DNA of 64,000 bases, taken from contig CAKZQG010000026.1 of assembly GCA_937139605.1 (NCBI GenBank), positions 42,827 to 106,826 on the forward strand, written 5' to 3'. The position numbers were made by a program, and so were the translations under genes. The notes beneath the pieces were generated by a model that saw nothing but the letters and a program-made list of their open reading frames with translations, had not been told where the DNA came from and did not search any database. This document shows, in pieces, positions 1-64,000 of the stretch. Within the stretch, counting starts at the first letter, position 1. Every line of letters begins with the position of its first letter. Source of the stretch: an uncultured bacterium (lineage in GTDB: Bacteria > DRYD01).

Positions 1-428
1 GCTGATGGTAAAACTGTTGTACCCTTTATATAATTTATATCCACTTTATGTAAAGATCTTCCAAATTTAAATTGTACAGGCCCTGTTAAAGCATAATTAT
101 TGTTTTTTATTGAAAAAGTCCCTCCAAATAATCTTATATCTATACACCTATTTATTACCTCATTTAATTCTTTATATGCTTGAAAAATTTCGTCCCTTGT
201 TTTTAGGTTATTATTTTCATCTCTTTCTTTTCTAATAAATATCTCCCTACCTTTAAAATCCTGTAAATAATCTCTTATTGTTCTTTTTAATCTGACATCA
301 GTTACTATATTATAATTAGTTAATTCATCTATTCTTGGTTTATTATCTAAAGCATCCCCATTAGGATTACCATTTTCTATATCATATATAAATAAAATCT
401 CACTTCTATTTTTTATAATATTACTCAT
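1..428 (-). CDS. csh2: Cas7/Csh2 of a type I-B CRISPR system, partial
   Basis: The first 142 codons of a Cas7 backbone protein, the subunit that polymerises along crRNA in the Cascade effector. The rest lies beyond the left edge of the window. The reading frame starts at ATG 428-426 and stays open to base 1. Family hallmarks are visible: DIENGNPNGDA near residue 16, DVRLKRTIRDY near residue 45, the RLFGG segment, and LTGPVQF followed by FGRSLH near residues 117-129, which is the Csh2 form of the RAMP core. It lies 61 bases downstream of csh1 on the same strand, the usual type I-B order, so cas5, cas3 and any array are expected to the left. A GGAGGTGAAAG Shine-Dalgarno precedes the ATG. Confidence 0.92.
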   Translation of the reverse strand, partial: MSNIIKNRSEILFIYDIENGNPNGDALDNKPRIDELTNYNIVTDVRLKRTIRDYLQDFKGREIFIRKERDENNNLKTRDEIFQAYKELNEVINRCIDIRLFGGTFSIKNNNYALTGPVQFKFGRSLHKVDINYIKGTTVLPS

Positions 429-489
429 TTAACTTTCACCTCCAATTTCTCTTTTAAATTTTTATTTTTTAAATTTTTAATTTTTAAAA

Positions 490-2301
490 TTAATTACTTT
501 TAAATGTATTTTCAAAATAATTACTAAAGCTCATACCTAAAGCAAAATAGAAGTTAATTTCATCTAAGGAAATATTTTTATAATTTTCTTTCCAATCTGT
601 CCCAACTTTCAAATAATAATAAGAAACTAACTCCTTTAGTATTGTAAAAATTTTATAATTAATATCGTATTCCATGATTTTATTTACAAGTTCTTTATAA
701 AGTATTTTAAAATCATTTTCATTCATTTTTAAGTTTTTAATATTTTTAATGAAGGGTGAAGATCCTCGTCGTCTTTGTTGTTCTTTTATAAAAAGCTGCG
801 TCAATACCCCTTCTAAAAATATAAATTTAAATAAATCATTTATAAAAGCTTTAGAAAAATTATTAAAAAAATTCTCTGCTAACTCTATATTTGTTTGGTT
901 AATATTTTCGATTTTCTCGGGTTTTATTGCATCTTCTGGCATACCTATCACCTCCTGAATTAAATTTAATTCAAGTAAAAATAAATAAAACTTAAACACA
1001 TAGATAGTAGTTTCAAGAATCGAACCACTTTTAAAAGCTGAATTTAGTTTATCTGATACCTGTTTAAATAAAGTGCTTTTTGAAATAGGTATCATTTTAA
1101 ATATATTTTCTATTGCCTTTAAAAACAATTTTTCATTACCATTAAATACTTTATCCTTAGCTGAATCCAATTTGAACTCTTCCCCTAAAATCTTATTAAG
1201 ATTTTTATCTGTAATTTTACTTAGCAAAATATCTCCTTTAAATACCCGATCTATATATTCTTTTACAGAAAATATTTTAGAAATCGTTGTAGGTAAAGTA
1301 TTTTCTATAAATAACTTTATTCTAAATGCATTATTTTCTTTTTCATAAAATAAAAAATTGTATAATATATAAATATTATTAAGCCTTAAGTAATCTAATA
1401 TTTCATTTTCATCTTCTGTTATCTTTCTTAAATTACTTAAAGTATTTTTTCTATTATAGTAATCTTTTATTAAATATTTCAAAGTATCAACAAAATCTGA
1501 ATTATTATTTATAACAAAATCTGGAATAAGATAATAATCAATTCTTGCTAATTTAAAGCTTAAATAATTATCTATAAAATAATATCCATTGATTATTTTA
1601 TAAATACAATCTATACATAATGGAAAATTTTTATACATTTCTTTTTCTTTAAATCCATTGGATATGTAGTTAATTTTATCAAAGGTATAGAATTTTAGGG
1701 GGAAGCCTTTAGCCACTACAGTTTTAAAACTATCACAACTATAACATTTTCCTTGCCCTTTTACTTCAGAATTATCTTCCTCAAAACTATTTAATATTAT
1801 TTCTTTAAATTTAGATAATTCAGAATCATCTTGTATTATATCTTTTAAATAATAAATTTCTTTATTTGAATCTATAAATCCTATTGTTATTAAATATTTT
1901 TCTTTATCTGAAAAAAGAGTTTTTAATTTTTTTAGTATGTTTTCCTTATTTTCTTTTAGTTGTAAATATATTTTATCTATTACGAGATATTTTTGCCTAT
2001 ATTTATTATTACTAAAATATTTAAATATTTTATTTTCAAAAGTTCTTTCAATCTTTGTTATTTTAGCTGTTGGGGTATAATTTGTACCAGCCGATGAACC
2101 TGAAATAAGTACGTACTTTTTACCTTCTTCTTTAGTTTCTTCTAAATGGATATCCTTATACTCAAAAGTATCTTTATCAAACAATATTACAAGAGCATAT
2201 TTATAATTTTGATCAACTTTTTCAGAAAGGATTTCTATTTTATCTTCATAACTTAATGAATCACTTTTATAATCACTTAACATTATAAAATTACTAATCA
2301 T
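490..2301 (-). CDS. csh1: Cas8b/Csh1, large subunit of type I-B Cascade
   Basis: A 603-residue protein of the TM1802/Csh1 class, the large subunit that in type I-B systems recognises the PAM and helps load target DNA. A split zinc finger is visible, CYSC near residue 186 and CIDC near residue 229, as in other Csh1 proteins. A GSSAG turn lies near residue 70. The C-terminal third is mostly helical, as expected for the part that replaces a separate Cas11 small subunit; that role is inferred. It is the first gene of the operon in this window, with a good ribosome site (AAGGGAG) 7 bases before the ATG, and is followed by csh2. No cas6, cas4 or cas1 precedes it. Family assignment rests on the zinc-finger layout, the length and the csh2 neighbour. 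Confidence 0.85.
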   Translation of the reverse strand: MISNFIMLSDYKSDSLSYEDKIEILSEKVDQNYKYALVILFDKDTFEYKDIHLEETKEEGKKYVLISGSSAGTNYTPTAKITKIERTFENKIFKYFSNNKYRQKYLVIDKIYLQLKENKENILKKLKTLFSDKEKYLITIGFIDSNKEIYYLKDIIQDDSELSKFKEIILNSFEEDNSEVKGQGKCYSCDSFKTVVAKGFPLKFYTFDKINYISNGFKEKEMYKNFPLCIDCIYKIINGYYFIDNYLSFKLARIDYYLIPDFVINNNSDFVDTLKYLIKDYYNRKNTLSNLRKITEDENEILDYLRLNNIYILYNFLFYEKENNAFRIKLFIENTLPTTISKIFSVKEYIDRVFKGDILLSKITDKNLNKILGEEFKLDSAKDKVFNGNEKLFLKAIENIFKMIPISKSTLFKQVSDKLNSAFKSGSILETTIYVFKFYLFLLELNLIQEVIGMPEDAIKPEKIENINQTNIELAENFFNNFSKAFINDLFKFIFLEGVLTQLFIKEQQRRRGSSPFIKNIKNLKMNENDFKILYKELVNKIMEYDINYKIFTILKELVSYYYLKVGTDWKENYKNISLDEINFYFALGMSFSNYFENTFKSN

Positions 2302-2459
2302 TTTTTTACTCCCTTATTTTTTAGTTTTTTTTCTCCTTAGGATAATTTAATTATATTTTTAATTTAGAAAATCCTTTTTTATTACTATTAAAAAAATTTA
2401 AATTTAATTGACTTTTGTCAATTTTATATGAAAATTTTATATGAAATATTAATTAATAA
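2302..2459. promoter_or_regulatory. cas operon upstream region with a TTGAC-N4-GTCAA site
   Basis: AT-rich gap between the stop of the PEP-synthase-like gene and the csh1 start, both on the minus strand, so it should hold the cas promoter. It contains TTGACTTTTGTCAA at 2408-2421, identical to the element repeated 12 times beside the replication origin. Read on the minus strand the site begins TTGACA, a perfect -35 hexamer, but I see no good -10 at 17 bases. The site may be an operator, a promoter element or both. Confidence 0.45.
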
Positions 2460-5156
2460 TTATTGATTAATAATAGAGATAGTACCGGAAAATGCGTCAA
2501 GTTCTACGATATCGTTATCTTTAAGGATAGAGCAAGCGTTTTTAACCCCAACGATAGTAGGGATCCCCATCTCCCTTGCTACTATAGCAGTATGAGATAA
2601 AATACTCCCTTTTTCTATAATTAATCCAGAAATAGAAGGGAATAACAGAGTCCAACCAGGATCAGTAAATTTAGCTACCAATATCTCCCCATTTAAACTA
2701 TTTAAAAGCTTATCCAATTGTTCCAAGTTATCTACTACCTTAACTTTAGCTTTTACTTTTCCACTACAAGCCACAACCCCCCTTAAAACATTACCCTCCA
2801 CTTTTAAACTACTAGGCTTTATAGATAAATAAACCTCACTAAAAGTTTCAAACCTATCTGGTAATTCAATATCCTTATATTTATCAAATTCTATCTTCCT
2901 TAATTTAATTAATTCATTTAAGTTAAATATAGTAGATTTACCAAAAGCATAATCCCAAATTTCATCCCATTCCAAAAAGAATATATCATCTTTATTACTT
3001 AAAATCCCTTTCTTAACCCATCTGTTAGAAATAACATTTAAAATATCCTTAACAATAGAATAAGCATAAGTTCTTGCTAATCTTTGTTCTTCTCTGTTTT
3101 TCATGGTGTTTATAGCTATTTTTAAAAAAAATAAATAAATCCCATACTTAAAAACCCCCAACTTCTTTCTTAATAATTTAAGTTCATTATCAATACCTAT
3201 AGTTTCTTTAGAATCATTATTTTTATTTTCATTCTGATTTTGGTTTAGTTTATCATCTTGAATCAAATAGTTTTTAATTAAAGAGAAAAGGTAAGTAGGA
3301 TCTTCTTGTAAAGTTTTAGTTTCTAATTTTAATTCTCCTATTACTCTTGAACCATATTCGTTAATATAATCATCTATTTTATCAAAAATATCTTTTAAAT
3401 CTGGGGATAACTCTAAATTATCTTTATTTTTATATAATTGTATAATATTTTTAGTATCAATAAAAGTTTGGGTTAAATTTTTAGTAATTATCTGTTTAGT
3501 TATTTCTAATAATTTTTTAATAGGTAAAGTAGTTTTAATAGCTCCTGTTTTAGAGAGTAATTTAATATGAGTATTAGGATCTATTTTAAAGATGTTATTA
3601 ATTTTTTTGAGAATTCCAAAAGAAATCATTACATATAAATCATTAATAATAGGAGCTTTCCAATTAAATAATATTTTTTCCTCTAATTCTTTATAAATTT
3701 CAAATAATTCAAAAGTATTCATTTTATTTAATTTATTAGTTTTTTTTAGGTTTAAGTACTTATTATAAACATCATAAAAATTATCTAGAAATTTTTTTAT
3801 TTTTTGTTTTAAAGTGATGAAATTAATAAACATTTTAAAATAAAGTTTTAATGAATTTAATATACCATAAAAATTTTTTTTATGGTTAATGTTAAGTCGT
3901 TGTTTAACTCCCATCATATCTTCCATAAACTCTTTATTTTGATTAAATAATGGTAATAAACTAAGTAATTCATACCAACTAAGGAGATTATAATATACTC
4001 TATAATAAATAAAGCCTAGCATACTATCAAATAGATATCTATTTTTAAAAATAGTTTTCCTATCAAGGCCCATTAACTCACAAAACTGTTGATAAACAGA
4101 ACTATAAGCTTTTCTGATAAAAGAGAAAGTCATAGGAGTAGTTATCCCTGGATAACTTTCAACTATATTAGAATTATCCCAAATCCTATAATTGCTTATT
4201 TCAATATTAGTAATATACCGTGTTTGAAGGATATAAATCTTATTATCTTTTATACAAAATTCTATATCCATAAAATTATTATAAAATTCTTCTATTTTTA
4301 GGGATATTTCAGCTAACTTTAAAAGTTGCTCATCACTAAGAGTAGGTTTATTATCATCTTCATAAGTTTTAAATAAAATCTCTTTTTGTTTAGATACAAT
4401 ATAATTATCAGAGTTTAATTTTCCAGAAACCAATCCTTCTCCTAACCCAAAAACAGAATTGATAACAATATTATTAGTATTATTAACAGGATCAAAGGTA
4501 AAAATAACTCCGGATATATCAGGCTCTATCATCTCTTGAACAATCACAGCAATAGAATCCTCAAAGGGATCCCTGTTAGACTGTAATTTATAATTAATTG
4601 ATTTAGGCGAAAAAATAGATACTATACAATTAAAAACAGAATTAAAATAATCTTGATAATTTTTAATATTTAGGAATGTTTCCATTTGCCCTGCATAAGA
4701 TTTTTCTAAACTATCTTCAGAAATAGCAGAAGATCTAATAGCTAAAATTTTATTCTCTATATAAGCTTTATCTATTATCTCTTTTATTTCCTTATTATCA
4801 AAAAAAATCTGTTTAATATAATTTCTTAGATATTCTGCTTTCTCTAAAATTTCAGATAAATCCTTAGGTTCTAATTTAGAAAACTCTCTAAGGTTTTGGA
4901 TCTTAAATTCTTTTATAATTTCTTTTATATGATTATAGATAAAATCATAAAAGAAATTAGTAGTTATTATCTTAAAATACGGAACTTCAATATTATCAAG
5001 ATTTTTTAAATTTGATTCTTTTAATAATTTAGTAATTTTAATTAATCCTAATCCCTTTCCTCCTACTAATTTAACCAATTGAATATCATTTGATAAAAGA
5101 TTATCTATCTTAATAATATCATTTTGATCTAAAATATACATTTTAAAAATATCCAT
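2460..5156 (-). CDS. PEP-synthase / rifampin-phosphotransferase-like dikinase
   Basis: An 898-residue enzyme with the architecture ATP-binding domain, middle domain, swivelling phosphohistidine domain. The N-terminal PPDK domain shows AIRSSAISEDS and SYAGQMETFLN near residues 140-165 and the DPVNNT / GLGEGLVSGK region near residues 225-250. The C-terminus carries the phosphohistidine loop GSILSHTAIVAREMGIPTIVG near residue 855. The PEP-synthase TIM-barrel (pyruvate site) is absent. In its place is a roughly 450-residue helical middle region beginning at WDNSNIVESYPG, the layout of rifampin phosphotransferase. The family transfers the beta-phosphate of ATP to an acceptor, giving AMP and Pi. 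It is the last gene of an operon with a prenol-kinase-like protein and UbiA, so a lipid-alcohol acceptor is plausible, but that is inference. The RBS AAGGGGCGG precedes the start. Confidence 0.78.
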   Translation of the reverse strand: MDIFKMYILDQNDIIKIDNLLSNDIQLVKLVGGKGLGLIKITKLLKESNLKNLDNIEVPYFKIITTNFFYDFIYNHIKEIIKEFKIQNLREFSKLEPKDLSEILEKAEYLRNYIKQIFFDNKEIKEIIDKAYIENKILAIRSSAISEDSLEKSYAGQMETFLNIKNYQDYFNSVFNCIVSIFSPKSINYKLQSNRDPFEDSIAVIVQEMIEPDISGVIFTFDPVNNTNNIVINSVFGLGEGLVSGKLNSDNYIVSKQKEILFKTYEDDNKPTLSDEQLLKLAEISLKIEEFYNNFMDIEFCIKDNKIYILQTRYITNIEISNYRIWDNSNIVESYPGITTPMTFSFIRKAYSSVYQQFCELMGLDRKTIFKNRYLFDSMLGFIYYRVYYNLLSWYELLSLLPLFNQNKEFMEDMMGVKQRLNINHKKNFYGILNSLKLYFKMFINFITLKQKIKKFLDNFYDVYNKYLNLKKTNKLNKMNTFELFEIYKELEEKILFNWKAPIINDLYVMISFGILKKINNIFKIDPNTHIKLLSKTGAIKTTLPIKKLLEITKQIITKNLTQTFIDTKNIIQLYKNKDNLELSPDLKDIFDKIDDYINEYGSRVIGELKLETKTLQEDPTYLFSLIKNYLIQDDKLNQNQNENKNNDSKETIGIDNELKLLRKKLGVFKYGIYLFFLKIAINTMKNREEQRLARTYAYSIVKDILNVISNRWVKKGILSNKDDIFFLEWDEIWDYAFGKSTIFNLNELIKLRKIEFDKYKDIELPDRFETFSEVYLSIKPSSLKVEGNVLRGVVACSGKVKAKVKVVDNLEQLDKLLNSLNGEILVAKFTDPGWTLLFPSISGLIIEKGSILSHTAIVAREMGIPTIVGVKNACSILKDNDIVELDAFSGTISIINQ

Positions 5157-5200
5157 AATTACCGCCCCTTTAATTATTTAATTATTTATTTTAATAATCA

Positions 5201-6175
5201 CTACTTTTTAAGTAAAATACCCGTTAAGGAAACTAAAATTGTAACTAAATAAAACAAAAATATTAATAAATATCCAATATTTTTTGATATTTTAATAACT
5301 TTATGGTTAATAGAAACATTTTTTTTACTTAAAAAAGAAAACAATATAGTAAAATAAGAAATAATTAATATACTAAAAGAAAAAAGATTTATTAATACAG
5401 GAGAAATTAAATAAAGTAGGAAAAAAATTAAAATAAAGATAATAGAGTAATGTAGAATAAGGGTTTTAGTATATCCTAAGTTGTTTATGTAGGAATCTTG
5501 GAAGCCTTCTTGATTAGGTAATAACATTTTTCTGGAAAATTCAAATATATTAGAAACAACCCAGTTAAAAGCTGCAAAAATAAAATAATCAAATTTTATC
5601 TGATAAAAATTAGCAAAAGAAATATATATAGGAATTAAAATCATAATAACAGCATGTAAAAAAGCATATAACACCATTTTTTTCCTTAGCCATTCTCTTA
5701 AAAAAAACTCCTTATACATTAAAAATGAATAAAAAATAACAATAGATAAAATAAAAACAGTTTTAAAATTTAAGAACAAATTAATAAATAATTCAAAAAA
5801 AATAACTAAAATAGCTAAGTTTTTAGCTTGATTTATTGTAATTAATCCCCTAACTAAAGGCCTATTAGGATGAATTAATTTATCTGTTTGATAATCTTTT
5901 ATTTCATCAAAAATTCTTAAATGAAAGAAAACTAAAACAACCGTTAAAAAACTAATAACTAAATTAAATAAAAAATTAAAATTATAAAAATGAGATAAAT
6001 TAGTATGTTGGTAAATAGATTTAAAAGCGAATAAAAAGCAAGCTAAAAAGAAAATAATTATAAAAGGTAAATGTTCATTTAAAGGGAATCTTTCTTTTAT
6101 AAAGATCCCCCACTTTTTTAAATGTTCCCTAAAAGAATTATTAAAAGATTTTTTTAAATTATTATTGTTATCCAT
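5201..6175 (-). CDS. UbiA-family membrane prenyltransferase
   Basis: A 324-residue protein with about 8-9 membrane segments. The first aspartate-rich motif is FDEIKDYQTD near residue 90, followed by HPNRPLVRG, the usual UbiA prenyl-diphosphate/Mg2+ site. The second region, FEFSRKMLLPNQEGFQDSY near residue 210, has the helix-loop form of a non-canonical UbiA subfamily in which one Asp of the second motif is replaced by other polar residues. UbiA enzymes transfer a prenyl chain from its diphosphate to an aromatic or polar acceptor inside the membrane; the acceptor is unknown here. It begins 4 bases after the stop of the kinase-like gene and lies 44 bases before the PEP-synthase-like gene, so the three are almost certainly cotranscribed. 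Confidence 0.82.
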   Translation of the reverse strand: MDNNNNLKKSFNNSFREHLKKWGIFIKERFPLNEHLPFIIIFFLACFLFAFKSIYQHTNLSHFYNFNFLFNLVISFLTVVLVFFHLRIFDEIKDYQTDKLIHPNRPLVRGLITINQAKNLAILVIFFELFINLFLNFKTVFILSIVIFYSFLMYKEFFLREWLRKKMVLYAFLHAVIMILIPIYISFANFYQIKFDYFIFAAFNWVVSNIFEFSRKMLLPNQEGFQDSYINNLGYTKTLILHYSIIFILIFFLLYLISPVLINLFSFSILIISYFTILFSFLSKKNVSINHKVIKISKNIGYLLIFLFYLVTILVSLTGILLKK

Positions 6176-6179
6176 AAAG

Positions 6180-7487
6180 TTATAGTTTTAGATTAATAAA
6201 TAAGTAGTATAAAATAACGCCAAAAAATATTAGAATATTTCTAATAAAAAATCGGTGCTTTTCTAAATTAATTTTTCTAAACTCTATAAAAGAATCTAAC
6301 ATAATTAAAAATAAAGTTATAATTAAAAACAAATGTAAATAATTCAACAGATTAGATACCATAAATACAGGAAAAATAACAATAGTAAAAAATCCCAATA
6401 AATTTAGAATTCTTTTTAAGATATGAAGTTTTTTAGAATAATTAAATAAATAATTAAAGATGAAAATAGCTTGCCAAGAAATAACAGATAAAAATATAAA
6501 AAATATCTCGTTAATTAAACTATAATTAAAATGTATAAAAAAAGAAATGATAATACTAAAAAAAGTAGTAAATATAACAGAATTTACATCATATTTATAA
6601 TTTAACTTACTTACAAAAGCAATTAAAAAAAATATAATTTCAAAATAAAAAAGGGTAAAAAAGTAATAAATATTAGTTAAAGCAAAACAAGTATAATTAA
6701 CAATAATCATAACAATTATTCCACTAATTGTAATAATCTTTGTATTATAAAACAAAATAAATGTAATAAAAATAATGATAAATAAAGATAGAATTAAATA
6801 GATTAGATAATTTACATCTAAATTGGATAATCGTTGTAGTAAAAATAAAACCCCTAAGGGAATAAATATATTATCAGTCCCATATATTGATATTAGCTCT
6901 AACATAGTTATTAAAATAGCTATAATAAAGGAAATAAGGATAATATTTAATAAATGGAAATTAGAGAATAAAATCAAAGGGATTTTAATGGATAAAAAAG
7001 TCATAATAAAAAAAATAAGAGAGCCTTCTAAGGTTTTAAAATCCTGTTCAATAGGTATTTTAATTTTCCCATATTTTTTTCCGATTATTGCAGCTAAAGC
7101 ATCCGATAACGCTAACACTAATAAAGATATCAAATAAAAATAATATTCTTTGCTAAATATAAAAACTAAATATATACTCATAGGAAATAAGATTTCTCCA
7201 ATAGTTTTCCTATCTATATCAACTACACTTTTTAATAAACTATCTTTATTTTTATAAAATTTAAATATAAAAATAAATATACTAAAAAAAATAGATAAAA
7301 ATAGTAAAGTTAAATGGTTAGAAATAATAAAAGGGAAGCTTAAAGCAAAAAGAGAAGAAAAAATATGTACAAATTTCCGAGATAACTCAACATCAAACCT
7401 CTTATATATTATCTTACCTATAAAAAATATAATAAATAGTACAGAAAAAATTAAGACAATTGCTAATAAATCATTTTTTATTAACAT
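6180..7487 (-). CDS. Dolichol/phytol-kinase-like membrane protein (SEC59/VTE5 superfamily)
   Basis: A 435-residue polytopic membrane protein. The first roughly 220 residues match the CTP-dependent polyprenol kinase / CDP-diglyceride synthetase fold: RKFVHIFSSLFAL near residue 36, DRKTIGEILFP near residue 93, DALAAIIGKKYGK near residue 128, then KTLEGSLIFF near residue 151. The aspartate and GKKYGK in DALAAIIGKKYGK are the usual nucleotide-site residues. The last roughly 200 residues add about six more hydrophobic helices, making it longer than simple VTE5-type kinases. Expected reaction: phosphorylation of a prenyl alcohol from CTP. It is first in the operon and faces the origin region on its 5' side. 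Confidence 0.72.
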   Translation of the reverse strand: MLIKNDLLAIVLIFSVLFIIFFIGKIIYKRFDVELSRKFVHIFSSLFALSFPFIISNHLTLLFLSIFFSIFIFIFKFYKNKDSLLKSVVDIDRKTIGEILFPMSIYLVFIFSKEYYFYLISLLVLALSDALAAIIGKKYGKIKIPIEQDFKTLEGSLIFFIMTFLSIKIPLILFSNFHLLNIILISFIIAILITMLELISIYGTDNIFIPLGVLFLLQRLSNLDVNYLIYLILSLFIIIFITFILFYNTKIITISGIIVMIIVNYTCFALTNIYYFFTLFYFEIIFFLIAFVSKLNYKYDVNSVIFTTFFSIIISFFIHFNYSLINEIFFIFLSVISWQAIFIFNYLFNYSKKLHILKRILNLLGFFTIVIFPVFMVSNLLNYLHLFLIITLFLIMLDSFIEFRKINLEKHRFFIRNILIFFGVILYYLFINLKL

Positions 7488-7765
7488 ATTTACATATTAG
7501 TTATCTATTTTATATATTTTTTATATTTTTATCATAAACCTTTAACAATTTTTTTTGGCATTTTTTGCTATTTTTTTATTTTTTTATTTTTTTCAACTTT
7601 AAGGTAGGTATTTAAGTCCAAAAAGAGCTCTTTAAATCACAAGAAAGCGTTTAAATTCAATAAAAATATTAAAACCCAAAAACTATTAAAACAAAAAAAT
7701 ATTAAAACAAAAAGAAATTATTTAAATTTAAAAGGAACTATTTAAACCATTTTAGTTTTTTTAAA
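7488..7765. other. AT-rich non-coding flank of the origin region
   Basis: No open frame of note and no strong repeat until about 7765. It contains short direct variants of AAAAACNNNTTAAA-type sequence and presumably the promoter of the minus-strand operon starting at 7487. Confidence 0.4.
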
Positions 7766-9095
7766 TTTATTTGTTAAAAATTTGTAAATTTATTCATTAA
7801 AAGTATTTTTTAAGTGTGTTTTTTTATTGACTTTTGTCAATTTTTTTTGACATATTTTTAGAATTTTTTTTAAAATTTCATAGATTGTAAAATTTGTAAA
7901 AAATATATTACAAAATTGTAAAAAACTTGTTAATAAAATCAACTTTATTGACTTTTGTCAATATCGATTTTTCCACATTGACTTTTGTCAATTTTTTTTG
8001 GCATTTTTTTACAAAAAATTTTACAAAAATGATTCTCTTTAGGAATTTCCCTTGTTAAAAATTTGTTAACTAATTTGTTAAAAATTTGTAAAATACCCTT
8101 TTTTATTGACTTTTATCAATTTTTTTTGATATTTACTTTTTCCATCTCTAAATGTAAAATTTGTAAAAATTATTTTACAAAATTATTAAAATTTTGTTAA
8201 TAAAAATCAATTTTATTATCTTTTTTAAAAATTTAAAAAAATATTGACTTTTGTCAATTTTTTTCAATATTTTTTAATATTTTTTAAAAAATTTACTTTT
8301 TTCTTAAAAAAAATATTATTTTTTATTGACTTTTATCAACTTTTTTGTATATTTTTTTATCATTTTTTCAAAAAAATTTTTTCAAAATTTTTCAAAAAAA
8401 AATTTTGTTAAAAATTTGTTAACTAATTTGTTAAAAAATTGTTAAATGATTTTTTTATTGACTTTTGTCAACTTTTTTGACTATTATTTTTTTATATTTC
8501 TAAATGTAAAATTTGTAAAAAATATATTGCAAAATTGTTAAAAACTTGTTAATAAAATCAACTTTATTGACTTTTGTCAACTTTTTTGATATTTTTTATT
8601 TTTTTTAACAAAAAATAAAATTCCAAAAAATTTTTTAAAAAATTTTTTTTGTTAAAAATTTGTAAACTGATTTGTAAAAAAATTGTTAACACCTATTTTT
8701 ATTGACTTTTGTCAATTTTTTTTGACATATTTTTAATAAATTTTTATATATTTCCTAATGTAAAATTTGTAAAAAATATATTACAAAATTGTAAAAATTT
8801 TGTTAATAAAAACCAATTTTATTTATTTTTTTTAAAATATTGACTTTTATCAACTTTTTTTATATTTTTTTATTTTTTTCAATATCTCAATAAAAAAAAT
8901 ATTATTTTTTTCAAAAAAAATGCCCTTTTTTATTGACTTTTATCAATTTTTTTTGATATTTTTTAAGTCTTCTTTTTTATATAAATTTTTTTCAAAATTT
9001 TTAAAAAAAATTATTTGTTAAAAATTTGTTAACTAATTTGTTAAAAAATTGTTAAATACCCTTTTTTGTTGACTTTTATCAATTTTTTTATATAT
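7765..9095. repeat. Origin-adjacent array: 12 x TTGAC-TTTT-(G/A)TCAA within higher-order repeats
   Basis: The 14-mer TTGACTTTTGTCAA (or TTGACTTTTATCAA) occurs at 7827, 7948, 7978, 8106, 8244, 8326, 8458, 8567, 8702, 8840, 8933 and 9069, always in the same orientation and usually followed by a run of T. Arms TTGAC/GTCAA form a dyad with a 4-base spacer. Between them alternate two longer modules. Module A (GTTAAAAATTTGTTAACTAA form) lies near 7769, 8054, 8406, 8651 and 9017. Module B (GTAAAATTTGTAAAAAATAT form) lies near 7888, 8154, 8506 and 8760. Together they give a degenerate repeat of about 250-360 bases. The plus strand is strongly T-rich. No coding frame is supported. Confidence 0.9.
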
Positions 9096-9139
9096 TTTTT
9101 TAAATTTTTCCCAATTTTTTTATTTTTTTTACAAAAAAT

Positions 9140-9470
9140 AAAGTTATCCACATACCCATATAAAGTTATCCACATTTATCCCCAAAGTTATCCACATTTT
9201 ATCCACATGTGGATAAATTATATTAATTTTGTGGAAAAATTCCATTTTTTTGTGGATAACTATGTGGAAAAATTGTGGATAACTCCCAAAGGTTAAAAAA
9301 ATTATCCACATATTTTTTAAGTTATCCACATCTTATCCACATACCCCCATCCTTATAAACCCTTGATAATACTAATTCTAAAAAAGTTTTCCACAAATGT
9401 GGATAAATATACTACTACTAAATAATATATTTATATAATATTATAGTAGTAAATGAACTACTACTAAAAA
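9140..9470. other. oriC: Candidate chromosomal replication origin (oriC)
   Basis: Eleven perfect DnaA boxes TTATCCACA. On the plus strand they start at 9144, 9166, 9188, 9199, 9302, 9322 and 9333; on the minus strand at 9208, 9251, 9274 and 9398. Near matches lie at 9176, 9230, 9263 and 9387. The first three are spaced exactly 22 bases and the fourth 11, so they lie on helical phase. The boxes at 9199 and 9208 form a perfect 18-base palindrome. Right of the last box, 9411-9475 is an A/T block with ACTACTACTA and TAGTAGTAA, resembling an unwinding element with DnaA-trios. Most bacterial origins lie next to dnaA, dnaN or gidA; here the neighbours are a lipid operon and a Rieske protein. Confidence 0.88.
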
Positions 9471-9475
9471 TAAAA

Positions 9476-9694
9476 ATTTTTCAATTTTAGAAAAAATAAC
9501 AATTAAGGAGAAAATATAAACACTAATAGGACTTTTTATAACTATATGGGGTTATTAAAGTAATTTAATTTTTTTTGGAAGTTAAATATAAAAACTAAGC
9601 CGGGGTTTAGGAGTTATTTAAATTTTAGATAGTGTATCTAATGTTATGGGTATATGCTCTTTTGTTGTGAGTTTATAGTTTTTTAAATTTAAAA
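9476..9694. other. Non-coding right flank of the origin
   Basis: About 220 bases with no coding frame or clear repeat. It is richer in G on the plus strand (for example around 9600-9690) than the region left of the origin. Confidence 0.4.
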
Positions 9695-9838
9695 GTGGGT
9701 TTATGGGGGTGGAGCCCATTTTTAGGGGGGGGTTATTTTAACTTCCTAATGGGGTATGGGGCGAAGCCACATTGTTAGGGGGGTTTTAGGGGGTTATTTT
9801 AACCCCCTAATGGGGTATGGGGCGAAGCCCCATTGTTA
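9695..9838. repeat. GC-rich tandem hairpin repeat (about 60-base unit, 2 good copies and 1 remnant)
   Basis: Two similar units, 9721-9777 and 9784-9838, and a degenerate piece at 9695-9720. The second unit holds two perfect hairpins: TTAGGGGGTTA/TAACCCCCTAA (9786-9796 with 9800-9810) and ATGGGGC-GAA-GCCCCAT (9817-9833). The first unit has the same layout with mismatches. The last bases overlap the stop codon of the Rieske gene. In a genome this AT-rich the block stands out. It may be a REP-like element, or work as the terminator of the Rieske/csaB transcript, although no T-run follows either hairpin. Confidence 0.75.
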
Positions 9839-10168
9839 AAAAAGTATATAAATTTTATTATTTTCGATTTTAGTTTTAAATATATTAATGGGTGTAACTG
9901 CAGGCATTCTAAGGGCTTTACCTGTTTCTAAATCAAATATTGCTCCATGATGAGAACATTCTATTGTTTTTTTAGATTCATTAATGTTTCCATCTTCTAA
10001 ACTTTTTTCATCATGACTGCATTTATTTTCTATACAGAATATAGCGTTCCCTATTTTTATAATTAATATTTCTAAGTTATCTGCTAGTTTTTTCTTGATT
10101 TTATTAGTATTTTTTAGTTCATCTATAGTTGCTATTTCTATCCAGGTATTGGATGTATTTAAACTCAT
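9836..10168 (-). CDS. Rieske [2Fe-2S] ferredoxin
   Basis: A 110-residue soluble protein with both Rieske ligand pairs: CSH (C-x-H) near residue 54 and CSHHG (C-x2-H) near residue 78, followed by AIFDLETGKAL as in bacterial Rieske ferredoxins and the small subunits of NirD or dioxygenase systems. It has no membrane anchor, so it is a cytoplasmic electron carrier rather than a cytochrome-bc subunit. A partner oxygenase or reductase is not present in this window. It sits 48 bases downstream of the unknown 331-residue gene in the same direction and has an AGGAGGGAG ribosome site. Confidence 0.88.
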   Translation of the reverse strand: MSLNTSNTWIEIATIDELKNTNKIKKKLADNLEILIIKIGNAIFCIENKCSHDEKSLEDGNINESKKTIECSHHGAIFDLETGKALRMPAVTPINIFKTKIENNKIYILF

Positions 10169-10216
10169 TATAATCTCCCTCCTCCTTTATTTTTAATATT
10201 TTTATTTTTAATATTT

Positions 10217-11212
10217 TTATATTAGCATATATTTAATAACGGTTTCAGAGGGTAGGAATTTTTTTAAGTAATTTTCTAATTTTGTTAAGATAATATTATT
10301 TTCTGGCATTCTAAAATATAATGACGGAGTTTCTTCTGTTAAGCTTAATATAAAACTAGTTATAGTATCAAGGTAATTATTTGAATTAGAATTAGATATA
10401 TTTTCTATTCTTAAGATTGAATTAGATTTTAAAATATTATAAAAATTAATGGAATTAAAAGAAAATGGATTAAAATAAAAAGTATTAACTTTAAGATCTG
10501 TATAGTTTATTTCTAGGTAAGCTGTTCTGTTTTGATAGGGTAGGTTATATAGATATTTATCTAAATTAATTTCTAAGTTTTGTTGTTCTATATATTTATA
10601 ATAATTTTCTTGTTGGTTTTTTATTAAACCTATTACTCTTTCTGAGTTGATTGTTTTTATTATATTTTTTAATTTTAAGATATTACCGTCTGATATTATA
10701 AAAGAGTTATTATTAAATTTATAATGAAATAGAGAGTAAATATAGAATGATTCTAAGGAAAGCATTAGGTAGGTAGTATAATTTTCTAAGTATTCATTTA
10801 TAGGCCAAGTAAAATCTGAATTTATCTCAAAAAAAACTATGAACATATTAGTTCTATTTAAATCAATATTTTTTAATATTGTATTTAAGTTTTCAACACT
10901 TTTTAAAATATCTATATTTTCTATTAATATATATTCTTTAATATAGTTTTTTAAGAGTTTTGGAAGATTTTGGCGATAATACGAACTTAAACAATAAAAA
11001 ATAAAAGGATTCCCAAATTGCAACCTTTCTTTTACTATTGATACATATCCAATAACTGTTAAAAATACAAATTTATCTATATCATAAAAAAAACTTTTTT
11101 TTACCCCATCTACTATGTAATAATTAAATTCTTTGTAATTAATGTTTTTATTGATTTTATAATAGCTTAGGTTTTCTAATAAATTTACTTTTATATTAGG
11201 TTTTATTGTCAT
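10217..11212 (-). CDS. Unknown protein overlapping csaB (possible NurA-like fold)
   Basis: A 331-residue soluble protein, not confidently recognised. It contains YYIVDGVKKS near residue 31 and SDGNILKLKNI near residue 176, followed by RVIGLIKNQQENYY near residue 193, and ends with PSLYFRMPENN and a C-terminal helix. The pattern DG, later DG, then VIGLIK resembles NurA-type nucleases, which have acidic residues at such positions, but the match is from memory and weak, and no HerA helicase is nearby. Its start overlaps the last 17 bases of csaB, so it is translationally coupled to it. There are no signal peptide or membrane segments. Confidence 0.6.
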   Translation of the reverse strand: MTIKPNIKVNLLENLSYYKINKNINYKEFNYYIVDGVKKSFFYDIDKFVFLTVIGYVSIVKERLQFGNPFIFYCLSSYYRQNLPKLLKNYIKEYILIENIDILKSVENLNTILKNIDLNRTNMFIVFFEINSDFTWPINEYLENYTTYLMLSLESFYIYSLFHYKFNNNSFIISDGNILKLKNIIKTINSERVIGLIKNQQENYYKYIEQQNLEINLDKYLYNLPYQNRTAYLEINYTDLKVNTFYFNPFSFNSINFYNILKSNSILRIENISNSNSNNYLDTITSFILSLTEETPSLYFRMPENNIILTKLENYLKKFLPSETVIKYMLI

Positions 11213-12338
11213 AGCTTGTATTTTTATTGAGGGTTTCTTTTATGAAGTTTATTATTTGGTTATTTAAATTTTCTGCATTTAAATTAATGTATGGTATATT
11301 ATAATCTCTAGATATTCCTTCTATTTTTATAGAATTGGAGATAGCTAAAACTGGGATATTAAAAACCTTTGCTAAAAGTACTCCATGTAATCTATTTGAT
11401 ATTATTATTAAAGATTCTTTTATATATTTTAAAGTAGCTATTATATTTCCATAACCTGGATAATATAAATTAAAGTTTTTGTAGGTTAATAAAATAGAGT
11501 TATATAAATCTTGTTTTTCTTTAAAATTTTCATTAAAATCTTCGTTATTTTCTAAGTAATTAAATATATCACTTAGTTTTTCTAAATCTTGTTCCATAAA
11601 TACAATAATAGATATTTCAAAATCTTTATAATCTTTTATAAGTGATACTATTAGTTTTTTTAGATTAAAAATATTTGGATGCTCTATGATTTTATTGTCT
11701 TTTTTAATATAAGATGGTCTTAGAATAAATAATAATCTCTGTTTTTTTTCATTTGAATATACTTTGTCTTTTATATCAAAAAAAGGGGATAGGACAAAAT
11801 CTTCTCGTTTATAAAATTTATTAACGAAATTTGGATAATTATTTATTAAATATTCATAAGATATACTATCTCTTACAGATATGGAGTATGCCCAATTTAT
11901 TATGTAATTAAATAGATATTTAGATAATTTTGAATTAATTGGTCCAATACTGTTTCTATCTATAATTAAATGTCTTTTATTAAATTTGGATAAAAAACAA
12001 CTGAAAAAGTAATAAAAGAAGCTTTTAAAACTTGTTTCATCTTGAAAAATTCCGCCTCCTCCAAAAACTAATCCATCTGAATACCTAATAGCTTGAGCTA
12101 TTGAGTTTATATCCCATCTATTATATATTGGGATACTTTTAAATTCAAAATCTTTTAGCATTTTTTCTAAATACGGATGTTTATTTGCTATTATTCTAAT
12201 ATCTAATGAATATCCTTTATGATATTCATTTAAAGCAGAAAGTAATAACAAATCATCCCCTAAATTCCCAAAACCATAATATCCAGTTAAAGCTATTGAA
12301 TTCAAATTTTCCGGAAAATTCTTTGGTAATATACTCAT
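11196..12338 (-). CDS. csaB: Polysaccharide pyruvyl transferase CsaB
   Basis: A 380-residue enzyme of the polysaccharide pyruvyltransferase family. It adds a ketal-linked pyruvate from PEP to secondary cell-wall polysaccharide, the ligand of SLH-domain surface proteins. The N-terminal Rossmann-like start YYGFGNLGDDLLL (residue 20), FGGGGIFQDET near residue 92, DRNSIGPI near residue 126 and SVRDSISYEYL near residue 154 are typical. The C-terminal half shows SNRLHGVLLAKVFNIPVLAIS near residue 320, with the conserved RLH. No SLH protein gene is seen in the window. It is divergent from rpsP, with about 125 bases between the starts. Confidence 0.88.
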   Translation of the reverse strand: MSILPKNFPENLNSIALTGYYGFGNLGDDLLLLSALNEYHKGYSLDIRIIANKHPYLEKMLKDFEFKSIPIYNRWDINSIAQAIRYSDGLVFGGGGIFQDETSFKSFFYYFFSCFLSKFNKRHLIIDRNSIGPINSKLSKYLFNYIINWAYSISVRDSISYEYLINNYPNFVNKFYKREDFVLSPFFDIKDKVYSNEKKQRLLFILRPSYIKKDNKIIEHPNIFNLKKLIVSLIKDYKDFEISIIVFMEQDLEKLSDIFNYLENNEDFNENFKEKQDLYNSILLTYKNFNLYYPGYGNIIATLKYIKESLIIISNRLHGVLLAKVFNIPVLAISNSIKIEGISRDYNIPYINLNAENLNNQIINFIKETLNKNTSYDNKT

Positions 12339-12463
12339 ATATTATATAATTTTATAAACTTTTTATATTAACCTTTGTTTTTATAAATAGTATTTAATAA
12401 AGGATTAATATTTAAAGGATAGAAAATAAAAAATAGGAAGTTATTTCTAAAGGAGGATAAACT

Positions 12464-12721
12464 ATGTTAAGAATAAGACTATCAAGGTATGGGCATAAAC
12501 ATAACCCGCATTATAAAATAGTAGTAGCAGATGCCAAAAGTCCAAGAGATGGAAAATATATTGAAAAAATAGGATATTATAATCCCAGAATGAATCCAAA
12601 ACTCTTAGAAATAAACTTAGAAAAATTTAAATATTGGGTAGAAAAAGGAGCTCAACCAACTGAAACCGTTAAAAAACTAATCCAACGATATCAAGATAAA
12701 CTACTAAATAAAACTAAATAA
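12464..12721 (+). CDS. rpsP: 30S ribosomal protein S16
   Basis: An 85-residue S16, normal length. RIRLSRYGHKHNPHYKIVVAD at the start, then SPRDGKYIEKIGYYNP, are diagnostic. It binds 16S rRNA in the 30S body early in assembly. A strong ribosome site AAAGGAGG lies 9 bases before the ATG. It heads a plus-strand group with a khpA-like gene, trmFO and tsaC. The usual partners rimM, trmD and rplS are not here. Confidence 0.97.
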   Translation: MLRIRLSRYGHKHNPHYKIVVADAKSPRDGKYIEKIGYYNPRMNPKLLEINLEKFKYWVEKGAQPTETVKKLIQRYQDKLLNKTK

Positions 12722-12881
12722 TTATTTATTTTTTGTTTATACTTTTTATTTTTAATTTCATAAAACTAGATATTGATAATAATTTTTTTATAATAGTATA
12801 GTAAAGTGTAATTTTAGTATCAATTTATCAATTTTAAAATTTAGAATTTTAATTTTTTAAATTATTATTTGGGGGGATATT

Positions 12882-13208
12882 ATGGAAAATAAAACTAATC
12901 CAGTAAATTCTCAAAATCAAAATTATACTAAAAATTCACAAAATTTACAAAATAATGATAATACCCAAAATCCAAGTGCTAAAAATATTTTAGCTTATTT
13001 ATTGTCTAATATTTCATCTAATTATGAAATCATAGAAAATAATACTAATAAAATTATAAAATTAAAGGTTTTATTAAATAAGAATGATTATAATTTTTTA
13101 TTAAAGAATAAGGTGTTGTTAGCGAGTATAAAAACAATTACAATGAGCTATGGCGCTAAATTAAATAAAAAAATCCTAATAGATTTAGTCCTTAAAAAAA
13201 ATAAATAA
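12882..13208 (+). CDS. Divergent KH-domain protein, KhpA-like
   Basis: A 108-residue protein. The first 35 residues are Asn/Gln-rich and look disordered. Residues 36-108 follow the KhpA pattern: an N-terminal helix NILAYLLSNIS, a strand IIKLKVLLN, a KNDYNFLLKNKVLLASIKTI helix-turn-helix, and a final strand KILIDLVLK. The GxxG RNA-gripping loop of KH domains (GKNGK in most KhpA) reads LKNKV here, so both glycines are lost. The position directly after rpsP is where khpA normally sits, which supports the call. KhpA with KhpB binds RNA and affects cell size; loss of the loop makes RNA binding doubtful. Ribosome site GGGGGGAT. Confidence 0.6.
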   Translation: MENKTNPVNSQNQNYTKNSQNLQNNDNTQNPSAKNILAYLLSNISSNYEIIENNTNKIIKLKVLLNKNDYNFLLKNKVLLASIKTITMSYGAKLNKKILIDLVLKKNK

Positions 13209-13248
13209 AAAATTAAAAAAATAAATAGTTAAAAATTGTTAGTAATTT

Positions 13249-14559
13249 ATGGAAGTAGTAGTAGTTGGTGCAGGGTTAGCTGGTTCTGAAGCAGCATATT
13301 ATTTACTTAAAAAAGGAATTGATGTTATACTTTATGAAATGAAACCTGTTAAATTTTCCCCAGCTCATAAAAACCCTAATTTTGCAGAATTAGTTTGTAG
13401 CAATACTTTTGGTAGTATGGAATTAACTAATGCATCTGGATTACTTAAAAAAGAAATGGAATTACTTGATTCAATTGTAATGAAAGCTGCTAAAGAGTCT
13501 TATGTACCTGCTGGTAAAGCCTTAGCTGTTGATAGAAACCTGTTTTCTAAAATTATTACTGATACCTTGAAATCTTTTAAAAATTTAAAAGTAATAAATG
13601 AAGAATTTTATAATATAGAGGAGTTTGTAAATAATAAAAAACCAATAATAATAGCTACAGGACCATTAACATCTGAAAAGTTATTCCAAAATCTTAAAAA
13701 AATAATAAAAAAAGATTATCTATATTTTTTTGATGCTATTTCCCCTATAGTTGATGCTAATAGTATAGATTATACTAAAGGTTTTTGGGGAGCTCGATAT
13801 CAACCAGATTCTAATGACTACTTTAATTGTACCCTCTCTAAAGAAGAATATGATTTATTTTATAATGAATTGATTAAGGCTCAAACAGTTGAGTTTAAAG
13901 AATTTGAAAAAGATATATACTTTGAAGGTTGCTTACCTATTGAAGAAATGGCTAAAAGAGGATATAAAACTTTACTTTATGGTCCAATGAAACCTGTTGG
14001 ATTAAAAAATAATAATATAAAACCATATGCAGTCGTTCAACTGAGAAAAGAAAATAAAGAAGGAACAATGTTATCTTTAGTTGGATTTCAAACTAAAATG
14101 AAGTATCCAGAACAAGATAGGGTTTTTAGATTAATCCCTGCTTTAAAAAATGCAGAATTCCTAAGGTATGGTTCTATTCATAAGAATATTTTTATTCAAT
14201 CTAATTATGTTTTAAGTAAATATTTAAATTTAAGGGGATATGATAATATATTTTTAGCGGGACAATTAATAGGGGTAGAAGGGTATTTAATATCTGCAGC
14301 TACAGGGATAGTCGCCGCTATTAACGCATTTAATTTTATTAATAATAAAAAATTTATTGAATTCCCTACAAATACAATTATTGGAGCAATTATTAACTAT
14401 ATTACTACTAAAGAAGGAGAACTCCAACCCATTAACCCTGTTTGGAATATCATCCCAGATTATAATAACATTCAAAACTTACCAAAAGAACAAAAAAGAA
14501 CAATAATAGCTAATAAATCATTGGAATCAATTAAAAATGATTTACTAAAATATATATAA
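13249..14559 (+). CDS. trmFO: Folate/FAD-dependent tRNA (uracil-54-C5) methyltransferase TrmFO
   Basis: A 436-residue flavoprotein that makes ribothymidine at position 54 of tRNA using methylene-tetrahydrofolate and FADH2. It has the dinucleotide-binding GAGLAGSEAAYYL at residue 7, YEMKPVKFSPAH near residue 29, and the TrmFO signature ELVCSNTFGS near residue 45, including the catalytic-region cysteine. A second conserved Cys lies in YFEGCLPIEEMAKRG near residue 226. RALQPVG-type motifs are replaced by GPMKPVGL. GYLISAATG near residue 346 is the C-terminal FAD motif. Full length, 40 bases after the KhpA-like gene. Confidence 0.95.
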   Translation: MEVVVVGAGLAGSEAAYYLLKKGIDVILYEMKPVKFSPAHKNPNFAELVCSNTFGSMELTNASGLLKKEMELLDSIVMKAAKESYVPAGKALAVDRNLFSKIITDTLKSFKNLKVINEEFYNIEEFVNNKKPIIIATGPLTSEKLFQNLKKIIKKDYLYFFDAISPIVDANSIDYTKGFWGARYQPDSNDYFNCTLSKEEYDLFYNELIKAQTVEFKEFEKDIYFEGCLPIEEMAKRGYKTLLYGPMKPVGLKNNNIKPYAVVQLRKENKEGTMLSLVGFQTKMKYPEQDRVFRLIPALKNAEFLRYGSIHKNIFIQSNYVLSKYLNLRGYDNIFLAGQLIGVEGYLISAATGIVAAINAFNFINNKKFIEFPTNTIIGAIINYITTKEGELQPINPVWNIIPDYNNIQNLPKEQKRTIIANKSLESIKNDLLKYI

Positions 14560-14575
14560 TAGATATTTTTTATTT

Positions 14576-15613
14576 ATGGCATTATATTTAAATGGATTTA
14601 AAGAAGAAAATATAATATTAGCTTCAAAGTATATAAGGGATGGTAAGTTAGTTGCGTTTCCTACCGAAACTGTTTATGGGTTAGGTGCTAATGCTTTAGA
14701 CAAAATTGCTGTTGCTAAGATATTTGAAGTTAAAAATAGACCTAATTTTGATCCCCTAATAGTTCATATATCTAATAAAGAAGATATTTATAAGTATGTG
14801 GAATCTGTTAATGATGATGTATATAAATTAATTCAAGTTTTCTGGCCAGGACCTTTAACTTTAGTTTTAAAAAAGAAAAACATTATCCCTGATATAGTTA
14901 CTGCAGGTTTAGATACTGTAGCAATAAGGATGCCAAGTAATCCTATTGCTTTAAAATTAATAAAATATAGTGAATTACCTATAGCTGCGCCGAGTGCTAA
15001 TCCATTTAATTATTTATCCCCCACTACTGCTAATGCAGTACTTGAATCAATCGGTGATAAAATAGATGTAATTTTAGATGGTGGGAAAACTCAATTCGGA
15101 TTAGAATCTACTATTATAACAATTAATGAAGAAAATCAAATAATATTACTTCGACCTGGCGCCTTAGAAATCGAAAAAATTGAGAAACTACTTAATAAAA
15201 AAGTTATGCTCTATTCTAATGATAAAATCCTAAGTCCTGGCCAAACTAAACACCATTATCAACCTCATAAAAAACTTTTTATCATTAAAAACTACAAACA
15301 ATCTAATGCTAATAAACTAATAAAAAAAATTGAGAAACAATTTGATATAAATAAAATTTATTTTCTCCTAACCTTTAAAAACATAGAATTAGAACAATAT
15401 AAGGATATCCATAAACTGAATTTTACTATAGATTACTTATCTAAGGATGATAATTATTATGAGATAGCGTCTAATTTATTTGAAAAATTATATATAGCAG
15501 ATAAAAGTGATAAAGAAATAATTTTGGTAAATGAAGTAGCTAAGGAATCCTTAGGGTTAGCTATAATGAATAGATTAGAAAAAGCAGCAACTGATTACAT
15601 ATTTTTAGATTAA
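14576..15613 (+). CDS. tsaC: Threonylcarbamoyl-AMP synthase, Sua5 type
   Basis: A 345-residue two-domain Sua5 enzyme: YrdC domain (residues 1-205) with GKLVAFPTETVYGLGANA, KIFEVKNRPNFDPLIVH and PIAAPSANPFNYLSPTTA, then a linker SPGQTKHHYQPH and a C-terminal Sua5 domain (about 235-345). It makes threonylcarbamoyl-AMP from Thr, bicarbonate and ATP for the t6A37 modification of ANN-decoding tRNAs. tsaB, another member of the pathway, is at 48.5 kb; tsaD and tsaE are not in the window. It starts 16 bases after trmFO, so two tRNA-modification genes are adjacent and probably cotranscribed. Confidence 0.94.
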   Translation: MALYLNGFKEENIILASKYIRDGKLVAFPTETVYGLGANALDKIAVAKIFEVKNRPNFDPLIVHISNKEDIYKYVESVNDDVYKLIQVFWPGPLTLVLKKKNIIPDIVTAGLDTVAIRMPSNPIALKLIKYSELPIAAPSANPFNYLSPTTANAVLESIGDKIDVILDGGKTQFGLESTIITINEENQIILLRPGALEIEKIEKLLNKKVMLYSNDKILSPGQTKHHYQPHKKLFIIKNYKQSNANKLIKKIEKQFDINKIYFLLTFKNIELEQYKDIHKLNFTIDYLSKDDNYYEIASNLFEKLYIADKSDKEIILVNEVAKESLGLAIMNRLEKAATDYIFLD

Positions 15614-15643
15614 TTTTTATTTTTTATATAAATAAGTTTTTAA

Positions 15644-17797
15644 TTAACTAACTAAATTAGATAAGAGATATATTAATTGGTTTAAAGGCATTGGTTTAGC
15701 AAAAAGGAAACCCTGTACATAATCACAATTAATTGATTTTAGGAATTCCAATTGTTTTAAAGTTTCTACTCCTTCCCCTAAAACTTTTAATCCCAAAGAA
15801 TGTGAAATATCTACTATTATTTTTATTAATTGCTCATCTTTATAATTTATCCCTATATTTTTAATAAATGATCTATCTATTTTTACTATATTAACATTTA
15901 GATTAACTAAATAACTTAAAGAAGAGTATCCGCTACCAAAGTCATCTATGCAAATTAAAACCCCTTTGCTATTTAATTCTGATAAAATCTCATTGTACTT
16001 TTCAAAGTTCTTTATTAATAGATTCTCAGTTATTTCAATGGCAATATTATTAAAATTAAAATTATAAGAATTAACTATATTAAGTAAGTCTTCTTTAAAA
16101 TAAGGATTTTCAAATTCCTTAGGTGATATATTAAAAAATATCCTAAAATTATTATTACTAAAAATTTCTTTTATTTTGATAAAATCATTTATCCCGTTTT
16201 TTAATACGATTTTCCCTATTTCAATTATTAAATTAGTTTCTTCAGCTAATGGGATAAAATCTAAAGGTGGAATAAATTTATTATCTTTATCTATCCATCT
16301 AATTAAAGATTCAAAACCTACTACTGAATCAAACGGAATATTTATTAAATCTTTAGTAATATCTAATTCATTAATATTAATTTTATTTAAATTAATAATT
16401 GGCTGGTAATAATTAATAAACTCATTATTTTTAATAGCTTCGTTTATTTTTTTTAACATTGATAATCGTTTTTCTAATTTATTGGTTATTTCTTGGGAAT
16501 AGAAACTAAAGGTGTTTTTACCTAATTCTTTGGATTTATACAGCGCCATATCTGCAAATTTTATAAGTTCATCTAATTTTGTACTATCATCAGGATAAAT
16601 GGATATCCCCATACTAAATGACACTTTTATAATATCTATCCCTAATTTATTTTTTATATAGCTTGGGATAGTTTCTATAGCTTTATTTAATTTATTTATT
16701 ATTATATTTATATCTTCCAATTTAGCTATATCATCTAATATTATAATGAACTCATCTCCACCTATTCTTCCAACAATATCACCTGGCCTTAAGGAATACT
16801 TTATACTCTCTGCTATTGCCAATAATACATTATCTCCAACTTCATGCCCATAACTATCATTTATATCTTTGAAGTTATCTACATCTAAAAAAATAATAGC
16901 TACTTTTCTGTTGTGTCTGCTCGCTTGGATTAATAGCTGATGTAACTGCTCAAAAAGATATTTCCTATTAGGTAATCCCGTTAGTACATCATGTAATGCC
17001 AAAAACCTTAATTTCTCTTCATTTTCTTTCTTATTCGTTATATCATCTATAACTATTAAAACTTGATTATTATCAACTTTTGAGAAAGCAAATACAAAAT
17101 ATTTGGTTTTATTTAATATATTTAATTTTAACTCCAATTCTTCTATAGTTCCTAATTGCTTAGTTCTATCAATAAAGTAAAAAATCTTATTAAGTATTTC
17201 TTGTGGAAAAATCTCTTTTAAAGATTTATTGACTTCTACACCTAAGTATGAACAAATTTCTTTTTCTGTTATTGCCGTAGGTTTATATTCTATTATTTTA
17301 TAATTATTAGTATCAATTAATAAGATCCCTTGGGGAATTGATTGATATATATTGTTTATAAGCTTAGTACATTCTAATATTTTTTCTTCTTGTTCTTTTT
17401 CTTCAGTTATGTTAAATAGTAAAGAAAATATATATTCATTATAGTATGTGTTATAGTCCCTTACCCATAAATATTTACCGTTTTTATGACGTATTCTGTA
17501 AGTTAAAATATTATTTAAATTTAATATATTTGAAGTTCTATATTCTTCTATAATTTTTGCTCTATCATTAATATGGATATTTCTTATAAACCAGTTGGTA
17601 TCTTCTAATACTTCTTGTGGAGTATACCCCAAAATATCTTCTACTTTATTAGATATAGATATTACTTTGTAAGTATCTTTTTCAAATTGTATGAAAACAG
17701 CATTTATTGAACTTATAAAACAAACTAAATTTTTATATAAAACATTTTCTTCTTTAGGAAAAATGCATTTATCTATAATATTTTCATTATTATCCAT
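15644..17797 (-). CDS. PAS-PAS-GGDEF-EAL cyclic-di-GMP enzyme
   Basis: A 717-residue cytoplasmic signalling protein. Two PAS domains (about residues 25-135 and 145-255) precede a GGDEF domain (about 262-425) with an intact GRIGGDEF active site and an RPGD inhibitory I-site five residues before it. An EAL domain (about 440-710) follows. The EAL signature reads ESL (GFESLIRW), which keeps the metal-binding Glu. Other catalytic residues are present: ITENLL, DDFGSGYSSL, KIDRSFI, GEGVET and the YVQGF glutamine. Both cyclase and phosphodiesterase activity look possible, with PAS input deciding the balance. No transmembrane segment. It converges on tsaC. Confidence 0.93.
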   Translation of the reverse strand: MDNNENIIDKCIFPKEENVLYKNLVCFISSINAVFIQFEKDTYKVISISNKVEDILGYTPQEVLEDTNWFIRNIHINDRAKIIEEYRTSNILNLNNILTYRIRHKNGKYLWVRDYNTYYNEYIFSLLFNITEEKEQEEKILECTKLINNIYQSIPQGILLIDTNNYKIIEYKPTAITEKEICSYLGVEVNKSLKEIFPQEILNKIFYFIDRTKQLGTIEELELKLNILNKTKYFVFAFSKVDNNQVLIVIDDITNKKENEEKLRFLALHDVLTGLPNRKYLFEQLHQLLIQASRHNRKVAIIFLDVDNFKDINDSYGHEVGDNVLLAIAESIKYSLRPGDIVGRIGGDEFIIILDDIAKLEDINIIINKLNKAIETIPSYIKNKLGIDIIKVSFSMGISIYPDDSTKLDELIKFADMALYKSKELGKNTFSFYSQEITNKLEKRLSMLKKINEAIKNNEFINYYQPIINLNKININELDITKDLINIPFDSVVGFESLIRWIDKDNKFIPPLDFIPLAEETNLIIEIGKIVLKNGINDFIKIKEIFSNNNFRIFFNISPKEFENPYFKEDLLNIVNSYNFNFNNIAIEITENLLIKNFEKYNEILSELNSKGVLICIDDFGSGYSSLSYLVNLNVNIVKIDRSFIKNIGINYKDEQLIKIIVDISHSLGLKVLGEGVETLKQLEFLKSINCDYVQGFLFAKPMPLNQLIYLLSNLVS

Positions 17798-17842
17798 AAT
17801 AAAAATCCTTTTATTGAATTAATTATTTATTAAGTTAAAAAA

Positions 17843-18577
17843 TTAAGAATAATAGAATAAGCTATCCCAGGTTCTTAAGCGCTTGTTTTTTTCTAATAAA
17901 AATTTAGGCATATCATATCTTCTGGTTTTAGAAACTTCTTTATTTTTCATAAATAAAGCTCCTGTAGGACATACCATTACACATTTCCCACAGTTAATAC
18001 AAGTCTTAGATTCTCCCCAATTATCATTTAAATCTATGGTTATTCTTAAATTATTTGAACGGTTCCTTATATCTAAGGTGTGAGGACCTGCATATTCGTG
18101 ACATATCCTAACACACCTGAAACATAATATACATCTATTATGATCTAATACATATAATTTATGACTATAATCTACTTCCATATCTTGATAATAATAATCA
18201 ATGTAATTATTAGGGATTTCAAAGATTTTGTATTTCCAGTTTTGTAAATCACAGTAGTTATTAGCGACACAGACATTACAAGGGTGTGGGCGCTCCCCAA
18301 ATAAAAACTCCGTTAAATATTTCCTATAAACCCTTAACTTTTCATTATCTGTTGTTATTTCCATCCCATCTGATACTTTAGTTATACAAGAGGAAACAGG
18401 CCTAGAATAACCTTTAACTTCTACAATACACATCCTACATGCACCTATCGGAGTTAATCCATCTAAATGACAAGCAGTAGGAATATATTTATTATTTTCT
18501 TTTGCTATTTCATATATAGTTTTGTTTTTATCATTTTCAGATAATATGATTTCCTTGTTATCTAAAATTATTTTCAT
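17843..18577 (-). CDS. hoxU: HoxU/NuoG-N-type iron-sulphur diaphorase subunit
   Basis: A 244-residue protein that channels electrons between an NAD(P)H diaphorase and a hydrogenase or dehydrogenase. The N-terminal [2Fe-2S] ferredoxin has CHLDGLTPIGACRMC and a further Cys near residue 65. The His-Cys3 cluster is HPCNVCVANNYC near residue 97. Two C-terminal [4Fe-4S] clusters are CILCFRCVRIC near residue 143 and CINCGKCVMVCPTGAL near residue 190. All ligands are intact. The usual partners hoxF, hoxY, hoxH, nuoE and nuoF are absent from both sides, so this is an orphan in the window. I start it at MKIILDN (18577) because this matches family N-termini; an upstream in-frame ATG at 18589 would add four residues. 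Confidence 0.85.
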   Translation of the reverse strand: MKIILDNKEIILSENDKNKTIYEIAKENNKYIPTACHLDGLTPIGACRMCIVEVKGYSRPVSSCITKVSDGMEITTDNEKLRVYRKYLTEFLFGERPHPCNVCVANNYCDLQNWKYKIFEIPNNYIDYYYQDMEVDYSHKLYVLDHNRCILCFRCVRICHEYAGPHTLDIRNRSNNLRITIDLNDNWGESKTCINCGKCVMVCPTGALFMKNKEVSKTRRYDMPKFLLEKNKRLRTWDSLFYYS

Positions 18578-18585
18578 ATAAAACA

Positions 18586-18670
18586 ACACTAGCGCAGACC
18601 TATTTGTATTCCGCCATGCTATATTAGGTTAGCCTTATAGTCTGCAGGCGGTTATTAGGCTAACCTTTTA
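18586..18670 (-). ncRNA. Candidate structured leader RNA upstream of hoxU
   Basis: Immediately upstream of hoxU, in minus-strand order: AGGTTAGCCT (18666-18657), CCGCC, GCAGAC, AGGCTAACCT (18635-18626), GGCGG, AATACAAAT, GTCTGC. The first pair can form a perfect 10-bp hairpin. CCGCC can pair with GGCGG, and GCAGAC with GTCTGC, in a crossing arrangement. The parts cannot all be simple hairpins at once, which suggests a pseudoknot or a switch. The segment GCGG-(A/T)ATACAAAT is shared with the leader of the STAS gene at 39.5 kb. It fits no riboswitch class I can recall. Confidence 0.5.
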
Positions 18671-18896
18671 CCAAGCATAAAAATTAATCTATTCTCATTC
18701 AAAAAAATACCTTAACAACTATTTAAAAGTATCTTATCTTTAAAAAGTATATTAACTACTCTTTGTTAATTTTTATTATTTATTTTTTATAGTTTTTTTT
18801 TATATTGGTATAGTTATTCTTTATATTTTTTTTTATAGTTTTCGTTAATTGTTTTAACTCTCCTTATTATTCTATTATAAAAAATAATTAAATATC
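18671..18896. other. Intergenic region, AT-rich
   Basis: Between the msrA stop and the hoxU leader. It contains imperfect direct repeats of TTTTTTATAGTTTTT around 18780-18840 and presumably the hoxU promoter. Nothing else recognisable. Confidence 0.4.
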
Positions 18897-19442
18897 CTAT
18901 TGTTTTAAAAGTTTAAAAAATTTTTTTTGGAATTTTTCTATTTTAGGGGAGATAACAAATATACAATATGGATTTTGGGGATTATTTTTGTAATAATTAT
19001 GATGATAATCTTCTGCTGGATAAAACTCTGTAAATTGTTTTAATTCTGTTGTTATTTCTTTATTTTCATAATTTTTATAAAACTCTTTACTTGGTAAGCT
19101 TTTAATATAGTTTGTTATAATTTCTTTTTGATTTTCGTTATGATAGAGGATTATCGAGCGATATTGAGAACCTACGTCATTACCTTGTCTATTTAAGGTA
19201 GTAGGATCATGAATAAAAAAGAATATATCTAATATAGTTTCTAAAGAAATAATGTTTGAATCATAGTGTATATCAACGACTTCTGCATGGCCTGTGGTAT
19301 CAGAGCATACTTGTTCATAAGTAGGGTTTTTAGTATATCCGCCAGCATAACCGGGAACAACTTTAATAATCCCATTAATATTAGAAAAAACAGCTTCTAA
19401 GCACCAAAAGCAACCGCCACCTAACGTTATCCTCTCTATCAT
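18897..19442 (-). CDS. msrA: Peptide methionine-S-sulfoxide reductase MsrA
   Basis: A 181-residue MsrA that repairs methionine-S-sulfoxide in proteins. The catalytic motif [11 protein letters not shown] starts at residue 9 with the nucleophilic Cys. [26 protein letters not shown] and the [22 protein letters not shown] block are diagnostic. A further Cys near the C-terminus (NPYCIF, about residue 160) may be the resolving residue. No msrB is fused or adjacent. It starts just upstream of the end of an unknown secreted-protein gene, on the same strand. Confidence 0.96.
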
Positions 19443-19466
19443 AAATTAACCACCACATTACTTTAC

Positions 19467-20495
19467 TTAAAAATTTAATTGCTTTTTAAAAAAATATAAA
19501 TCAATTTTTGTTTTGTTTAAAGTTAGTTTATAACTTTTAAAATCTATTAAAGAATTATCTATGTAAAAATTATTAAAGATGTTATTAGAGTTAGCTAAAC
19601 TCGTGTTTTTATAGTTTATATTTACGAAAATTGAAGTAATATAATATCCTGAAATGTTATCTATAAAATCTACTTTTAGTAAAACATTATCAATTGAATT
19701 TTTGATTATGGATAAATCTGTAATTTTATTAGGGAATCTTAAAACAAAATATTTTGAGATTTTTAGATTATCATCTATGAAAGTTACTAATATGCTATTA
19801 GAGTTATACATTTTAAAATCAAAATTTAATTTAGTATCTAAGAAATCTCTATAATTGTTTTTATCTATTATACTTAGAACTATAAATCCATTGAAATTAG
19901 GATCGGAATATTTAGCAAAATAAAATGGGTAATCAAGACTAGAAGTCCCAAAAATAATAGAATTTTTTATATCCTCTTTATCAAATATCCCTAAAAATAA
20001 ATCAGTATTAAAAAAATAATTAATTATTCCAATTAATCCAAACTCTTTTTCTAGTTCATTATAAAATGAAATAACATCAATTAAAAAATAACTATAAAAT
20101 GATTTAAAATAAAAAGAATCTGTTATATCTATTTTATCTCTTTTATCTTCAAAATAATTAACTAACACAGAGTAATTATTGGAAAAGTCAAAAATATTAG
20201 AAAATAAAATATAGTTATTATCTATAGAATCTATATATACTCCTTGTGAATAGTTAAAATTATTAGTTGTAAAAAGAATTGGATTATCTGTAAATAGATT
20301 TTTAGATATAAAAAGTTTATTTTCTATTGAACCTGTATAAAAAGATTCAAAAGTATAAGTTATATTAATTTTTCTATAGATATTTTCTAGGTAATTATTG
20401 GCTTTAATTTTTATAAAAAATAAATTCAAAATTATAATAAAAATAAAGATTTTTATTATAATTTGTTTTTTTTGTTTTTTTATTAGTTTTTTCAT
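19467..20495 (-). CDS. Unknown exported or membrane-anchored protein
   Basis: A 342-residue protein that I do not recognise. Lysines (KKLIKKQKKQ) precede one hydrophobic segment (about residues 12-28), so it is exported or anchored by its N-terminus. The rest is rich in Phe, Tyr, Asn and Ile with alternating strands and no Cys, suggesting a beta-rich extracytoplasmic domain. It lies between kup (34 bases upstream) and msrA (24 bases downstream) on the same strand and may be cotranscribed with both. Confidence 0.65.
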   Translation of the reverse strand: MKKLIKKQKKQIIIKIFIFIIILNLFFIKIKANNYLENIYRKINITYTFESFYTGSIENKLFISKNLFTDNPILFTTNNFNYSQGVYIDSIDNNYILFSNIFDFSNNYSVLVNYFEDKRDKIDITDSFYFKSFYSYFLIDVISFYNELEKEFGLIGIINYFFNTDLFLGIFDKEDIKNSIIFGTSSLDYPFYFAKYSDPNFNGFIVLSIIDKNNYRDFLDTKLNFDFKMYNSNSILVTFIDDNLKISKYFVLRFPNKITDLSIIKNSIDNVLLKVDFIDNISGYYITSIFVNINYKNTSLANSNNIFNNFYIDNSLIDFKSYKLTLNKTKIDLYFFKKQLNF

Positions 20496-20529
20496 TATTT
20501 TTGTTTTTGATTATTTTTATATATTGTTT

Positions 20530-22365
20530 TTATAGGTATATGTTGCTAACTATGCCGATGGTTTTATGTAAGGGAAAATTATAGAAATCTACAATCGTAG
20601 GAGAAATTTTTCTCATAAATGAATAAATTTTCATATGTAATTTATTGGTATTTATATTTTCTTGGCCATAAAAAACAATAGTAGGACTTATATTTAATTT
20701 TTTAAATATCTCATTTAAATCTATTATTTCTAAATATCCAGCTCTTATTTTTATAAAACTTATACTATTGGTTTTATCTTCCTCTATTTTAATATGATTA
20801 TACTCTATATTATAAGGGTTTTGAGTTATTTCTATTGATAGAAATATATTTTTTTCGTATAAAATTTTAAAATCAAATATTGTTTTTATAATATAAGGGG
20901 ATATCATTTTGATATCTCTTAACATAAATACAGCTACTCCTTTTATTTTATTTTCACTTGAATATAATAATTCATAATTTTTTATAAATTCTGAAAATTT
21001 TTCATAATTCAAAGATCTCCCTAATTTTTTATTACCGTTAGTATATATAATAACAAGGGAGAAAATAATAATAGCTATAAAGAACGGGAAATATCCACCT
21101 TCTTCTAACTTATGTAAATTTGAAACTAAAACTACTAGATTAACAGGAAGTAATAATAAAATTAAAATTAAAGCGAATAAGTAATTTCTTAAATATATAA
21201 AAGCTATGATAGCCATAATACAGGAAATAACGATAGTAATATTAACTGATAACCCATAAGCATTAGCAATATGCTCAGAAGATTTAAAAAATAAAATAGA
21301 AAATATAACTAAAATTAAAAGTAAATAATTTATAAATGGGATATATATCTGATGTGGTTGAGTAGGTGAGGTATGAAAATATTTTAAGCGTGGTAAAAGA
21401 TTAAGGTTTGAAGTCTGATAAAATATAGAAAACATAGCACTTATCATAGCTTGCGATGCAATTATTGTAGCTAATAACGTTAATATAACTGCTGGAATAT
21501 ATAAAATTGGCATTGTATCTTTTACCATTAAAAACAATAAAGAATTGTATTCTGTAATTTTGTTATAATTTTGTAAAAAGAAAGCACCTTGACCTAAGTA
21601 ATTTATAATTAATGAAATAAAAACTAAATTCCAGGAAAAAATTATGGGTTTTTTACCTAAATGTCCCATATCTGCATATAACGCCTCTACCCCCGTAATC
21701 GATAGCATTGCAAACGATATAATTAATAAAAAATCCTGAGGATCTCCCTTTAAAAGCTCTATTATATAAACCGGATTTATTGAGGTTAATATGTACGGAA
21801 ATTTATATATATGAATAATTCCTATAAAAAATAAAAAAATGAACCAGATGATCATTATTGGGGTGAATAAAAATGAAACCTTATCAGTTCCCTTTTTCTG
21901 GATACTAAATAACCATATTGATATAAAAATAGATATTAAAATTATTAAGGTAGTATTATTAAAGGTAGGATTTATCAATTTAATTCCTTCTGTAGCGGAT
22001 AAAATACTGATAGCTGGGGTTAATATCCCTTCGCTTACTACTGCAGAAAACCCAAATAACCCTAAAAATGAAACTATAATCTTTAAAAATGAATTATTTT
22101 TTATTAAAGATAAAACATATTCTCTAATTATTAATTGCCCACCTTCCCCTTTTTTACTTAGATTCATTACAATTAAAACATACTGTAAATAAACTACTAA
22201 TATTATTAACCAAAGGACTAATGATATTCCTCCCATTATTAGGGTTGGGTCTTTTTGTTTTAAGATTATTGCCATTAGACTTATAGTGTATATAGGGCTT
22301 GTACCAATATCTCCAAAGACTATACCTAAAGGCTGTAGATTTTTGTAAAAATCTTTTTTGAGCAT
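20530..22365 (-). CDS. kup: KUP-family potassium uptake transporter
   Basis: A 611-residue membrane transporter with about 12 helices and a C-terminal cytoplasmic tail (about 440-611). The N-terminal LGIVFGDIGTSPIYT at residue 13 is the KUP signature. GGQLIIREYVLSL, GVEALYADMGHLGKKPI near residue 225 and SLNINTV-like helices follow the family. It takes up K+ with protons. The start is only 32 bases after the 3' end of rnpB with no terminator that I can see, so the two may share a transcript. A K+ channel gene lies at 41.7 kb. Confidence 0.95.
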   Translation of the reverse strand: MLKKDFYKNLQPLGIVFGDIGTSPIYTISLMAIILKQKDPTLIMGGISLVLWLIILVVYLQYVLIVMNLSKKGEGGQLIIREYVLSLIKNNSFLKIIVSFLGLFGFSAVVSEGILTPAISILSATEGIKLINPTFNNTTLIILISIFISIWLFSIQKKGTDKVSFLFTPIMIIWFIFLFFIGIIHIYKFPYILTSINPVYIIELLKGDPQDFLLIISFAMLSITGVEALYADMGHLGKKPIIFSWNLVFISLIINYLGQGAFFLQNYNKITEYNSLLFLMVKDTMPILYIPAVILTLLATIIASQAMISAMFSIFYQTSNLNLLPRLKYFHTSPTQPHQIYIPFINYLLLILVIFSILFFKSSEHIANAYGLSVNITIVISCIMAIIAFIYLRNYLFALILILLLLPVNLVVLVSNLHKLEEGGYFPFFIAIIIFSLVIIYTNGNKKLGRSLNYEKFSEFIKNYELLYSSENKIKGVAVFMLRDIKMISPYIIKTIFDFKILYEKNIFLSIEITQNPYNIEYNHIKIEEDKTNSISFIKIRAGYLEIIDLNEIFKKLNISPTIVFYGQENINTNKLHMKIYSFMRKISPTIVDFYNFPLHKTIGIVSNIYL

Positions 22366-22397
22366 ATGGGATTTTAGGAGTCAGTTTTTGATTAGGT

Positions 22398-22737
22398 AGG
22401 TGTATTTAGTGGTAAGCCCGGTTCTGTTTTTTTTGGTAGCAATTTGTCTTAAGTGCTAATTACTTAGCACTTTTTGCTAAATTATTATTGCTTAAGGTGG
22501 GGTTTGCCATCTCTTATATCGCTATAAGAGATCGTGAGCTTTTACCTCACGGTTTCACCTGTACCCTTAAGTTTTTTAAGGGTAGTCTAGTTTCTGTGGC
22601 ACTTTCCATTAACCTATTATAGGTTATCTGGGGTTTCCCCAGCACCTTTTTTATATTAAGCCGGGACTTTCCTCAGGTATTAACTTTATAATATTTAAAC
22701 TCGTTAATACCTGTAGCTACCACCACTAAATACACCT
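22398..22737 (-). ncRNA. rnpB: RNase P RNA
   Basis: About 340 nt. The ends pair as helix P1: AGGTGTATTTAGTGG (22398-22412) with CCACTAAATACACCT (22723-22737). On the minus strand, GAGGAAAGTCCCGGC near 22670 is the universal CR-I block. GGTGCTGGGGAAACCCCAG and GGAAAGTGCCACAGAAA follow as in bacterial RNase P RNAs, and the 3' side ends GGGCTTACCACT. A TATAAT box at 22742-22747 sits 5 bases from the deduced 5' end. Catalytic RNA for 5' maturation of tRNAs. Confidence 0.93.
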
Positions 22738-22773
22738 AATTATTATATTTTTTATTATCAAAATTATACCTCT

Positions 22774-22979
22774 TTATTTTATATATTTTTTATTTTGAAA
22801 ATATATAAAAACAAAAACGCCGATTAAAATTATAAAAGTTAATATGAATATAGATAACACAAATAAAAGATTACTACGATAGTATTTTGTTCTTATTTTT
22901 TCTAATGAATCTAATAAATCATTTAAATTTTGATTTATCTTTAATCCATTATTATTAGGGTTATATTCTATAAATAGGC
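22774..22979 (-). pseudogene. Out-of-frame C-terminal extension of the 22961-23476 gene (membrane anchor)
   Basis: In the +1 frame relative to the 171-residue gene there is an open stretch with no start codon. It encodes SLFIEYNPNNNGLKINQNLN, a helical region, then one clear membrane segment (FVLSIFILTFIILIGVFVFIYF) and a short basic tail ending at 22774. Removing one A from the AAAA run at 22980-22983 fuses it to the upstream protein. Either the gene is frameshifted, the assembly has an error, or a +1 ribosomal frameshift is used. Confidence 0.5.
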
Positions 22980-23476
22980 TTTTCTATTTCAAAATATTTA
23001 TTATCTAATTTATTAGTTACTTTGATAATTGAACCATTAAATATGGTTTTGGTTGTGCGGTATTTACTGCATCTTTGCTCTTTTGAGAGTTGAATATCTG
23101 CTACTGATATTTGGTAGTTTTTAACTTGAAATTCTAAAATCCCGTAAGAGTTATATGTATCAAAATCTCTGAAATTGGAATTAATATAAGCTAAAAAATC
23201 TGGCGAGCTATCTAGGAATTTAGTTATAACTACTTTAACCCCATTTACCTCTATTTCCTTATTATTAAAAAATTCAAATAATGTTTTTTTAGCTTCTTTT
23301 GAGTATTCTAAACTAACATGACCAACTGGAAAAAATATAAAATATGAAAAAATCAAAATATTTGTTAATAAACCAATGATAAAAATAATGACGATTTTTG
23401 GTAGGGGATTTTGTTTTTGGTTTTTAGAATCTTGGTTTTTAGAATCTTGGCTTTTAGAATCTTGGCTTTTAAGCAT
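22961..23476 (-). CDS. Unknown membrane-anchored protein with QDSKN repeats
   Basis: A 171-residue protein of unknown function. The N-terminus has tandem SQDSK/NQDSK repeats encoded by 15-base DNA repeats, then one membrane segment (IVIIFIIGLLTNILIFSYFI, about residues 28-50). An extracytoplasmic part follows that contains KSQRCSKYR-like polar sequence with a single Cys. It is the third gene after leuS and the beta-propeller-like gene in one direction. The reading frame may continue past its stop (see 22774-22979), which would add a second membrane helix. Confidence 0.6.
   Translation of the reverse strand: MLKSQDSKSQDSKNQDSKNQKQNPLPKIVIIFIIGLLTNILIFSYFIFFPVGHVSLEYSKEAKKTLFEFFNNKEIEVNGVKVVITKFLDSSPDFLAYINSNFRDFDTYNSYGILEFQVKNYQISVADIQLSKEQRCSKYRTTKTIFNGSIIKVTNKLDNKYFEIEKPIYRI
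23422..23466. repeat. 15-base tandem repeat in a coding region
   Basis: Three adjacent copies of TTTTAGAATCTTGG(T/C), 23422-23436, 23437-23451 and 23452-23466. In frame they encode five-residue units (SQDSK, NQDSK) of the 171-residue protein. Slippage would change the protein by whole units without breaking the frame. Confidence 0.8.
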
Positions 23477-23507
23477 TTCTATTTTTAACCTCCCTTATTT
23501 TTTATAA

Positions 23508-24809
23508 TTAGTATTTTAAAACTGTCTTTACATTTTCTTCTCTTAGTTTTATTATATCTTTTTCTAAGATTTTTGTATTATTTAAGATTATTTTTTGGGT
23601 ACTTAATTTGTATTTAAAATTTCTAGTTTTTAACATTGGGTCATAAATTTTTAAGATTTTATTATTATTATTAAATTGGAAATTATTAGACATTTTTAAA
23701 AATAAATTGTATTCTGCAGGATTTACACCTAAAACTCCAAAAAAACTGTTATCAATCGTTGGAAATATTGTCATTAATCTTGTATATATATTTTGATTTA
23801 AATCTAATGGAACTAATTTTATTTGGTTTATTATATTTAAATTATCTTTGCTTATTTTTAATATTTTTACGAAATTTTTATAGGTATTAAATTCTTGTAT
23901 TGTTATAACAAGGATTATATTTTTATCATTTAAAAAAGCACCTGAATATTTACCATCAGAATTATTCCAAAAATATTCTTTTGAATTAATCAATAAAGGA
24001 ATATCTAAATTATTTAAGCTTATTTTAGAAATTACTACCCCTAAATTTTCTCTATTTGAATCTACTAAATATAAATTATTCTCATTATCTATTAAAGGAA
24101 CTTGCTCCTGATAACCATTAACATAAAACCCTAAACAATTCCTTAAATCCTTATCCAATACTAATAACCTGTTATTTCTGTAATCATAAGTAGATATGTA
24201 ACTATTATTTAAAGATATATTACAAAACCGAGAATTAAAAATGATTTTAGAATCTAAATGTCTTAAATTTTTTGAATCTAATTTAAAAATATAACCATTA
24301 GAACTAACGCCATATAAATAGTTTTTATCTGTTATTAAATATATTTCTCCAATATTGGAAAAGTTTTTAAGAATTCGGAAATTACCTGTATTTTTGTCTA
24401 TTTTACCTATTATGCCATTATCAATATACCCATAGCTATACCATCCGCCAGCAAATAATTCATCATTATTGTTAAAATCAAACCATAAGTTAGTTAATCC
24501 TACGTTTATAAGTTTATCTAAATTAGCAGGAGTGTAATATTTGGCATAACTTAAAGTTAAATCAGAATTTAGTTTGATTATTGCATATTTCATTGAAAAA
24601 AATAGTTGATAACCTACAATATAGTAATTATTTTCATCATAAATAACTCCATTGTATCTTTCTGAACCATTGGTATTTATATAAAAAACTCTAAAATTAC
24701 TATCTTTTAAACTATTATCTTTAGAAAACAAAGGTGATAAATTTATTGTTAAAAATGTAGTTAAAAATATAATTAAAAATATAAAAATAAGTTTTAGTTT
24801 ATTATCCAT
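23508..24809 (-). CDS. Exported beta-propeller-like protein, paralogue of 57839-59287
   Basis: A 433-residue protein with one N-terminal hydrophobic segment (about residues 5-22) acting as signal or anchor. The rest consists of repeated strand blocks such as YYIVGYQ, AIIKLNSDLTLSYAKYY, GLTNLWF, ELFAGGWYSYG, KIDKNTGNFRI and LYGVSSNGYIFKL, typical of a propeller of 5-7 blades. Block order and wording match the lipoprotein at 57.8 kb closely (AI(I/V)KLN.DLTL.Y.KYYT, IDKNTGN, YLYGVS.NGYI.KL, QVPLID), so the two are paralogues. Function unknown. It starts 7 bases after leuS, apparently in one operon. Confidence 0.75.
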   Translation of the reverse strand: MDNKLKLIFIFLIIFLTTFLTINLSPLFSKDNSLKDSNFRVFYINTNGSERYNGVIYDENNYYIVGYQLFFSMKYAIIKLNSDLTLSYAKYYTPANLDKLINVGLTNLWFDFNNNDELFAGGWYSYGYIDNGIIGKIDKNTGNFRILKNFSNIGEIYLITDKNYLYGVSSNGYIFKLDSKNLRHLDSKIIFNSRFCNISLNNSYISTYDYRNNRLLVLDKDLRNCLGFYVNGYQEQVPLIDNENNLYLVDSNRENLGVVISKISLNNLDIPLLINSKEYFWNNSDGKYSGAFLNDKNIILVITIQEFNTYKNFVKILKISKDNLNIINQIKLVPLDLNQNIYTRLMTIFPTIDNSFFGVLGVNPAEYNLFLKMSNNFQFNNNNKILKIYDPMLKTRNFKYKLSTQKIILNNTKILEKDIIKLREENVKTVLKY

Positions 24810-24816
24810 TGAATTA

Positions 24817-27354
24817 TTAAATTAAAATATTAATAATTTTATTTTTAACGAAAATAACTTTTTTAATATTTTTATTTTCTAAAATGGAATTCAATTTAGG
24901 GTCTTTTTTGATTGTATTTAAAACTTCATCTTGTTCAGCATTTATTTTTACTTGAATCTGGCCTCTTAGTTTCCCATTTATTTGTACCGGTAAATTTATA
25001 ACATCTAATATTAAATATTTTTGTTTTACTTTTGGAAAATCTGTTTTAAATATAGTTGGATTATATCCTATGTTATTAAATAATTCTTCAGATAAGTGAG
25101 GAGCAAATGGCGCTAACATCTTTACAACTACATTAAATAACACTAATAACTCTAAATCATTATAATTATTAAAATCTTTAATGCTATCTTCCAAATGATT
25201 TAGTAATTCCATTAGTAAAGCTATAGAAGTATTAAAATGAAATCTTCTTGATTCAAATTCTTCTGTAATTTTATTTAACGTAATATAAACTTTATTCCAT
25301 AAGGTTTTATTTTTTTCAGCTAAACTATCAAAGAGATTATCATCTATAGTATTTTCAATATTTTCATTATTTTGGTAAATATTAGGATTTTTTTGCTTTA
25401 AATGCCTAAGTAATTGGGTAAAGAATTTATAAAATCTATTAAGGAATCTAAATACTCCTTCTATTCCTTTATCAGACCATTCAATATCTTTTTCAGGTGG
25501 TGCAGCAAAAAGCTCAAAAATCCTTGCAGCATCTGCACCATATTTCTCTAATGTCTCCTCTATTGAAACAATATTACCCAAGGATTTAGACATAGCTTTC
25601 CCATCTTTACATACCATCCCCTGGTTAAGTAGATTTTTAAATGGCTCTTTAGTTGGTGATAACCCTATATCATATAAAAAGTGACTAACAAATCTTGCAT
25701 ATAATAAATGTAAAACTGCATGCTCTATCCCCCCTATATATTGATCTACGGGGAACCAGTAATTAGCTAATTCTTTATCAAAAGGTTCATTTTCATTATG
25801 AGGATCAACGTACCTAAAGAAGTACCAACTAGAACACATGAAAGTATCCATAGTATCTGTTTCTCTTTTAGCAGGACCTTTACATTTAGGACAAGTAGTA
25901 TTGACAAATTCAGGGACTTTTGCTAAGGGGGATTCTCCTAATCCTGTTATTTCAACATTTTCAGGTAATAAAACAGGAATATCAGAAGCAACTATTTTGC
26001 ATTTATCACAATAAACTACAGGGATAGGAGCACCCCAGTACCTTTGCCTACTTATTAACCAGTCCCTTAATTTATAACTAACTGCTTCATAACCCAAATT
26101 TTTCTTAGCTAAATAATTCACAATGAATACCTTAAATTGATTATTATCCATATTATTACAATCAATACCATCAATAATTGGTAGGTTAAACATATACCCA
26201 TTACCTTCATAAGCAGAATCTTTTGGTAAATTATTATTTTCTTCATTATTATAGGGCATTATAACAGGAATAATGGGTAGATTATAGGTTTTAGCGAATT
26301 CGTGATCCCTTGAGTCATGTGCAGGTACTCCCATTACTGCTCCCTCTCCATAATCCCCTAAAACATAATTAGTAATAAATACAGGAACTCTATTTAAACT
26401 AACTGGATTCTCTGCATAAAAATTAGTAAATATCCCTTCTTTAGTTTTTACTCTGTCCTCAGTAGTTAAACTTAATATTTTTTCTACAAATTTTTTTATT
26501 TCTTGGTTGTTGGTTTTATTTATTATTGTATTAACTAATGGGTGTTCTGGAGCAATCGCTAAGAAAGTTACTCCTAATAACGTATCAGGTCTTGTGGTAA
26601 ATACTGAAATGGTATCAATTAATTCATTTTGATAGAATACTTTAAAGAATATTTTAGCACCTTTACTTTTACCTATCCAGTTTTTTTGCATTATTTTAAC
26701 TTTTTCTGGCCAACCATCTAATTCATCTAATGATTCTAATAACTTATCTGCATACTCTGTTATCTTTAAATACCATTGCTCTAATTCTTTTTTAGTAACT
26801 AAATTATGGCATCTCCAACACTTACCATCTATAACTTGTTCATTAGCTAAAACTGTACTACAATGATTACACCAATTTACTAATGCTTTTTTCCTATATG
26901 CTAAATTATGTTCAAAAAACTTAAGAAAAACATATTGTGTGAATTTATAATATTCAGGTATGGAAGTATTTATTTCTCTATCCCAGTCATAAGAGATCCC
27001 CAGTTTTTTTAATTGTTGTTTCATATTTTGGATATTATTATTAGTCCAGGTTTTAGGATGTACTTTATGTTTAATAGCAGCATTTTCAGCGGGTAATCCA
27101 AATGCATCCCAACCTATAGGATGTAATACATTATATCCTTTCATAAAGTAATATCTAGCTATTACGTCTCCGATTGTGTAGTTTCTTGCATGTCCCATAT
27201 GTAGTTGTCCACTTGGATAAGGAAACATCTCTAAAATATAGTATTTTTTCTTAGTTTTGTCATTTTGGGCTTTAAAAATTTTGTTTTCTTCCCAATATTT
27301 TTGCCATTTACTTTCTATTTTTGTATAATCATAAACCTCTTGATTAGTTATCAT
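24817..27354 (-). CDS. leuS: Leucyl-tRNA synthetase
   Basis: An 845-residue class I synthetase of normal bacterial length. FPYPSGQLHMGHARNYTIGD near residue 45 carries the HIGH motif (HMGH). The zinc-ribbon region shows CNHC and CWRC near residues 160-180. The CP1 editing domain (about 220-415) has TTRPDTLLGVTFLAIAPEHP and an intact GVPAHDSRDHEFA. The KMSKS loop reads GKAMSKSLGN near residue 580. The anticodon-binding and C-terminal domains are complete, ending VIFVKNKIINILI. Followed within 7 bases by the propeller gene. Confidence 0.97.
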   Translation of the reverse strand: MITNQEVYDYTKIESKWQKYWEENKIFKAQNDKTKKKYYILEMFPYPSGQLHMGHARNYTIGDVIARYYFMKGYNVLHPIGWDAFGLPAENAAIKHKVHPKTWTNNNIQNMKQQLKKLGISYDWDREINTSIPEYYKFTQYVFLKFFEHNLAYRKKALVNWCNHCSTVLANEQVIDGKCWRCHNLVTKKELEQWYLKITEYADKLLESLDELDGWPEKVKIMQKNWIGKSKGAKIFFKVFYQNELIDTISVFTTRPDTLLGVTFLAIAPEHPLVNTIINKTNNQEIKKFVEKILSLTTEDRVKTKEGIFTNFYAENPVSLNRVPVFITNYVLGDYGEGAVMGVPAHDSRDHEFAKTYNLPIIPVIMPYNNEENNNLPKDSAYEGNGYMFNLPIIDGIDCNNMDNNQFKVFIVNYLAKKNLGYEAVSYKLRDWLISRQRYWGAPIPVVYCDKCKIVASDIPVLLPENVEITGLGESPLAKVPEFVNTTCPKCKGPAKRETDTMDTFMCSSWYFFRYVDPHNENEPFDKELANYWFPVDQYIGGIEHAVLHLLYARFVSHFLYDIGLSPTKEPFKNLLNQGMVCKDGKAMSKSLGNIVSIEETLEKYGADAARIFELFAAPPEKDIEWSDKGIEGVFRFLNRFYKFFTQLLRHLKQKNPNIYQNNENIENTIDDNLFDSLAEKNKTLWNKVYITLNKITEEFESRRFHFNTSIALLMELLNHLEDSIKDFNNYNDLELLVLFNVVVKMLAPFAPHLSEELFNNIGYNPTIFKTDFPKVKQKYLILDVINLPVQINGKLRGQIQVKINAEQDEVLNTIKKDPKLNSILENKNIKKVIFVKNKIINILI

Positions 27355-27459
27355 ACTATCTACACCTCTTTTTATTTATTTAGAATTTTATTAATTTTTA
27401 ATTTAAAAAATTTTAATTGCTTTTATATAATAGTTTTTTTTTATTAATTTATTTCCTTC

Positions 27460-27592
27460 TTAACACTGATAAAATTTTACAAAAGATAATAATATATTTA
27501 CTACCAATTGAGATTCATTTAAAACTATATTTATTTTTTCTGGAGTTATTGGGGATCTAAAATCTAATAAAAACATATAATATTCTCTTGGA
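27460..27592 (-). pseudogene. Out-of-frame C-terminal piece of the 27564-27989 gene
   Basis: In another frame the sequence reads FPREYYMFLLDFRSP, then ITPEKINIVLNESQ and a C-terminal helix ending FVKFYQC at 27460. Joining it to the upstream protein needs one base change in the six-base homopolymer at 27592-27597. An internal ATG (27576) could make a separate 38-residue peptide, but no ribosome site precedes it. Confidence 0.45.
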
Positions 27593-27989
27593 AAAAATAA
27601 GAAGATATGTTTATTATCTTGTTACCGTTAGAAGTTTTATGACCTTGTAAATAAATAATTTCAATGTTGTTGATATTTATGAAATATTTAATATTAAAAA
27701 TAAAATTTGGAAAAAGTTTAAATTCAAAATATAGTTCTCTATGCATCCTACGTCTTGGTATATAAAAATTTATACTGATATTATAGTTTTTAAAAATATT
27801 TTTAAGCAAAAAATTAAGAGCTATTTTCTTTAAATTAGCATTATATAATTTTTTGTAATAATTATAAGAGTATATTAAATAAAAAAAATAAGCACCTATT
27901 AAAAATGCTATAATTTCTATAAGTCCTAATAAAGCATTAGGATAGAATTCTGTTTGTTTTGAGTTGTTATCAAGAAAAAATAAACACAA
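27564..27989 (-). CDS. Unknown membrane-associated protein, apparently frameshifted
   Basis: A 141-residue protein that I do not recognise. The first codon used here is TTG; the frame is open further upstream to the nth stop and there encodes an additional hydrophobic stretch (IIIFLIFVISCCF), so the true start may be an unusual codon nearer 28030. One firm membrane segment lies at residues 20-45 (LIEIIAFLIGAYFFYLIY), followed by a basic RRRMHREL segment and strands. The last residues (SYFFQENIICFY) look like out-of-frame read-through. The alternative frame continues for about 45 more codons (27460-27592). Confidence 0.5.
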   Translation of the reverse strand: MCLFFLDNNSKQTEFYPNALLGLIEIIAFLIGAYFFYLIYSYNYYKKLYNANLKKIALNFLLKNIFKNYNISINFYIPRRRMHRELYFEFKLFPNFIFNIKYFININNIEIIYLQGHKTSNGNKIINISSYFFQENIICFY

Positions 27990-28030
27990 AAAAGGAAAAC
28001 AGCAACTAATTACAAAAATTAAAAATATAA

Positions 28031-28702
28031 TTATCGGTTTAAATAGGTTTTATAATAGTTACAATATTCTTTTAGAAAGCATTCATTACATTTAGGTTTG
28101 TTTTTACATATAATTTGCCCTAACGCTACTAAATAATGATTTAAATTACTTTTTATTTCATTATTTTTAATAGAATTTATGATTTCAAAAGTTTGAGATT
28201 CATTTTTAGTGTTAATTATTCCTAATCTATTTAATATTCTATGTACATGTATATCTACTCCAATTATTGGAATATTGTATAAATTATTTAAGATAATAGC
28301 TCCTACTTTTTTACCTACTCCAGGTAGTTTCGTTATTTCTTCTATATTATTTGGAATTTCTAAATTATAATTTTCTATAATAATTTTAGAAAAATTTAAT
28401 AAATATTTAGCTTTGGTTTTATAAAATCCTAAGGGTTTTAATGTTTGTAGTAGTTTATTATAATCTGTATTGATAACATCATAAGGGTTTTGAATAAATT
28501 GAGATAATTTTTTTAGGACTTTGATAAGCATTTTATCTGTAGTACGTGAAGATAAAATAGTTCCAAAAACCGATAACCATTTATTTGTTTTTTTTATTTT
28601 TATTAATTCATTTATAGGAGCATTTTTTAAAGCATTATTTATTTCCTTATCTAATAAGGAATAAATTATTTTTAATTTTTTGGTATCAATAATTAACTTC
28701 AT
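28031..28702 (-). CDS. nth: Endonuclease III
   Basis: A 223-residue base-excision-repair glycosylase/AP lyase that removes oxidised pyrimidines. The helix-hairpin-helix LPGVGKKVGAIILNN near residue 125 contains the catalytic Lys, and the essential Asp is in VDIHVHRILNRLGI near residue 148. The C-terminal [4Fe-4S] cluster is CKNKPKCNECFLKEYC (C-x5-C-x2-C-x5-C), one residue shorter in the first loop than in E. coli Nth. It follows the ArsB/NhaD permease gene in the same direction. Confidence 0.94.
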   Translation of the reverse strand: MKLIIDTKKLKIIYSLLDKEINNALKNAPINELIKIKKTNKWLSVFGTILSSRTTDKMLIKVLKKLSQFIQNPYDVINTDYNKLLQTLKPLGFYKTKAKYLLNFSKIIIENYNLEIPNNIEEITKLPGVGKKVGAIILNNLYNIPIIGVDIHVHRILNRLGIINTKNESQTFEIINSIKNNEIKSNLNHYLVALGQIICKNKPKCNECFLKEYCNYYKTYLNR

Positions 28703-28718
28703 TTTAATTAGATTAATT

Positions 28719-30026
28719 TTAATGAAGGATGTATATATGAAGTAGGATATAAGTTATTATAGCGGTGGTAGTGGATATTATTGCTACAGGAGTTCCGTAT
28801 TTTAAGAATGTAATAAAATCTATTTTATAGCCTTTTCTTGTAGAGATATCAGCTGCAACGATATTAGCAGATGCTCCTATTAAAGTTAAGTTTCCACCCA
28901 TACATGCTCCAATGGATAAGGCCCACCATAGAGGATCTAATTTCGGATTAACTGCTATAACTTCTTTTAAAACTTTAGCAAAAGCAACTGTATAAGGGAT
29001 ATTATCTACAAAACCACTTATAAACATTGAAAAAAACGAGATAATAAGCATCCCTTTATATAAATTATCTCCTATAAAATTGATGAGTTTTTTAGATAAT
29101 ATATGAAATACTCCATGTTCTTCCATAGCACCAATAATCATAAATAACCCAATAAAGAAAAATATAGTAGCCCATTCTATTCGCTCAAATATTTCAATAG
29201 GTGATAGCTTTGTAAATAACATTAATAAAGAAGAAGTAAATAATGCGATTATTCCGCTTTCCCAATGAAATTTATGCCCTAATATAAACATAATTATAGT
29301 TAAAACAAAAAAGAATATGGATATTTTCATTAGTTTATAATCCATAACTAATTCCTTTTCTAATTGTTCTATTTCTTCTACTTCTTCTTTTTCTATTTTA
29401 ATATTATCTAATTTAATGATTTTTTTAAGCATAAGGATATTAACAATAAGTCCGCTAATAAAACCAACTAACGCAGGAATAGACACATGTATTAAGAAAT
29501 CTACAAAGGATTTTTTACCAATAGAACCTATGATAATATTAGGAGGATCTCCTATTAAGGTAGCAGTACCTCCGGTATTACTTGCTAAAACTATACTTAT
29601 AACAATTGGTACTGGATTTACTTTAATGTTTTCACATAATCTAATAATAATGGGGGTTAAAAACAAAACGGTAGTGACATTATCAACAAGTGCAGAAGCT
29701 ATAGCAGTAAAACCAGAAAAAAATATTATGATTTTATATATATTATTTCCAGTGATATCAAGGATTTTAGAAGCTAATAAATGGAATAACCCACTTTTCC
29801 CCATTATTATCACTATATTCATCATACCAAATAATAAGAAAATAGTATTATAATCAATATATCCCCAAGCTTTTTCCGGTTTAACTAAACCTAACAATAT
29901 TACTAATGATCCAAATATTAATACTGTAACTGTTCTGTGAAAAAATTTCTCAAATAATATAAATATATAAGCTATGATAAATATAATAACACTTATTAAT
30001 AGCTTATTATTAATGAAATCTAACAT
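28719..30026 (-). CDS. ArsB/NhaD superfamily ion permease
   Basis: A 435-residue transporter with about 11 membrane helices in two inverted halves. The characteristic segments are FGMMNIVIIMGKSGLF near residue 70, DNVTTVLFLTPI near residue 115, ASNTGGTATLIGDPPNIIIGS near residue 148, and in the second half GFVDNIPYTVAF and GGNLTLIGASANIVAAD near residues 340 and 385. The TLIGDPPN and TLIGASAN loops are the substrate-binding clamshell tips. The ion cannot be decided (Na+/H+, arsenite or dicarboxylate); no ars genes are adjacent. An RBS AAGGAGG precedes the start, 43 bases after the pilC-like gene. Confidence 0.85.
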   Translation of the reverse strand: MLDFINNKLLISVIIFIIAYIFILFEKFFHRTVTVLIFGSLVILLGLVKPEKAWGYIDYNTIFLLFGMMNIVIIMGKSGLFHLLASKILDITGNNIYKIIIFFSGFTAIASALVDNVTTVLFLTPIIIRLCENIKVNPVPIVISIVLASNTGGTATLIGDPPNIIIGSIGKKSFVDFLIHVSIPALVGFISGLIVNILMLKKIIKLDNIKIEKEEVEEIEQLEKELVMDYKLMKISIFFFVLTIIMFILGHKFHWESGIIALFTSSLLMLFTKLSPIEIFERIEWATIFFFIGLFMIIGAMEEHGVFHILSKKLINFIGDNLYKGMLIISFFSMFISGFVDNIPYTVAFAKVLKEVIAVNPKLDPLWWALSIGACMGGNLTLIGASANIVAADISTRKGYKIDFITFLKYGTPVAIISTTTAIITYILLHIYILH

Positions 30027-30072
30027 TTATGTTATCCTCCTTTATTAAGTTAGATACATTAAAGGTAAGATA

Positions 30073-31344
30073 TTATCTACCCATGATTTTAGAAGGTAGT
30101 ATAAATATAGGTAGATATAGTCCTAATAGAAGTATAAAAACGAACCCACCTAGTACTATAATCATAACAGGTTCTATTAGTTTCATAACTCTTTCTAAGA
30201 GTATTTCTAATTCTCTTGAGTAGAATTTATCTGCTTGATCTAACATATAATAAATATTTCCGCTTTTTTCTCCTGTTATTAGCATTTGTTCAATAAGAGG
30301 TTCAAGAAGTTTAGTATTTATTAAGCTTTCACTTAATTTTTTGCCTTTTTCAATTTGTTCTATTACTTCTTTAATTTTAGATATAAATATCCCACTATTT
30401 GTTGCTTTTGAAGATAGTTCTAAAGATGGGATTATTAACATCCCTGAATTTAAGGTAATATAAAGTGATTTAAAAAAGATAGAATTATAATAAAATAATA
30501 AAGCTTTACCTAAGATAGGGATTTTTATTATAATTTTTTCTAAATATTTTTTTAGGTCCATATTAAAAGAAATGAAATAAGCTAAAAAGAATGATGAGAA
30601 TATAAAGATATAAAACCATACGCCATTTTTAAATAGAAATATTTTTTGGTTAAAAAATTTAGAAGTTTTTAATAGGATAATGGTTATAAAGGGTAGCTCT
30701 TTATAGACTTTCTCAGGTCCAATGATTTGAGCAAAGATCTGCTCAAATTTAGGAATAACAAAAAACATAGCGATCCCAAAAACTACTAATGCTACTATTA
30801 TTACTAACATAGGATATATCATAACGTTTATTAGTTTGTTTCTCATACTAATAGCATATTCATAGTAATCTGAAAGGTAATTGAAAATTTTATCTAAGTT
30901 TCCGGAAGCTTCCCCTACTTTTATTAAATTAACAAATAAACTCCCAAAATTCTTTTCATATTTAGAAAAAGCTTTATAAAAACTAACACCCGCATTTATG
31001 TCATTTAATATATTTTCAAAAATACTTTTAACCTTTTTATTTTTAAAAGTTTTAATAAATATGTTAAACATAACATTAACAGGTAATCCTGAGGCAAACA
31101 TCTGACTAAATTGCCTACTAATAAAACTAAGTAAATTTATATTTATCTTATAAGAAAATAATCCATCTAAAGCGTTTAAGTTAAATTTAAAATCAAAAGA
31201 GGAAGTAGGTTTTATATCTATTATAGTATTTATATTAGCGTTTGTTTTAATTAGATTAAGTACTTCTTCTTCATTGTTAGCTGTTATTTCCATTTTCTTT
31301 AGATTAGATTTATCATCATAATACTCAATTAAATATTTTTTCAT
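30073..31344 (-). CDS. Type II secretion / type IV pilus inner-membrane protein (GspF/PilC)
   Basis: A 423-residue platform protein with two T2SSF domains (about residues 80-205 and 285-405), three membrane helices (near 175, 245 and 400) and the signatures FSRQFSQMFASGLPV, LIKVGEASGNLDKI and LLEPLIEQMLITGEKSGNI. It recruits the assembly ATPase for pilus or pseudopilus extension. No ATPase, pilin or secretin gene adjoins it, so the rest of the machine is elsewhere. N-terminal residues 1-60 form a small alpha/beta domain as in other PilC proteins. Confidence 0.9.
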   Translation of the reverse strand: MKKYLIEYYDDKSNLKKMEITANNEEEVLNLIKTNANINTIIDIKPTSSFDFKFNLNALDGLFSYKININLLSFISRQFSQMFASGLPVNVMFNIFIKTFKNKKVKSIFENILNDINAGVSFYKAFSKYEKNFGSLFVNLIKVGEASGNLDKIFNYLSDYYEYAISMRNKLINVMIYPMLVIIVALVVFGIAMFFVIPKFEQIFAQIIGPEKVYKELPFITIILLKTSKFFNQKIFLFKNGVWFYIFIFSSFFLAYFISFNMDLKKYLEKIIIKIPILGKALLFYYNSIFFKSLYITLNSGMLIIPSLELSSKATNSGIFISKIKEVIEQIEKGKKLSESLINTKLLEPLIEQMLITGEKSGNIYYMLDQADKFYSRELEILLERVMKLIEPVMIIVLGGFVFILLLGLYLPIFILPSKIMGR

Positions 31345-31391
31345 ATTATAAAGTTCTATATTATAAAATCTTAACCTTTTAGAGTATTCTA

Positions 31392-31397
31392 TATAAT
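31392..31397 (+). promoter_or_regulatory. Possible -10 box for the atpC-like/murA/mreB group
   Basis: TATAAT at 31392-31397, with TTAACC as the only possible -35, 15 bases upstream. It lies between the divergent pilC-like gene and the plus-strand group. The spacing is short, so confidence is low. Confidence 0.3.
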
Positions 31398-31513
31398 GAA
31401 TTTAAAAATGATGTTAAAAATGTAGGAGGTAGGGGGAGGTTTGTGTAGAATTAAAAAAAGGGATAATAAAATTTTTTATATTTTTTAATTAATTAATTAA
31501 AGGGGATAGATAA

Positions 31514-31738
31514 ATGAAGGTAAAGTTTTCTACACCCAAAGAAACTAAAGAATTTCAAGCTAAAAGTATTAAATTAGATACAGGTAAAGGAATCTTAGTT
31601 ATATATCCTAATCATACTGATGCTATTATTAAATTAGCTAAAAATAGTAAAATTTATATTGATAGTAATGAATATAAAGTAAATATGGGGATTGTTAAGA
31701 TTGAGAAAAACAAAGCGTTAATAGTTGCTGATATTTAA
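31514..31738 (+). CDS. Minimal AtpC-like (F-ATPase epsilon N-domain) protein
   Basis: A 74-residue protein matching only the N-terminal beta-sandwich of the F1 epsilon subunit: VKFSTP, KLDTGKGILVIYPNHTDAIIKL near residue 22, MGIVKIEKNKALIVAD at the end. The two C-terminal helices that give epsilon its inhibitory arm are missing, and no atpD or other ATP synthase gene adjoins it. In many clostridia and relatives atpC sits just before murA, the same order as here, so this may be the end of a dissolved atp operon. RBS AAAGGGGAT. It may still be the real epsilon subunit if atpA/atpD lie elsewhere. Confidence 0.72.
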   Translation: MKVKFSTPKETKEFQAKSIKLDTGKGILVIYPNHTDAIIKLAKNSKIYIDSNEYKVNMGIVKIEKNKALIVADI

Positions 31739-31753
31739 TATTTATATTAAAAA

Positions 31754-33109
31754 ATGTATAATATAGATGATAGTGAAATAATAGAAGTAGTTGGGCAAGA
31801 GAAATTAGAAGGGGAGTTAATTCCACAGGGTTCAAAGAATGGAGCTTTACCCTTAATTGCTGCTTCTATCGCTTTTGATTATCCCATTAAATTATATAAT
31901 ATCCCTAATATTGAAGACGTTAATATATTAATAAGCATACTAAAGTATATAAATTGCCAAGTTGATTTTAACAAAAATGAATTGCTAATAGATCCAAGGA
32001 AGATAGATAAATATGAAATCCCTTGGGAATTGGCTTCTAAAATGCGGGCATCTTTTGATTTGCTTGGCCCTATTGTTTTTAGATTTTCTAAAGCGAGAAT
32101 CCCTTTTCCTGGGGGATGCCTAATAGGTAATAGAAAAGTGGATATCCATCTATACGCAGCTAAACAACTCGGATTTGAAGTAGAATTAACTAAAGGAGAT
32201 GTTTTTGTTCATAACTTCAATAAAAGTAAAGTAAATAAAGTAATAAATTTTTGGATCCCATCTGTAGGAGCTACTAAGAATGTAATATTTTTAGCTGCTT
32301 TTGCTGCTAATATTATTAACGATGAAATACTTATTAATAACATAGCTGTTGAACCGGAAGTAATTAAATTATTTGATTTCCTTTTAAATAATGGCTTTAA
32401 TATAGAATATTCTATTAATAAAAAATACCTTAAAGTTAAACCCTTTAAAATTAAAAATTATACTTTTTATGAAGATTATAATATCCTAGATAGAATAGAA
32501 ACAGGCACATATATATTAGCAGCATTAGCTACTAAAGGGAAAATATTTATTAAAGAAGATAGTTATTCTAAAGAGTATTTTAAACTTAGTTTAATGTTGG
32601 ATTCTCTGTTAAGTATTTTAAAACAAGTTGGTTTTAATATAGAATATTATAACGATGGGATATATTGTGCTTATGAAAATACAAAACTACAACCAATAGA
32701 TATAGAAACAGGTTATTATCCAGATTTTCCAACAGATCTACAACCTCAATTAGTTTCCTTAGCTTTATCTATTAATAGTGTTAGTACTATTAAAGAGAAA
32801 ATATTTGATGATAGATTTATTTACGTAAATGAATTAAGAAGGTTAGGGGCAGATATAGATATATTGGATAATAAAATAGCAATAGTTAAAGGAGGTAATG
32901 AACTTAGTGGTGCTAAAGTTATAGCAACTGATATTAGGGGTGGAGCAGCTATCTTAATCGCTACCCTTTTTGCTAATAATACTTCAATTATTTCTAATGT
33001 ATATCAACTTAAAAGAGGTTATGAGAATCTTATTGATAAATTTAATAACCTTAAAGCTAATATAAAACTTAAATCTAATAAGGAAAAAATATATGAATAC
33101 AGATTTTAA
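31754..33109 (+). CDS. murA: UDP-GlcNAc 1-carboxyvinyltransferase MurA
   Basis: A 451-residue enzyme for the first committed step of peptidoglycan synthesis, adding enolpyruvate from PEP to UDP-GlcNAc. GSKNGALPLIAAS near residue 27 has the PEP-binding Lys. The active-site Cys is in PFPGGCLIGNRKVD near residue 123, so the enzyme is of the fosfomycin-sensitive type. ATDIRGGAAILIA near residue 395 is also typical. It lies 15 bases after the AtpC-like gene, and its last 17 bases overlap mreB. Confidence 0.96.
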   Translation: MYNIDDSEIIEVVGQEKLEGELIPQGSKNGALPLIAASIAFDYPIKLYNIPNIEDVNILISILKYINCQVDFNKNELLIDPRKIDKYEIPWELASKMRASFDLLGPIVFRFSKARIPFPGGCLIGNRKVDIHLYAAKQLGFEVELTKGDVFVHNFNKSKVNKVINFWIPSVGATKNVIFLAAFAANIINDEILINNIAVEPEVIKLFDFLLNNGFNIEYSINKKYLKVKPFKIKNYTFYEDYNILDRIETGTYILAALATKGKIFIKEDSYSKEYFKLSLMLDSLLSILKQVGFNIEYYNDGIYCAYENTKLQPIDIETGYYPDFPTDLQPQLVSLALSINSVSTIKEKIFDDRFIYVNELRRLGADIDILDNKIAIVKGGNELSGAKVIATDIRGGAAILIATLFANNTSIISNVYQLKRGYENLIDKFNNLKANIKLKSNKEKIYEYRF

Positions 33110-34121
33110 TTTAAATGGTAAAAAAAGCTTCTTAGATTTATCTTCTAGAATAGGAATAGATTTGGGAACTAACTCTATTTTACTTTATGTAAAAGGTAAA
33201 GGAATAGTTTTAAAAGAGCCTTCAGTAGTTGCAATAGATAAGTCAAGAGGTGGAAGGGTTTTAGCGGTTGGTGAAAAAGCAAAGGAAATGATAGGAAGAA
33301 CACCAGCTCATATAGTTGCAGAAAGACCTATAAGAGAGGGAGTTATTGCTAACTATGAAGCAGCGGAAGCTATGCTTAAATACTATATAGGCTTAATAAG
33401 GAATTCCTCGTTTATTAGTAAGATATTTAAACCTATAGTAGCAGTATGTATTCCAGCAGAATATAATAGTGTGGAAGAAAGAGTTATAAAGGAAGCGGCA
33501 TATGCTGCTGGTGCTAAGGAAGTTTATATAATTGAAGAGCCAATGGCTGCTGCTATTGGCGCAGGACTTAAAGTTAATTCCGCTAGAGGAAATATGGTTA
33601 TTGATATAGGTGGAGGAACTACTGATGTCGCTGTTATTTCTTTGGGGGGAATTATTGTTAAACAAACTATAAAAATAGCTGGTGATAAAATGGATGAAGC
33701 TATTTCAAAATATATCCGAAAAAATTATAACCTTTTAATAGGAGATCAAACTGCTGAAAGAATTAAAATAAATATAGGTACTATAATTCCTTTAGAACAA
33801 GAATTATCTATGGAAGTTAAAGGTAGGGATCTATTTACTGGATTACCTAAGGTTATTAATATAACATCAAGTGAAGTAGCAGAAGCTTTATGGGAGCCTG
33901 TTAGTTCCATTGTTGATACGGTTAAATCTGTTTTAGAAATAACTCCTCCTGAGTTGGCTGCTGACATTATTGAAGAAGGGATCACTTTAACGGGTGGAGG
34001 AGCGCTTCTTAGAGGATTAGATAAAGTCATTTCTAAAGCTACGGGAATAAAAGTGAATGTTCCAGAAGATCCTATTAGCTGTGTAGCTTTAGGTACTGGT
34101 AAATACGCAGAATCCCTATAA
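33093..34121 (+). CDS. mreB: Rod-shape protein MreB
   Basis: A 342-residue bacterial actin that guides lateral wall synthesis along the membrane. Actin-fold phosphate loops are visible: IGIDLGTNSILLYVKGKG near residue 20, DIGGGTTDVAVISLGG near residue 171, and TGGGALLRGLDKVI near residue 296. EEPMAAAIGAGL near residue 148 is the connecting motif. mreC and mreD do not follow. The start overlaps murA by 17 bases, so expression is coupled to cell-wall precursor synthesis. A rod or elongated cell shape is implied. Confidence 0.96.
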   Translation: MNTDFNLNGKKSFLDLSSRIGIDLGTNSILLYVKGKGIVLKEPSVVAIDKSRGGRVLAVGEKAKEMIGRTPAHIVAERPIREGVIANYEAAEAMLKYYIGLIRNSSFISKIFKPIVAVCIPAEYNSVEERVIKEAAYAAGAKEVYIIEEPMAAAIGAGLKVNSARGNMVIDIGGGTTDVAVISLGGIIVKQTIKIAGDKMDEAISKYIRKNYNLLIGDQTAERIKINIGTIIPLEQELSMEVKGRDLFTGLPKVINITSSEVAEALWEPVSSIVDTVKSVLEITPPELAADIIEEGITLTGGGALLRGLDKVISKATGIKVNVPEDPISCVALGTGKYAESL

Positions 34122-34224
34122 TCTATTTTGTATAACTTATTTCCTAATTTTTTTAAATCTCTTGATTTATGTAATTATTTTTTTAATTTTAAAAATTGAT
34201 AGGAAATAATTAATTTTTATATGG

Positions 34225-35727
34225 CTAGTTTTTTGTTTTTGAATGGTTTTTAATGGGTTCTAAACTGTCATTTAGGGGTGAATGGGTTTTTATGTAATAA
34301 ACTATTATGTCTCTTATATAACCATAATTTTCAAAGACAGGGTATTTTTTAAATTCAGTATATCCATCTCCTCCATAGTATAAGAAATCTATAGTTGCTA
34401 CTTTGTATTCTTTATCTTCTTGGATTTCTTGATTATTTAAAAACCATTTATTATCTTTAAATTCTAAGGAGCTATTATATTTTAGGGGGGTTTTTTTAGT
34501 ATTCATGTTATTAAGTAATTCTATTATATCTTTCCCTTTCATTTTTAATGTTATTAACATATTTTCAAATGGTAGGACATTAAATATTTCTCCATAAGTT
34601 ATATCTCCTTTTTTTATGTTATCTCTAATTCCTCCTGTGTTATAAAAAGCTATATCAGAGTTAGTGTGATAAATCATTATGTTTGTTAATAAAGTACCTA
34701 AATTATTATAGATATTTTCAGATTTTTTATCAAATTCTGTATTAGAGTATCCTATGATTTCATTAGAGTATTTATCGGCATAAGAAATATATTTTTCTAA
34801 TATTTTATTTACTTTTTTATCAGGAGTTATTATTTTATTTATAGTAGGATAGAGTTTGTAGTTAATTAAATCAATTGTTTTATTAGTTTTATCAATATTT
34901 AGTTTAATATATCCTATATATTTCCCGTAGCTACCTGTTTGGAATATTAATATATTTTTATTATTGTTTGTTATATTTATTGGTTGAAATAGTTCGGTAT
35001 GGCTATGCCCACCTATTATTATATCGATATAATCTACATTCTTAGCTAAGTTTTCATCTTCTTTAACTCCTAAATGGGTTAAGGCTATAACTATATCGGG
35101 GTTATACGAAAGGATTTCAGATTTATATTTATTAAGTGTATCAATTGGATCAAGGATTTTATGATTATTAAGGGCTTTAGGCATAGTTATTTGCTCAGTT
35201 TCTGGGGTTAATAACCCAATTATCGCTATTTTTAAGTTATATTTATTTAAAATTACATATGGTTTAGTATAATTAAATAATGGATTAGCGTTAGCACATA
35301 AAACCGGCATCTTTAAATTTTTTACTATATTTAAGAAATAATCATATCCAAAATCAAATTCATGATTCCCTATAGTAACTACATCATATTTTAGATAATT
35401 GTAAAAATCTACCACTGATTGTCCGTAAGATAAGTTAGAGTATATTGTGCCTGCACTAAAATCACCTGCATCTAATAATATTACATTTTTCTCTTGATTC
35501 CTTATATTGTTTATTACAGAAGATATATATTCTGCTCCTGCAGTTTTGTATTCATATTTTGAAAATATTTTTTGAGTTTGGCTAACTAGTCTTCCATGAA
35601 AATCATTAGTATGTAATATAATTAACTCTTCAGAAAAAACTAAATTTACTACTAATAATAATATCCATATAAAACTAAAAATAGAGTATATTAGGATTTT
35701 AAAATTTTGGAAGATTTTTTTAGCCAT
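34225..35727 (-). CDS. Exported 5'-nucleotidase / UDP-sugar hydrolase (UshA family)
   Basis: A 500-residue secreted metallophosphatase. An N-terminal signal peptide (hydrophobic residues 12-30, ending near VFSEE) precedes a calcineurin-like domain with ILHTNDFHGRL (residue 35), LDAGDFSAGTIYSNL (85), TIGNHEFDFG (117) and IGGHSHTEL (near 240). The C-terminal nucleotide-binding domain (about 330-480) has NTGGIRDNIKKGDITYGEIFNVLPFEN and the YGGDGYTEF motif. It releases phosphate from extracellular nucleotides. Last gene of the SDR-PrsW-GT2 operon. Confidence 0.92.
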   Translation of the reverse strand: MAKKIFQNFKILIYSIFSFIWILLLVVNLVFSEELIILHTNDFHGRLVSQTQKIFSKYEYKTAGAEYISSVINNIRNQEKNVILLDAGDFSAGTIYSNLSYGQSVVDFYNYLKYDVVTIGNHEFDFGYDYFLNIVKNLKMPVLCANANPLFNYTKPYVILNKYNLKIAIIGLLTPETEQITMPKALNNHKILDPIDTLNKYKSEILSYNPDIVIALTHLGVKEDENLAKNVDYIDIIIGGHSHTELFQPINITNNNKNILIFQTGSYGKYIGYIKLNIDKTNKTIDLINYKLYPTINKIITPDKKVNKILEKYISYADKYSNEIIGYSNTEFDKKSENIYNNLGTLLTNIMIYHTNSDIAFYNTGGIRDNIKKGDITYGEIFNVLPFENMLITLKMKGKDIIELLNNMNTKKTPLKYNSSLEFKDNKWFLNNQEIQEDKEYKVATIDFLYYGGDGYTEFKKYPVFENYGYIRDIIVYYIKTHSPLNDSLEPIKNHSKTKN

Positions 35728-35758
35728 AAATTACCTCCTTTTTTAAAGTTTCGTTTTA

Positions 35759-36790
35759 TTATTTAATAGTGATTTTTTGGTAATTTTTAATTAATTCAAT
35801 TAAAATTGATTCGATAACAATTTCAGCGTTTTCAAGTAAATCCTCATTTTGAAAATTTATAAAATTTTTTATTTCTTTTATAGTGAATAAATTATAAACA
35901 AATAAAGGAATTAAGATTAGATTATACGATATTTTAAACAACAGGCTAATGATAATTGCTATAAAAATAAAAGTATTCATTACTTTTAAATATAGTAATT
36001 TTTTTGAAATTTTATGGAAATCAGGTTGTTTTATGATGTATAGGGTTAATAATCTAGCAAGTAGCCAGAATATTCGAGAATACCCATAATGACTTTTCCC
36101 AAAAATTCTATTATTAAAATTTACTTCGATATTTTCTATTTTATTTTTATTGGCAAACGATATAATTGGTAAAAACCGATGGTACCCATAAGGTAATTTT
36201 AAGTTTTTTATTGATTCTTTAGTATAAGCTTTTAAAGAGCATCCAACATCTTTTATATTATATCCTGAAATAAATTGTATTAGTTTATTTCCAAATATTG
36301 ATACTATTACTCTAAAACCTTCATCTCTATTTTTCCTATAACCACTTAAAACTTCTATTTTAGAACTGTTATTTTTAAAATTTTCAAAAAGTTTAATAAT
36401 ATCAGTTGGGTCATTTTGTAAATCTGAGTCTATTGTTATGATTATATCTCCTTTAGATATTTGGAAACCTGTAGAGATAGCATAAGATTGTCCAAAATTT
36501 TCTTTTAGTCTAATTATTATTAGTTTTATTTTTAGTAGTATTTGATTTAATTTATAGTCATTAATTATTTCCGAATTTTTAATAGGAAAATTATTAACTG
36601 AATCTAGAAGAATTTTTAAACTATTATCATCGCTACCATCATCTATTAAAATTAGCTCAATAAATTCTAAATCTTGGTGTTTATTTAATAATGTAATTGA
36701 TGTATTAATGAGTTTTTCATATAAGATTTCTAAGTTTTTATTTTCATTATGGAATGCAGAGATTATTGATATGCTTTCTATTTTTCTCAT
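35759..36790 (-). CDS. Family 2 glycosyltransferase with two C-terminal membrane helices
   Basis: A 343-residue enzyme of the dolichyl/undecaprenyl-phosphate sugar transferase type. A GT-A fold occupies residues 1-240 with LILIDDGSDDNSL near residue 47, ENFGQSYAISTGFQISKGD near residue 98, the metal-binding IDSDLQNDPTDI near residue 122, and the acceptor motif SGYNIKDVGCSLKAY near residue 172. Two hydrophobic helices follow near 265-305. Likely makes a lipid-linked monosaccharide at the inner membrane. It lies 31 bases after PrsW and 31 before the 5'-nucleotidase. Confidence 0.87.
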   Translation of the reverse strand: MRKIESISIISAFHNENKNLEILYEKLINTSITLLNKHQDLEFIELILIDDGSDDNSLKILLDSVNNFPIKNSEIINDYKLNQILLKIKLIIIRLKENFGQSYAISTGFQISKGDIIITIDSDLQNDPTDIIKLFENFKNNSSKIEVLSGYRKNRDEGFRVIVSIFGNKLIQFISGYNIKDVGCSLKAYTKESIKNLKLPYGYHRFLPIISFANKNKIENIEVNFNNRIFGKSHYGYSRIFWLLARLLTLYIIKQPDFHKISKKLLYLKVMNTFIFIAIIISLLFKISYNLILIPLFVYNLFTIKEIKNFINFQNEDLLENAEIVIESILIELIKNYQKITIK

Positions 36791-36821
36791 TTTTTATCTT
36801 ATTTAATTTTTTATCTTATTT

Positions 36822-38147
36822 TTAATAATATAAAATTGGTTTTAATATATAAAGTACTCCTTTTTTTTCTTGGAGTTCATTGTATATTTCTTTATTATAT
36901 GAATTTAGATATTGTTTTTTTAATAAAGCATATGAAGCTAAAAGATTCATATATATATCATATAATTTTTTTAGTTTATTATCTATATATTTGTTCTTTT
37001 GTTGATTTCTTAAATTTATGTTTAGCAATTCATCTAAGATATTGTTATCAATTAAGTTTTCATTAATCTCATTTTGCAATACTTCTTTCATTATATTTTT
37101 TTCTACATTAACTGCTTTTATATAGAATAAAATATTTAAAAATATGTAAATAATTGTAAGAAAGGGGAATAGTATGGCTACTAGACATAATGAGTTTGGA
37201 ATATTAGGAACTATAATAGTTGAGAAGTTCCATAGAAAATGGGAACCTACACTTAATAAATACCCCCCTAATACATAAAGTATCTTTTTAGAGTAATCTT
37301 TAGTTAATGTAGCAAAACCTATAGAGAATCCTACAAATGAAGTCATTAATGAATGTAATAGAAATCCAAAGATCCATCTTAATAACATTAGGAATAAACC
37401 AGCAGCTACTCCGCCTGCTGCTATCCCATTAGCAATATAAATATAATCTTCGATTAATTTAAATCCTAATCCAGCGGATGCTGCATAAACCATTCCATCT
37501 AAAGGACTATTAAACTTTGTTCTTAAAAATACCAATATTATAACTACTGCTAATAGTTTTAATAATTCTTCAAATATAGGAGCGCTTATTACAGTTCCAC
37601 AGATATTCCCTATACTTTGCCCACATATAACACTAGCTAATTCAATATTTGTTGTATTAATTATTAAAGCAAAGAAAGTTGAGCCTAATGCGCCCCATAT
37701 AAACGCAAATATTATATGACTCCAATCCTCTTTTTCGTATATATCTACTAACCTTAATAAATATAAAACTCCTAAACTAAATGGAATAGATATTGAAAAA
37801 TAAATAATAGCTACTAATATGCCAGGTAATCCTCCGTATCTTATTATTGATAAACCTGACATTAAACTAATACATAAACATGAAATAATAAATATTATGG
37901 AAAATAAAAAGAAAATTAAAATGGTTTTATTTCTATTTGAAATATTAGAGCTAAGGTTATTAACTAATTTTATTACTTCATCTATGTTTTGAGTATTTAT
38001 TTTATTTTCAAGGTTAGATGATATATTTGTTTTTTTTATATTTAAGGTATTACTTATATTTTGTTTATCTTCATATAAGATATTACCGCAATTAGGGCAA
38101 AATATATATTCTGGTTTTATAATATATCCGCAATTATAGCAATTAAT
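36822..38147 (-). CDS. PrsW-family intramembrane protease with N-terminal zinc ribbon, apparent AUU start
   Basis: 441 residues if started at ATT 38147. The membrane core (from about residue 96) has the glutamic-protease motifs: FEELLK (EExxK), then GLGFKLIEDYIYI, HSLMTSFVG and SHFLWN, with about eight helices. The nearest ATG (37862) lies inside the frame; the 95 upstream codons encode a zinc ribbon (CYNCGYIIKPEYIFCPNCG), a polar linker and one extra membrane helix. No ATG, GTG or TTG precedes the ribbon. Instead GGAGGG (38160-38155) stands 7 bases before ATT, whose last base overlaps the SDR stop TAA. PrsW proteases cleave membrane proteins such as anti-sigma factors; the target here is unknown. 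Confidence 0.83.
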   Translation of the reverse strand: MNCYNCGYIIKPEYIFCPNCGNILYEDKQNISNTLNIKKTNISSNLENKINTQNIDEVIKLVNNLSSNISNRNKTILIFFLFSIIFIISCLCISLMSGLSIIRYGGLPGILVAIIYFSISIPFSLGVLYLLRLVDIYEKEDWSHIIFAFIWGALGSTFFALIINTTNIELASVICGQSIGNICGTVISAPIFEELLKLLAVVIILVFLRTKFNSPLDGMVYAASAGLGFKLIEDYIYIANGIAAGGVAAGLFLMLLRWIFGFLLHSLMTSFVGFSIGFATLTKDYSKKILYVLGGYLLSVGSHFLWNFSTIIVPNIPNSLCLVAILFPFLTIIYIFLNILFYIKAVNVEKNIMKEVLQNEINENLIDNNILDELLNINLRNQQKNKYIDNKLKKLYDIYMNLLASYALLKKQYLNSYNKEIYNELQEKKGVLYILKPILYY

Positions 38148-38916
38148 AGATTATCCCTCCATCAAAGAATATATGCTGATTGTTTATATAAGTATTTTCA
38201 TAGCTTAGTAAAAATGCAATAAATTTAGCGATTTCCTCAGTATTAGCTATCCTTTTTATTAAAATATTCTTTTCTATTTGGTTTTTTATATATTCATTTT
38301 CTGAAATATTTAATATTTTAGATTGTTTGGATATATAATCTTGTAATCTGTGAGTATTTATGTATCCAGGTGCAACTGCATTTATTAATAATTTCCCATT
38401 AAATTCTTCTGATAATTCTAAGTTAATAGTTTTTAATGCATTAACTAATGCTATTCTTAGTGAATTAGAAACTATCATGTTTTTAGTTATTTTTTTGATA
38501 GTAAATGATGTAATTGCTACTATCCTTGGATATTCTGAATTCTTTAGATATTTTAGAGTATTTTTTATTATTTCTAACGGAGATAAGAACATTAATTTAA
38601 AATAATCTATCCATTCGTTGTAATGTATTTCATAAAACGGTTTGATATTGGGGCCACCATAATTTATTAAAATAGAATCAAGTTTATTTAGATTTTCTAA
38701 AATGTCTATTAAATTTTTTAAAGTGGAATCTTCTGAGATATCACCAGGTAAAAGTATTATTTTATCTTCTGGATAGTTTGTTTTTAATTTATTATAAGCT
38801 TCAAAAGGCGTTCTTGAGTTTAGAATGATATTATAATTTTTAGCTAACATTTGGTTAGCTACTTCAAAACCAATCCCTTTAGATCCACCTAATATTAATG
38901 CAAAATCCTTACCCAT
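38143..38916 (-). CDS. Short-chain dehydrogenase/reductase lacking the usual YxxxK
   Basis: A 257-residue SDR with the NAD(P)-binding GGSKGIGFEVA at residue 10, a GDISED block near residue 59 and ILINYGGPN near residue 85. In the active-site region the canonical Ser-Tyr-x3-Lys is replaced by TSFTIKKITKNMIVSNSLR near residues 135-155. There is no Tyr, but the SN-x2-R form resembles a known FabG-like SDR subgroup. AVAPGYINTHRL and the C-terminal FFDGGIIY are normal. Substrate unknown. It is first in a four-gene operon and its stop codon overlaps the apparent PrsW start. Confidence 0.85.
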   Translation of the reverse strand: MGKDFALILGGSKGIGFEVANQMLAKNYNIILNSRTPFEAYNKLKTNYPEDKIILLPGDISEDSTLKNLIDILENLNKLDSILINYGGPNIKPFYEIHYNEWIDYFKLMFLSPLEIIKNTLKYLKNSEYPRIVAITSFTIKKITKNMIVSNSLRIALVNALKTINLELSEEFNGKLLINAVAPGYINTHRLQDYISKQSKILNISENEYIKNQIEKNILIKRIANTEEIAKFIAFLLSYENTYINNQHIFFDGGIIY

Positions 38917-39025
38917 ATGAACTAAGTGAATTACCCCCTACTTATTAAGTAGCGAATTTAGCATTGAAATCGGGATAATCACCACTTTAGAAAATTGAAT
39001 TCCAAACTGTTTCAACATCTTATTA
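38917..39025 (-). ncRNA. Conserved leader of the SDR-PrsW operon (family shared with 53470-53566)
   Basis: The 105 bases before the SDR ATG match the leader of the PBP gene at 53.5 kb over most of their length. Shared blocks in order are AAAC(A/G)GTTTG, TGGTGATTATCC, AATGCT, AATT, TTAATAAGT, GGGG, TA(A/G)TT and ACTT just before the start codon. GTTGAAA pairs with TTTCAAT (AAGCATTA with TAATGCTT in the other copy), so the 5' stem changes in sequence but is kept. CTACTT/AAGTAG is a perfect hairpin here. The run of G acting as ribosome site lies between AAGT and ACTT and can be enclosed by them. Confidence 0.6.
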
Positions 39026-39174
39026 ATTTATATACATTAATTCTATAGATATTATAAAACTTATATTTTATTAATATGAATTTATAGAAGACATTTAATT
39101 TTGATTGTTTTTATTAAAATAAAAATACACTTTTGAAAATATATAAATATTTTAATAAAATTTATAAGGTAAAG
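39026..39174. other. Intergenic, AT-rich
   Basis: Upstream of the SDR leader and downstream of the STAS gene, both on the minus strand. It probably holds the promoter of the SDR operon. No further element recognised. Confidence 0.35.
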
Positions 39175-39522
39175 CTAGTTATTTTTATTTAATTCATCTA
39201 TAGCTTCATTAAGGGAATTAACTATTTTAAAAACTTTAAATAATCCAGTTATTTCGAATATTTGATTTATATAGCTATTAGGAGATACTATAATCATTTT
39301 ACCTTCTTTTTCTTTAACTTTTTTTAGAACTCCTATTAGAACTCCTAAACCTGTACTATCTATGAATTTAACTTTTTCCATTGAGATAATTATATTTTTA
39401 TATTCTTCAATTTCTTTAAGGATATCTGATTTAACTTTAGGTGAGGTATATGTATCTACTTCTCCTTCTATATTAATAACTACATAATTTTCTTTTTTAT
39501 CTACCAATAAATTAACATTCAT
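39175..39522 (-). CDS. STAS-domain anti-anti-sigma factor (SpoIIAA-like)
   Basis: A 115-residue single STAS domain. The phosphorylation-site region FIDSTGLGVLIGVLKK near residue 55 has the conserved Ser that an anti-sigma kinase modifies. VINIEGEVDTYTSPK near residue 15 is the N-terminal strand pair. When unphosphorylated such proteins bind the kinase and free a sigma factor. No anti-sigma kinase or sigma gene is adjacent. A pseudoknot-like leader lies just upstream. Confidence 0.92.
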   Translation of the reverse strand: MNVNLLVDKKENYVVINIEGEVDTYTSPKVKSDILKEIEEYKNIIISMEKVKFIDSTGLGVLIGVLKKVKEKEGKMIIVSPNSYINQIFEITGLFKVFKIVNSLNEAIDELNKNN

Positions 39523-39544
39523 ATTTTTATAGTTTATTTAATTT

Positions 39545-39582
39545 TATGTGAGAGATTTGTATACCGCTTCCCACATAAGCGG
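39545..39582 (-). ncRNA. Candidate H-type pseudoknot in the STAS gene leader
   Basis: On the minus strand CCGCTT (39582-39577) pairs with AAGCGG (39569-39564), leaving the loop ATGTGGG. After TATACAAATCT comes CTCACAT (39552-39546), which pairs with that loop (6 Watson-Crick pairs and one G-U). This gives a compact H-type pseudoknot about 24 bases before the start codon. The joining segment GCGGTATACAAAT nearly equals GCGGAATACAAAT in the hoxU leader, although the paired strands differ in sequence. Confidence 0.5.
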
Positions 39583-39632
39583 AATTTATTTCAAATAATT
39601 CATTTATTATTAAAAAATAATATTATATTTAT

Positions 39633-39896
39633 TTATTCGGTTTTAGTTTCTGTAGTTTTTTTAGAGAATTTTTCTTTTAGATCGTTTATAAATTTTTCTC
39701 CTTCTTCTTTAAGATGTTTTAGTTCTTGGCTTAGTTTTTGGATTTGTTTATTAGCTTCTTCTAAGGTTTCAGTAGTTTTTTCTTTTATCATTTTTCTTGT
39801 TTCTTCACCTGAAGTAGGTGCATATAATATCCCGATTACACTACCTACTGCTACTCCTATTAAAAAAGAAACCACTATATCTCCTATCCTATTCAT
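39633..39896 (-). CDS. YtxH-domain small membrane protein
   Basis: An 87-residue protein with one N-terminal glycine-rich membrane helix (IVVSFLIGVAVGSVIGILYAP), then TSGEETRKMIKEKTTETLEE and a long charged amphipathic helix. This is the YtxH/gas-vesicle-like layout often found with general-stress genes. The exact role is unknown. The STAS regulator follows it on the same strand, which fits a stress-related setting. Confidence 0.85.
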   Translation of the reverse strand: MNRIGDIVVSFLIGVAVGSVIGILYAPTSGEETRKMIKEKTTETLEEANKQIQKLSQELKHLKEEGEKFINDLKEKFSKKTTETKTE

Positions 39897-40079
39897 ACCT
39901 AAATTACCCCCTTGCTTAGATATTAATAAACTATTTATTCACGTCTTTAGACCTTATTTTCTTATTCAATAATTTACTATATTTTCCTTCTTAAAAAATA
40001 GTTTTCTAAATTTTAATAAAAATTAACATCTTTTATATTAATTTTTTATAAAATTTACTTTGTTAGAAAATAAAAATAA

Positions 40080-40549
40080 AAGGATATAAAAGAATTTGAA
40101 AAGTTTTCTCTTGTTTTGCTAATTTATAAGGGAGAAAAATTTGCTCCTTTAAAAATGAATTTCGATAAAGACGGGGACTAAAAAAAATAATTACATAAAT
40201 TTAAAAAAATTGTTTTCTGAATTAAATTATAACCTTAAGGATGTTTTTGAAAAATATTCTTATGTTTATGTTAATAAAATAAATTAACTAAATTTTAATA
40301 ATAAAAAATAAAAGTTTATCAATATTGGTTTTATAATAGCTTTTTATTTGATTGGCATAATAATGATTTTGGGAATATCTGTAATGCTTATTTAATATTT
40401 TAAAACCTTTGTTTAAATATACTCCTACTAAATTTATCCCCTTAGTTTCTTCTGATAATCAAGATTCTCCTTTTTATTTTGATAAAAATAAAAAAATGAT
40501 AATTGATAATAAAAATTTAATTGATAGTAAATGTTTTTTTGAAAAATAG
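40080..40549 (+). pseudogene. Decayed gene for a single-span membrane protein
   Basis: Protein-like pieces follow one another in changing frames. Piece 1 (40080-40178) reads IKEFEKFSLVLLIYKGEKFA and ends FDKDGD-stop. Piece 2 (40180-40287) reads NLKKLFSELNYNLKDVFEKY after a run of eight A. Piece 3 (40312-40395), in the same frame after stops at 40285 and 40309, is a clear membrane helix FIIAFYLIGIIMILGISVML. Piece 4 (40391-40549, next frame) reads LKPLFKYTPTKFIPLVSSD and a charged tail. The overall pattern, cytoplasmic domain, helix, external tail, is that of one former gene with at least two frameshifts and three stops. Family unknown. Confidence 0.65.
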
Positions 40550-40626
40550 AGGATTCTTGTATAAATAGTATTTTAGGAAATAAAAAGGAGTAAAAAGCTA
40601 TTTAAAGAAATAGATATTAAAGCAAT

Positions 40627-41229
40627 ATGGAGAATAATGTTTTAGAGTTAGTTAATTTTTATCTAAAGCTGGGGGGACTTCCTTTAATATTTTTGATAAT
40701 ATTTATAGAAACTGGGATTTTTTTGGGATTTTTTTTACCAGGGGATTCTTTGTTATTTACCCTAGGGCTGCTTATAGCTGCTAAAATATTACCTTTAGAA
40801 TACACTATAATTGGTTGTATAATAGCAGCAGTGCTAGGAAATTATACCGGTTATTTTATTGGATCTTTTTTATATGATTCTTTAAAAAATAAATTTTTTT
40901 ATAAATATGAAGATAAAATTTTAAAAGCTAAAGAGTTTTATGATAAGTATGGATTTATGGCTATAATTTATGCAAGATTTATCCCATTTTTTAGGGGATT
41001 TATCCCATTAGTTGCTGGTATCGTTAAAATGAATTTTATACAATATACTATTTACAATATAATAAGTGCTATATTATGGGTAGTTTCATTGGTATTATTA
41101 GGGATCTTCTTAGGTAAAGTTATCCCTGATATTGAAAAATATATTTATTTAATAATTTTAGCTATAATAGTTATTTCTTTGCTCCCTGTTTTAATAAAAT
41201 TTATTAAGTCAAAAAAAATTCAAAATTAA
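40627..41229 (+). CDS. DedA/SNARE-associated (VTT) family membrane protein
   Basis: A 200-residue polytopic protein. FIETGIFLGFFLPGDSLLFTLGLL near residue 21 and YARFIPFFRGFIPLVAGIVKM near residue 117 are the two DedA signatures, including the conserved Glu and the R-x3-P/R-G pattern. About five membrane or re-entrant segments. DedA proteins act in lipid carrier or phospholipid flipping and envelope homeostasis. It leads an operon with a cNMP-binding protein and a K+ channel; the gap to the next gene is 15 bases. Confidence 0.92.
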   Translation: MENNVLELVNFYLKLGGLPLIFLIIFIETGIFLGFFLPGDSLLFTLGLLIAAKILPLEYTIIGCIIAAVLGNYTGYFIGSFLYDSLKNKFFYKYEDKILKAKEFYDKYGFMAIIYARFIPFFRGFIPLVAGIVKMNFIQYTIYNIISAILWVVSLVLLGIFLGKVIPDIEKYIYLIILAIIVISLLPVLIKFIKSKKIQN

Positions 41230-41244
41230 TTATTTTTTTATTTT

Positions 41245-41688
41245 ATGATAGATTTATATAAAAAGCATCCTTTTTTACATGACTTAGAAGATACTTATGT
41301 TTATAAAATAATTTCAATTTCAAGTATAGTTACAATAAATAAAGGGGAATTGTTTATAAGGAACGGAGAATATGCAGAATATTTTTATTTATTAATAAAT
41401 GGTTTAGTAGAAGTAAAGTATGAAGATATTTCTATACAGATAATAGAAAGTGGAGATATAGTGGGCTGGTCGTTTTTAGTTTATCCTTATAAATGGAATT
41501 TTGATGTTATTACTCTTAAAGATAGTATATTAATTCAAATTGATGCCGATAAATTTAAAGAACTAATGAATAATGATAAAATACTAGAAGGGATTATTTA
41601 CAAGAAATTTTTTACTGTTGTCGCTAACAGACTTAAAAGTACTAGATTAAAAATGATAGAAATAATTAAAAATAAAAATAATAAATAA
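41245..41688 (+). CDS. Stand-alone cyclic-nucleotide-binding domain protein
   Basis: A 147-residue protein that is almost only a Crp/Fnr-type cNMP-binding beta-roll (residues 15-120). INKGELFIRNGEYAEYFYLLINGLVEVKY and ESGDIVGWSFLVYP are the strand and phosphate-cassette regions. The cassette lacks the RxA-type arginine that binds cyclic-nucleotide phosphate, so the ligand is uncertain. No helix-turn-helix follows, only a short basic helix, so it is not a transcription factor. Position just before the K+ channel gene suggests it may be a separate regulatory subunit. Confidence 0.82.
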   Translation: MIDLYKKHPFLHDLEDTYVYKIISISSIVTINKGELFIRNGEYAEYFYLLINGLVEVKYEDISIQIIESGDIVGWSFLVYPYKWNFDVITLKDSILIQIDADKFKELMNNDKILEGIIYKKFFTVVANRLKSTRLKMIEIIKNKNNK

Positions 41689-41732
41689 TTTTTAATTTTT
41701 TATAATATATAGTTTTTTTAGTAGTTTTAGTA

Positions 41733-42854
41733 ATGAAGTTAAAAAAAAATAAAAAAATAAGGAAAATAAAAAATAATTTGATTTTTCAGTATTATGAAGA
41801 TTTTTTTGAAGTATTAGGAGAATTTAGATTACCCTTATTTTTATTAGTATCAGTTTTATTTATAGGTACTTTTGGGTATATGATGTTATCAAGGGGAGAT
41901 TTTATTAATTCGTTTTATATGACAATTATAACTGTAGCTACTATAGGATTTGGAGAAATATTACAAAATAGTGATAGTAAAGTAGGAAGAATATTTACTT
42001 CTTTTTTATCTATTGGGGGGATTGGATTTTATACTACTTCTTTAACTGTTTTGGTTAGAGCTATATTAAAAAGGGATATACTTTATTTAATAAAATATAT
42101 AAATATGTTAGAAAGCATTCAAAAATTGAAAAATCATATTATTATTATATCATTTAATGATATCACTTCTAAAATAATCGATAGCTTAAGGAGTAATAAT
42201 ATAGATTTTGTTTTACTTGAAGAAAGAAAAGAACTAGAGGAGAAAATTATAAAAAACTATTCTATAAGGTATTATATAATTGGTGATATTTTTAGTAAAG
42301 AGGTTATTAGTGCTTCAAATATATTAGCTGCTAAGGGGGCTGTGATAGCTTTAGATGATAGTATTAAAAGAACTGCTGTATTAGTTAGCTTAAGATTAAT
42401 TAGACCCAATAAGGAGGATTTTTTTATATATGTATTAGCTAATAATGATGAAGAAGCTGAAAAATATAAAAATTTAGGAGCTAATGCTGCTATAATCCCA
42501 TCTAAGATAATTGCTAGTAGATTATCTTCTTATATATTCCACCAAACTTATAGCTTCGTCTCTGAATTACTAGATAAAATATCCTACGGAGAAGAAAAAG
42601 AAATTGATATAATAGAAATTAATGTTGATAATAACTCTGTATTAGTTAATAAACGAATAGATCAATTGACTATTAGAAAAAAATTTAATTCAACTATAAT
42701 TGCAATAGTTAGAAATGAAGATTTGATAGTATCTATTAAGCCTGATATGGAAATTTTACCTGGTGATAGATTGATTATTTTCGGGAAAACTAAGAATTTG
42801 AAAGATATTCAGAATACTTTAAAAGATAATCAAACACAATTAATATTAAATTAA
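41733..42854 (+). CDS. Two-helix potassium channel with cytoplasmic RCK (TrkA-N/TrkA-C) domains
   Basis: A 373-residue channel. Two membrane helices (about 35-55 and 88-108) flank the selectivity filter TVATIGFGE near residue 70. The RCK domain (about 130-270) starts HIIIISFNDITSKIIDSLRSN. The glycine-rich nucleotide motif GxGxxG is replaced by SFNDIT, so NAD or ATP binding is doubtful. A TrkA-C domain (about 295-370) ends ILPGDRLIIFGKT. GFG-type filters of this kind are K+ selective. It is in one operon with the cNMP-binding protein (44 bases before) and a small membrane protein (8 bases after). Confidence 0.92.
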   Translation: MKLKKNKKIRKIKNNLIFQYYEDFFEVLGEFRLPLFLLVSVLFIGTFGYMMLSRGDFINSFYMTIITVATIGFGEILQNSDSKVGRIFTSFLSIGGIGFYTTSLTVLVRAILKRDILYLIKYINMLESIQKLKNHIIIISFNDITSKIIDSLRSNNIDFVLLEERKELEEKIIKNYSIRYYIIGDIFSKEVISASNILAAKGAVIALDDSIKRTAVLVSLRLIRPNKEDFFIYVLANNDEEAEKYKNLGANAAIIPSKIIASRLSSYIFHQTYSFVSELLDKISYGEEKEIDIIEINVDNNSVLVNKRIDQLTIRKKFNSTIIAIVRNEDLIVSIKPDMEILPGDRLIIFGKTKNLKDIQNTLKDNQTQLILN

Positions 42855-42862
42855 TAACTAAT

Positions 42863-43195
42863 ATGTTTAGAAAGCTGGTATCTGATATTTTTATAATTTT
42901 AGCATTAACTACTAATTTTACCTTTGTTTTTTATCCTAATTCTGTTACAGTTTTTATAACGTTTTTTATTAATTTATTTGCTACTATTTTTAAATTGGGG
43001 GAGACAAAGTATTTATCTACAAAGATTTTAGCTACTAGTTTTGTAGCAGATTTGCATTTATTACCTGCTATATTCTTGTTTTTTTTAGGACAAAAAGATT
43101 TTGCTGTCGCCTTAGCTATCGGTGCTTTGGTAACTAATATTATCTCCGTTCTTTTGGTTATTATCGAAACTATTATAGAACTATTTGAGGAATAA
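42863..43195 (+). CDS. Small four-helix membrane protein linked to the K+ channel gene
   Basis: A 110-residue hydrophobic protein with about four membrane helices. Notable conserved-looking segments are ATIFKLGETKYLSTKILATSFVADLHLLPAIF and VALAIGALVTNIISVLLVIIE. From memory it resembles a small uncharacterised family (DUF6394) that I recall next to potassium channel genes in Campylobacterota; I cannot check this. Its coupling 8 bases behind the channel suggests an accessory subunit, which is inference. Confidence 0.65.
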   Translation: MFRKLVSDIFIILALTTNFTFVFYPNSVTVFITFFINLFATIFKLGETKYLSTKILATSFVADLHLLPAIFLFFLGQKDFAVALAIGALVTNIISVLLVIIETIIELFEE

Positions 43196-43371
43196 CTAGT
43201 ATTTAAATTTAGTTTCATTATTTTATAACTCAATATTTCTGCATTAATTATCTATTTCAGTTTTTTGTTTTTTAACATTTATTTTACATTTAATATTTTA
43301 TTGTTTTATTTACTTTATTTAATTTATAAATATAAAAAATAAAAAATAAAAAATGAGGAGGGATAAAAAAT
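43196..43371. other. Intergenic, AT-rich
   Basis: Between the small membrane protein and the small Tyr/Asn-rich gene. Only A/T tracts; it probably holds the promoter of the 43372 gene. Confidence 0.35.
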
Positions 43372-43578
43372 ATGAAAATACAAAATAATAACTATTTTTT
43401 TGTAAATACTAAACAAAATTATAAAAATAGTACTCCTGATTATAATTATGATGAATTAGGAAATAAAAAAGATAAACCAAATTATAATCCTGATAATGAT
43501 GAAGATTATTATTCTGGTGGAAATTCTTATGAATATAGCGGTCCTGATGGAACTTATGAATATGACCCATATCACTAA
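43372..43578 (+). CDS. Small Tyr/Asn/Asp-rich protein, unknown
   Basis: A 68-residue hydrophilic protein with no membrane segment, very rich in Tyr, Asn, Asp and Gly (NYDELGNKKDKPNYNPDND, then YYSGGNSYEYSGPDGTYEYD). It is probably disordered and acidic. It is a real gene by its strong ribosome site GAGGAGGG, 7-8 bases before the ATG, and by lying 24 bases before the next gene. A RiPP precursor is one possibility, but no maturation enzyme is nearby. I do not recognise a family. Confidence 0.65.
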   Translation: MKIQNNNYFFVNTKQNYKNSTPDYNYDELGNKKDKPNYNPDNDEDYYSGGNSYEYSGPDGTYEYDPYH

Positions 43579-43602
43579 AATAATTAAATATAAACAAAAG
43601 AG

Positions 43603-44343
43603 GTGGAAAAAATGAAAATATTAAATACAACTTTAAATAGAGATACATTTTCTAATTTAAAATTAAAGAGTGAATCTAAGTTAAGGGATACAGATGAGTT
43701 TGATGTTGATTTTAGTAAAATAGATAATTCATTAGAGTTTTCATTACTTCCTTTTAATGATGCTTATGTTATGTCAAAAGTACTACAAAAGCTAAAAGAA
43801 CAAAAAACAGCTACTATTGAAGGAAAATTGGATAATTTAGATATGAAATTAGTTTTTAGTCTTGTTAGCACTAAATCTAATATAAATACTTATATAGTAA
43901 GAGTTAGTGGAAATATAGGAGATAATGAAATAAAAAGTGATTTATTTTTAACCGAAGGTACAGTTAATGAAAATCTAAAGAATCAAGTAACCTTAAAAAA
44001 TTTAGGGGTAATTAATAATAATTCGTTCCTAGTAAATGCACTATGGTCTGAAACTTTTGATCAATGGGGATTCCAAAAGCTAAGCACTTCTAATGTAAAT
44101 AATGATTCTTCTCAATTAACATTAACATATAATCCAGAAAATCCAGAAGAATTTTATTATAAAGTAAAACAAGATTGTACCTGTACTAAAGAAATAGTTG
44201 AAGCTACTTATATTTCTACCTCTTCTAATAATCAAAATGAAAATGAAACAAAAATGAAAATGACTTTATCCCAAGATTTAACTGCAGAAGGCACTATTAA
44301 AAATAATTCTAAAAAAATTAAATTTAATTACCAAATTAAATAA
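43603..44343 (+). CDS. Unknown soluble protein paired with the small Tyr-rich protein
   Basis: A 246-residue protein with no signal or membrane segment and no recognised domain. Residues 30-160 alternate strands and turns (TATIEGKLDNLDMKLVFSLV, YIVRVSGNIGDNEIKSDLFL). A CTC motif (DCTCTKE) lies near residue 191, the only cysteines. The tail is strand-rich and lysine-rich. Ribosome site GAGGTGG 6 bases before the ATG. Probably cotranscribed with the 68-residue gene. Confidence 0.65.
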   Translation: MEKMKILNTTLNRDTFSNLKLKSESKLRDTDEFDVDFSKIDNSLEFSLLPFNDAYVMSKVLQKLKEQKTATIEGKLDNLDMKLVFSLVSTKSNINTYIVRVSGNIGDNEIKSDLFLTEGTVNENLKNQVTLKNLGVINNNSFLVNALWSETFDQWGFQKLSTSNVNNDSSQLTLTYNPENPEEFYYKVKQDCTCTKEIVEATYISTSSNNQNENETKMKMTLSQDLTAEGTIKNNSKKIKFNYQIK

Positions 44344-44352
44344 AAATATAAT

Positions 44353-44384
44353 CTCAAATTAATTTTGGGTATATTAATTTTGAG
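44353..44384. repeat. Inverted repeat at the junction of two plus-strand genes
   Basis: CTCAAATTAAT (44353-44363) can pair with ATTAATTTTGAG (44373-44384) with one bulge, loop 9 bases. It lies just after the 246-residue gene and runs into the GTG start of the next gene. There is no T-run, so it may control translation of the hydrolase rather than end transcription. Confidence 0.5.
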
Positions 44385-45892
44385 TGAGCGTTTTATTAAA
44401 ATCTAAAAGTAAATTATTGATATGTTTATTTTTTATTTATTTTTCTTTGTTTTGTATTTATTTTATTTTGGATAGCATGAAAATAAATATTATCAATTTT
44501 GCTCATTTTAAAAAAATATTTATATCCTTTAAAAATATTTATCAAAATAAGTATAAAGAAAGTGATCTTGATACTTTTAAGGAAATTTATTTTATTTTAG
44601 TACCTGGAGGAAATGCTAATAAATTTATATTTGAAGTCTATCAAAGAGTCCTATCTAATTATGGTTATGTTATAAATGGGAATTATTTAGGTGTATTAAA
44701 TGAACAAAAATATTATAAACAAGTTCTTGAAATTTATAATTATTTAAAAAGCCATAATAAACACGTAGTTTTAGTTGGACATTCTGCTGGGTCTAATTTA
44801 ATATTGAATATAAAATTAAATGAAAAATTAAATGAAAGTTTTAATGATATTTATTTTTTATTAGCGATGAATACAGATGTTATTGATGAAAATATTTTTG
44901 TAATTAATGGAATTTTTGATGAAATGCATCCTATGCCTGAAACTATTAAAATAACTAAACAAAATTATTACTTAACTTTTACTAATCATATAGGTCAGCT
45001 ATCTGATTTTAATACTATATACTATATCCTTACATTTATTAATAAAAATTACAAACTTTACAACAAAGATACTTCTTATTTAAATGATTTCAATTTAATT
45101 ATGATTAAAGAATTTTTAATATATATTTTTACGATATTTTTATTTACATTTTTGCTTTATTTTTTCTATTTTTATAATTCTTATTTTTCTGTTCATCTGT
45201 TGATTTTGATGTTTTTTTATCTAATCTTTAGAATTAAGTTTGCTTTATATGATGTTAATTTTATTATTTCTGCTATTATTTTAAGTTACTTATTCTTTAA
45301 AACTAAAATTGATATTTTTAATTCTAAAACTAATTACATTATTTATAAATTTAATTTTTTAAAATTTCTAATTAATTTTGAAGTATTGGTTTTGAGTTTT
45401 ATTTTTTCTTTGTTTTTAGCTAATCTGTTTATTTTATTTATCTTTAAAGATATCCATAATATTAAATTTAATGTTTTTAGTATTTTTATATCTTTATTGA
45501 ATCTGATTTTGGGATTAAATTATCATTTGGTAAAGACTATCGGAAATATTTACTGGGTTTTATTTTTCATTTTGATTCTTATTCTTATTTTTGATAAAAT
45601 TAATTATGATAATATTTATATTAACTATGTTAATGAAAGATTAAAGATTTTTAAAGATGGTTTTCAGAAATTGGATTTAATTTTTATTATTTCTTTTATA
45701 GTTCTTGTGGTAGTTTTGATAAATATTTTTAATCTTGTTTTATTTTATTTAGATTTAGATCAGATGGTTTTTGATTTATTTAGGTTTTTTCAATTTATAT
45801 TAAGAATTTTATTAACTGTTTTATTATTTATTAGTTATTTAAAATTGATTAGTTTTAAAAAATTTAATAGTTTTAAATTAAACAGTTTTTAG
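44384..45892 (+). CDS. Alpha/beta-hydrolase fused to a multi-helix membrane domain
   Basis: 502 residues from GTG 44384, with no good ribosome site; the start is uncertain. After an N-terminal membrane helix (about 8-28) comes a small hydrolase-like domain (60-225) with YFILVPGGNANKFIFEVY, and the nucleophile elbow VVLVGHSAGSNLIL (GxSxG) near residue 132. A late His in TFTNHIGQLSDF near residue 205 could complete the triad. From residue 245 to the end there are about eight hydrophobic helices. Possibly a membrane lipid esterase or acyltransferase. I do not recognise the fused architecture. Confidence 0.68.
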   Translation: MSVLLKSKSKLLICLFFIYFSLFCIYFILDSMKINIINFAHFKKIFISFKNIYQNKYKESDLDTFKEIYFILVPGGNANKFIFEVYQRVLSNYGYVINGNYLGVLNEQKYYKQVLEIYNYLKSHNKHVVLVGHSAGSNLILNIKLNEKLNESFNDIYFLLAMNTDVIDENIFVINGIFDEMHPMPETIKITKQNYYLTFTNHIGQLSDFNTIYYILTFINKNYKLYNKDTSYLNDFNLIMIKEFLIYIFTIFLFTFLLYFFYFYNSYFSVHLLILMFFYLIFRIKFALYDVNFIISAIILSYLFFKTKIDIFNSKTNYIIYKFNFLKFLINFEVLVLSFIFSLFLANLFILFIFKDIHNIKFNVFSIFISLLNLILGLNYHLVKTIGNIYWVLFFILILILIFDKINYDNIYINYVNERLKIFKDGFQKLDLIFIISFIVLVVVLINIFNLVLFYLDLDQMVFDLFRFFQFILRILLTVLLFISYLKLISFKKFNSFKLNSF

Positions 45893-45895
45893 TAT

Positions 45896-47440
45896 TTATT
45901 TTAAAGGGTAGTTTTTTGAGATAATTTCTGTTAGCTTTTGATAATCTACTTTGGAGTTATGACGTTTATCTAATGGAATATCTCTAAATATTATATAAAA
46001 ATCTAAATTTAGTTTTACTAATATTTCCTTTATTCTTTGTTCTATTGTTTTTTTTATATTAATAAAATTATTTTTTTTAATTTTTTTTAGTTTAATAAAA
46101 ATAAAGGCTTTATTATTGTTTATAATGAATGCGGATTTTTCTACCCCTTCTGTTTTATCTATTATTTGTTCTATTTGTAATGGAAATAGGTAAAAATTAT
46201 TAATAAGAAATTTAGGTTCTGATTTTCCTAATATCCAAAGGTTTCCTAAATTATCAAAGTATCCAATATCTCCTATTTTATGGTAGTTTTTTTTATCTAT
46301 TTCTATTTTATTTTGATTTAAATTATTTGGGATATATCCATTTGCAATATTTTCTCCATTAACTACTATTTCTCCAACTTTGAAATCCAAAGTTTTAAAA
46401 TCTAAAACGTTATAGACTTTTATTTCATTTATTATTTTTACATCAATATCATTAATGGGTTTGCCTACGCATACTCCTGGTAAATATGATAATTCATTTA
46501 ATTTATTTAATTCATTTAATTCATTTAAGTTTATATGTGCTATTGGTTCTGCTTCTGTAGAACCGTATAAAACCTCTATTTCTGAGTTTATAAAAATCTC
46601 TTTTAATTCTTTTAGGAATTCTAAATAAACGGGAGCTCCACCCGTATATATTAGCCTTATATTATCTAATATTATTCGTTTTTCCTTACAATAATTTATT
46701 ATATATTTTAGCAAACCTAAGGATACCGTTATAGTTGTACTCTTTTTAAGATAATTGATAATTTCCTTAATATTTATATTTTCCCAGTTACTTATATAAT
46801 ACAAATACGAGCTTATGTTATAATAAATATTTTTTAAAGCAAATAAAGGAAGATTAGTAAAATCAATATCTTTACTAGTTATTTTCATATTTTTATATAA
46901 GTATTCTCCTTGTTTGAATATAGTTTTGTAAGTTCTTATAACTCCTTTAGGAGTTTTATTACTTCCACTTGTAAAACTTATAATTGCTACCTTATCAAAA
47001 AAATTTTTGTTAAAAATTTCATCTTTTATATTTTTATCTGTTTCTTTATATAAATTTTCGTTTATTTTTGGGATTTTTAAGCTTTTTTCTTTATTAAATG
47101 TGATTATTGAAGTTGTTATTTTTAAAGGGATTGAATTATCTTTAATTTTTTGATTAAATAGTTTAAGTATTTGAAAGTAATAATTATAAATAATTGCTTT
47201 AGGGTTAGTATAGTTAATTATGTTTTGAATATTATTAATTATTCTAGGTTCTATAAATATTGTTGTTGCTCCTAGTTTAAAGAGTGCTAATAATATACAA
47301 TATAATTCAATAGATATTGGAAAAAATAAGATAACTTCATCGTTTTCTTTTATTCCTAAATCTTGAAGTTGTTTAGAAATTAATTTAGCTTTTAAAAATA
47401 GTTCGTTATAAGTTATTGATTTATTTTTTATGTATAGCAT
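45896..47440 (-). CDS. AMP-forming acyl-CoA synthetase/ligase
   Basis: A 514-residue adenylate-forming enzyme. The P-loop IISFTSGSNKTPKGVIRTY near residue 150, YGSTEAEP near residue 295, GDIGYFDNLGNLWILGKSEPKF near residue 395, and the C-terminal RHNSKVDYQKL with the catalytic Lys near residue 500 are all visible. An in-frame NEL/NKL tetrad (LNELNELNKLNEL) interrupts the region after HINLN near residue 305. It activates a carboxylic acid to acyl-AMP and probably acyl-CoA; the substrate is unknown. It follows the GNAT gene in the tsaB operon. Confidence 0.85.
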   Translation of the reverse strand: MLYIKNKSITYNELFLKAKLISKQLQDLGIKENDEVILFFPISIELYCILLALFKLGATTIFIEPRIINNIQNIINYTNPKAIIYNYYFQILKLFNQKIKDNSIPLKITTSIITFNKEKSLKIPKINENLYKETDKNIKDEIFNKNFFDKVAIISFTSGSNKTPKGVIRTYKTIFKQGEYLYKNMKITSKDIDFTNLPLFALKNIYYNISSYLYYISNWENINIKEIINYLKKSTTITVSLGLLKYIINYCKEKRIILDNIRLIYTGGAPVYLEFLKELKEIFINSEIEVLYGSTEAEPIAHINLNELNELNKLNELSYLPGVCVGKPINDIDVKIINEIKVYNVLDFKTLDFKVGEIVVNGENIANGYIPNNLNQNKIEIDKKNYHKIGDIGYFDNLGNLWILGKSEPKFLINNFYLFPLQIEQIIDKTEGVEKSAFIINNNKAFIFIKLKKIKKNNFINIKKTIEQRIKEILVKLNLDFYIIFRDIPLDKRHNSKVDYQKLTEIISKNYPLK

Positions 47441-47495
47441 AGCTTAAATATCCCTACAAAGCTAATTATAAATCCAGCAAGCACTACTTTTATTA

Positions 47496-48503
47496 TTAGA
47501 TTTCATATAGAAATAGGGAGTATCTTTTAAAGAAAGTAGAATTATTAGTTAGTTTTAGGATTACTTTGTTATCTTCGCGCATGAAAGCAAAAATCCCTGT
47601 ATTTATATTTTTTTCTAATGCTTCTTTAAATGCTAAGTAAAATAATGCTGAACCTATGCCTTGATTTCTATACTCATTTGATATGGTTATACTCTTAAAT
47701 ACTACATAATCTTTATCATATATATAAAACAAAAATCCTATTTCTTTAGAGTTTTTACAAGCAAAATAAACCTCTATTTTATCTAAATATTTTCCTAAAG
47801 GCTTATAAATTTCTAAAAATTCTTTAAATGATATTTTATTAAACAAAAAACTATCTTCAAAGTTATTTACTGATAAATTATAAATAATTTCTAATTCTTT
47901 TAGGAATTCATTTTTATTTAGTTTTCTAAATTCAAAATTATTATTTATTGCTGCGTTATACTTAGAAAATTCTAAATTTTGTTTAAGATTGTAAGTTATT
48001 GTAGAGTAATAATTTTTAATAATTTTGAATCCAAATTTTTCAAATAAAATTGGATAATATTCTTTATTTTGGATATCTAGTATAAAATAGTTTTCAAATC
48101 CTTGGGTTACAAATCTGTATTTATGGAAAGTATTGAAATTAACTGGCGCTATTATTTTAGATATTTTGTTGGTTTTAAAGTATTCTATAATTTTTGAAAT
48201 TAGTTTTTGAAATAGTTTATAATTTTTAGTGCTTTCAAAAAATCCAATTAATCCGATTACTTTATTATCTAAGGTTAAATAAGGGTTTATAATTGCACTT
48301 GCTCTTAATATTGGTTTGCTTTTATTATCAATTACTATGTAGTTTTTTATTTTTACATATTCAAAAACTGGATAAGTTTTTTGTAATTGTAAAAAAGTTA
48401 ATTGATAGTTATTATTTTTATAAAGTTCTTTTTCAAGTTGGATGAAATGTTTTAAAAGATTATCATCAAAATCAAATTCTATTATATCAAATTTATTGAT
48501 CAT
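47496..48503 (-). CDS. GNAT-family acyltransferase, long form
   Basis: 335 residues, about twice a simple GNAT, with two related halves. The C-terminal half has the acetyl-CoA loop SNEYRNQGIGSALFYLAFKEA near residue 280. The N-terminal half has IIAPVNFNTFHKYRF and FFESTKNYKLF, the layout of a family often found with lipid or acyl-ligase genes. Between tsaB (7 bases before) and an acyl-CoA ligase (55 bases after), so it could acylate a product of that ligase. It is not RimI, which is shorter. Confidence 0.72.
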   Translation of the reverse strand: MINKFDIIEFDFDDNLLKHFIQLEKELYKNNNYQLTFLQLQKTYPVFEYVKIKNYIVIDNKSKPILRASAIINPYLTLDNKVIGLIGFFESTKNYKLFQKLISKIIEYFKTNKISKIIAPVNFNTFHKYRFVTQGFENYFILDIQNKEYYPILFEKFGFKIIKNYYSTITYNLKQNLEFSKYNAAINNNFEFRKLNKNEFLKELEIIYNLSVNNFEDSFLFNKISFKEFLEIYKPLGKYLDKIEVYFACKNSKEIGFLFYIYDKDYVVFKSITISNEYRNQGIGSALFYLAFKEALEKNINTGIFAFMREDNKVILKLTNNSTFFKRYSLFLYEI

Positions 48504-48510
48504 TTTGTTT

Positions 48511-49230
48511 TTAGTAAGTAAGTTGTAGGAATGCAGGATCTTCTTTTTTAAGATTATCTAAATAAAATGAAGCTTTGGCTATATTAGATGAAGTAAATAT
48601 ATCCCTTAGATCTATAAAATTTATTCCTAGATTTTCTATTTCAATTATATCATCTAAATCCATATTGGGGGATACTATAATTAAATTATTGTCTAAATTG
48701 TTAGAGTATTCTTGAATTAGTTTTTGTAATTCAATTTTAGAAATATCATTTATTAAGTATTGACTACCTTCTTGAGTTATTTTATTATAAATATTATAAA
48801 AATCATTTAATTTAAGGATTTTAAATTTACTATTAGATACTTTAATAATAACTAGAATGCAATTTTTGGGGTTTATGTAATCTTTATAAAAGTAATAGAA
48901 AACATTTAATATAGCTTTGAAAGTATCTATTGAATATAAATCTGCTTGATTTATGAATGCAAAGGTTTGGGAGATTATAGCTCCTATTCTTAATGATGTA
49001 AAAAAACCAGGACCACTTAAAACTAATACTTCTTTTATTTCTCTTAAATCAATCCCTATTTTTTCTTTTATTAATTTAAAAAAATAGGGGAATATGCTTA
49101 GTTGTGATTGATTATCTATGTCCGAGTAATACAAATTAAACTCTATTATACTCTTTAGGGAATTGTTTTCTTTTTTAAGCAAACTAAATGATGAATTTAA
49201 AGAAAACGTACTTACAGATAGTATATACAT
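48511..49230 (-). CDS. tsaB: tRNA t6A-modification protein TsaB
   Basis: A 239-residue ASKHA-fold protein: ILSVSTFSLNSSFSLL at the start, then EVLVLSGPGFFTSLRIGAIISQTFAF near residue 63, which is the TsaB core, and ADLYSIDTFKAI. It forms the t6A complex with TsaD and TsaE, which act after TsaC (14.6 kb). The first motif (DTS in most TsaB) reads STF here, and the C-terminal half is divergent. It opens the minus-strand operon and is divergent from grpE. Confidence 0.85.
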   Translation of the reverse strand: MYILSVSTFSLNSSFSLLKKENNSLKSIIEFNLYYSDIDNQSQLSIFPYFFKLIKEKIGIDLREIKEVLVLSGPGFFTSLRIGAIISQTFAFINQADLYSIDTFKAILNVFYYFYKDYINPKNCILVIIKVSNSKFKILKLNDFYNIYNKITQEGSQYLINDISKIELQKLIQEYSNNLDNNLIIVSPNMDLDDIIEIENLGINFIDLRDIFTSSNIAKASFYLDNLKKEDPAFLQLTY

Positions 49231-49371
49231 TTTTAAATCCCCCTTCTATTTTTTATGTTAAAAATATAATTAAATTTTAATTAAAAAAGTAAAAAAAATG
49301 TAAAAAAAGTAAATAAAAAGGGATTCTTTTTATAAAAATAGAACCAAATAAATAGGAAGGTGGTAAAAAAT

Positions 49372-50238
49372 ATGGACAATCCGGAAAATAAAGAAAATAA
49401 AAATATTAAAATAAATTCTGAAAATACTACTTCTGAAGATTCTGAAAAAAAACAAATTAATAAAATTAAATATCAAAAGAATTTAGATTTTATTAAAGAG
49501 ATAATAAATAAGTATAAATTTTTAGAAAACTTAAAAACTGGGGTTTCTAATTTAGAAAAAGAAGAAAATATTTATCAATTAGTAGATCTGTTTAGAATAG
49601 CTTTAATTTTATTTGATGAAAAATTTAATGAAGAAATAAAAGAGTATAAAAGTTATAAAGAAAAATTTGAGGCACTTAAAGAAGAATTTAATTTAGATGA
49701 ATATAATAAACTTAAAGAAGATTTTCAAAATATACTTAAAGAAAATAACGAGCTAAAAAGTAAATATGATGATTTATTAACAAAATATCAGCAAATAGTA
49801 GAAGCTTATAAAAATATTAAAGAAAATTATGAAGGCTATGTAAATAGGGTAGAAAAGAATTTTGAAAAAATGAAACGAGAAGCTAAAGAAAGAATAATCA
49901 CTAATTTAGTCCCTGTTCTAGACAGTTTCGAAATTTCTTTAAAATCTATTAATGAAAATGTTAATGATATAAATACAATTAAGAAAGGAATTAGCTTAAT
50001 TTATTCTCAACTTTTGGATGTATTAAAAAACGAAGGAATGGAAATAATTAATAGTGAAGGTACTAAATTTGATCCTTCTTTACATGAAGCAATAGAGATA
50101 GTAGAAACAGATGAATTAGAAGATGAAACAATTATCCAAGAATATAGACCTGCTTATAAGCTTTTGGATAAAGTGATAAGGCCTGCTACCGTTAAAGTAG
50201 CTAAAAACCCTAAAAATGATAAAAATCAAAATAATTAA
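49372..50238 (+). CDS. grpE: Nucleotide-exchange factor GrpE
   Basis: 288 residues from ATG 49372, preceded by the ribosome site AGGAAGGTGG; a GTG at 49360 overlaps that site and is less likely. A long coiled-coil (about residues 75-165, FEALKEEFNLDEYNKLKEDF and following heptads) is followed by NYEGYVNRVEKNFEKMKREA and the C-terminal beta-wing LLDKVIRPATVKVAKNP. GrpE releases ADP from DnaK. It is nearly 100 residues longer than typical because of an acidic/Asn-rich leader and extended coil. First of grpE-dnaK-dnaJ; no hrcA or CIRCE element seen. Confidence 0.93.
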   Translation: MDNPENKENKNIKINSENTTSEDSEKKQINKIKYQKNLDFIKEIINKYKFLENLKTGVSNLEKEENIYQLVDLFRIALILFDEKFNEEIKEYKSYKEKFEALKEEFNLDEYNKLKEDFQNILKENNELKSKYDDLLTKYQQIVEAYKNIKENYEGYVNRVEKNFEKMKREAKERIITNLVPVLDSFEISLKSINENVNDINTIKKGISLIYSQLLDVLKNEGMEIINSEGTKFDPSLHEAIEIVETDELEDETIIQEYRPAYKLLDKVIRPATVKVAKNPKNDKNQNN

Positions 50239-50276
50239 AATAATTGAATTAGTTTTTGATACGAGGTGAAATTATT

Positions 50277-52172
50277 ATGGCTAAAATTATAGGGATAGAT
50301 TTAGGGACTACAAATAGTGTTATGGCTATTATGGAAGCAGGTAAGCCTGTTGTTATCCCTAACTCTGAAGGGGAATACTTAACTCCTTCTGTTGTTAGTT
50401 TTACTAAAACTGGAGATAGGATTGTTGGATCATTAGCTAAAAGACAATTGGCAATTAACCCGGAAAGAACTATAAAAAGTATAAAAAGAAAGATGGGAAC
50501 TGATTATAAAGTTAAAATAGGAGATGTGGAATATACTCCCCAAGAGATAAGTGCTATGATATTGCAAAAAATGAAATTAGATGCTGAAAATTATTTAGAA
50601 ACCAAAATAGAGAAAGCGGTAATAACTGTACCTGCTCACTTTGATGATGCCCAAAGACAAGCTACTAAAGATGCAGGAACTATAGCGGGTTTAGAAGTAG
50701 TTAGGATATTAAATGAGCCTACTGCTGCAGCTATGGCATATGGATTCGATAAACAAGATAAAATTCAAACTATTGTAGTATTTGATCTAGGGGGAGGTAC
50801 TTTTGATGTATCTATCTTACAGATAGGGGAAGGAATCTTTGAGGTTTTAGGGACTGCTGGGGATAATTTTTTAGGTGGTGATGACTGGGATAATAGAATA
50901 ATGAACTGGATTATTGATAAATTCCTAAATGAATATAATATAGACTTAAGGCTACAAAGAGAAGCTATCCAAAAGATATTGGAAGCTTCTGAACGCGCTA
51001 AAATAGAGCTATCTTCTAAAGAAGAAACTGTTATTAAAATTCCGTTTATTGCCTCTGATGTAACAGGACCAAAGCATATAAACTACAAACTAACTAGAAA
51101 AGAATTTGAAGAAATGACTAAAGATCTAGTTGAAAGATTAAGGGAACCAGTGGATTTAGCTTTTAAAACAGCGAATTTAAGATATAATCAAGTGGATGAA
51201 GTTATTTTAGTAGGTGGGGCTACTAGGATGCCAATGGTTAAGGAAATGGCTAAAAAAATATTTAATAAAGAGCCGCGAGCTGATATAGATCCTGATAAAG
51301 TTGTAGCTATAGGTGCTGCCATCCAAGCAGGGATTATTGAAGGCAATGTTAAAGAAATGGTTTTACTTGATGTCACTTCTTTATCAATTGGAGTTGAAAC
51401 AGCCGGTGGTGGTTTTGCTAAAATTATCCCAAGAAACACTCAAATTCCGGTAAAGAAATCTAAGATATTTACAACAGTACAAGATGGACAAACTACTGTA
51501 GAAGTTCATGTACTTCAAGGAGAACGAGAATTAGCAAAATATAATAAATCCTTAGCAAGATTTGATTTAGTAGGGATTCCCCCTGCTCCAAGAGGGGTTC
51601 CTAAGATAGAGGTAACTTTTGAGATAGATGCTGATGGGATTTTACATGTTAGTGCTACAGATTTAGCTACAGGAAATAAACAAAAAGTAGTTATTCATTC
51701 GGCTTTACATTTAGATAGAGCAGAGGTAGAAAGGATGATAGAAGATGCTGCTAAACATGCTCAAACTGATAGAAAAATAAGAGAAGAACAGACTGCTATT
51801 AGTCGTGCTAATGTTGAAATAGAAATTGCAGAAAATTTATTAAAGAATTATGAAGTAATTTTGGATCCTAAGTTAGTTGAAAAAACTAAAAAAGCTCTAA
51901 ATCACTTACAATTAGCTCTATCATCTAAGAATTTAGAAGAAATAAAAAAATATACAGAAGAACTAAGAAATGCTAACTTTTCTTTAGGTACTGAATTATA
52001 TAATATAATGGAAAAACAAGGGGTTCAAAAGCAAGAAGAAGTAGCTTCAAATCCTACTGCTACTCAAGGTACAGCTACTCAGAAATCTAAAGGAGATACA
52101 ATATTAGAACAGATTAAGCAAGTCAAAGATGAAGATATTTTAGCCTGGTTTAAACGTAAAAAATCTGATTAA
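50277..52172 (+). CDS. dnaK: Chaperone DnaK (Hsp70)
   Basis: 631 residues from ATG 50277 (ribosome site GAGGTG at 50263). Actin-like ATPase: IIGIDLGTTNSVMA at the start, VVFDLGGGTFDVSIL near residue 167, and EVILVGGATRMPMV near residue 306. The substrate domain starts at DVTSLSIGVETAGGG near residue 364 with HVLQGERELA near residue 412. The C-terminus has a lid and a short tail ending FKRKKSD instead of EEVD-like or acidic tails. Full length. Confidence 0.98.
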   Translation: MAKIIGIDLGTTNSVMAIMEAGKPVVIPNSEGEYLTPSVVSFTKTGDRIVGSLAKRQLAINPERTIKSIKRKMGTDYKVKIGDVEYTPQEISAMILQKMKLDAENYLETKIEKAVITVPAHFDDAQRQATKDAGTIAGLEVVRILNEPTAAAMAYGFDKQDKIQTIVVFDLGGGTFDVSILQIGEGIFEVLGTAGDNFLGGDDWDNRIMNWIIDKFLNEYNIDLRLQREAIQKILEASERAKIELSSKEETVIKIPFIASDVTGPKHINYKLTRKEFEEMTKDLVERLREPVDLAFKTANLRYNQVDEVILVGGATRMPMVKEMAKKIFNKEPRADIDPDKVVAIGAAIQAGIIEGNVKEMVLLDVTSLSIGVETAGGGFAKIIPRNTQIPVKKSKIFTTVQDGQTTVEVHVLQGERELAKYNKSLARFDLVGIPPAPRGVPKIEVTFEIDADGILHVSATDLATGNKQKVVIHSALHLDRAEVERMIEDAAKHAQTDRKIREEQTAISRANVEIEIAENLLKNYEVILDPKLVEKTKKALNHLQLALSSKNLEEIKKYTEELRNANFSLGTELYNIMEKQGVQKQEEVASNPTATQGTATQKSKGDTILEQIKQVKDEDILAWFKRKKSD

Positions 52173-52207
52173 ATTAAATTAAATTATTTGATAGTGATTA
52201 AATTGAT

Positions 52208-53374
52208 ATGAGAGATTATTATGAAATTTTAGGGGTTTCTAAGAATGCTAGTGTAGAAGAAATTAAAGCCGCTTATAGAGTTTTAGCTAAAAAATATCAT
52301 CCAGATATAGCAGAAAATAAAGAAGAAGCTGAAAAAAAATTTAGAGAAATTAACGAAGCCTATCAGGTTTTATCTGATCCTGAAAAACGAAAAATCTATG
52401 ATAAATATGGAACTTTAGATCCTCAATACACTTCTTCTAATTATTCTTCTTATAGTTATTCTGCTGCTAGTGATATTTTTGATTTATTTAGTGATTTATT
52501 TGAGGATTTTGTTTTTGAAGGAAGAAGACAAAAAGATTATAAGGATTATATATATAAACCTGTTAAAGGACAAGATATAAAACTAACTGTTGAAATAACT
52601 TTAGAAGATGCTTATTTTGGAGTTAATAAAAAAGTTACTGTTCCTATTAAAAAAGCTTGTAATGTATGCCAAGGATTAGGTTTCTTAAAAGAAGATATTC
52701 AAAAATGTAAGGTATGTAATGGGAGTGGGCAGATTTCATATAAAACTAAATCGTTTTTTGGGACTATTTTAACTTCTCATGTTTGCCCACAATGTAATGG
52801 CTATGGATTTACTGTTGAAAAAAATTGCTATAAATGTAATGGTAATAAATATATAACTACTCAAGAAGAAATAGAGATAACTATTCCAAAAGGAGTAGAT
52901 AATAATGATATTTTAATAATACAGAATAAGGGGCATGAGGGGTTAAATGGGGGTAAGAATGGCGACCTTTATATTTATATTAAAATACTAGAACATCCAT
53001 TTTTTAAAAGAAAAGGAAATGATTTGTATATAACTATTCCTGTTAGTTTTATAGATGCTATTTTAGGAACTAAAATAAAGGTACCAATAATTAATGGATT
53101 TGTGGATTTAGATATACCTTCTGGTACTCAACCTAATAAGGAATTTGTTATTCAAAATTATGGCATGCCTATAAAAGATTCTAACAAAAAAGGGAATCTA
53201 ATTGTAAAAATAGATGTTAAAATCCCTGAAAAATTAAATAATGAACAACGCAAAGCTATCGAAAATATTAAACATATATTTGATAATACCTATACTATTA
53301 ACACTAACAGTAATAATTTTGAAAAAGAGAATAATAATATATTTTCTAAACTTTTTAATAAAAAGAAAAAATGA
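52208..53374 (+). CDS. dnaJ: Co-chaperone DnaJ (Hsp40, type I)
   Basis: 388 residues. J-domain (1-70) with the HPD motif in KKYHPDIAE. The linker (70-115) is Ser/Tyr/Phe-rich and has few Gly, unlike a normal G/F region. The zinc-binding domain (about 150-215) has four repeats: [27 protein letters not shown] and CYKCNGNKY. The last has lost the final CxGxG glycine but keeps both Cys. Two C-terminal substrate domains follow. It activates DnaK ATPase. 35 bases after dnaK. Confidence 0.96.
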
Positions 53375-53469
53375 ATTTATATATTTTAATTATTTAACAA
53401 GCATCTGCAAGGAGTATATATTTTCTTTACAAAATATCAGTTTGTGTGCATAATATTTTAGGGGGCACT

Positions 53470-53566
53470 GGCTTAACAAGCATTAAACGGTTTGAAACTC
53501 AATGGTGATTATCCACATTCTAATGCTTAATTAAACAATTAATAAGTGGGGTAGTTTACTTTTTGG
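53470..53566 (+). ncRNA. Conserved leader of the PBP gene (family shared with 38917-39025)
   Basis: From about 53475 the sequence matches the SDR leader: AAACGGTTTG (53485), ATGGTGATTATCC (53502), TAATGCTTAATT, TTAATAAGTGGGG and TAGTTTACTT, ending at the ATG (53567). AAGCATTA and TAATGCTT give a perfect 8-bp stem. AAGT and ACTT flank the G-rich ribosome site. The differences from the other copy mostly keep pairing in the first stem. No known riboswitch consensus fits that I can recall. Confidence 0.6.
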
Positions 53567-55264
53567 ATGAAGAAACATAAAGAATTTGAAAAAGTATTTA
53601 AGAAAAGGGTTTCTATAGTTTTTTATTGTTCTGTTTTATTTTGTTTGATAATAGTTTATAAATTGGTATATATTCATATAATAAATAGGGATTTTTATAT
53701 AAAGAAAGCCCAGAATCAAAGTATAGGGAAAATAGAATTACATGCTTTTAGAGGCAGAATTTTAGATAGGAATAATTTAGTATTAGCTTATTCTATTCCG
53801 TCATACAGTATCGCTATTAGACCTACTTTAATTAATAATGAAAAAGAAATAGATTATATTCTCGATACTTTAAAAAATTTAAATATTAATCCTTATTTAA
53901 CAAAAAGTGAGATATTAAAATTAAGGGATCAAAGGGTACCATTTGCGTGGTTGTCTCGTAAAACTATCGAAAATTATAACTATAGCCAATTGTTTAGTTT
54001 TTTTAATAATTTTAATTCAGTTGAAATAGTTAGAGAACCAAGCGGTAAAAGAATTTATAATTTTAAAGATTTAACAGATATTATAGGTATAGTGGATATA
54101 GACGAAAAGGGAATAGAAGGATTAGAATTATATTTAGATAAAAATAGTAAAATAAAGGGGCAGGATGGGTATTATATTTTACAATTTGATGGGCAAGGAA
54201 ATCCAATTTATACTAAAGTAATCGATTATAAAAAACCTATTGATGGTCAAGATATAACTTTGTCTATAGATGCTAAGCTACAAACAGCTTTATCTAATTT
54301 AGCTTATCAGAAATTGCTAGAACATCATGCTAAAGAAGTTTCAGTAGTTGTAGCTAATAAGTATGGAGAGATTTTAGCATGTGTTAGTCAAGAAAAAGAA
54401 CATATTAACTTTAGGGTTAATGCTATAGGTAAGATGTATGAACCAGGATCTATTTTTAAGATTTTTACTATTGTTAGTGCTTTAGATAGTGGGATTTCTC
54501 CTGATAAGAAGTTCTTTAGTGGTCCTAGTATTGTTGTAGATGGTTGGACTATTTCTAATGCAGATGATGGATTATATACATCTGGCCAAGAAAACTTAGA
54601 AGATATTCTTACTTACTCTTTTAATGTAGGTACTGTTTCTGTTATGAAAGAACTTGGGACTAAGAAATTTATTGAATATTTATATAAATTAGGGTTTTAT
54701 GAGTTTAGTGGAGTAGAACACCCTTCTGATGTTAAACCTTTAATTGGGGATTTAACTAATGAACCTATGGTTAGGTTTGCTACTATTTCCTTTGGCCAAG
54801 GTATTGCTATTAGCCCTTTACATATTACTAAATTAATGACAATAATAGCCAATGGAGGGTATAAAGTTAATCTAACTTTTATTAAAGATAAAAACAAGGA
54901 TTATAAAAAGAATTTAAAAGTATTAAATGATTATGCTATTAAAGAGATTCGGAAGTATTTAAGGAGTGTGGTAGTAAGAGGGACAGGTAAGAAAGCGGAA
55001 GTAGAGGGATATTTTTGTGCAGGCAAAACTGGGACTGCTCAAATGGTTTCAGATAAAGGAGGCTATGAGCCAGGTAAGTATGCGGCTTCTTTTGTCGGAT
55101 TTTTCCCTTATTTTGATCCACAATATATTATATTTGTTGTAGTTAAAGAGCCTGTTGGAATGTATTATGGTGGACAAGTGGCTGCTCCTATTTTCCATCA
55201 AACCGTACTAACTCTAATTAGCATCTATAATATTAAACCTTTTTATGATAATTATAGAAATTAA
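53567..55264 (+). CDS. Class B penicillin-binding protein (FtsI/PBP2-like transpeptidase)
   Basis: 565 residues: one N-terminal membrane anchor (about 15-37), the PBP dimer domain (about 50-220) with HAFRGRILDRNNLVLAYS, and the transpeptidase (about 235-555). Active-site motifs are intact: SxxK in EPGSIFKIFT near residue 298, SxN in YSFNVGTV near residue 350, KTG in AGKTGTAQMV near residue 487. There are no PASTA repeats. Lack of mraZ-mraW-ftsL-mur neighbours leaves FtsI (division) versus PBP2 (elongation) undecided; the length and GRILDRN start favour FtsI. HMG-CoA reductase follows after 38 bases. Confidence 0.93.
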   Translation: MKKHKEFEKVFKKRVSIVFYCSVLFCLIIVYKLVYIHIINRDFYIKKAQNQSIGKIELHAFRGRILDRNNLVLAYSIPSYSIAIRPTLINNEKEIDYILDTLKNLNINPYLTKSEILKLRDQRVPFAWLSRKTIENYNYSQLFSFFNNFNSVEIVREPSGKRIYNFKDLTDIIGIVDIDEKGIEGLELYLDKNSKIKGQDGYYILQFDGQGNPIYTKVIDYKKPIDGQDITLSIDAKLQTALSNLAYQKLLEHHAKEVSVVVANKYGEILACVSQEKEHINFRVNAIGKMYEPGSIFKIFTIVSALDSGISPDKKFFSGPSIVVDGWTISNADDGLYTSGQENLEDILTYSFNVGTVSVMKELGTKKFIEYLYKLGFYEFSGVEHPSDVKPLIGDLTNEPMVRFATISFGQGIAISPLHITKLMTIIANGGYKVNLTFIKDKNKDYKKNLKVLNDYAIKEIRKYLRSVVVRGTGKKAEVEGYFCAGKTGTAQMVSDKGGYEPGKYAASFVGFFPYFDPQYIIFVVVKEPVGMYYGGQVAAPIFHQTVLTLISIYNIKPFYDNYRN

Positions 55265-55302
55265 AATTAGATAATTTTGAAACAAATGTATTTTACAATA
55301 TT

Positions 55303-56580
55303 ATGGCTGTTTTTAGAAATAAAATACAGAAAATAATAGAAAAATTCTCTAATCTAAATTTAGAAGAATTAGAACAAAAATTAAATGAATTTAATTTTGA
55401 AGAACTTTCTTCTTTAAAACTTCCTAATATGTCTTCCTTAGAAAAAAAAGATATAGAAAAAAGAATAGATTTTATTCAAAATTTTTCTAAAACTCAATTG
55501 AAATATCTTATAGATAATGCTAATATAGATAACTTAGACATATTTAAAGGGAATATAGAGAATTATATTGGTTTAGCGAAAGTACCTATTGGTTTAGTTG
55601 GACCTTTAAAGGTTAAAGGGCTAAATGCTAAGGGTGTATTTTTTGTACCTATGGCTACTACGGAAGGTGCTTTAGTAGCTTCATATACTCGGGGTTCTAT
55701 TATTACTTATTTATCTGGCGGGATATATTCTGCGGTTTTAGTAGAAAGAGTTTCTAGAGCTCCAGCTTTTAAGTTTTTAAATCTTATTCAAGCAGGAAAA
55801 TTCACCTTATGGGCTTTTCAACAATTTGAAAAATTCAAAGAGATTACTAAATATAATTCTAAGCATGCTAATTTGGAGGATATGTTAGTTAATATTACGG
55901 GGAATATTGTTTATTTGAGTTTAGATTTTACCACAGGTGATGCTGCAGGACAAAATATGGTAACTATTATAACTGATGAAATATGTAGATTTATATTAGC
56001 TAATAGTCCAGTTAAGCCAATTTCATTTTTTATAGAAAGTAATTTATCAGGTGATAAGAAAGCTTCTTATTTATCTTATATGTTTGTTAGGGGTAAGAAG
56101 GTGGTAGCTGAAGCGGTTATAGATGCTAAATTAATTAAGAAATTTTTAAATACTACAGCTGAGAAGATAAACGAGTATGTTAATTTATCGACGATAGCGG
56201 GGATGCAGAGTGGGACTTTAGGGGCTCAGGGGCATTATGCTAATGCTTTAGCAGCTATTTTTATAGCTACTGGTCAAGATGTTGCGTGTGTTTCAGAATC
56301 TGCTGTCGGGATTACTCGTACCGAACTAATTGGAAATGATTTATATATTAATGTTAATATCCCTAATTTGATAGTGGGTAGTGTTGGAGGAGGTACGTCG
56401 TTGCCTACTCAAAAAGAATGTTTAGAGATTATGAATTGTTATGGAGATTCTAATGCTAATAAACTTGCAGAGATTATAGGTGCTACTGTTTTAGCAGGTG
56501 AATTATCTTTAATAGGTTCGATTGCCGCTAATGATTTCGCAAAAGCTCATAAAAAATATCGCAAAAAAATCTCTAATTAA
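55303..56580 (+). CDS. HMG-CoA reductase-family protein
   Basis: A 425-residue enzyme of the 3-hydroxy-3-methylglutaryl-CoA reductase family, which makes mevalonate. The catalytic pattern is present: ENYIGLAKVPIGLVGPL near residue 85, VPMATTEGALVAS with the catalytic Glu near residue 119, SGDKKASYL with the Lys near residue 247, GQDVACVSES with the Asp near residue 324, and FAKAHKKYRKK with the His near the C-terminus. GDAAGQNM replaces the GDAMGMNM of animal enzymes. Other mevalonate genes are not in the window. It is coupled to a BtaA-like gene, 21 bases downstream. Confidence 0.88.
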   Translation: MAVFRNKIQKIIEKFSNLNLEELEQKLNEFNFEELSSLKLPNMSSLEKKDIEKRIDFIQNFSKTQLKYLIDNANIDNLDIFKGNIENYIGLAKVPIGLVGPLKVKGLNAKGVFFVPMATTEGALVASYTRGSIITYLSGGIYSAVLVERVSRAPAFKFLNLIQAGKFTLWAFQQFEKFKEITKYNSKHANLEDMLVNITGNIVYLSLDFTTGDAAGQNMVTIITDEICRFILANSPVKPISFFIESNLSGDKKASYLSYMFVRGKKVVAEAVIDAKLIKKFLNTTAEKINEYVNLSTIAGMQSGTLGAQGHYANALAAIFIATGQDVACVSESAVGITRTELIGNDLYINVNIPNLIVGSVGGGTSLPTQKECLEIMNCYGDSNANKLAEIIGATVLAGELSLIGSIAANDFAKAHKKYRKKISN

Positions 56581-56601
56581 TATATACTTAAAATATTTTT
56601 T

Positions 56602-57678
56602 ATGGTTAAAGATTATATTCATTATTCTAATTGTTGGGAAGATACGGATATTTTAATAACAGCATTTGATTTAAAAGATAATGTTCAAAAGAACTATTTA
56701 TCTATAGCTTCAGCAGGGGATAATACTTTTGCTATCCTCTCTTTTAATCCTTCTTTGGTTTTAGCTGTTGATTTTAATTTAGCTCAAATTGCTTTAGTTG
56801 AATTGAAAAAAATTGTTATTCAAAAATTAGATTATGAGCAAGCTTTAGAGTTCTTGGGAATAAAAAAATCCAATAACCGGTTGGAATTATTTAAAACTTT
56901 AGAAAAATATTTATCTTATGGCTCTTATAATTTCTTTTTAAAAAATAATAAAATTATATTAAATGGAGTTATTCATGCTGGTAAATTTGAAAAATATTTT
57001 AATATATTTAGAAAATATATTTTAAAGTGGTTTTTGGATTATGATAAAGTTGATAGATTTATGGAAGATATTAATTTAAGGAGGGATTTTTTTTATAAAA
57101 AAGTTAATTCTAAATTAGGGAGGTTTATTTTTAGGGTATTTTTTAGTAATGAAATTATGGGATTAATAGGAAGAAATAAAAATTTTTTTAAGTATTCTAA
57201 AGTTAATTTATCTCAAGAGATACTAGACAGGATAGAAGCTGGATTAATATTTACTGAAACTAAAGAGAATTCTTATTTAGAGTATATTCTTAAAGGGAAC
57301 TTTGAAAAAAATTTACCTTATTATTTAAAGCCTAACGTGTTTTATAAATTAAAAAATATATTAAATGATAATACTGAAAAGCTTATAATTTATCATGGTT
57401 CTTTATATGATGCTCTTGAAAGTTTTAAAAGCATAAAGTTTGATGGGTTTAATTTATCTGATGTTTTTGAGTATATGGCTACTAATGATTACTTAAGGCA
57501 TCTTCAAAAAATAAAAGAAGTAGCTAATAAAAAAGCGATTTTACTTTATTGGAATATGCTTGTTGATAGATTTCAAAACATTGACGGGATTGTTGATCTA
57601 ATTGATTTAGCTTCTAATTTATTTAAAAATAATCAATCGTTTTTTTATAGAAGACTTGTTATTCAACAAATAGAATAA
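56602..57678 (+). CDS. BtaA-like (DUF3419) SAM:diacylglycerol aminocarboxypropyltransferase family
   Basis: 358 residues of the DUF3419 family. YSNCWEDTDIL at residue 7, LSIASAGDNTFAIL near residue 33 and VLAVDFNLAQIAL near residue 53 form the SAM-binding start typical of BtaA. FDGFNLSDVFEYM near residue 286 is a second conserved block. BtaA moves the 3-amino-3-carboxypropyl group of SAM to diacylglycerol, the first step of betaine-lipid synthesis. The methyltransferase BtaB is not adjacent, so the product here may be the unmethylated homoserine lipid or something else. Family certain, reaction inferred. Confidence 0.82.
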   Translation: MVKDYIHYSNCWEDTDILITAFDLKDNVQKNYLSIASAGDNTFAILSFNPSLVLAVDFNLAQIALVELKKIVIQKLDYEQALEFLGIKKSNNRLELFKTLEKYLSYGSYNFFLKNNKIILNGVIHAGKFEKYFNIFRKYILKWFLDYDKVDRFMEDINLRRDFFYKKVNSKLGRFIFRVFFSNEIMGLIGRNKNFFKYSKVNLSQEILDRIEAGLIFTETKENSYLEYILKGNFEKNLPYYLKPNVFYKLKNILNDNTEKLIIYHGSLYDALESFKSIKFDGFNLSDVFEYMATNDYLRHLQKIKEVANKKAILLYWNMLVDRFQNIDGIVDLIDLASNLFKNNQSFFYRRLVIQQIE

Positions 57679-57838
57679 AAAATTATAGTTTTATATAAAA
57701 TAAAACAAACGATTTTTTTATGTTTTTACCTTTGACATGTTTTTTAATGAAGGATTTTTCTTTTTTTTTGAAGAAATATTATAAAAATAAAATAAAATAA
57801 AAAATAGAAAAACATAAAACCAAGGAGAAAAAAGGAAT
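57679..57838. other. Intergenic, AT-rich
   Basis: Between the BtaA-like gene and the lipoprotein gene on the same strand. A strong ribosome site (AAGGAG) near 57822 precedes the lipoprotein. No other element recognised. Confidence 0.35.
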
Positions 57839-59287
57839 ATGAGAACTTATGTATTATGGGCTTTTATTATTATTCTAATTGGTATTATGTTTAATATAAT
57901 TTCCTGTGGTTCTTGTGATAACAAGTTTATTGGATATTATGGTTTAATTGGGAATTCAGGTGGTAGTGGAGGTGGAGGAAACTTAGGAAGTGGTGGAGCA
58001 GTTAATATTTGGGCTCAAGATCTAAATCAAGGAGGCTGGGTAGTTTTATCTAACGTGTATAAAGGTGGTATTTTTGATGGAATTAATTATTATCTTTCTG
58101 GTTTTCAAGAAGATACTACTAAAAAATACGCGATAGTAAAATTAAATCCCGATTTAACTTTAAATTACGGAAAATATTACACTGTTTCGGGTTCCACTGA
58201 TATTGGCTTAACTAATCTTTATTTTAATCCAAATGATAGTACAAAGTTATATGTTGGTGGCTGGCATAATGGGGCTGCCGGTAATGGAATAATAGCAGAA
58301 ATAGATAAAAATACTGGAAATTTAACTATCATTAAAGCATATTCTAATACTGGTTCAATTAATTTAATAACAGATTCTACGCATTTGTATGGAGTAAGTG
58401 TAAATGGATATATAATGAAGTTAAATTTAAGTGATTTAAGTATAGTAGATTCTAAACAAATAAATGGTTATAATTTTAGTAGTATATCTCAAAATAATAG
58501 TTATATAGCTACTTATAATGTTAATTCTTCTTCTTATGGAGTAGTTGCTGTAAAAAAGGATTTTAGTTCAGCAACTTTGTTTAAAACTAATGGTAATCAA
58601 AATCAAGTTCCACTAATAGATAGTGATAATAATATGTATTTAATAGATAAATCTACCGATAATAATCTTGTTATTGCTAAGATCAATTTAAATGATAATA
58701 GTTTAGATATTTCTAAGGAATATACATTAAGTTTAACAAGTGCTTATTATTCTGGAATATTTTTGGATGATGGGAGTATGCTAGTTGCTATAGAATCAAC
58801 TGATCTTAGCAATAGGTTTTTACAGTTTTTTAAAATCAATAGGAATGATCTAAGTTTAGTTAGTAAAGTAAGAGTACTTCCTAAACAGCAGTTATCAGGT
58901 AATTATCCAATAGAAAGTATTGAATCAATGACGTTATTTACAGATTTTAGTGGTGGGTTCTTTGCTGCTGGGATATTACATTGGGATATATCTGAAGGTG
59001 ATGTTTCTATATCCCTGGACATAGGTTATGCCTTGAAAATGCCATCTAACTTTAACTTAGATCCTAATAATTGTGTATTTAATACCACATATAATATACC
59101 AATTAATAGTGCGAATTATAATTACAATATTGATTATACAAATATGAATTTAGATAATAGTAATTTAAATTTAAATGAAATATCTTCATTAAGTTTAAGT
59201 TCGAAGGATCTAAACACTTTTGTAGGATGTATAGATTCTAGTAATCCAAATATACTGAATAAAACCATTCAAAAAAACAAAAAATAA
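57839..59287 (+). CDS. Lipoprotein with beta-propeller-like repeats, paralogue of 23508-24809
   Basis: 482 residues. A lipoprotein signal peptide ends at the lipobox IISC (Cys near residue 23), followed by a Gly/Ser-rich linker (GGSGGGGNLGSGG). The rest has repeated strand blocks: YYLSGFQ, AIVKLNPDLTLNYGKYYT, GLTNLYF, LYVGGWHNG, EIDKNTGNLTI and LYGVSVNGYIMKL, matching the gene at 23.5 kb block for block. It is probably a propeller on the outer surface of a membrane. The C-terminal 60 residues (NYNYNIDYTNMNLDNSN) are Asn-rich and low in complexity. Function unknown. Confidence 0.82.
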   Translation: MRTYVLWAFIIILIGIMFNIISCGSCDNKFIGYYGLIGNSGGSGGGGNLGSGGAVNIWAQDLNQGGWVVLSNVYKGGIFDGINYYLSGFQEDTTKKYAIVKLNPDLTLNYGKYYTVSGSTDIGLTNLYFNPNDSTKLYVGGWHNGAAGNGIIAEIDKNTGNLTIIKAYSNTGSINLITDSTHLYGVSVNGYIMKLNLSDLSIVDSKQINGYNFSSISQNNSYIATYNVNSSSYGVVAVKKDFSSATLFKTNGNQNQVPLIDSDNNMYLIDKSTDNNLVIAKINLNDNSLDISKEYTLSLTSAYYSGIFLDDGSMLVAIESTDLSNRFLQFFKINRNDLSLVSKVRVLPKQQLSGNYPIESIESMTLFTDFSGGFFAAGILHWDISEGDVSISLDIGYALKMPSNFNLDPNNCVFNTTYNIPINSANYNYNIDYTNMNLDNSNLNLNEISSLSLSSKDLNTFVGCIDSSNPNILNKTIQKNKK

Positions 59288-59392
59288 ATAATTAAAAAAT
59301 AAATAATTGCTTTTTTGATGTTTTAAAAAGCTTTCTAAAAGCATTTTTATGCTGATTGATGATAAAATGTTTTTATTTTTGATTTTTAGAAT

Positions 59393-60226
59393 TTAAGAAT
59401 TAATGATATTAAAAATAGAGATTAAATTTTCATTATTTAAGTTAATTGCTCTTTGTTGGAGTATGGAATTTATCAACACATTATAATTTTTTAGTTTTTC
59501 TATTTCAGTAGTTGTTAAAATATTAATTAGTTTTTTATTTTTATTTTTGTATATTTTATCAAGGAATTTGTATAGTTTGTTTATATAATTTTTATCGAAT
59601 TCTTTTTTTTTGTTTAAAGATATTATTTGGCTAAACACTTTTGGTTGAGGAGTGTAATATTTCGGATGAATTATAAAATGATATTCTATATTATAGATCA
59701 TATTTAAAATCAAGCTTTGCGCATTATTTAATGATTTTATTTTATCTACTACTTCCTTTTGTAAATTTAAAATAATTAAAGCCAACTTTTTGTTATAATC
59801 TATTATTTTTCTTAAAACTATACCTGTTATATAGAATGGGATATTTCCTATTAGTATTAAGTTTTCAAATTTATTTAAGTCTATCTTTTCAAATGGGGTA
59901 TTTATTATTTCTATTTTTTTATCTAGGTATAAATTGTTAAAGGTCTTGTTTTCAGTTATTTTTAGTTCTAATTTTTTTATTAATCTGTAATCTATTTCAT
60001 TTAATAGGATTTTATCAAATGGGGTGTTAGTTTTTATTAGTTTATTTAGTAAAGTGAAAGATAGGATTCCGTATGAAGATCCTATTTCTAGGATTGTGAT
60101 TTGTTTTAGGTTTTGGTTGGTTAATTCTTTTATTTTTTCTATTATTATTGATGCTATGTTATCAAGGATAGTAGGATCATTAATAAAATGTTGTCCTAAG
60201 GATTTTCTATGTTTTATTGGTAGCAT
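59393..60226 (-). CDS. rsmA: 16S rRNA dimethyladenosine transferase RsmA (KsgA)
   Basis: 277 residues. SLGQHFINDPTILDNIA at residue 9 is the KsgA start. The SAM site reads LEIGSSYGILSFTL near residue 47 (GPGxG in most homologues, here GSSYG). The catalytic GNIPFYIT near residue 128 matches the N-x-P-[YF] motif. It dimethylates A1518 and A1519 of 16S rRNA late in 30S assembly. Starts 8 bases after the GH57 gene stop in the same direction and converges on the lipoprotein gene. Confidence 0.93.
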   Translation of the reverse strand: MLPIKHRKSLGQHFINDPTILDNIASIIIEKIKELTNQNLKQITILEIGSSYGILSFTLLNKLIKTNTPFDKILLNEIDYRLIKKLELKITENKTFNNLYLDKKIEIINTPFEKIDLNKFENLILIGNIPFYITGIVLRKIIDYNKKLALIILNLQKEVVDKIKSLNNAQSLILNMIYNIEYHFIIHPKYYTPQPKVFSQIISLNKKKEFDKNYINKLYKFLDKIYKNKNKKLINILTTTEIEKLKNYNVLINSILQQRAINLNNENLISIFNIINS

Positions 60227-60234
60227 CTTAGTTT

Positions 60235-62757
60235 TTATATATTAATTATTCTTATTTTAAGGTAATTAGCTAATTCTATTATACATTCATTTATTTTTAT
60301 TAAATAATTTTTAAAACTAAAATTTGGGTTTTTAACATTGTCTTTATAGAAATTATGGAATGTTTTGTAATATAGGTTATAAAATTTATTTTGTGCTTTC
60401 CAGAGGTTTAAGTTAATATTTAAATTCTGTGCTAAATCCAATAGTTTTTTTATAATATTTAAATTATTTTTTATATTATTTAATTTTGTTATTAAGATTT
60501 CTTCTTTGTTAGTTTTTTCGAATTCTATTGATAGAATGTTAGAAAATTCTTTAAAGTTATTTGTTATTATTTCTATTTTTGAGCTAATTTTATCTATTAT
60601 TAAATTGGAAAGCTTTTCAAAATCTAAGGGGATATTTGTATTATTTAGGTAAAATTTTATTTCTTCTATTTTTTCGTTATTTATTATTTCTTCTTTGATA
60701 AGTTTTTCTAGTTCTATGTCTATTATCAGTTGTAAAATTAAGGATAGTTCTAATGGAATTGGTAGTTTATATTCTATTAAGTTATTTACTATGAATTTAT
60801 TATTGTAAAGTAAATTTTCTAAGACGTTATCAATTTCTTTTATATAAGAATTTATTATTTTATTTACTATTTTTCTTTTTATATTAGGTAAGATGTCTTT
60901 TAGAGTATATACATTTTTAAAATAGGTTTCTATTGAGTTTATTATACCTATTATTTCTAGTTTATTTAAGTAGTTTTTAAAGATTTTAAAAAGTTGAGAA
61001 AAATTTAGTTCTGTTTGGTTTTTTATATTAACACCTATAAATAAGTTCATTCCTGATAAAAATGCTGATATCACTATAAATTCTTTTTCTTCTAAGTATT
61101 TTATATTATTTGCTTTTAGTGAAGCTAATAGGAGTTTGTAATCCTGTTCATTTATTTTTTTTATTTCCTCATAGTAAAAAAGTAAATTATATTTAAATGT
61201 ATTTTCATTAAAGAATTGTTTATTTAGTATATGTGAGGCTATTAGGAGTTCTATGGGGATTGGTTTTATCAAATTAGTAAAAATGTATTTTCCATTTATA
61301 TATTTTGGGTAATTTGATTCTGCTTGTTCTAAGATGTCTAAAAATTTGTTTCTTATATTTTCTATTATTTCTTTGTTAAATACCTCAGAAATTTTGTTTA
61401 GTGCGTATTCTAAGTACTTCATATTTTGGGTAGCTTCTAATCCTGAGATATCGTCAAAAAACCAACCACAACTTGTATAAGCAAATAATATGTTTTTATA
61501 TATTTCTAATAATTTTAATTTTTTTTGGATTTCATTTTCATTTTTATTGTTAAAGTAGTTATATATAAAATCTTTGTAATCATTAAAAGAGGAAAAGTCT
61601 TTAACTTCGAAATCCCTTTTTAGGATTATGTCTATATAGTTTTGTAAGTCTTTAAAGAATTCTTCTTGGGATTTATATGGGGTGTTATTTTGTTTTATTT
61701 GTTTTAGGAATTCGTCTTTTAGGAAGTCTATTGCCTTTCTAAATGGAGTTCGCCATTTTTGGTTAGTATTAGGATCAAATTTACATCCGCAGTCACTTCT
61801 CCATCTCTCTATCCCATGCGCGCAACTCCAGGAAGTGTTATCTATTATTTCTCCTTCATATTCTATGTAATTATTTTTTAGGTAGTATTCTAAATTACTT
61901 ACTTTTACTATGTTAGAATTATTTAGATAGTTTATAGCGAAAGCTAAGCCTAGTTCTCCAAATTTTTTATGATGTCCAAAGGTTTCTCCATCTGTTGCTA
62001 TTAATATCATTGAATTTTCTAAGTTCTTTAATTTATTTAATAAATTATTTGCAAGTTTTTCTCCATTATATAGTGCATCTTTAAATGAGATCTCTGCTGA
62101 TAATTCTTTATCAAATGGGAATACTATTATCTTGTTTCCTGAAGGTAATTTTATTAGGATTGGTTTCCTAGGGATAAAACTATTTTCCCATTCATTTGAG
62201 TTTATTTTTTTTACTCTTTTTATCTGGTGTTCTCCTAGGATAGTAAATTTTATATTATAGTATGCTAATATTTCGAGGGTATTAGTATCTACTGCGGTTT
62301 CACTTAGCCACATTCCTTTGGGGTATCTTTTGAAATGATAATAGAAGTCCTTTATTCCCCAGTATACTTGTAGTTTTTTATCGTTTTCATCGCTTAGGGG
62401 CATTATTATGTGATTATATACTTGTGCTATTGCGTTTCCGCAGCCTTCAAAATGTTTTAGACTTTCTCTGTCTGCTTCTATTATCTTTTGGTATAGTTCA
62501 GGTTTGTATAGTTTTATCCATTTTAGTAATGTCGGGCCAAAGTTAAAGCTCATATATTCTAAGTTATTTATTATTTTTATAATATATCCATATGAATCTA
62601 TTATTCTTGCGAAGGTGTTTGGGATGTAGCATTCGTTTGCAATTCTTTCATTCCAGTTATCAAATGGATATGCGCTTTCTTGGATATCTATTTCTTCGGT
62701 ATATGGGGTTTCTCTGGGTGGCTGATAAAAATGCCCATGAAATATTACATAATTCAT
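60235..62757 (-). CDS. GH57 glycoside hydrolase with C-terminal DUF3536-type domain
   Basis: 840 residues. The catalytic (beta/alpha)7 barrel lies in about 1-400: FHGHFYQPPRE at residue 5, WNERIANECYIPN, KGMWLSETAVDTNTL near residue 148 with the catalytic Glu, and ATDGETFGHHKKFGELG near residue 255 with the general acid. CAHGIERWRSDCGC near residue 310 is a conserved Cys-rich loop. The C-terminal half is helical, as in the large uncharacterised GH57 enzymes. Acts on alpha-glucans (amylase or branching-type chemistry); the exact substrate is unknown. It leads the operon with rsmA and is divergent from the AAA ATPase gene. Confidence 0.88.
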   Translation of the reverse strand: MNYVIFHGHFYQPPRETPYTEEIDIQESAYPFDNWNERIANECYIPNTFARIIDSYGYIIKIINNLEYMSFNFGPTLLKWIKLYKPELYQKIIEADRESLKHFEGCGNAIAQVYNHIIMPLSDENDKKLQVYWGIKDFYYHFKRYPKGMWLSETAVDTNTLEILAYYNIKFTILGEHQIKRVKKINSNEWENSFIPRKPILIKLPSGNKIIVFPFDKELSAEISFKDALYNGEKLANNLLNKLKNLENSMILIATDGETFGHHKKFGELGLAFAINYLNNSNIVKVSNLEYYLKNNYIEYEGEIIDNTSWSCAHGIERWRSDCGCKFDPNTNQKWRTPFRKAIDFLKDEFLKQIKQNNTPYKSQEEFFKDLQNYIDIILKRDFEVKDFSSFNDYKDFIYNYFNNKNENEIQKKLKLLEIYKNILFAYTSCGWFFDDISGLEATQNMKYLEYALNKISEVFNKEIIENIRNKFLDILEQAESNYPKYINGKYIFTNLIKPIPIELLIASHILNKQFFNENTFKYNLLFYYEEIKKINEQDYKLLLASLKANNIKYLEEKEFIVISAFLSGMNLFIGVNIKNQTELNFSQLFKIFKNYLNKLEIIGIINSIETYFKNVYTLKDILPNIKRKIVNKIINSYIKEIDNVLENLLYNNKFIVNNLIEYKLPIPLELSLILQLIIDIELEKLIKEEIINNEKIEEIKFYLNNTNIPLDFEKLSNLIIDKISSKIEIITNNFKEFSNILSIEFEKTNKEEILITKLNNIKNNLNIIKKLLDLAQNLNINLNLWKAQNKFYNLYYKTFHNFYKDNVKNPNFSFKNYLIKINECIIELANYLKIRIINI

Positions 62758-62981
62758 ATCATTTTTACCCCATTTTTTATTTATTTTCTTATTTATTTAT
62801 TTTTTTCTACATATTTTCTATTTTTCTTTCTTTATTTTTTATATTTTTTTTTAGTTTGAATGAATTTTTTTAGAGCTAGATTTTCATTATTGAATAAATA
62901 ATTAACTAATGAAAAAGGATAATATTTAAGATTAATTTAAATATTAATTAGACAATGTTTATTTAAAAAGGGGTGCTTTTT
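62758..62981. other. Divergent intergenic region
   Basis: 224 bases between the GH57 gene (minus) and the AAA ATPase gene (plus). The left part is a T-rich tract. AAGGGG near 62968 is the ribosome site of the ATPase gene. Both promoters should be here; I cannot place them. Confidence 0.4.
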
Positions 62982-64000
62982 ATGAAGAAATTACCAATAG
63001 GGATAAGTGATTTTAAGAAATTAATAACAAACAATTATATATATGTAGATAAGACAAAGTACATATATGAGTTAGTGAATAATGGAGAATATATATTTTT
63101 AAGTAGGCCTAGACGGTTTGGGAAATCACTATTATTATCAACAATAGAATATTTACATGAAGGCCAAAGAGAATTATTCAAAGGATTGTATATAGAAGAA
63201 AAATGGGATTGGAATGAAAAATATCCAGTAATTAAAATAGATTTTTCAGTGGATATAAGAGAGGGTAAAAAGATATACGAAAGAATGAAAGAGGAATTGG
63301 AGTTAAATTATACAAAGTATGAAATAAAAATGGATAAGGAAAAAGATATGCCAGGAAATTTTAAAAAGTTAATAATAGAATTGAATAAGAAATATAATAA
63401 ACGGGTAGTGGTGTTAATAGATGAATATGATAAGCCAATATTAGATCTAATAGAAGATAAAAATCAAGCAGAAGAAGCAAGAAAAATATTAAAGGAATTT
63501 TATTCAGTATTAAAGGGGTTAGATAGATATATAAAGTTTGTGTTAGTAACAGGGGTTTCAAAATTTGCAAAAGTATCTCTTTTTAGTGGATTAAATCAGC
63601 TAAAGGATATCTCATTAGATAAAAGATATGGAGATATATGTGGATATACCCAAGAAGAGTTAGAATATTATTTTAAAGAGTATTTAGAAGAGGTTAATAT
63701 AGGAGAGATAAAGGAATGGTATAATGGGTATAGTTTTTTAGGTAATAAAGTATATAATCCATTTGATATATTGTTATATTTAGATAAAAGGGAAATAAGG
63801 AGTTATTGGTATGAAACGGGAACGCCAAGTTTTTTAATAAAGTTAATAAAACAAAAGGAGTATAATATAGTGGAATTAGAAGGGATAAAAGCAGATGAAA
63901 GTTTATTAAATAAATTTGATGTAGAAGAGATAGAGATAGAAGCAATAATGTTTCAAAGTGGATATTTAACAATAAAGGATTATAAGGTAAGTGAAAATGG
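62982..64000 (+). CDS. AAA-ATPase-like / PD-(D/E)xK family protein, 3' part beyond the window
   Basis: At least 339 codons, open to the right edge. ISDFKKLITNNYIYVDKTKYI at residue 6 and the Walker A in SRPRRFGKSLLLST near residue 40 are those of the AAA-ATPase-like family (PF09820 type). Walker B is VVVLIDEYDKPI near residue 139. VTGVSKFAKVSLFSGLN near residue 188, EWYNGYSF near residue 245 and YNPFDIL follow as usual. The C-terminal nuclease-like domain (DUF1703) should lie beyond base 64000. These genes often occur in many copies and look horizontally mobile; the role is unknown. Confidence 0.88.
   Translation, partial: MKKLPIGISDFKKLITNNYIYVDKTKYIYELVNNGEYIFLSRPRRFGKSLLLSTIEYLHEGQRELFKGLYIEEKWDWNEKYPVIKIDFSVDIREGKKIYERMKEELELNYTKYEIKMDKEKDMPGNFKKLIIELNKKYNKRVVVLIDEYDKPILDLIEDKNQAEEARKILKEFYSVLKGLDRYIKFVLVTGVSKFAKVSLFSGLNQLKDISLDKRYGDICGYTQEELEYYFKEYLEEVNIGEIKEWYNGYSFLGNKVYNPFDILLYLDKREIRSYWYETGTPSFLIKLIKQKEYNIVELEGIKADESLLNKFDVEEIEIEAIMFQSGYLTIKDYKVSEN

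Follow-up and report, generated by a model that had tools for sequence, protein, structure and literature searches.

A dozen FNR-type dyads beside the predicted replication origin of an uncultured bacterium form a candidate regulatory array

The predicted chromosomal origin of an uncultured bacterium is bordered on one side by twelve copies of a 14-bp dyad, which raises the question of what reads these sites and what they do beside the DnaA boxes. The DNA analysed was a single stretch of 64,000 nucleotides, referred to here as the window, from a MAG of 88.5% completeness designated G000 in the comparisons. The origin region comprises the following features:

7827..9082, plus strand: oriC-side array of 12 dyads, TTGAC-TTTT-RTCAA, all exact matches, above chance and also present as an array in the congener G001
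7827, 7948, 7978, 8106, 8244, 8326, 8458, 8567, 8702, 8840, 8933 and 9069, plus strand: starts of the dyads
7500..9130, 30 on the minus and 5 on the plus strand: phased TTWACAA heptamers at 11-bp spacing, interleaved with the dyads
9144..9406, both strands: DnaA-box cluster of oriC, 15 boxes with 0-1 mismatch to TTATCCACA
9411..9466, plus strand: DnaA-trio ACTACTACTA and a second CTACTACTA at 9458 with an AT-rich unwinding region between them, the same element being present in G001

The array was reported by a first-pass annotation of the sequence as twelve same-strand copies, and all twelve were found to be exact and on the plus strand. That list is complete for the array, a stretch of 1.26 kb (~1.3 kb), and overlooked a thirteenth exact copy at 2408. 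Successive dyads are 121, 30, 128, 138, 82, 132, 109, 135, 138, 93 and 136 bp apart, seven of the eleven spacings falling within the 121-138 bp range around which many had been said to cluster. For 1.6 kb of sequence with matching composition (13.8% GC), 1000 dinucleotide shuffles produced no copy of the exact 14-mer, and the looser pattern TTGA-N6-TCAA occurred 12 times against 0.07 expected from the shuffled array stretch. Of 14 matches to TTGAYNNNNRTCAA in the window (0.46 expected), 13 are the 14-mer itself. Copies are not spread evenly over the 1.88-Mb draft genome, the count that the first-pass annotation had called for: 12 of the 22 exact copies sit in the array, and a reversed control pattern gave none. 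Across the 22 array sites of G000 and G001 the 14 positions are near-invariant, with C/T and A/G alternating at positions 5 and 10; short A-tracts flank the sites, and conservation drops within ~7 bp. The T-rich sequence described after the copies is present, being the A-tract flank of the other strand. No helical phasing of the dyads was apparent, the mean resultant length being 0.48/0.44 at 10.5 bp with similar or higher values at other periods. A search of Rfam returned no known RNA for the array.

The neighbouring sequence has the organisation of a chromosomal oriC, predicted from a DnaA-box cluster followed by a trio, the first CTACTACTA lying at 9412, and an AT-rich unwinding region. DnaA boxes, a trio and an AT-rich stretch make up the basal origin layout (PMC8287927 and related papers). 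Elsewhere in the window DnaA boxes numbered at most 2 per 300 bp. The array lies on one side only of the 15 boxes, as had been observed on first reading. Genes flanking the array are ordinary chromosomal genes (rpsP, trmFO and a PEP synthase-like gene), the nearby ORFs at 6180-7487 and 10217-11212 gave no family match, and dnaA is located on a different contig.

A second element, overlooked in the first reading, is interleaved with the dyads. TTWACAA heptamers occur 30 times on one strand against 1.2 expected, and TTWACA-N4-6-TTWACA pairs number 17 in the array versus 2 in the remaining 62 kb of the window. Measured from the dyad start, heptamers begin at +26 to +28, +37 to +39, +49/50 and +60/61 in both species, the set of offsets 27, 38, 50 and 61 matching to the base. 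The same heptamer set was not found downstream of the single-copy promoter dyads inspected. The pairs resemble an OmpR-family direct-repeat box (TTWACA-N5-TTWACA, 11 bp), but no response regulator was linked to them. Strict CtrA boxes, TTAA-N7-TTAA, occurred 7 times in the array against 1.7 expected; shuffles reached 9, and this number is not clearly beyond chance.

The array is also present at the origin of G001 (MAG RSWP7), the sole congeneric species whose genome was compared, and the origin comparison proposed in the first-pass annotation did not refute its observation. The congener carries nine exact TTGAY-AAAA-RTCAA (TTGAYAAAARTCAA) sites and two with one mismatch, all in a single orientation. 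The order of trio, DnaA boxes and array is identical in the two species, as are DnaA-box spacings of 23, 43, 9, 11, 22 and 22 bp; the trio of G001, TAGTAGTAGTAG, occupies the equivalent place, and dyad spacings of 30, 82/83, 109 and 137/138 bp recur in both. The whole oriC block is inverted relative to the gene for a Rieske protein (window 9836-10168; L059 10471-10797), which indicates that array and DnaA boxes moved as one. Counts of TTGAYAAAARTCAA were 27 in G000, 21 in G001 and 0-5 in genomes of the sister genus. Dyads are dispersed in the sister genus and the array is absent from its assembled sequence, in which the origin was found neither through DnaA-box pairs nor beside the Rieske gene.

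Outside the origin the dyad appears as a single operator. The isolated copy in the window and the gene below it are:

2408..2421, plus strand: isolated exact dyad in the cas8b/csh1 promoter region
490..2301, minus strand: cas8b/csh1 gene, downstream of the isolated dyad (NCBIfam TIGR02556, E 2e-63; TIGR02591)

In G000, G002 and G005 a dyad lies 180-345 bp upstream of the 16S rRNA gene and another 71-99 bp upstream of the 5S rRNA gene; in G003 the promoter matches and the contig ends before the 16S rRNA gene. Dyads at rRNA promoters are thus found in both genera of the family. Both congeners have the dyad upstream of genes for HU, a type-IV pilin and an SLH porin, and at the porin it is kept in both species with the centre AAAA in one and TTTT in the other. 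CRISPR leaders also carry it, 314 bp before the first repeat in G000 and 195 bp before it in several leaders of G001. Alongside the dyad these leaders carry conserved GTCGATC/GATCGAC elements in both species (L006, L031-L036; G000:C26:35844), and several near-identical leaders of G001 are situated at contig ends. Operator function is improbable for a few dyad copies that lie within genes or belong to a dispersed GC-rich repeat. Both species also have a dyad at the equivalent place within an LptF/G-like coding sequence (position 1501 of L021 and of L024).

The TTGAC/GTCAA arms had been taken to suggest a dimeric DNA-binding protein; the dyad itself is well supported, and binding by such a protein is predicted from the sequence. 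Beyond the parS and iteron comparisons of the annotation, the dyad does match a known type: TTGAY-N4-RTCAA corresponds to the CRP/FNR superfamily box of the FNR kind, and the sites serve as single operators elsewhere. The dyad has TTGAY half-sites with a 4-bp gap, and sister-genus (g2) genomes carry TTGATAAAAATCAA. The search for a regulator covered the CRP/FNR and ParB families and yielded the following candidate:

G000:C6:125414-126598: divergent CRP/FNR-like protein of 395 aa

Its counterpart in G001 has 345 aa, and G002 and G005 encode syntenic orthologues with lengths of 270 and 287 aa. A weak HTH_Crp_2 match occurs at the equivalent place in both congeners, with Pfam scores below the curated cut-off. 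The profile search against the PDB placed CprK at the top, followed later by a cyclic-nucleotide-binding domain, FNR and CRP. A structure predicted with no alignment was of low quality outside the winged helix. That part of the model most resembles CRP/FNR structures, MarR-type folds ranking just after them, and its Z of about 8 cannot by itself exclude other winged-helix families such as MarR. The recognition helices read SYETLIR, SYEVIIR and SHEVIVR, following the pattern [YH]E[TV][LI][IV]R. The Glu and Arg are what we take to be the equivalents of CRP E181/R185 and FNR E209/R213, while CRP R180 is missing, a combination that fits a reading of TTGA rather than TGTGA. Candidate and dyads co-occur in G000, G001, G002 and G005; the CRP-like gene was not found in G003, which has sites and is 83% complete. 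No dyad copy lies in front of the candidate gene. In the two array-bearing species the protein has a charged N-terminal tail of 100-150 aa that is missing from the sister genus. This tail carries ILDxIxDLDxDLEED, seen only in the array-bearing genus (L056 493-1680; L055 1456-2493). On this correlation the CRP/FNR-like protein is the best candidate for binding the dyad (TTGACAAAAGTCAA).

Taken together, these data tip the balance somewhat towards the array being a regulatory wing of oriC, composed of FNR/CRP-type operators; the dimeric global regulator reading them would have single promoters as further targets, and the CRP/FNR-like protein is the best candidate for it. The array could have the same role with a different binder, either nucleoid-associated or a dimeric regulator (in an IHF/Fis-like role, for example of the HU family, or of GntR/MarR type), the CRP/FNR-like gene being a bystander. 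A fixed A4 centre with phased A-tracts is unusual for FNR, the combination of oriC, CRISPR leader and rRNA promoter is the classical list of IHF/Fis sites, and the HU gene itself has a dyad. Against this, the TTGA/TCAA core, the 6-bp gap and the Y/R at positions 5 and 10 fit recognition of the FNR type by the candidate's Glu/Arg pair; the candidate accompanies the sites in four genomes, and a different binder is unlikely, although it is the most serious of the rivals. The dyad does not match WATCAANNNNTTR, the IHF consensus. It is improbable that the array consists instead of sigma-70 promoters (a TTGACA -35 with an A-tract UP element) from which transcription away from the DnaA boxes activates the origin. 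Each copy does begin with TTGACA or TTGATA after an A-run on the minus strand, and in the sister genus the first half-site at 16S and 5S promoters doubles as a good -35, with TATAAT or TATAAA 16-18 bp downstream. Such -35/-10 pairs occur at some single-copy sites of that genus; in the array -10 hexamers are not enriched downstream of the copies (mean 3.5-3.9 of 6 positions versus 3.8-4.1 at control offsets) and no conserved gene follows. The second half-site, RTCAA, is conserved though not read by sigma, and the flip of the A4 centre at the SLH porin while the dyad stays shows that the dyad and not a -35 hexamer is conserved.

A partition-like array was one suggestion of the first-pass annotation. 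A centromere of parS type for a ParB-type protein would agree with many sites adjoining oriC and with a ParB_N protein that is present in both array-bearing genomes and was not detected in G002-G006. That protein comprises a ParB_N domain only, with no HTH or other recognised DNA-binding domain and no adjacent ParA gene, whereas a ParABS centromere would pair a TGTTTCACGTGAAACA-type site with an HTH-bearing ParB and ParA. The window holds no parS-like 16-mer within 3 mismatches, the annotation having itself remarked that the array does not match parS, and the dyad is an ordinary promoter operator in genomes lacking the ParB_N protein; a centromere is very improbable. The ParB_N-only protein is encoded between fructose-bisphosphate aldolase-like and 6-phosphofructokinase-like genes (L057 985-1791, L058 985-1791). 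A non-functional satellite generated by slippage in AT-rich DNA is just as hard to credit: the units are related by duplication and their spacings recur, but the dyads remain near-identical in two species while the intervening sequence diverges, and heptamer offsets are kept to the base. The suggestion that the array is iteron-like did not hold, since the spacing of 30-138 bp is not near-helical, as in plasmid or Chr2 iterons, and the flanking genes identified include no rep. No terminator-like site was found in the array, and intrinsic terminators or conserved RNA hairpins were rejected because a C.A mismatch in 5 of the 12 copies breaks the stem.

Returning to the regulatory wing, each 14-mer, a TTGAY-N4-RTCAA box bordered by A-tracts and with its centre fixed as A4/T4, would be the operator of a dimeric global regulator. 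This regulator would further bind the single copies at the rRNA, HU, pilin, SLH-porin and cas8b genes and in CRISPR leaders. About a dozen dimers, together with the phased TTWACAA heptamers, would bend or wrap the DNA beside the DnaA boxes. Either a second protein or neighbours of the dyad-binding protein would recognise the heptamers, a second factor being probable. Depending on the signal received by the regulator, the wing would promote or block loading of DnaA. Duplication of the array right after initiation would titrate the regulator off rRNA and CRISPR promoters; bending or wrapping next to the DnaA boxes is favoured, with titration as a consequence. This suggests that the array couples growth control to initiation, an effect whose existence and sign we infer, and that transcription and the onset of chromosome replication may both be under one growth-related regulator. 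A fuller version, in which a regulator of the CRP/FNR type has taken on the role of origin-binding protein and a composite, helically phased dyad-plus-heptamer wing couples rRNA transcription, CRISPR expression and initiation through titration, is plausible but tentative, and we would sooner doubt than accept it as a whole.

Boxes of FNR, Anr, FixK and CprK (TTGAT-N4-ATCAA and variants) share the half-site TTGAY, the 4-bp gap and the 14-bp dyad, and the candidate has an FNR-compatible recognition helix. As a rule the central four positions of FNR/CRP boxes vary freely, whereas here the centre is always A4/T4. The present system differs also in the twelvefold repetition at oriC, in the sites at rRNA, HU and CRISPR promoters and in a candidate that is highly divergent and tailed in this genus. 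Global transcription regulators with multiple oriC sites include CtrA at the Caulobacter Cori, MtrA at the mycobacterial oriC and HP1021 at the H. pylori oriC (PMC4285127). OmpR-family direct-repeat boxes, among them that of CtrA (TTAA-N7-TTAA), resemble the 11-bp phased TTWACA repeats, but the main element here is an FNR-type dyad and not a response-regulator direct repeat, and the 12 sites sit apart from the DnaA-box cluster rather than overlapping it. Fis and IHF of E. coli are likewise single factors with sites both at oriC and elsewhere, namely strong promoters in the case of Fis (rRNA) and a CRISPR leader in that of IHF; their recognition sequences are unrelated, and one or two copies compare with a dozen tandem copies here. 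The datA and other DnaA-titration loci also hold clustered sites able to titrate a regulator upon duplication, although the present sites are not DnaA boxes and are at oriC itself. On the best-supported reading the array would work in the manner of the CtrA, MtrA and Fis/IHF sites at other origins while standing outside those systems.

CRP/FNR proteins are absent from a reviewed list of oriC-binding proteins (PMC4285127), and a partial literature search found no paper on CRP/FNR boxes at an oriC. An oriC with regulator sites is a known arrangement. If the proposal is true, the array offers an entry to replication timing in uncultured, deeply branching bacteria, the CRP/FNR family includes a regulator whose oriC sites outnumber the one to five that are usual, and an operator common to oriC, rRNA and CRISPR genes makes a link between growth, defence and initiation testable.

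Two minor observations concern the surroundings of the origins. GC-rich repeats (AATGGGGTATGGGGCGAAGCC-like) occur in this genome of 23% GC at window positions 9700-9845, just right of oriC, as well as at L070 about 1438-1515 and L090 1-200, and two related copies elsewhere begin beside TTGATAAAAATCAA. Near the congener origin lie two tandem paralogous ATPase-like ORFs (L059 3761-6868) with the sequence IGISDFKxLxxGxYVYVDKTEYIY.
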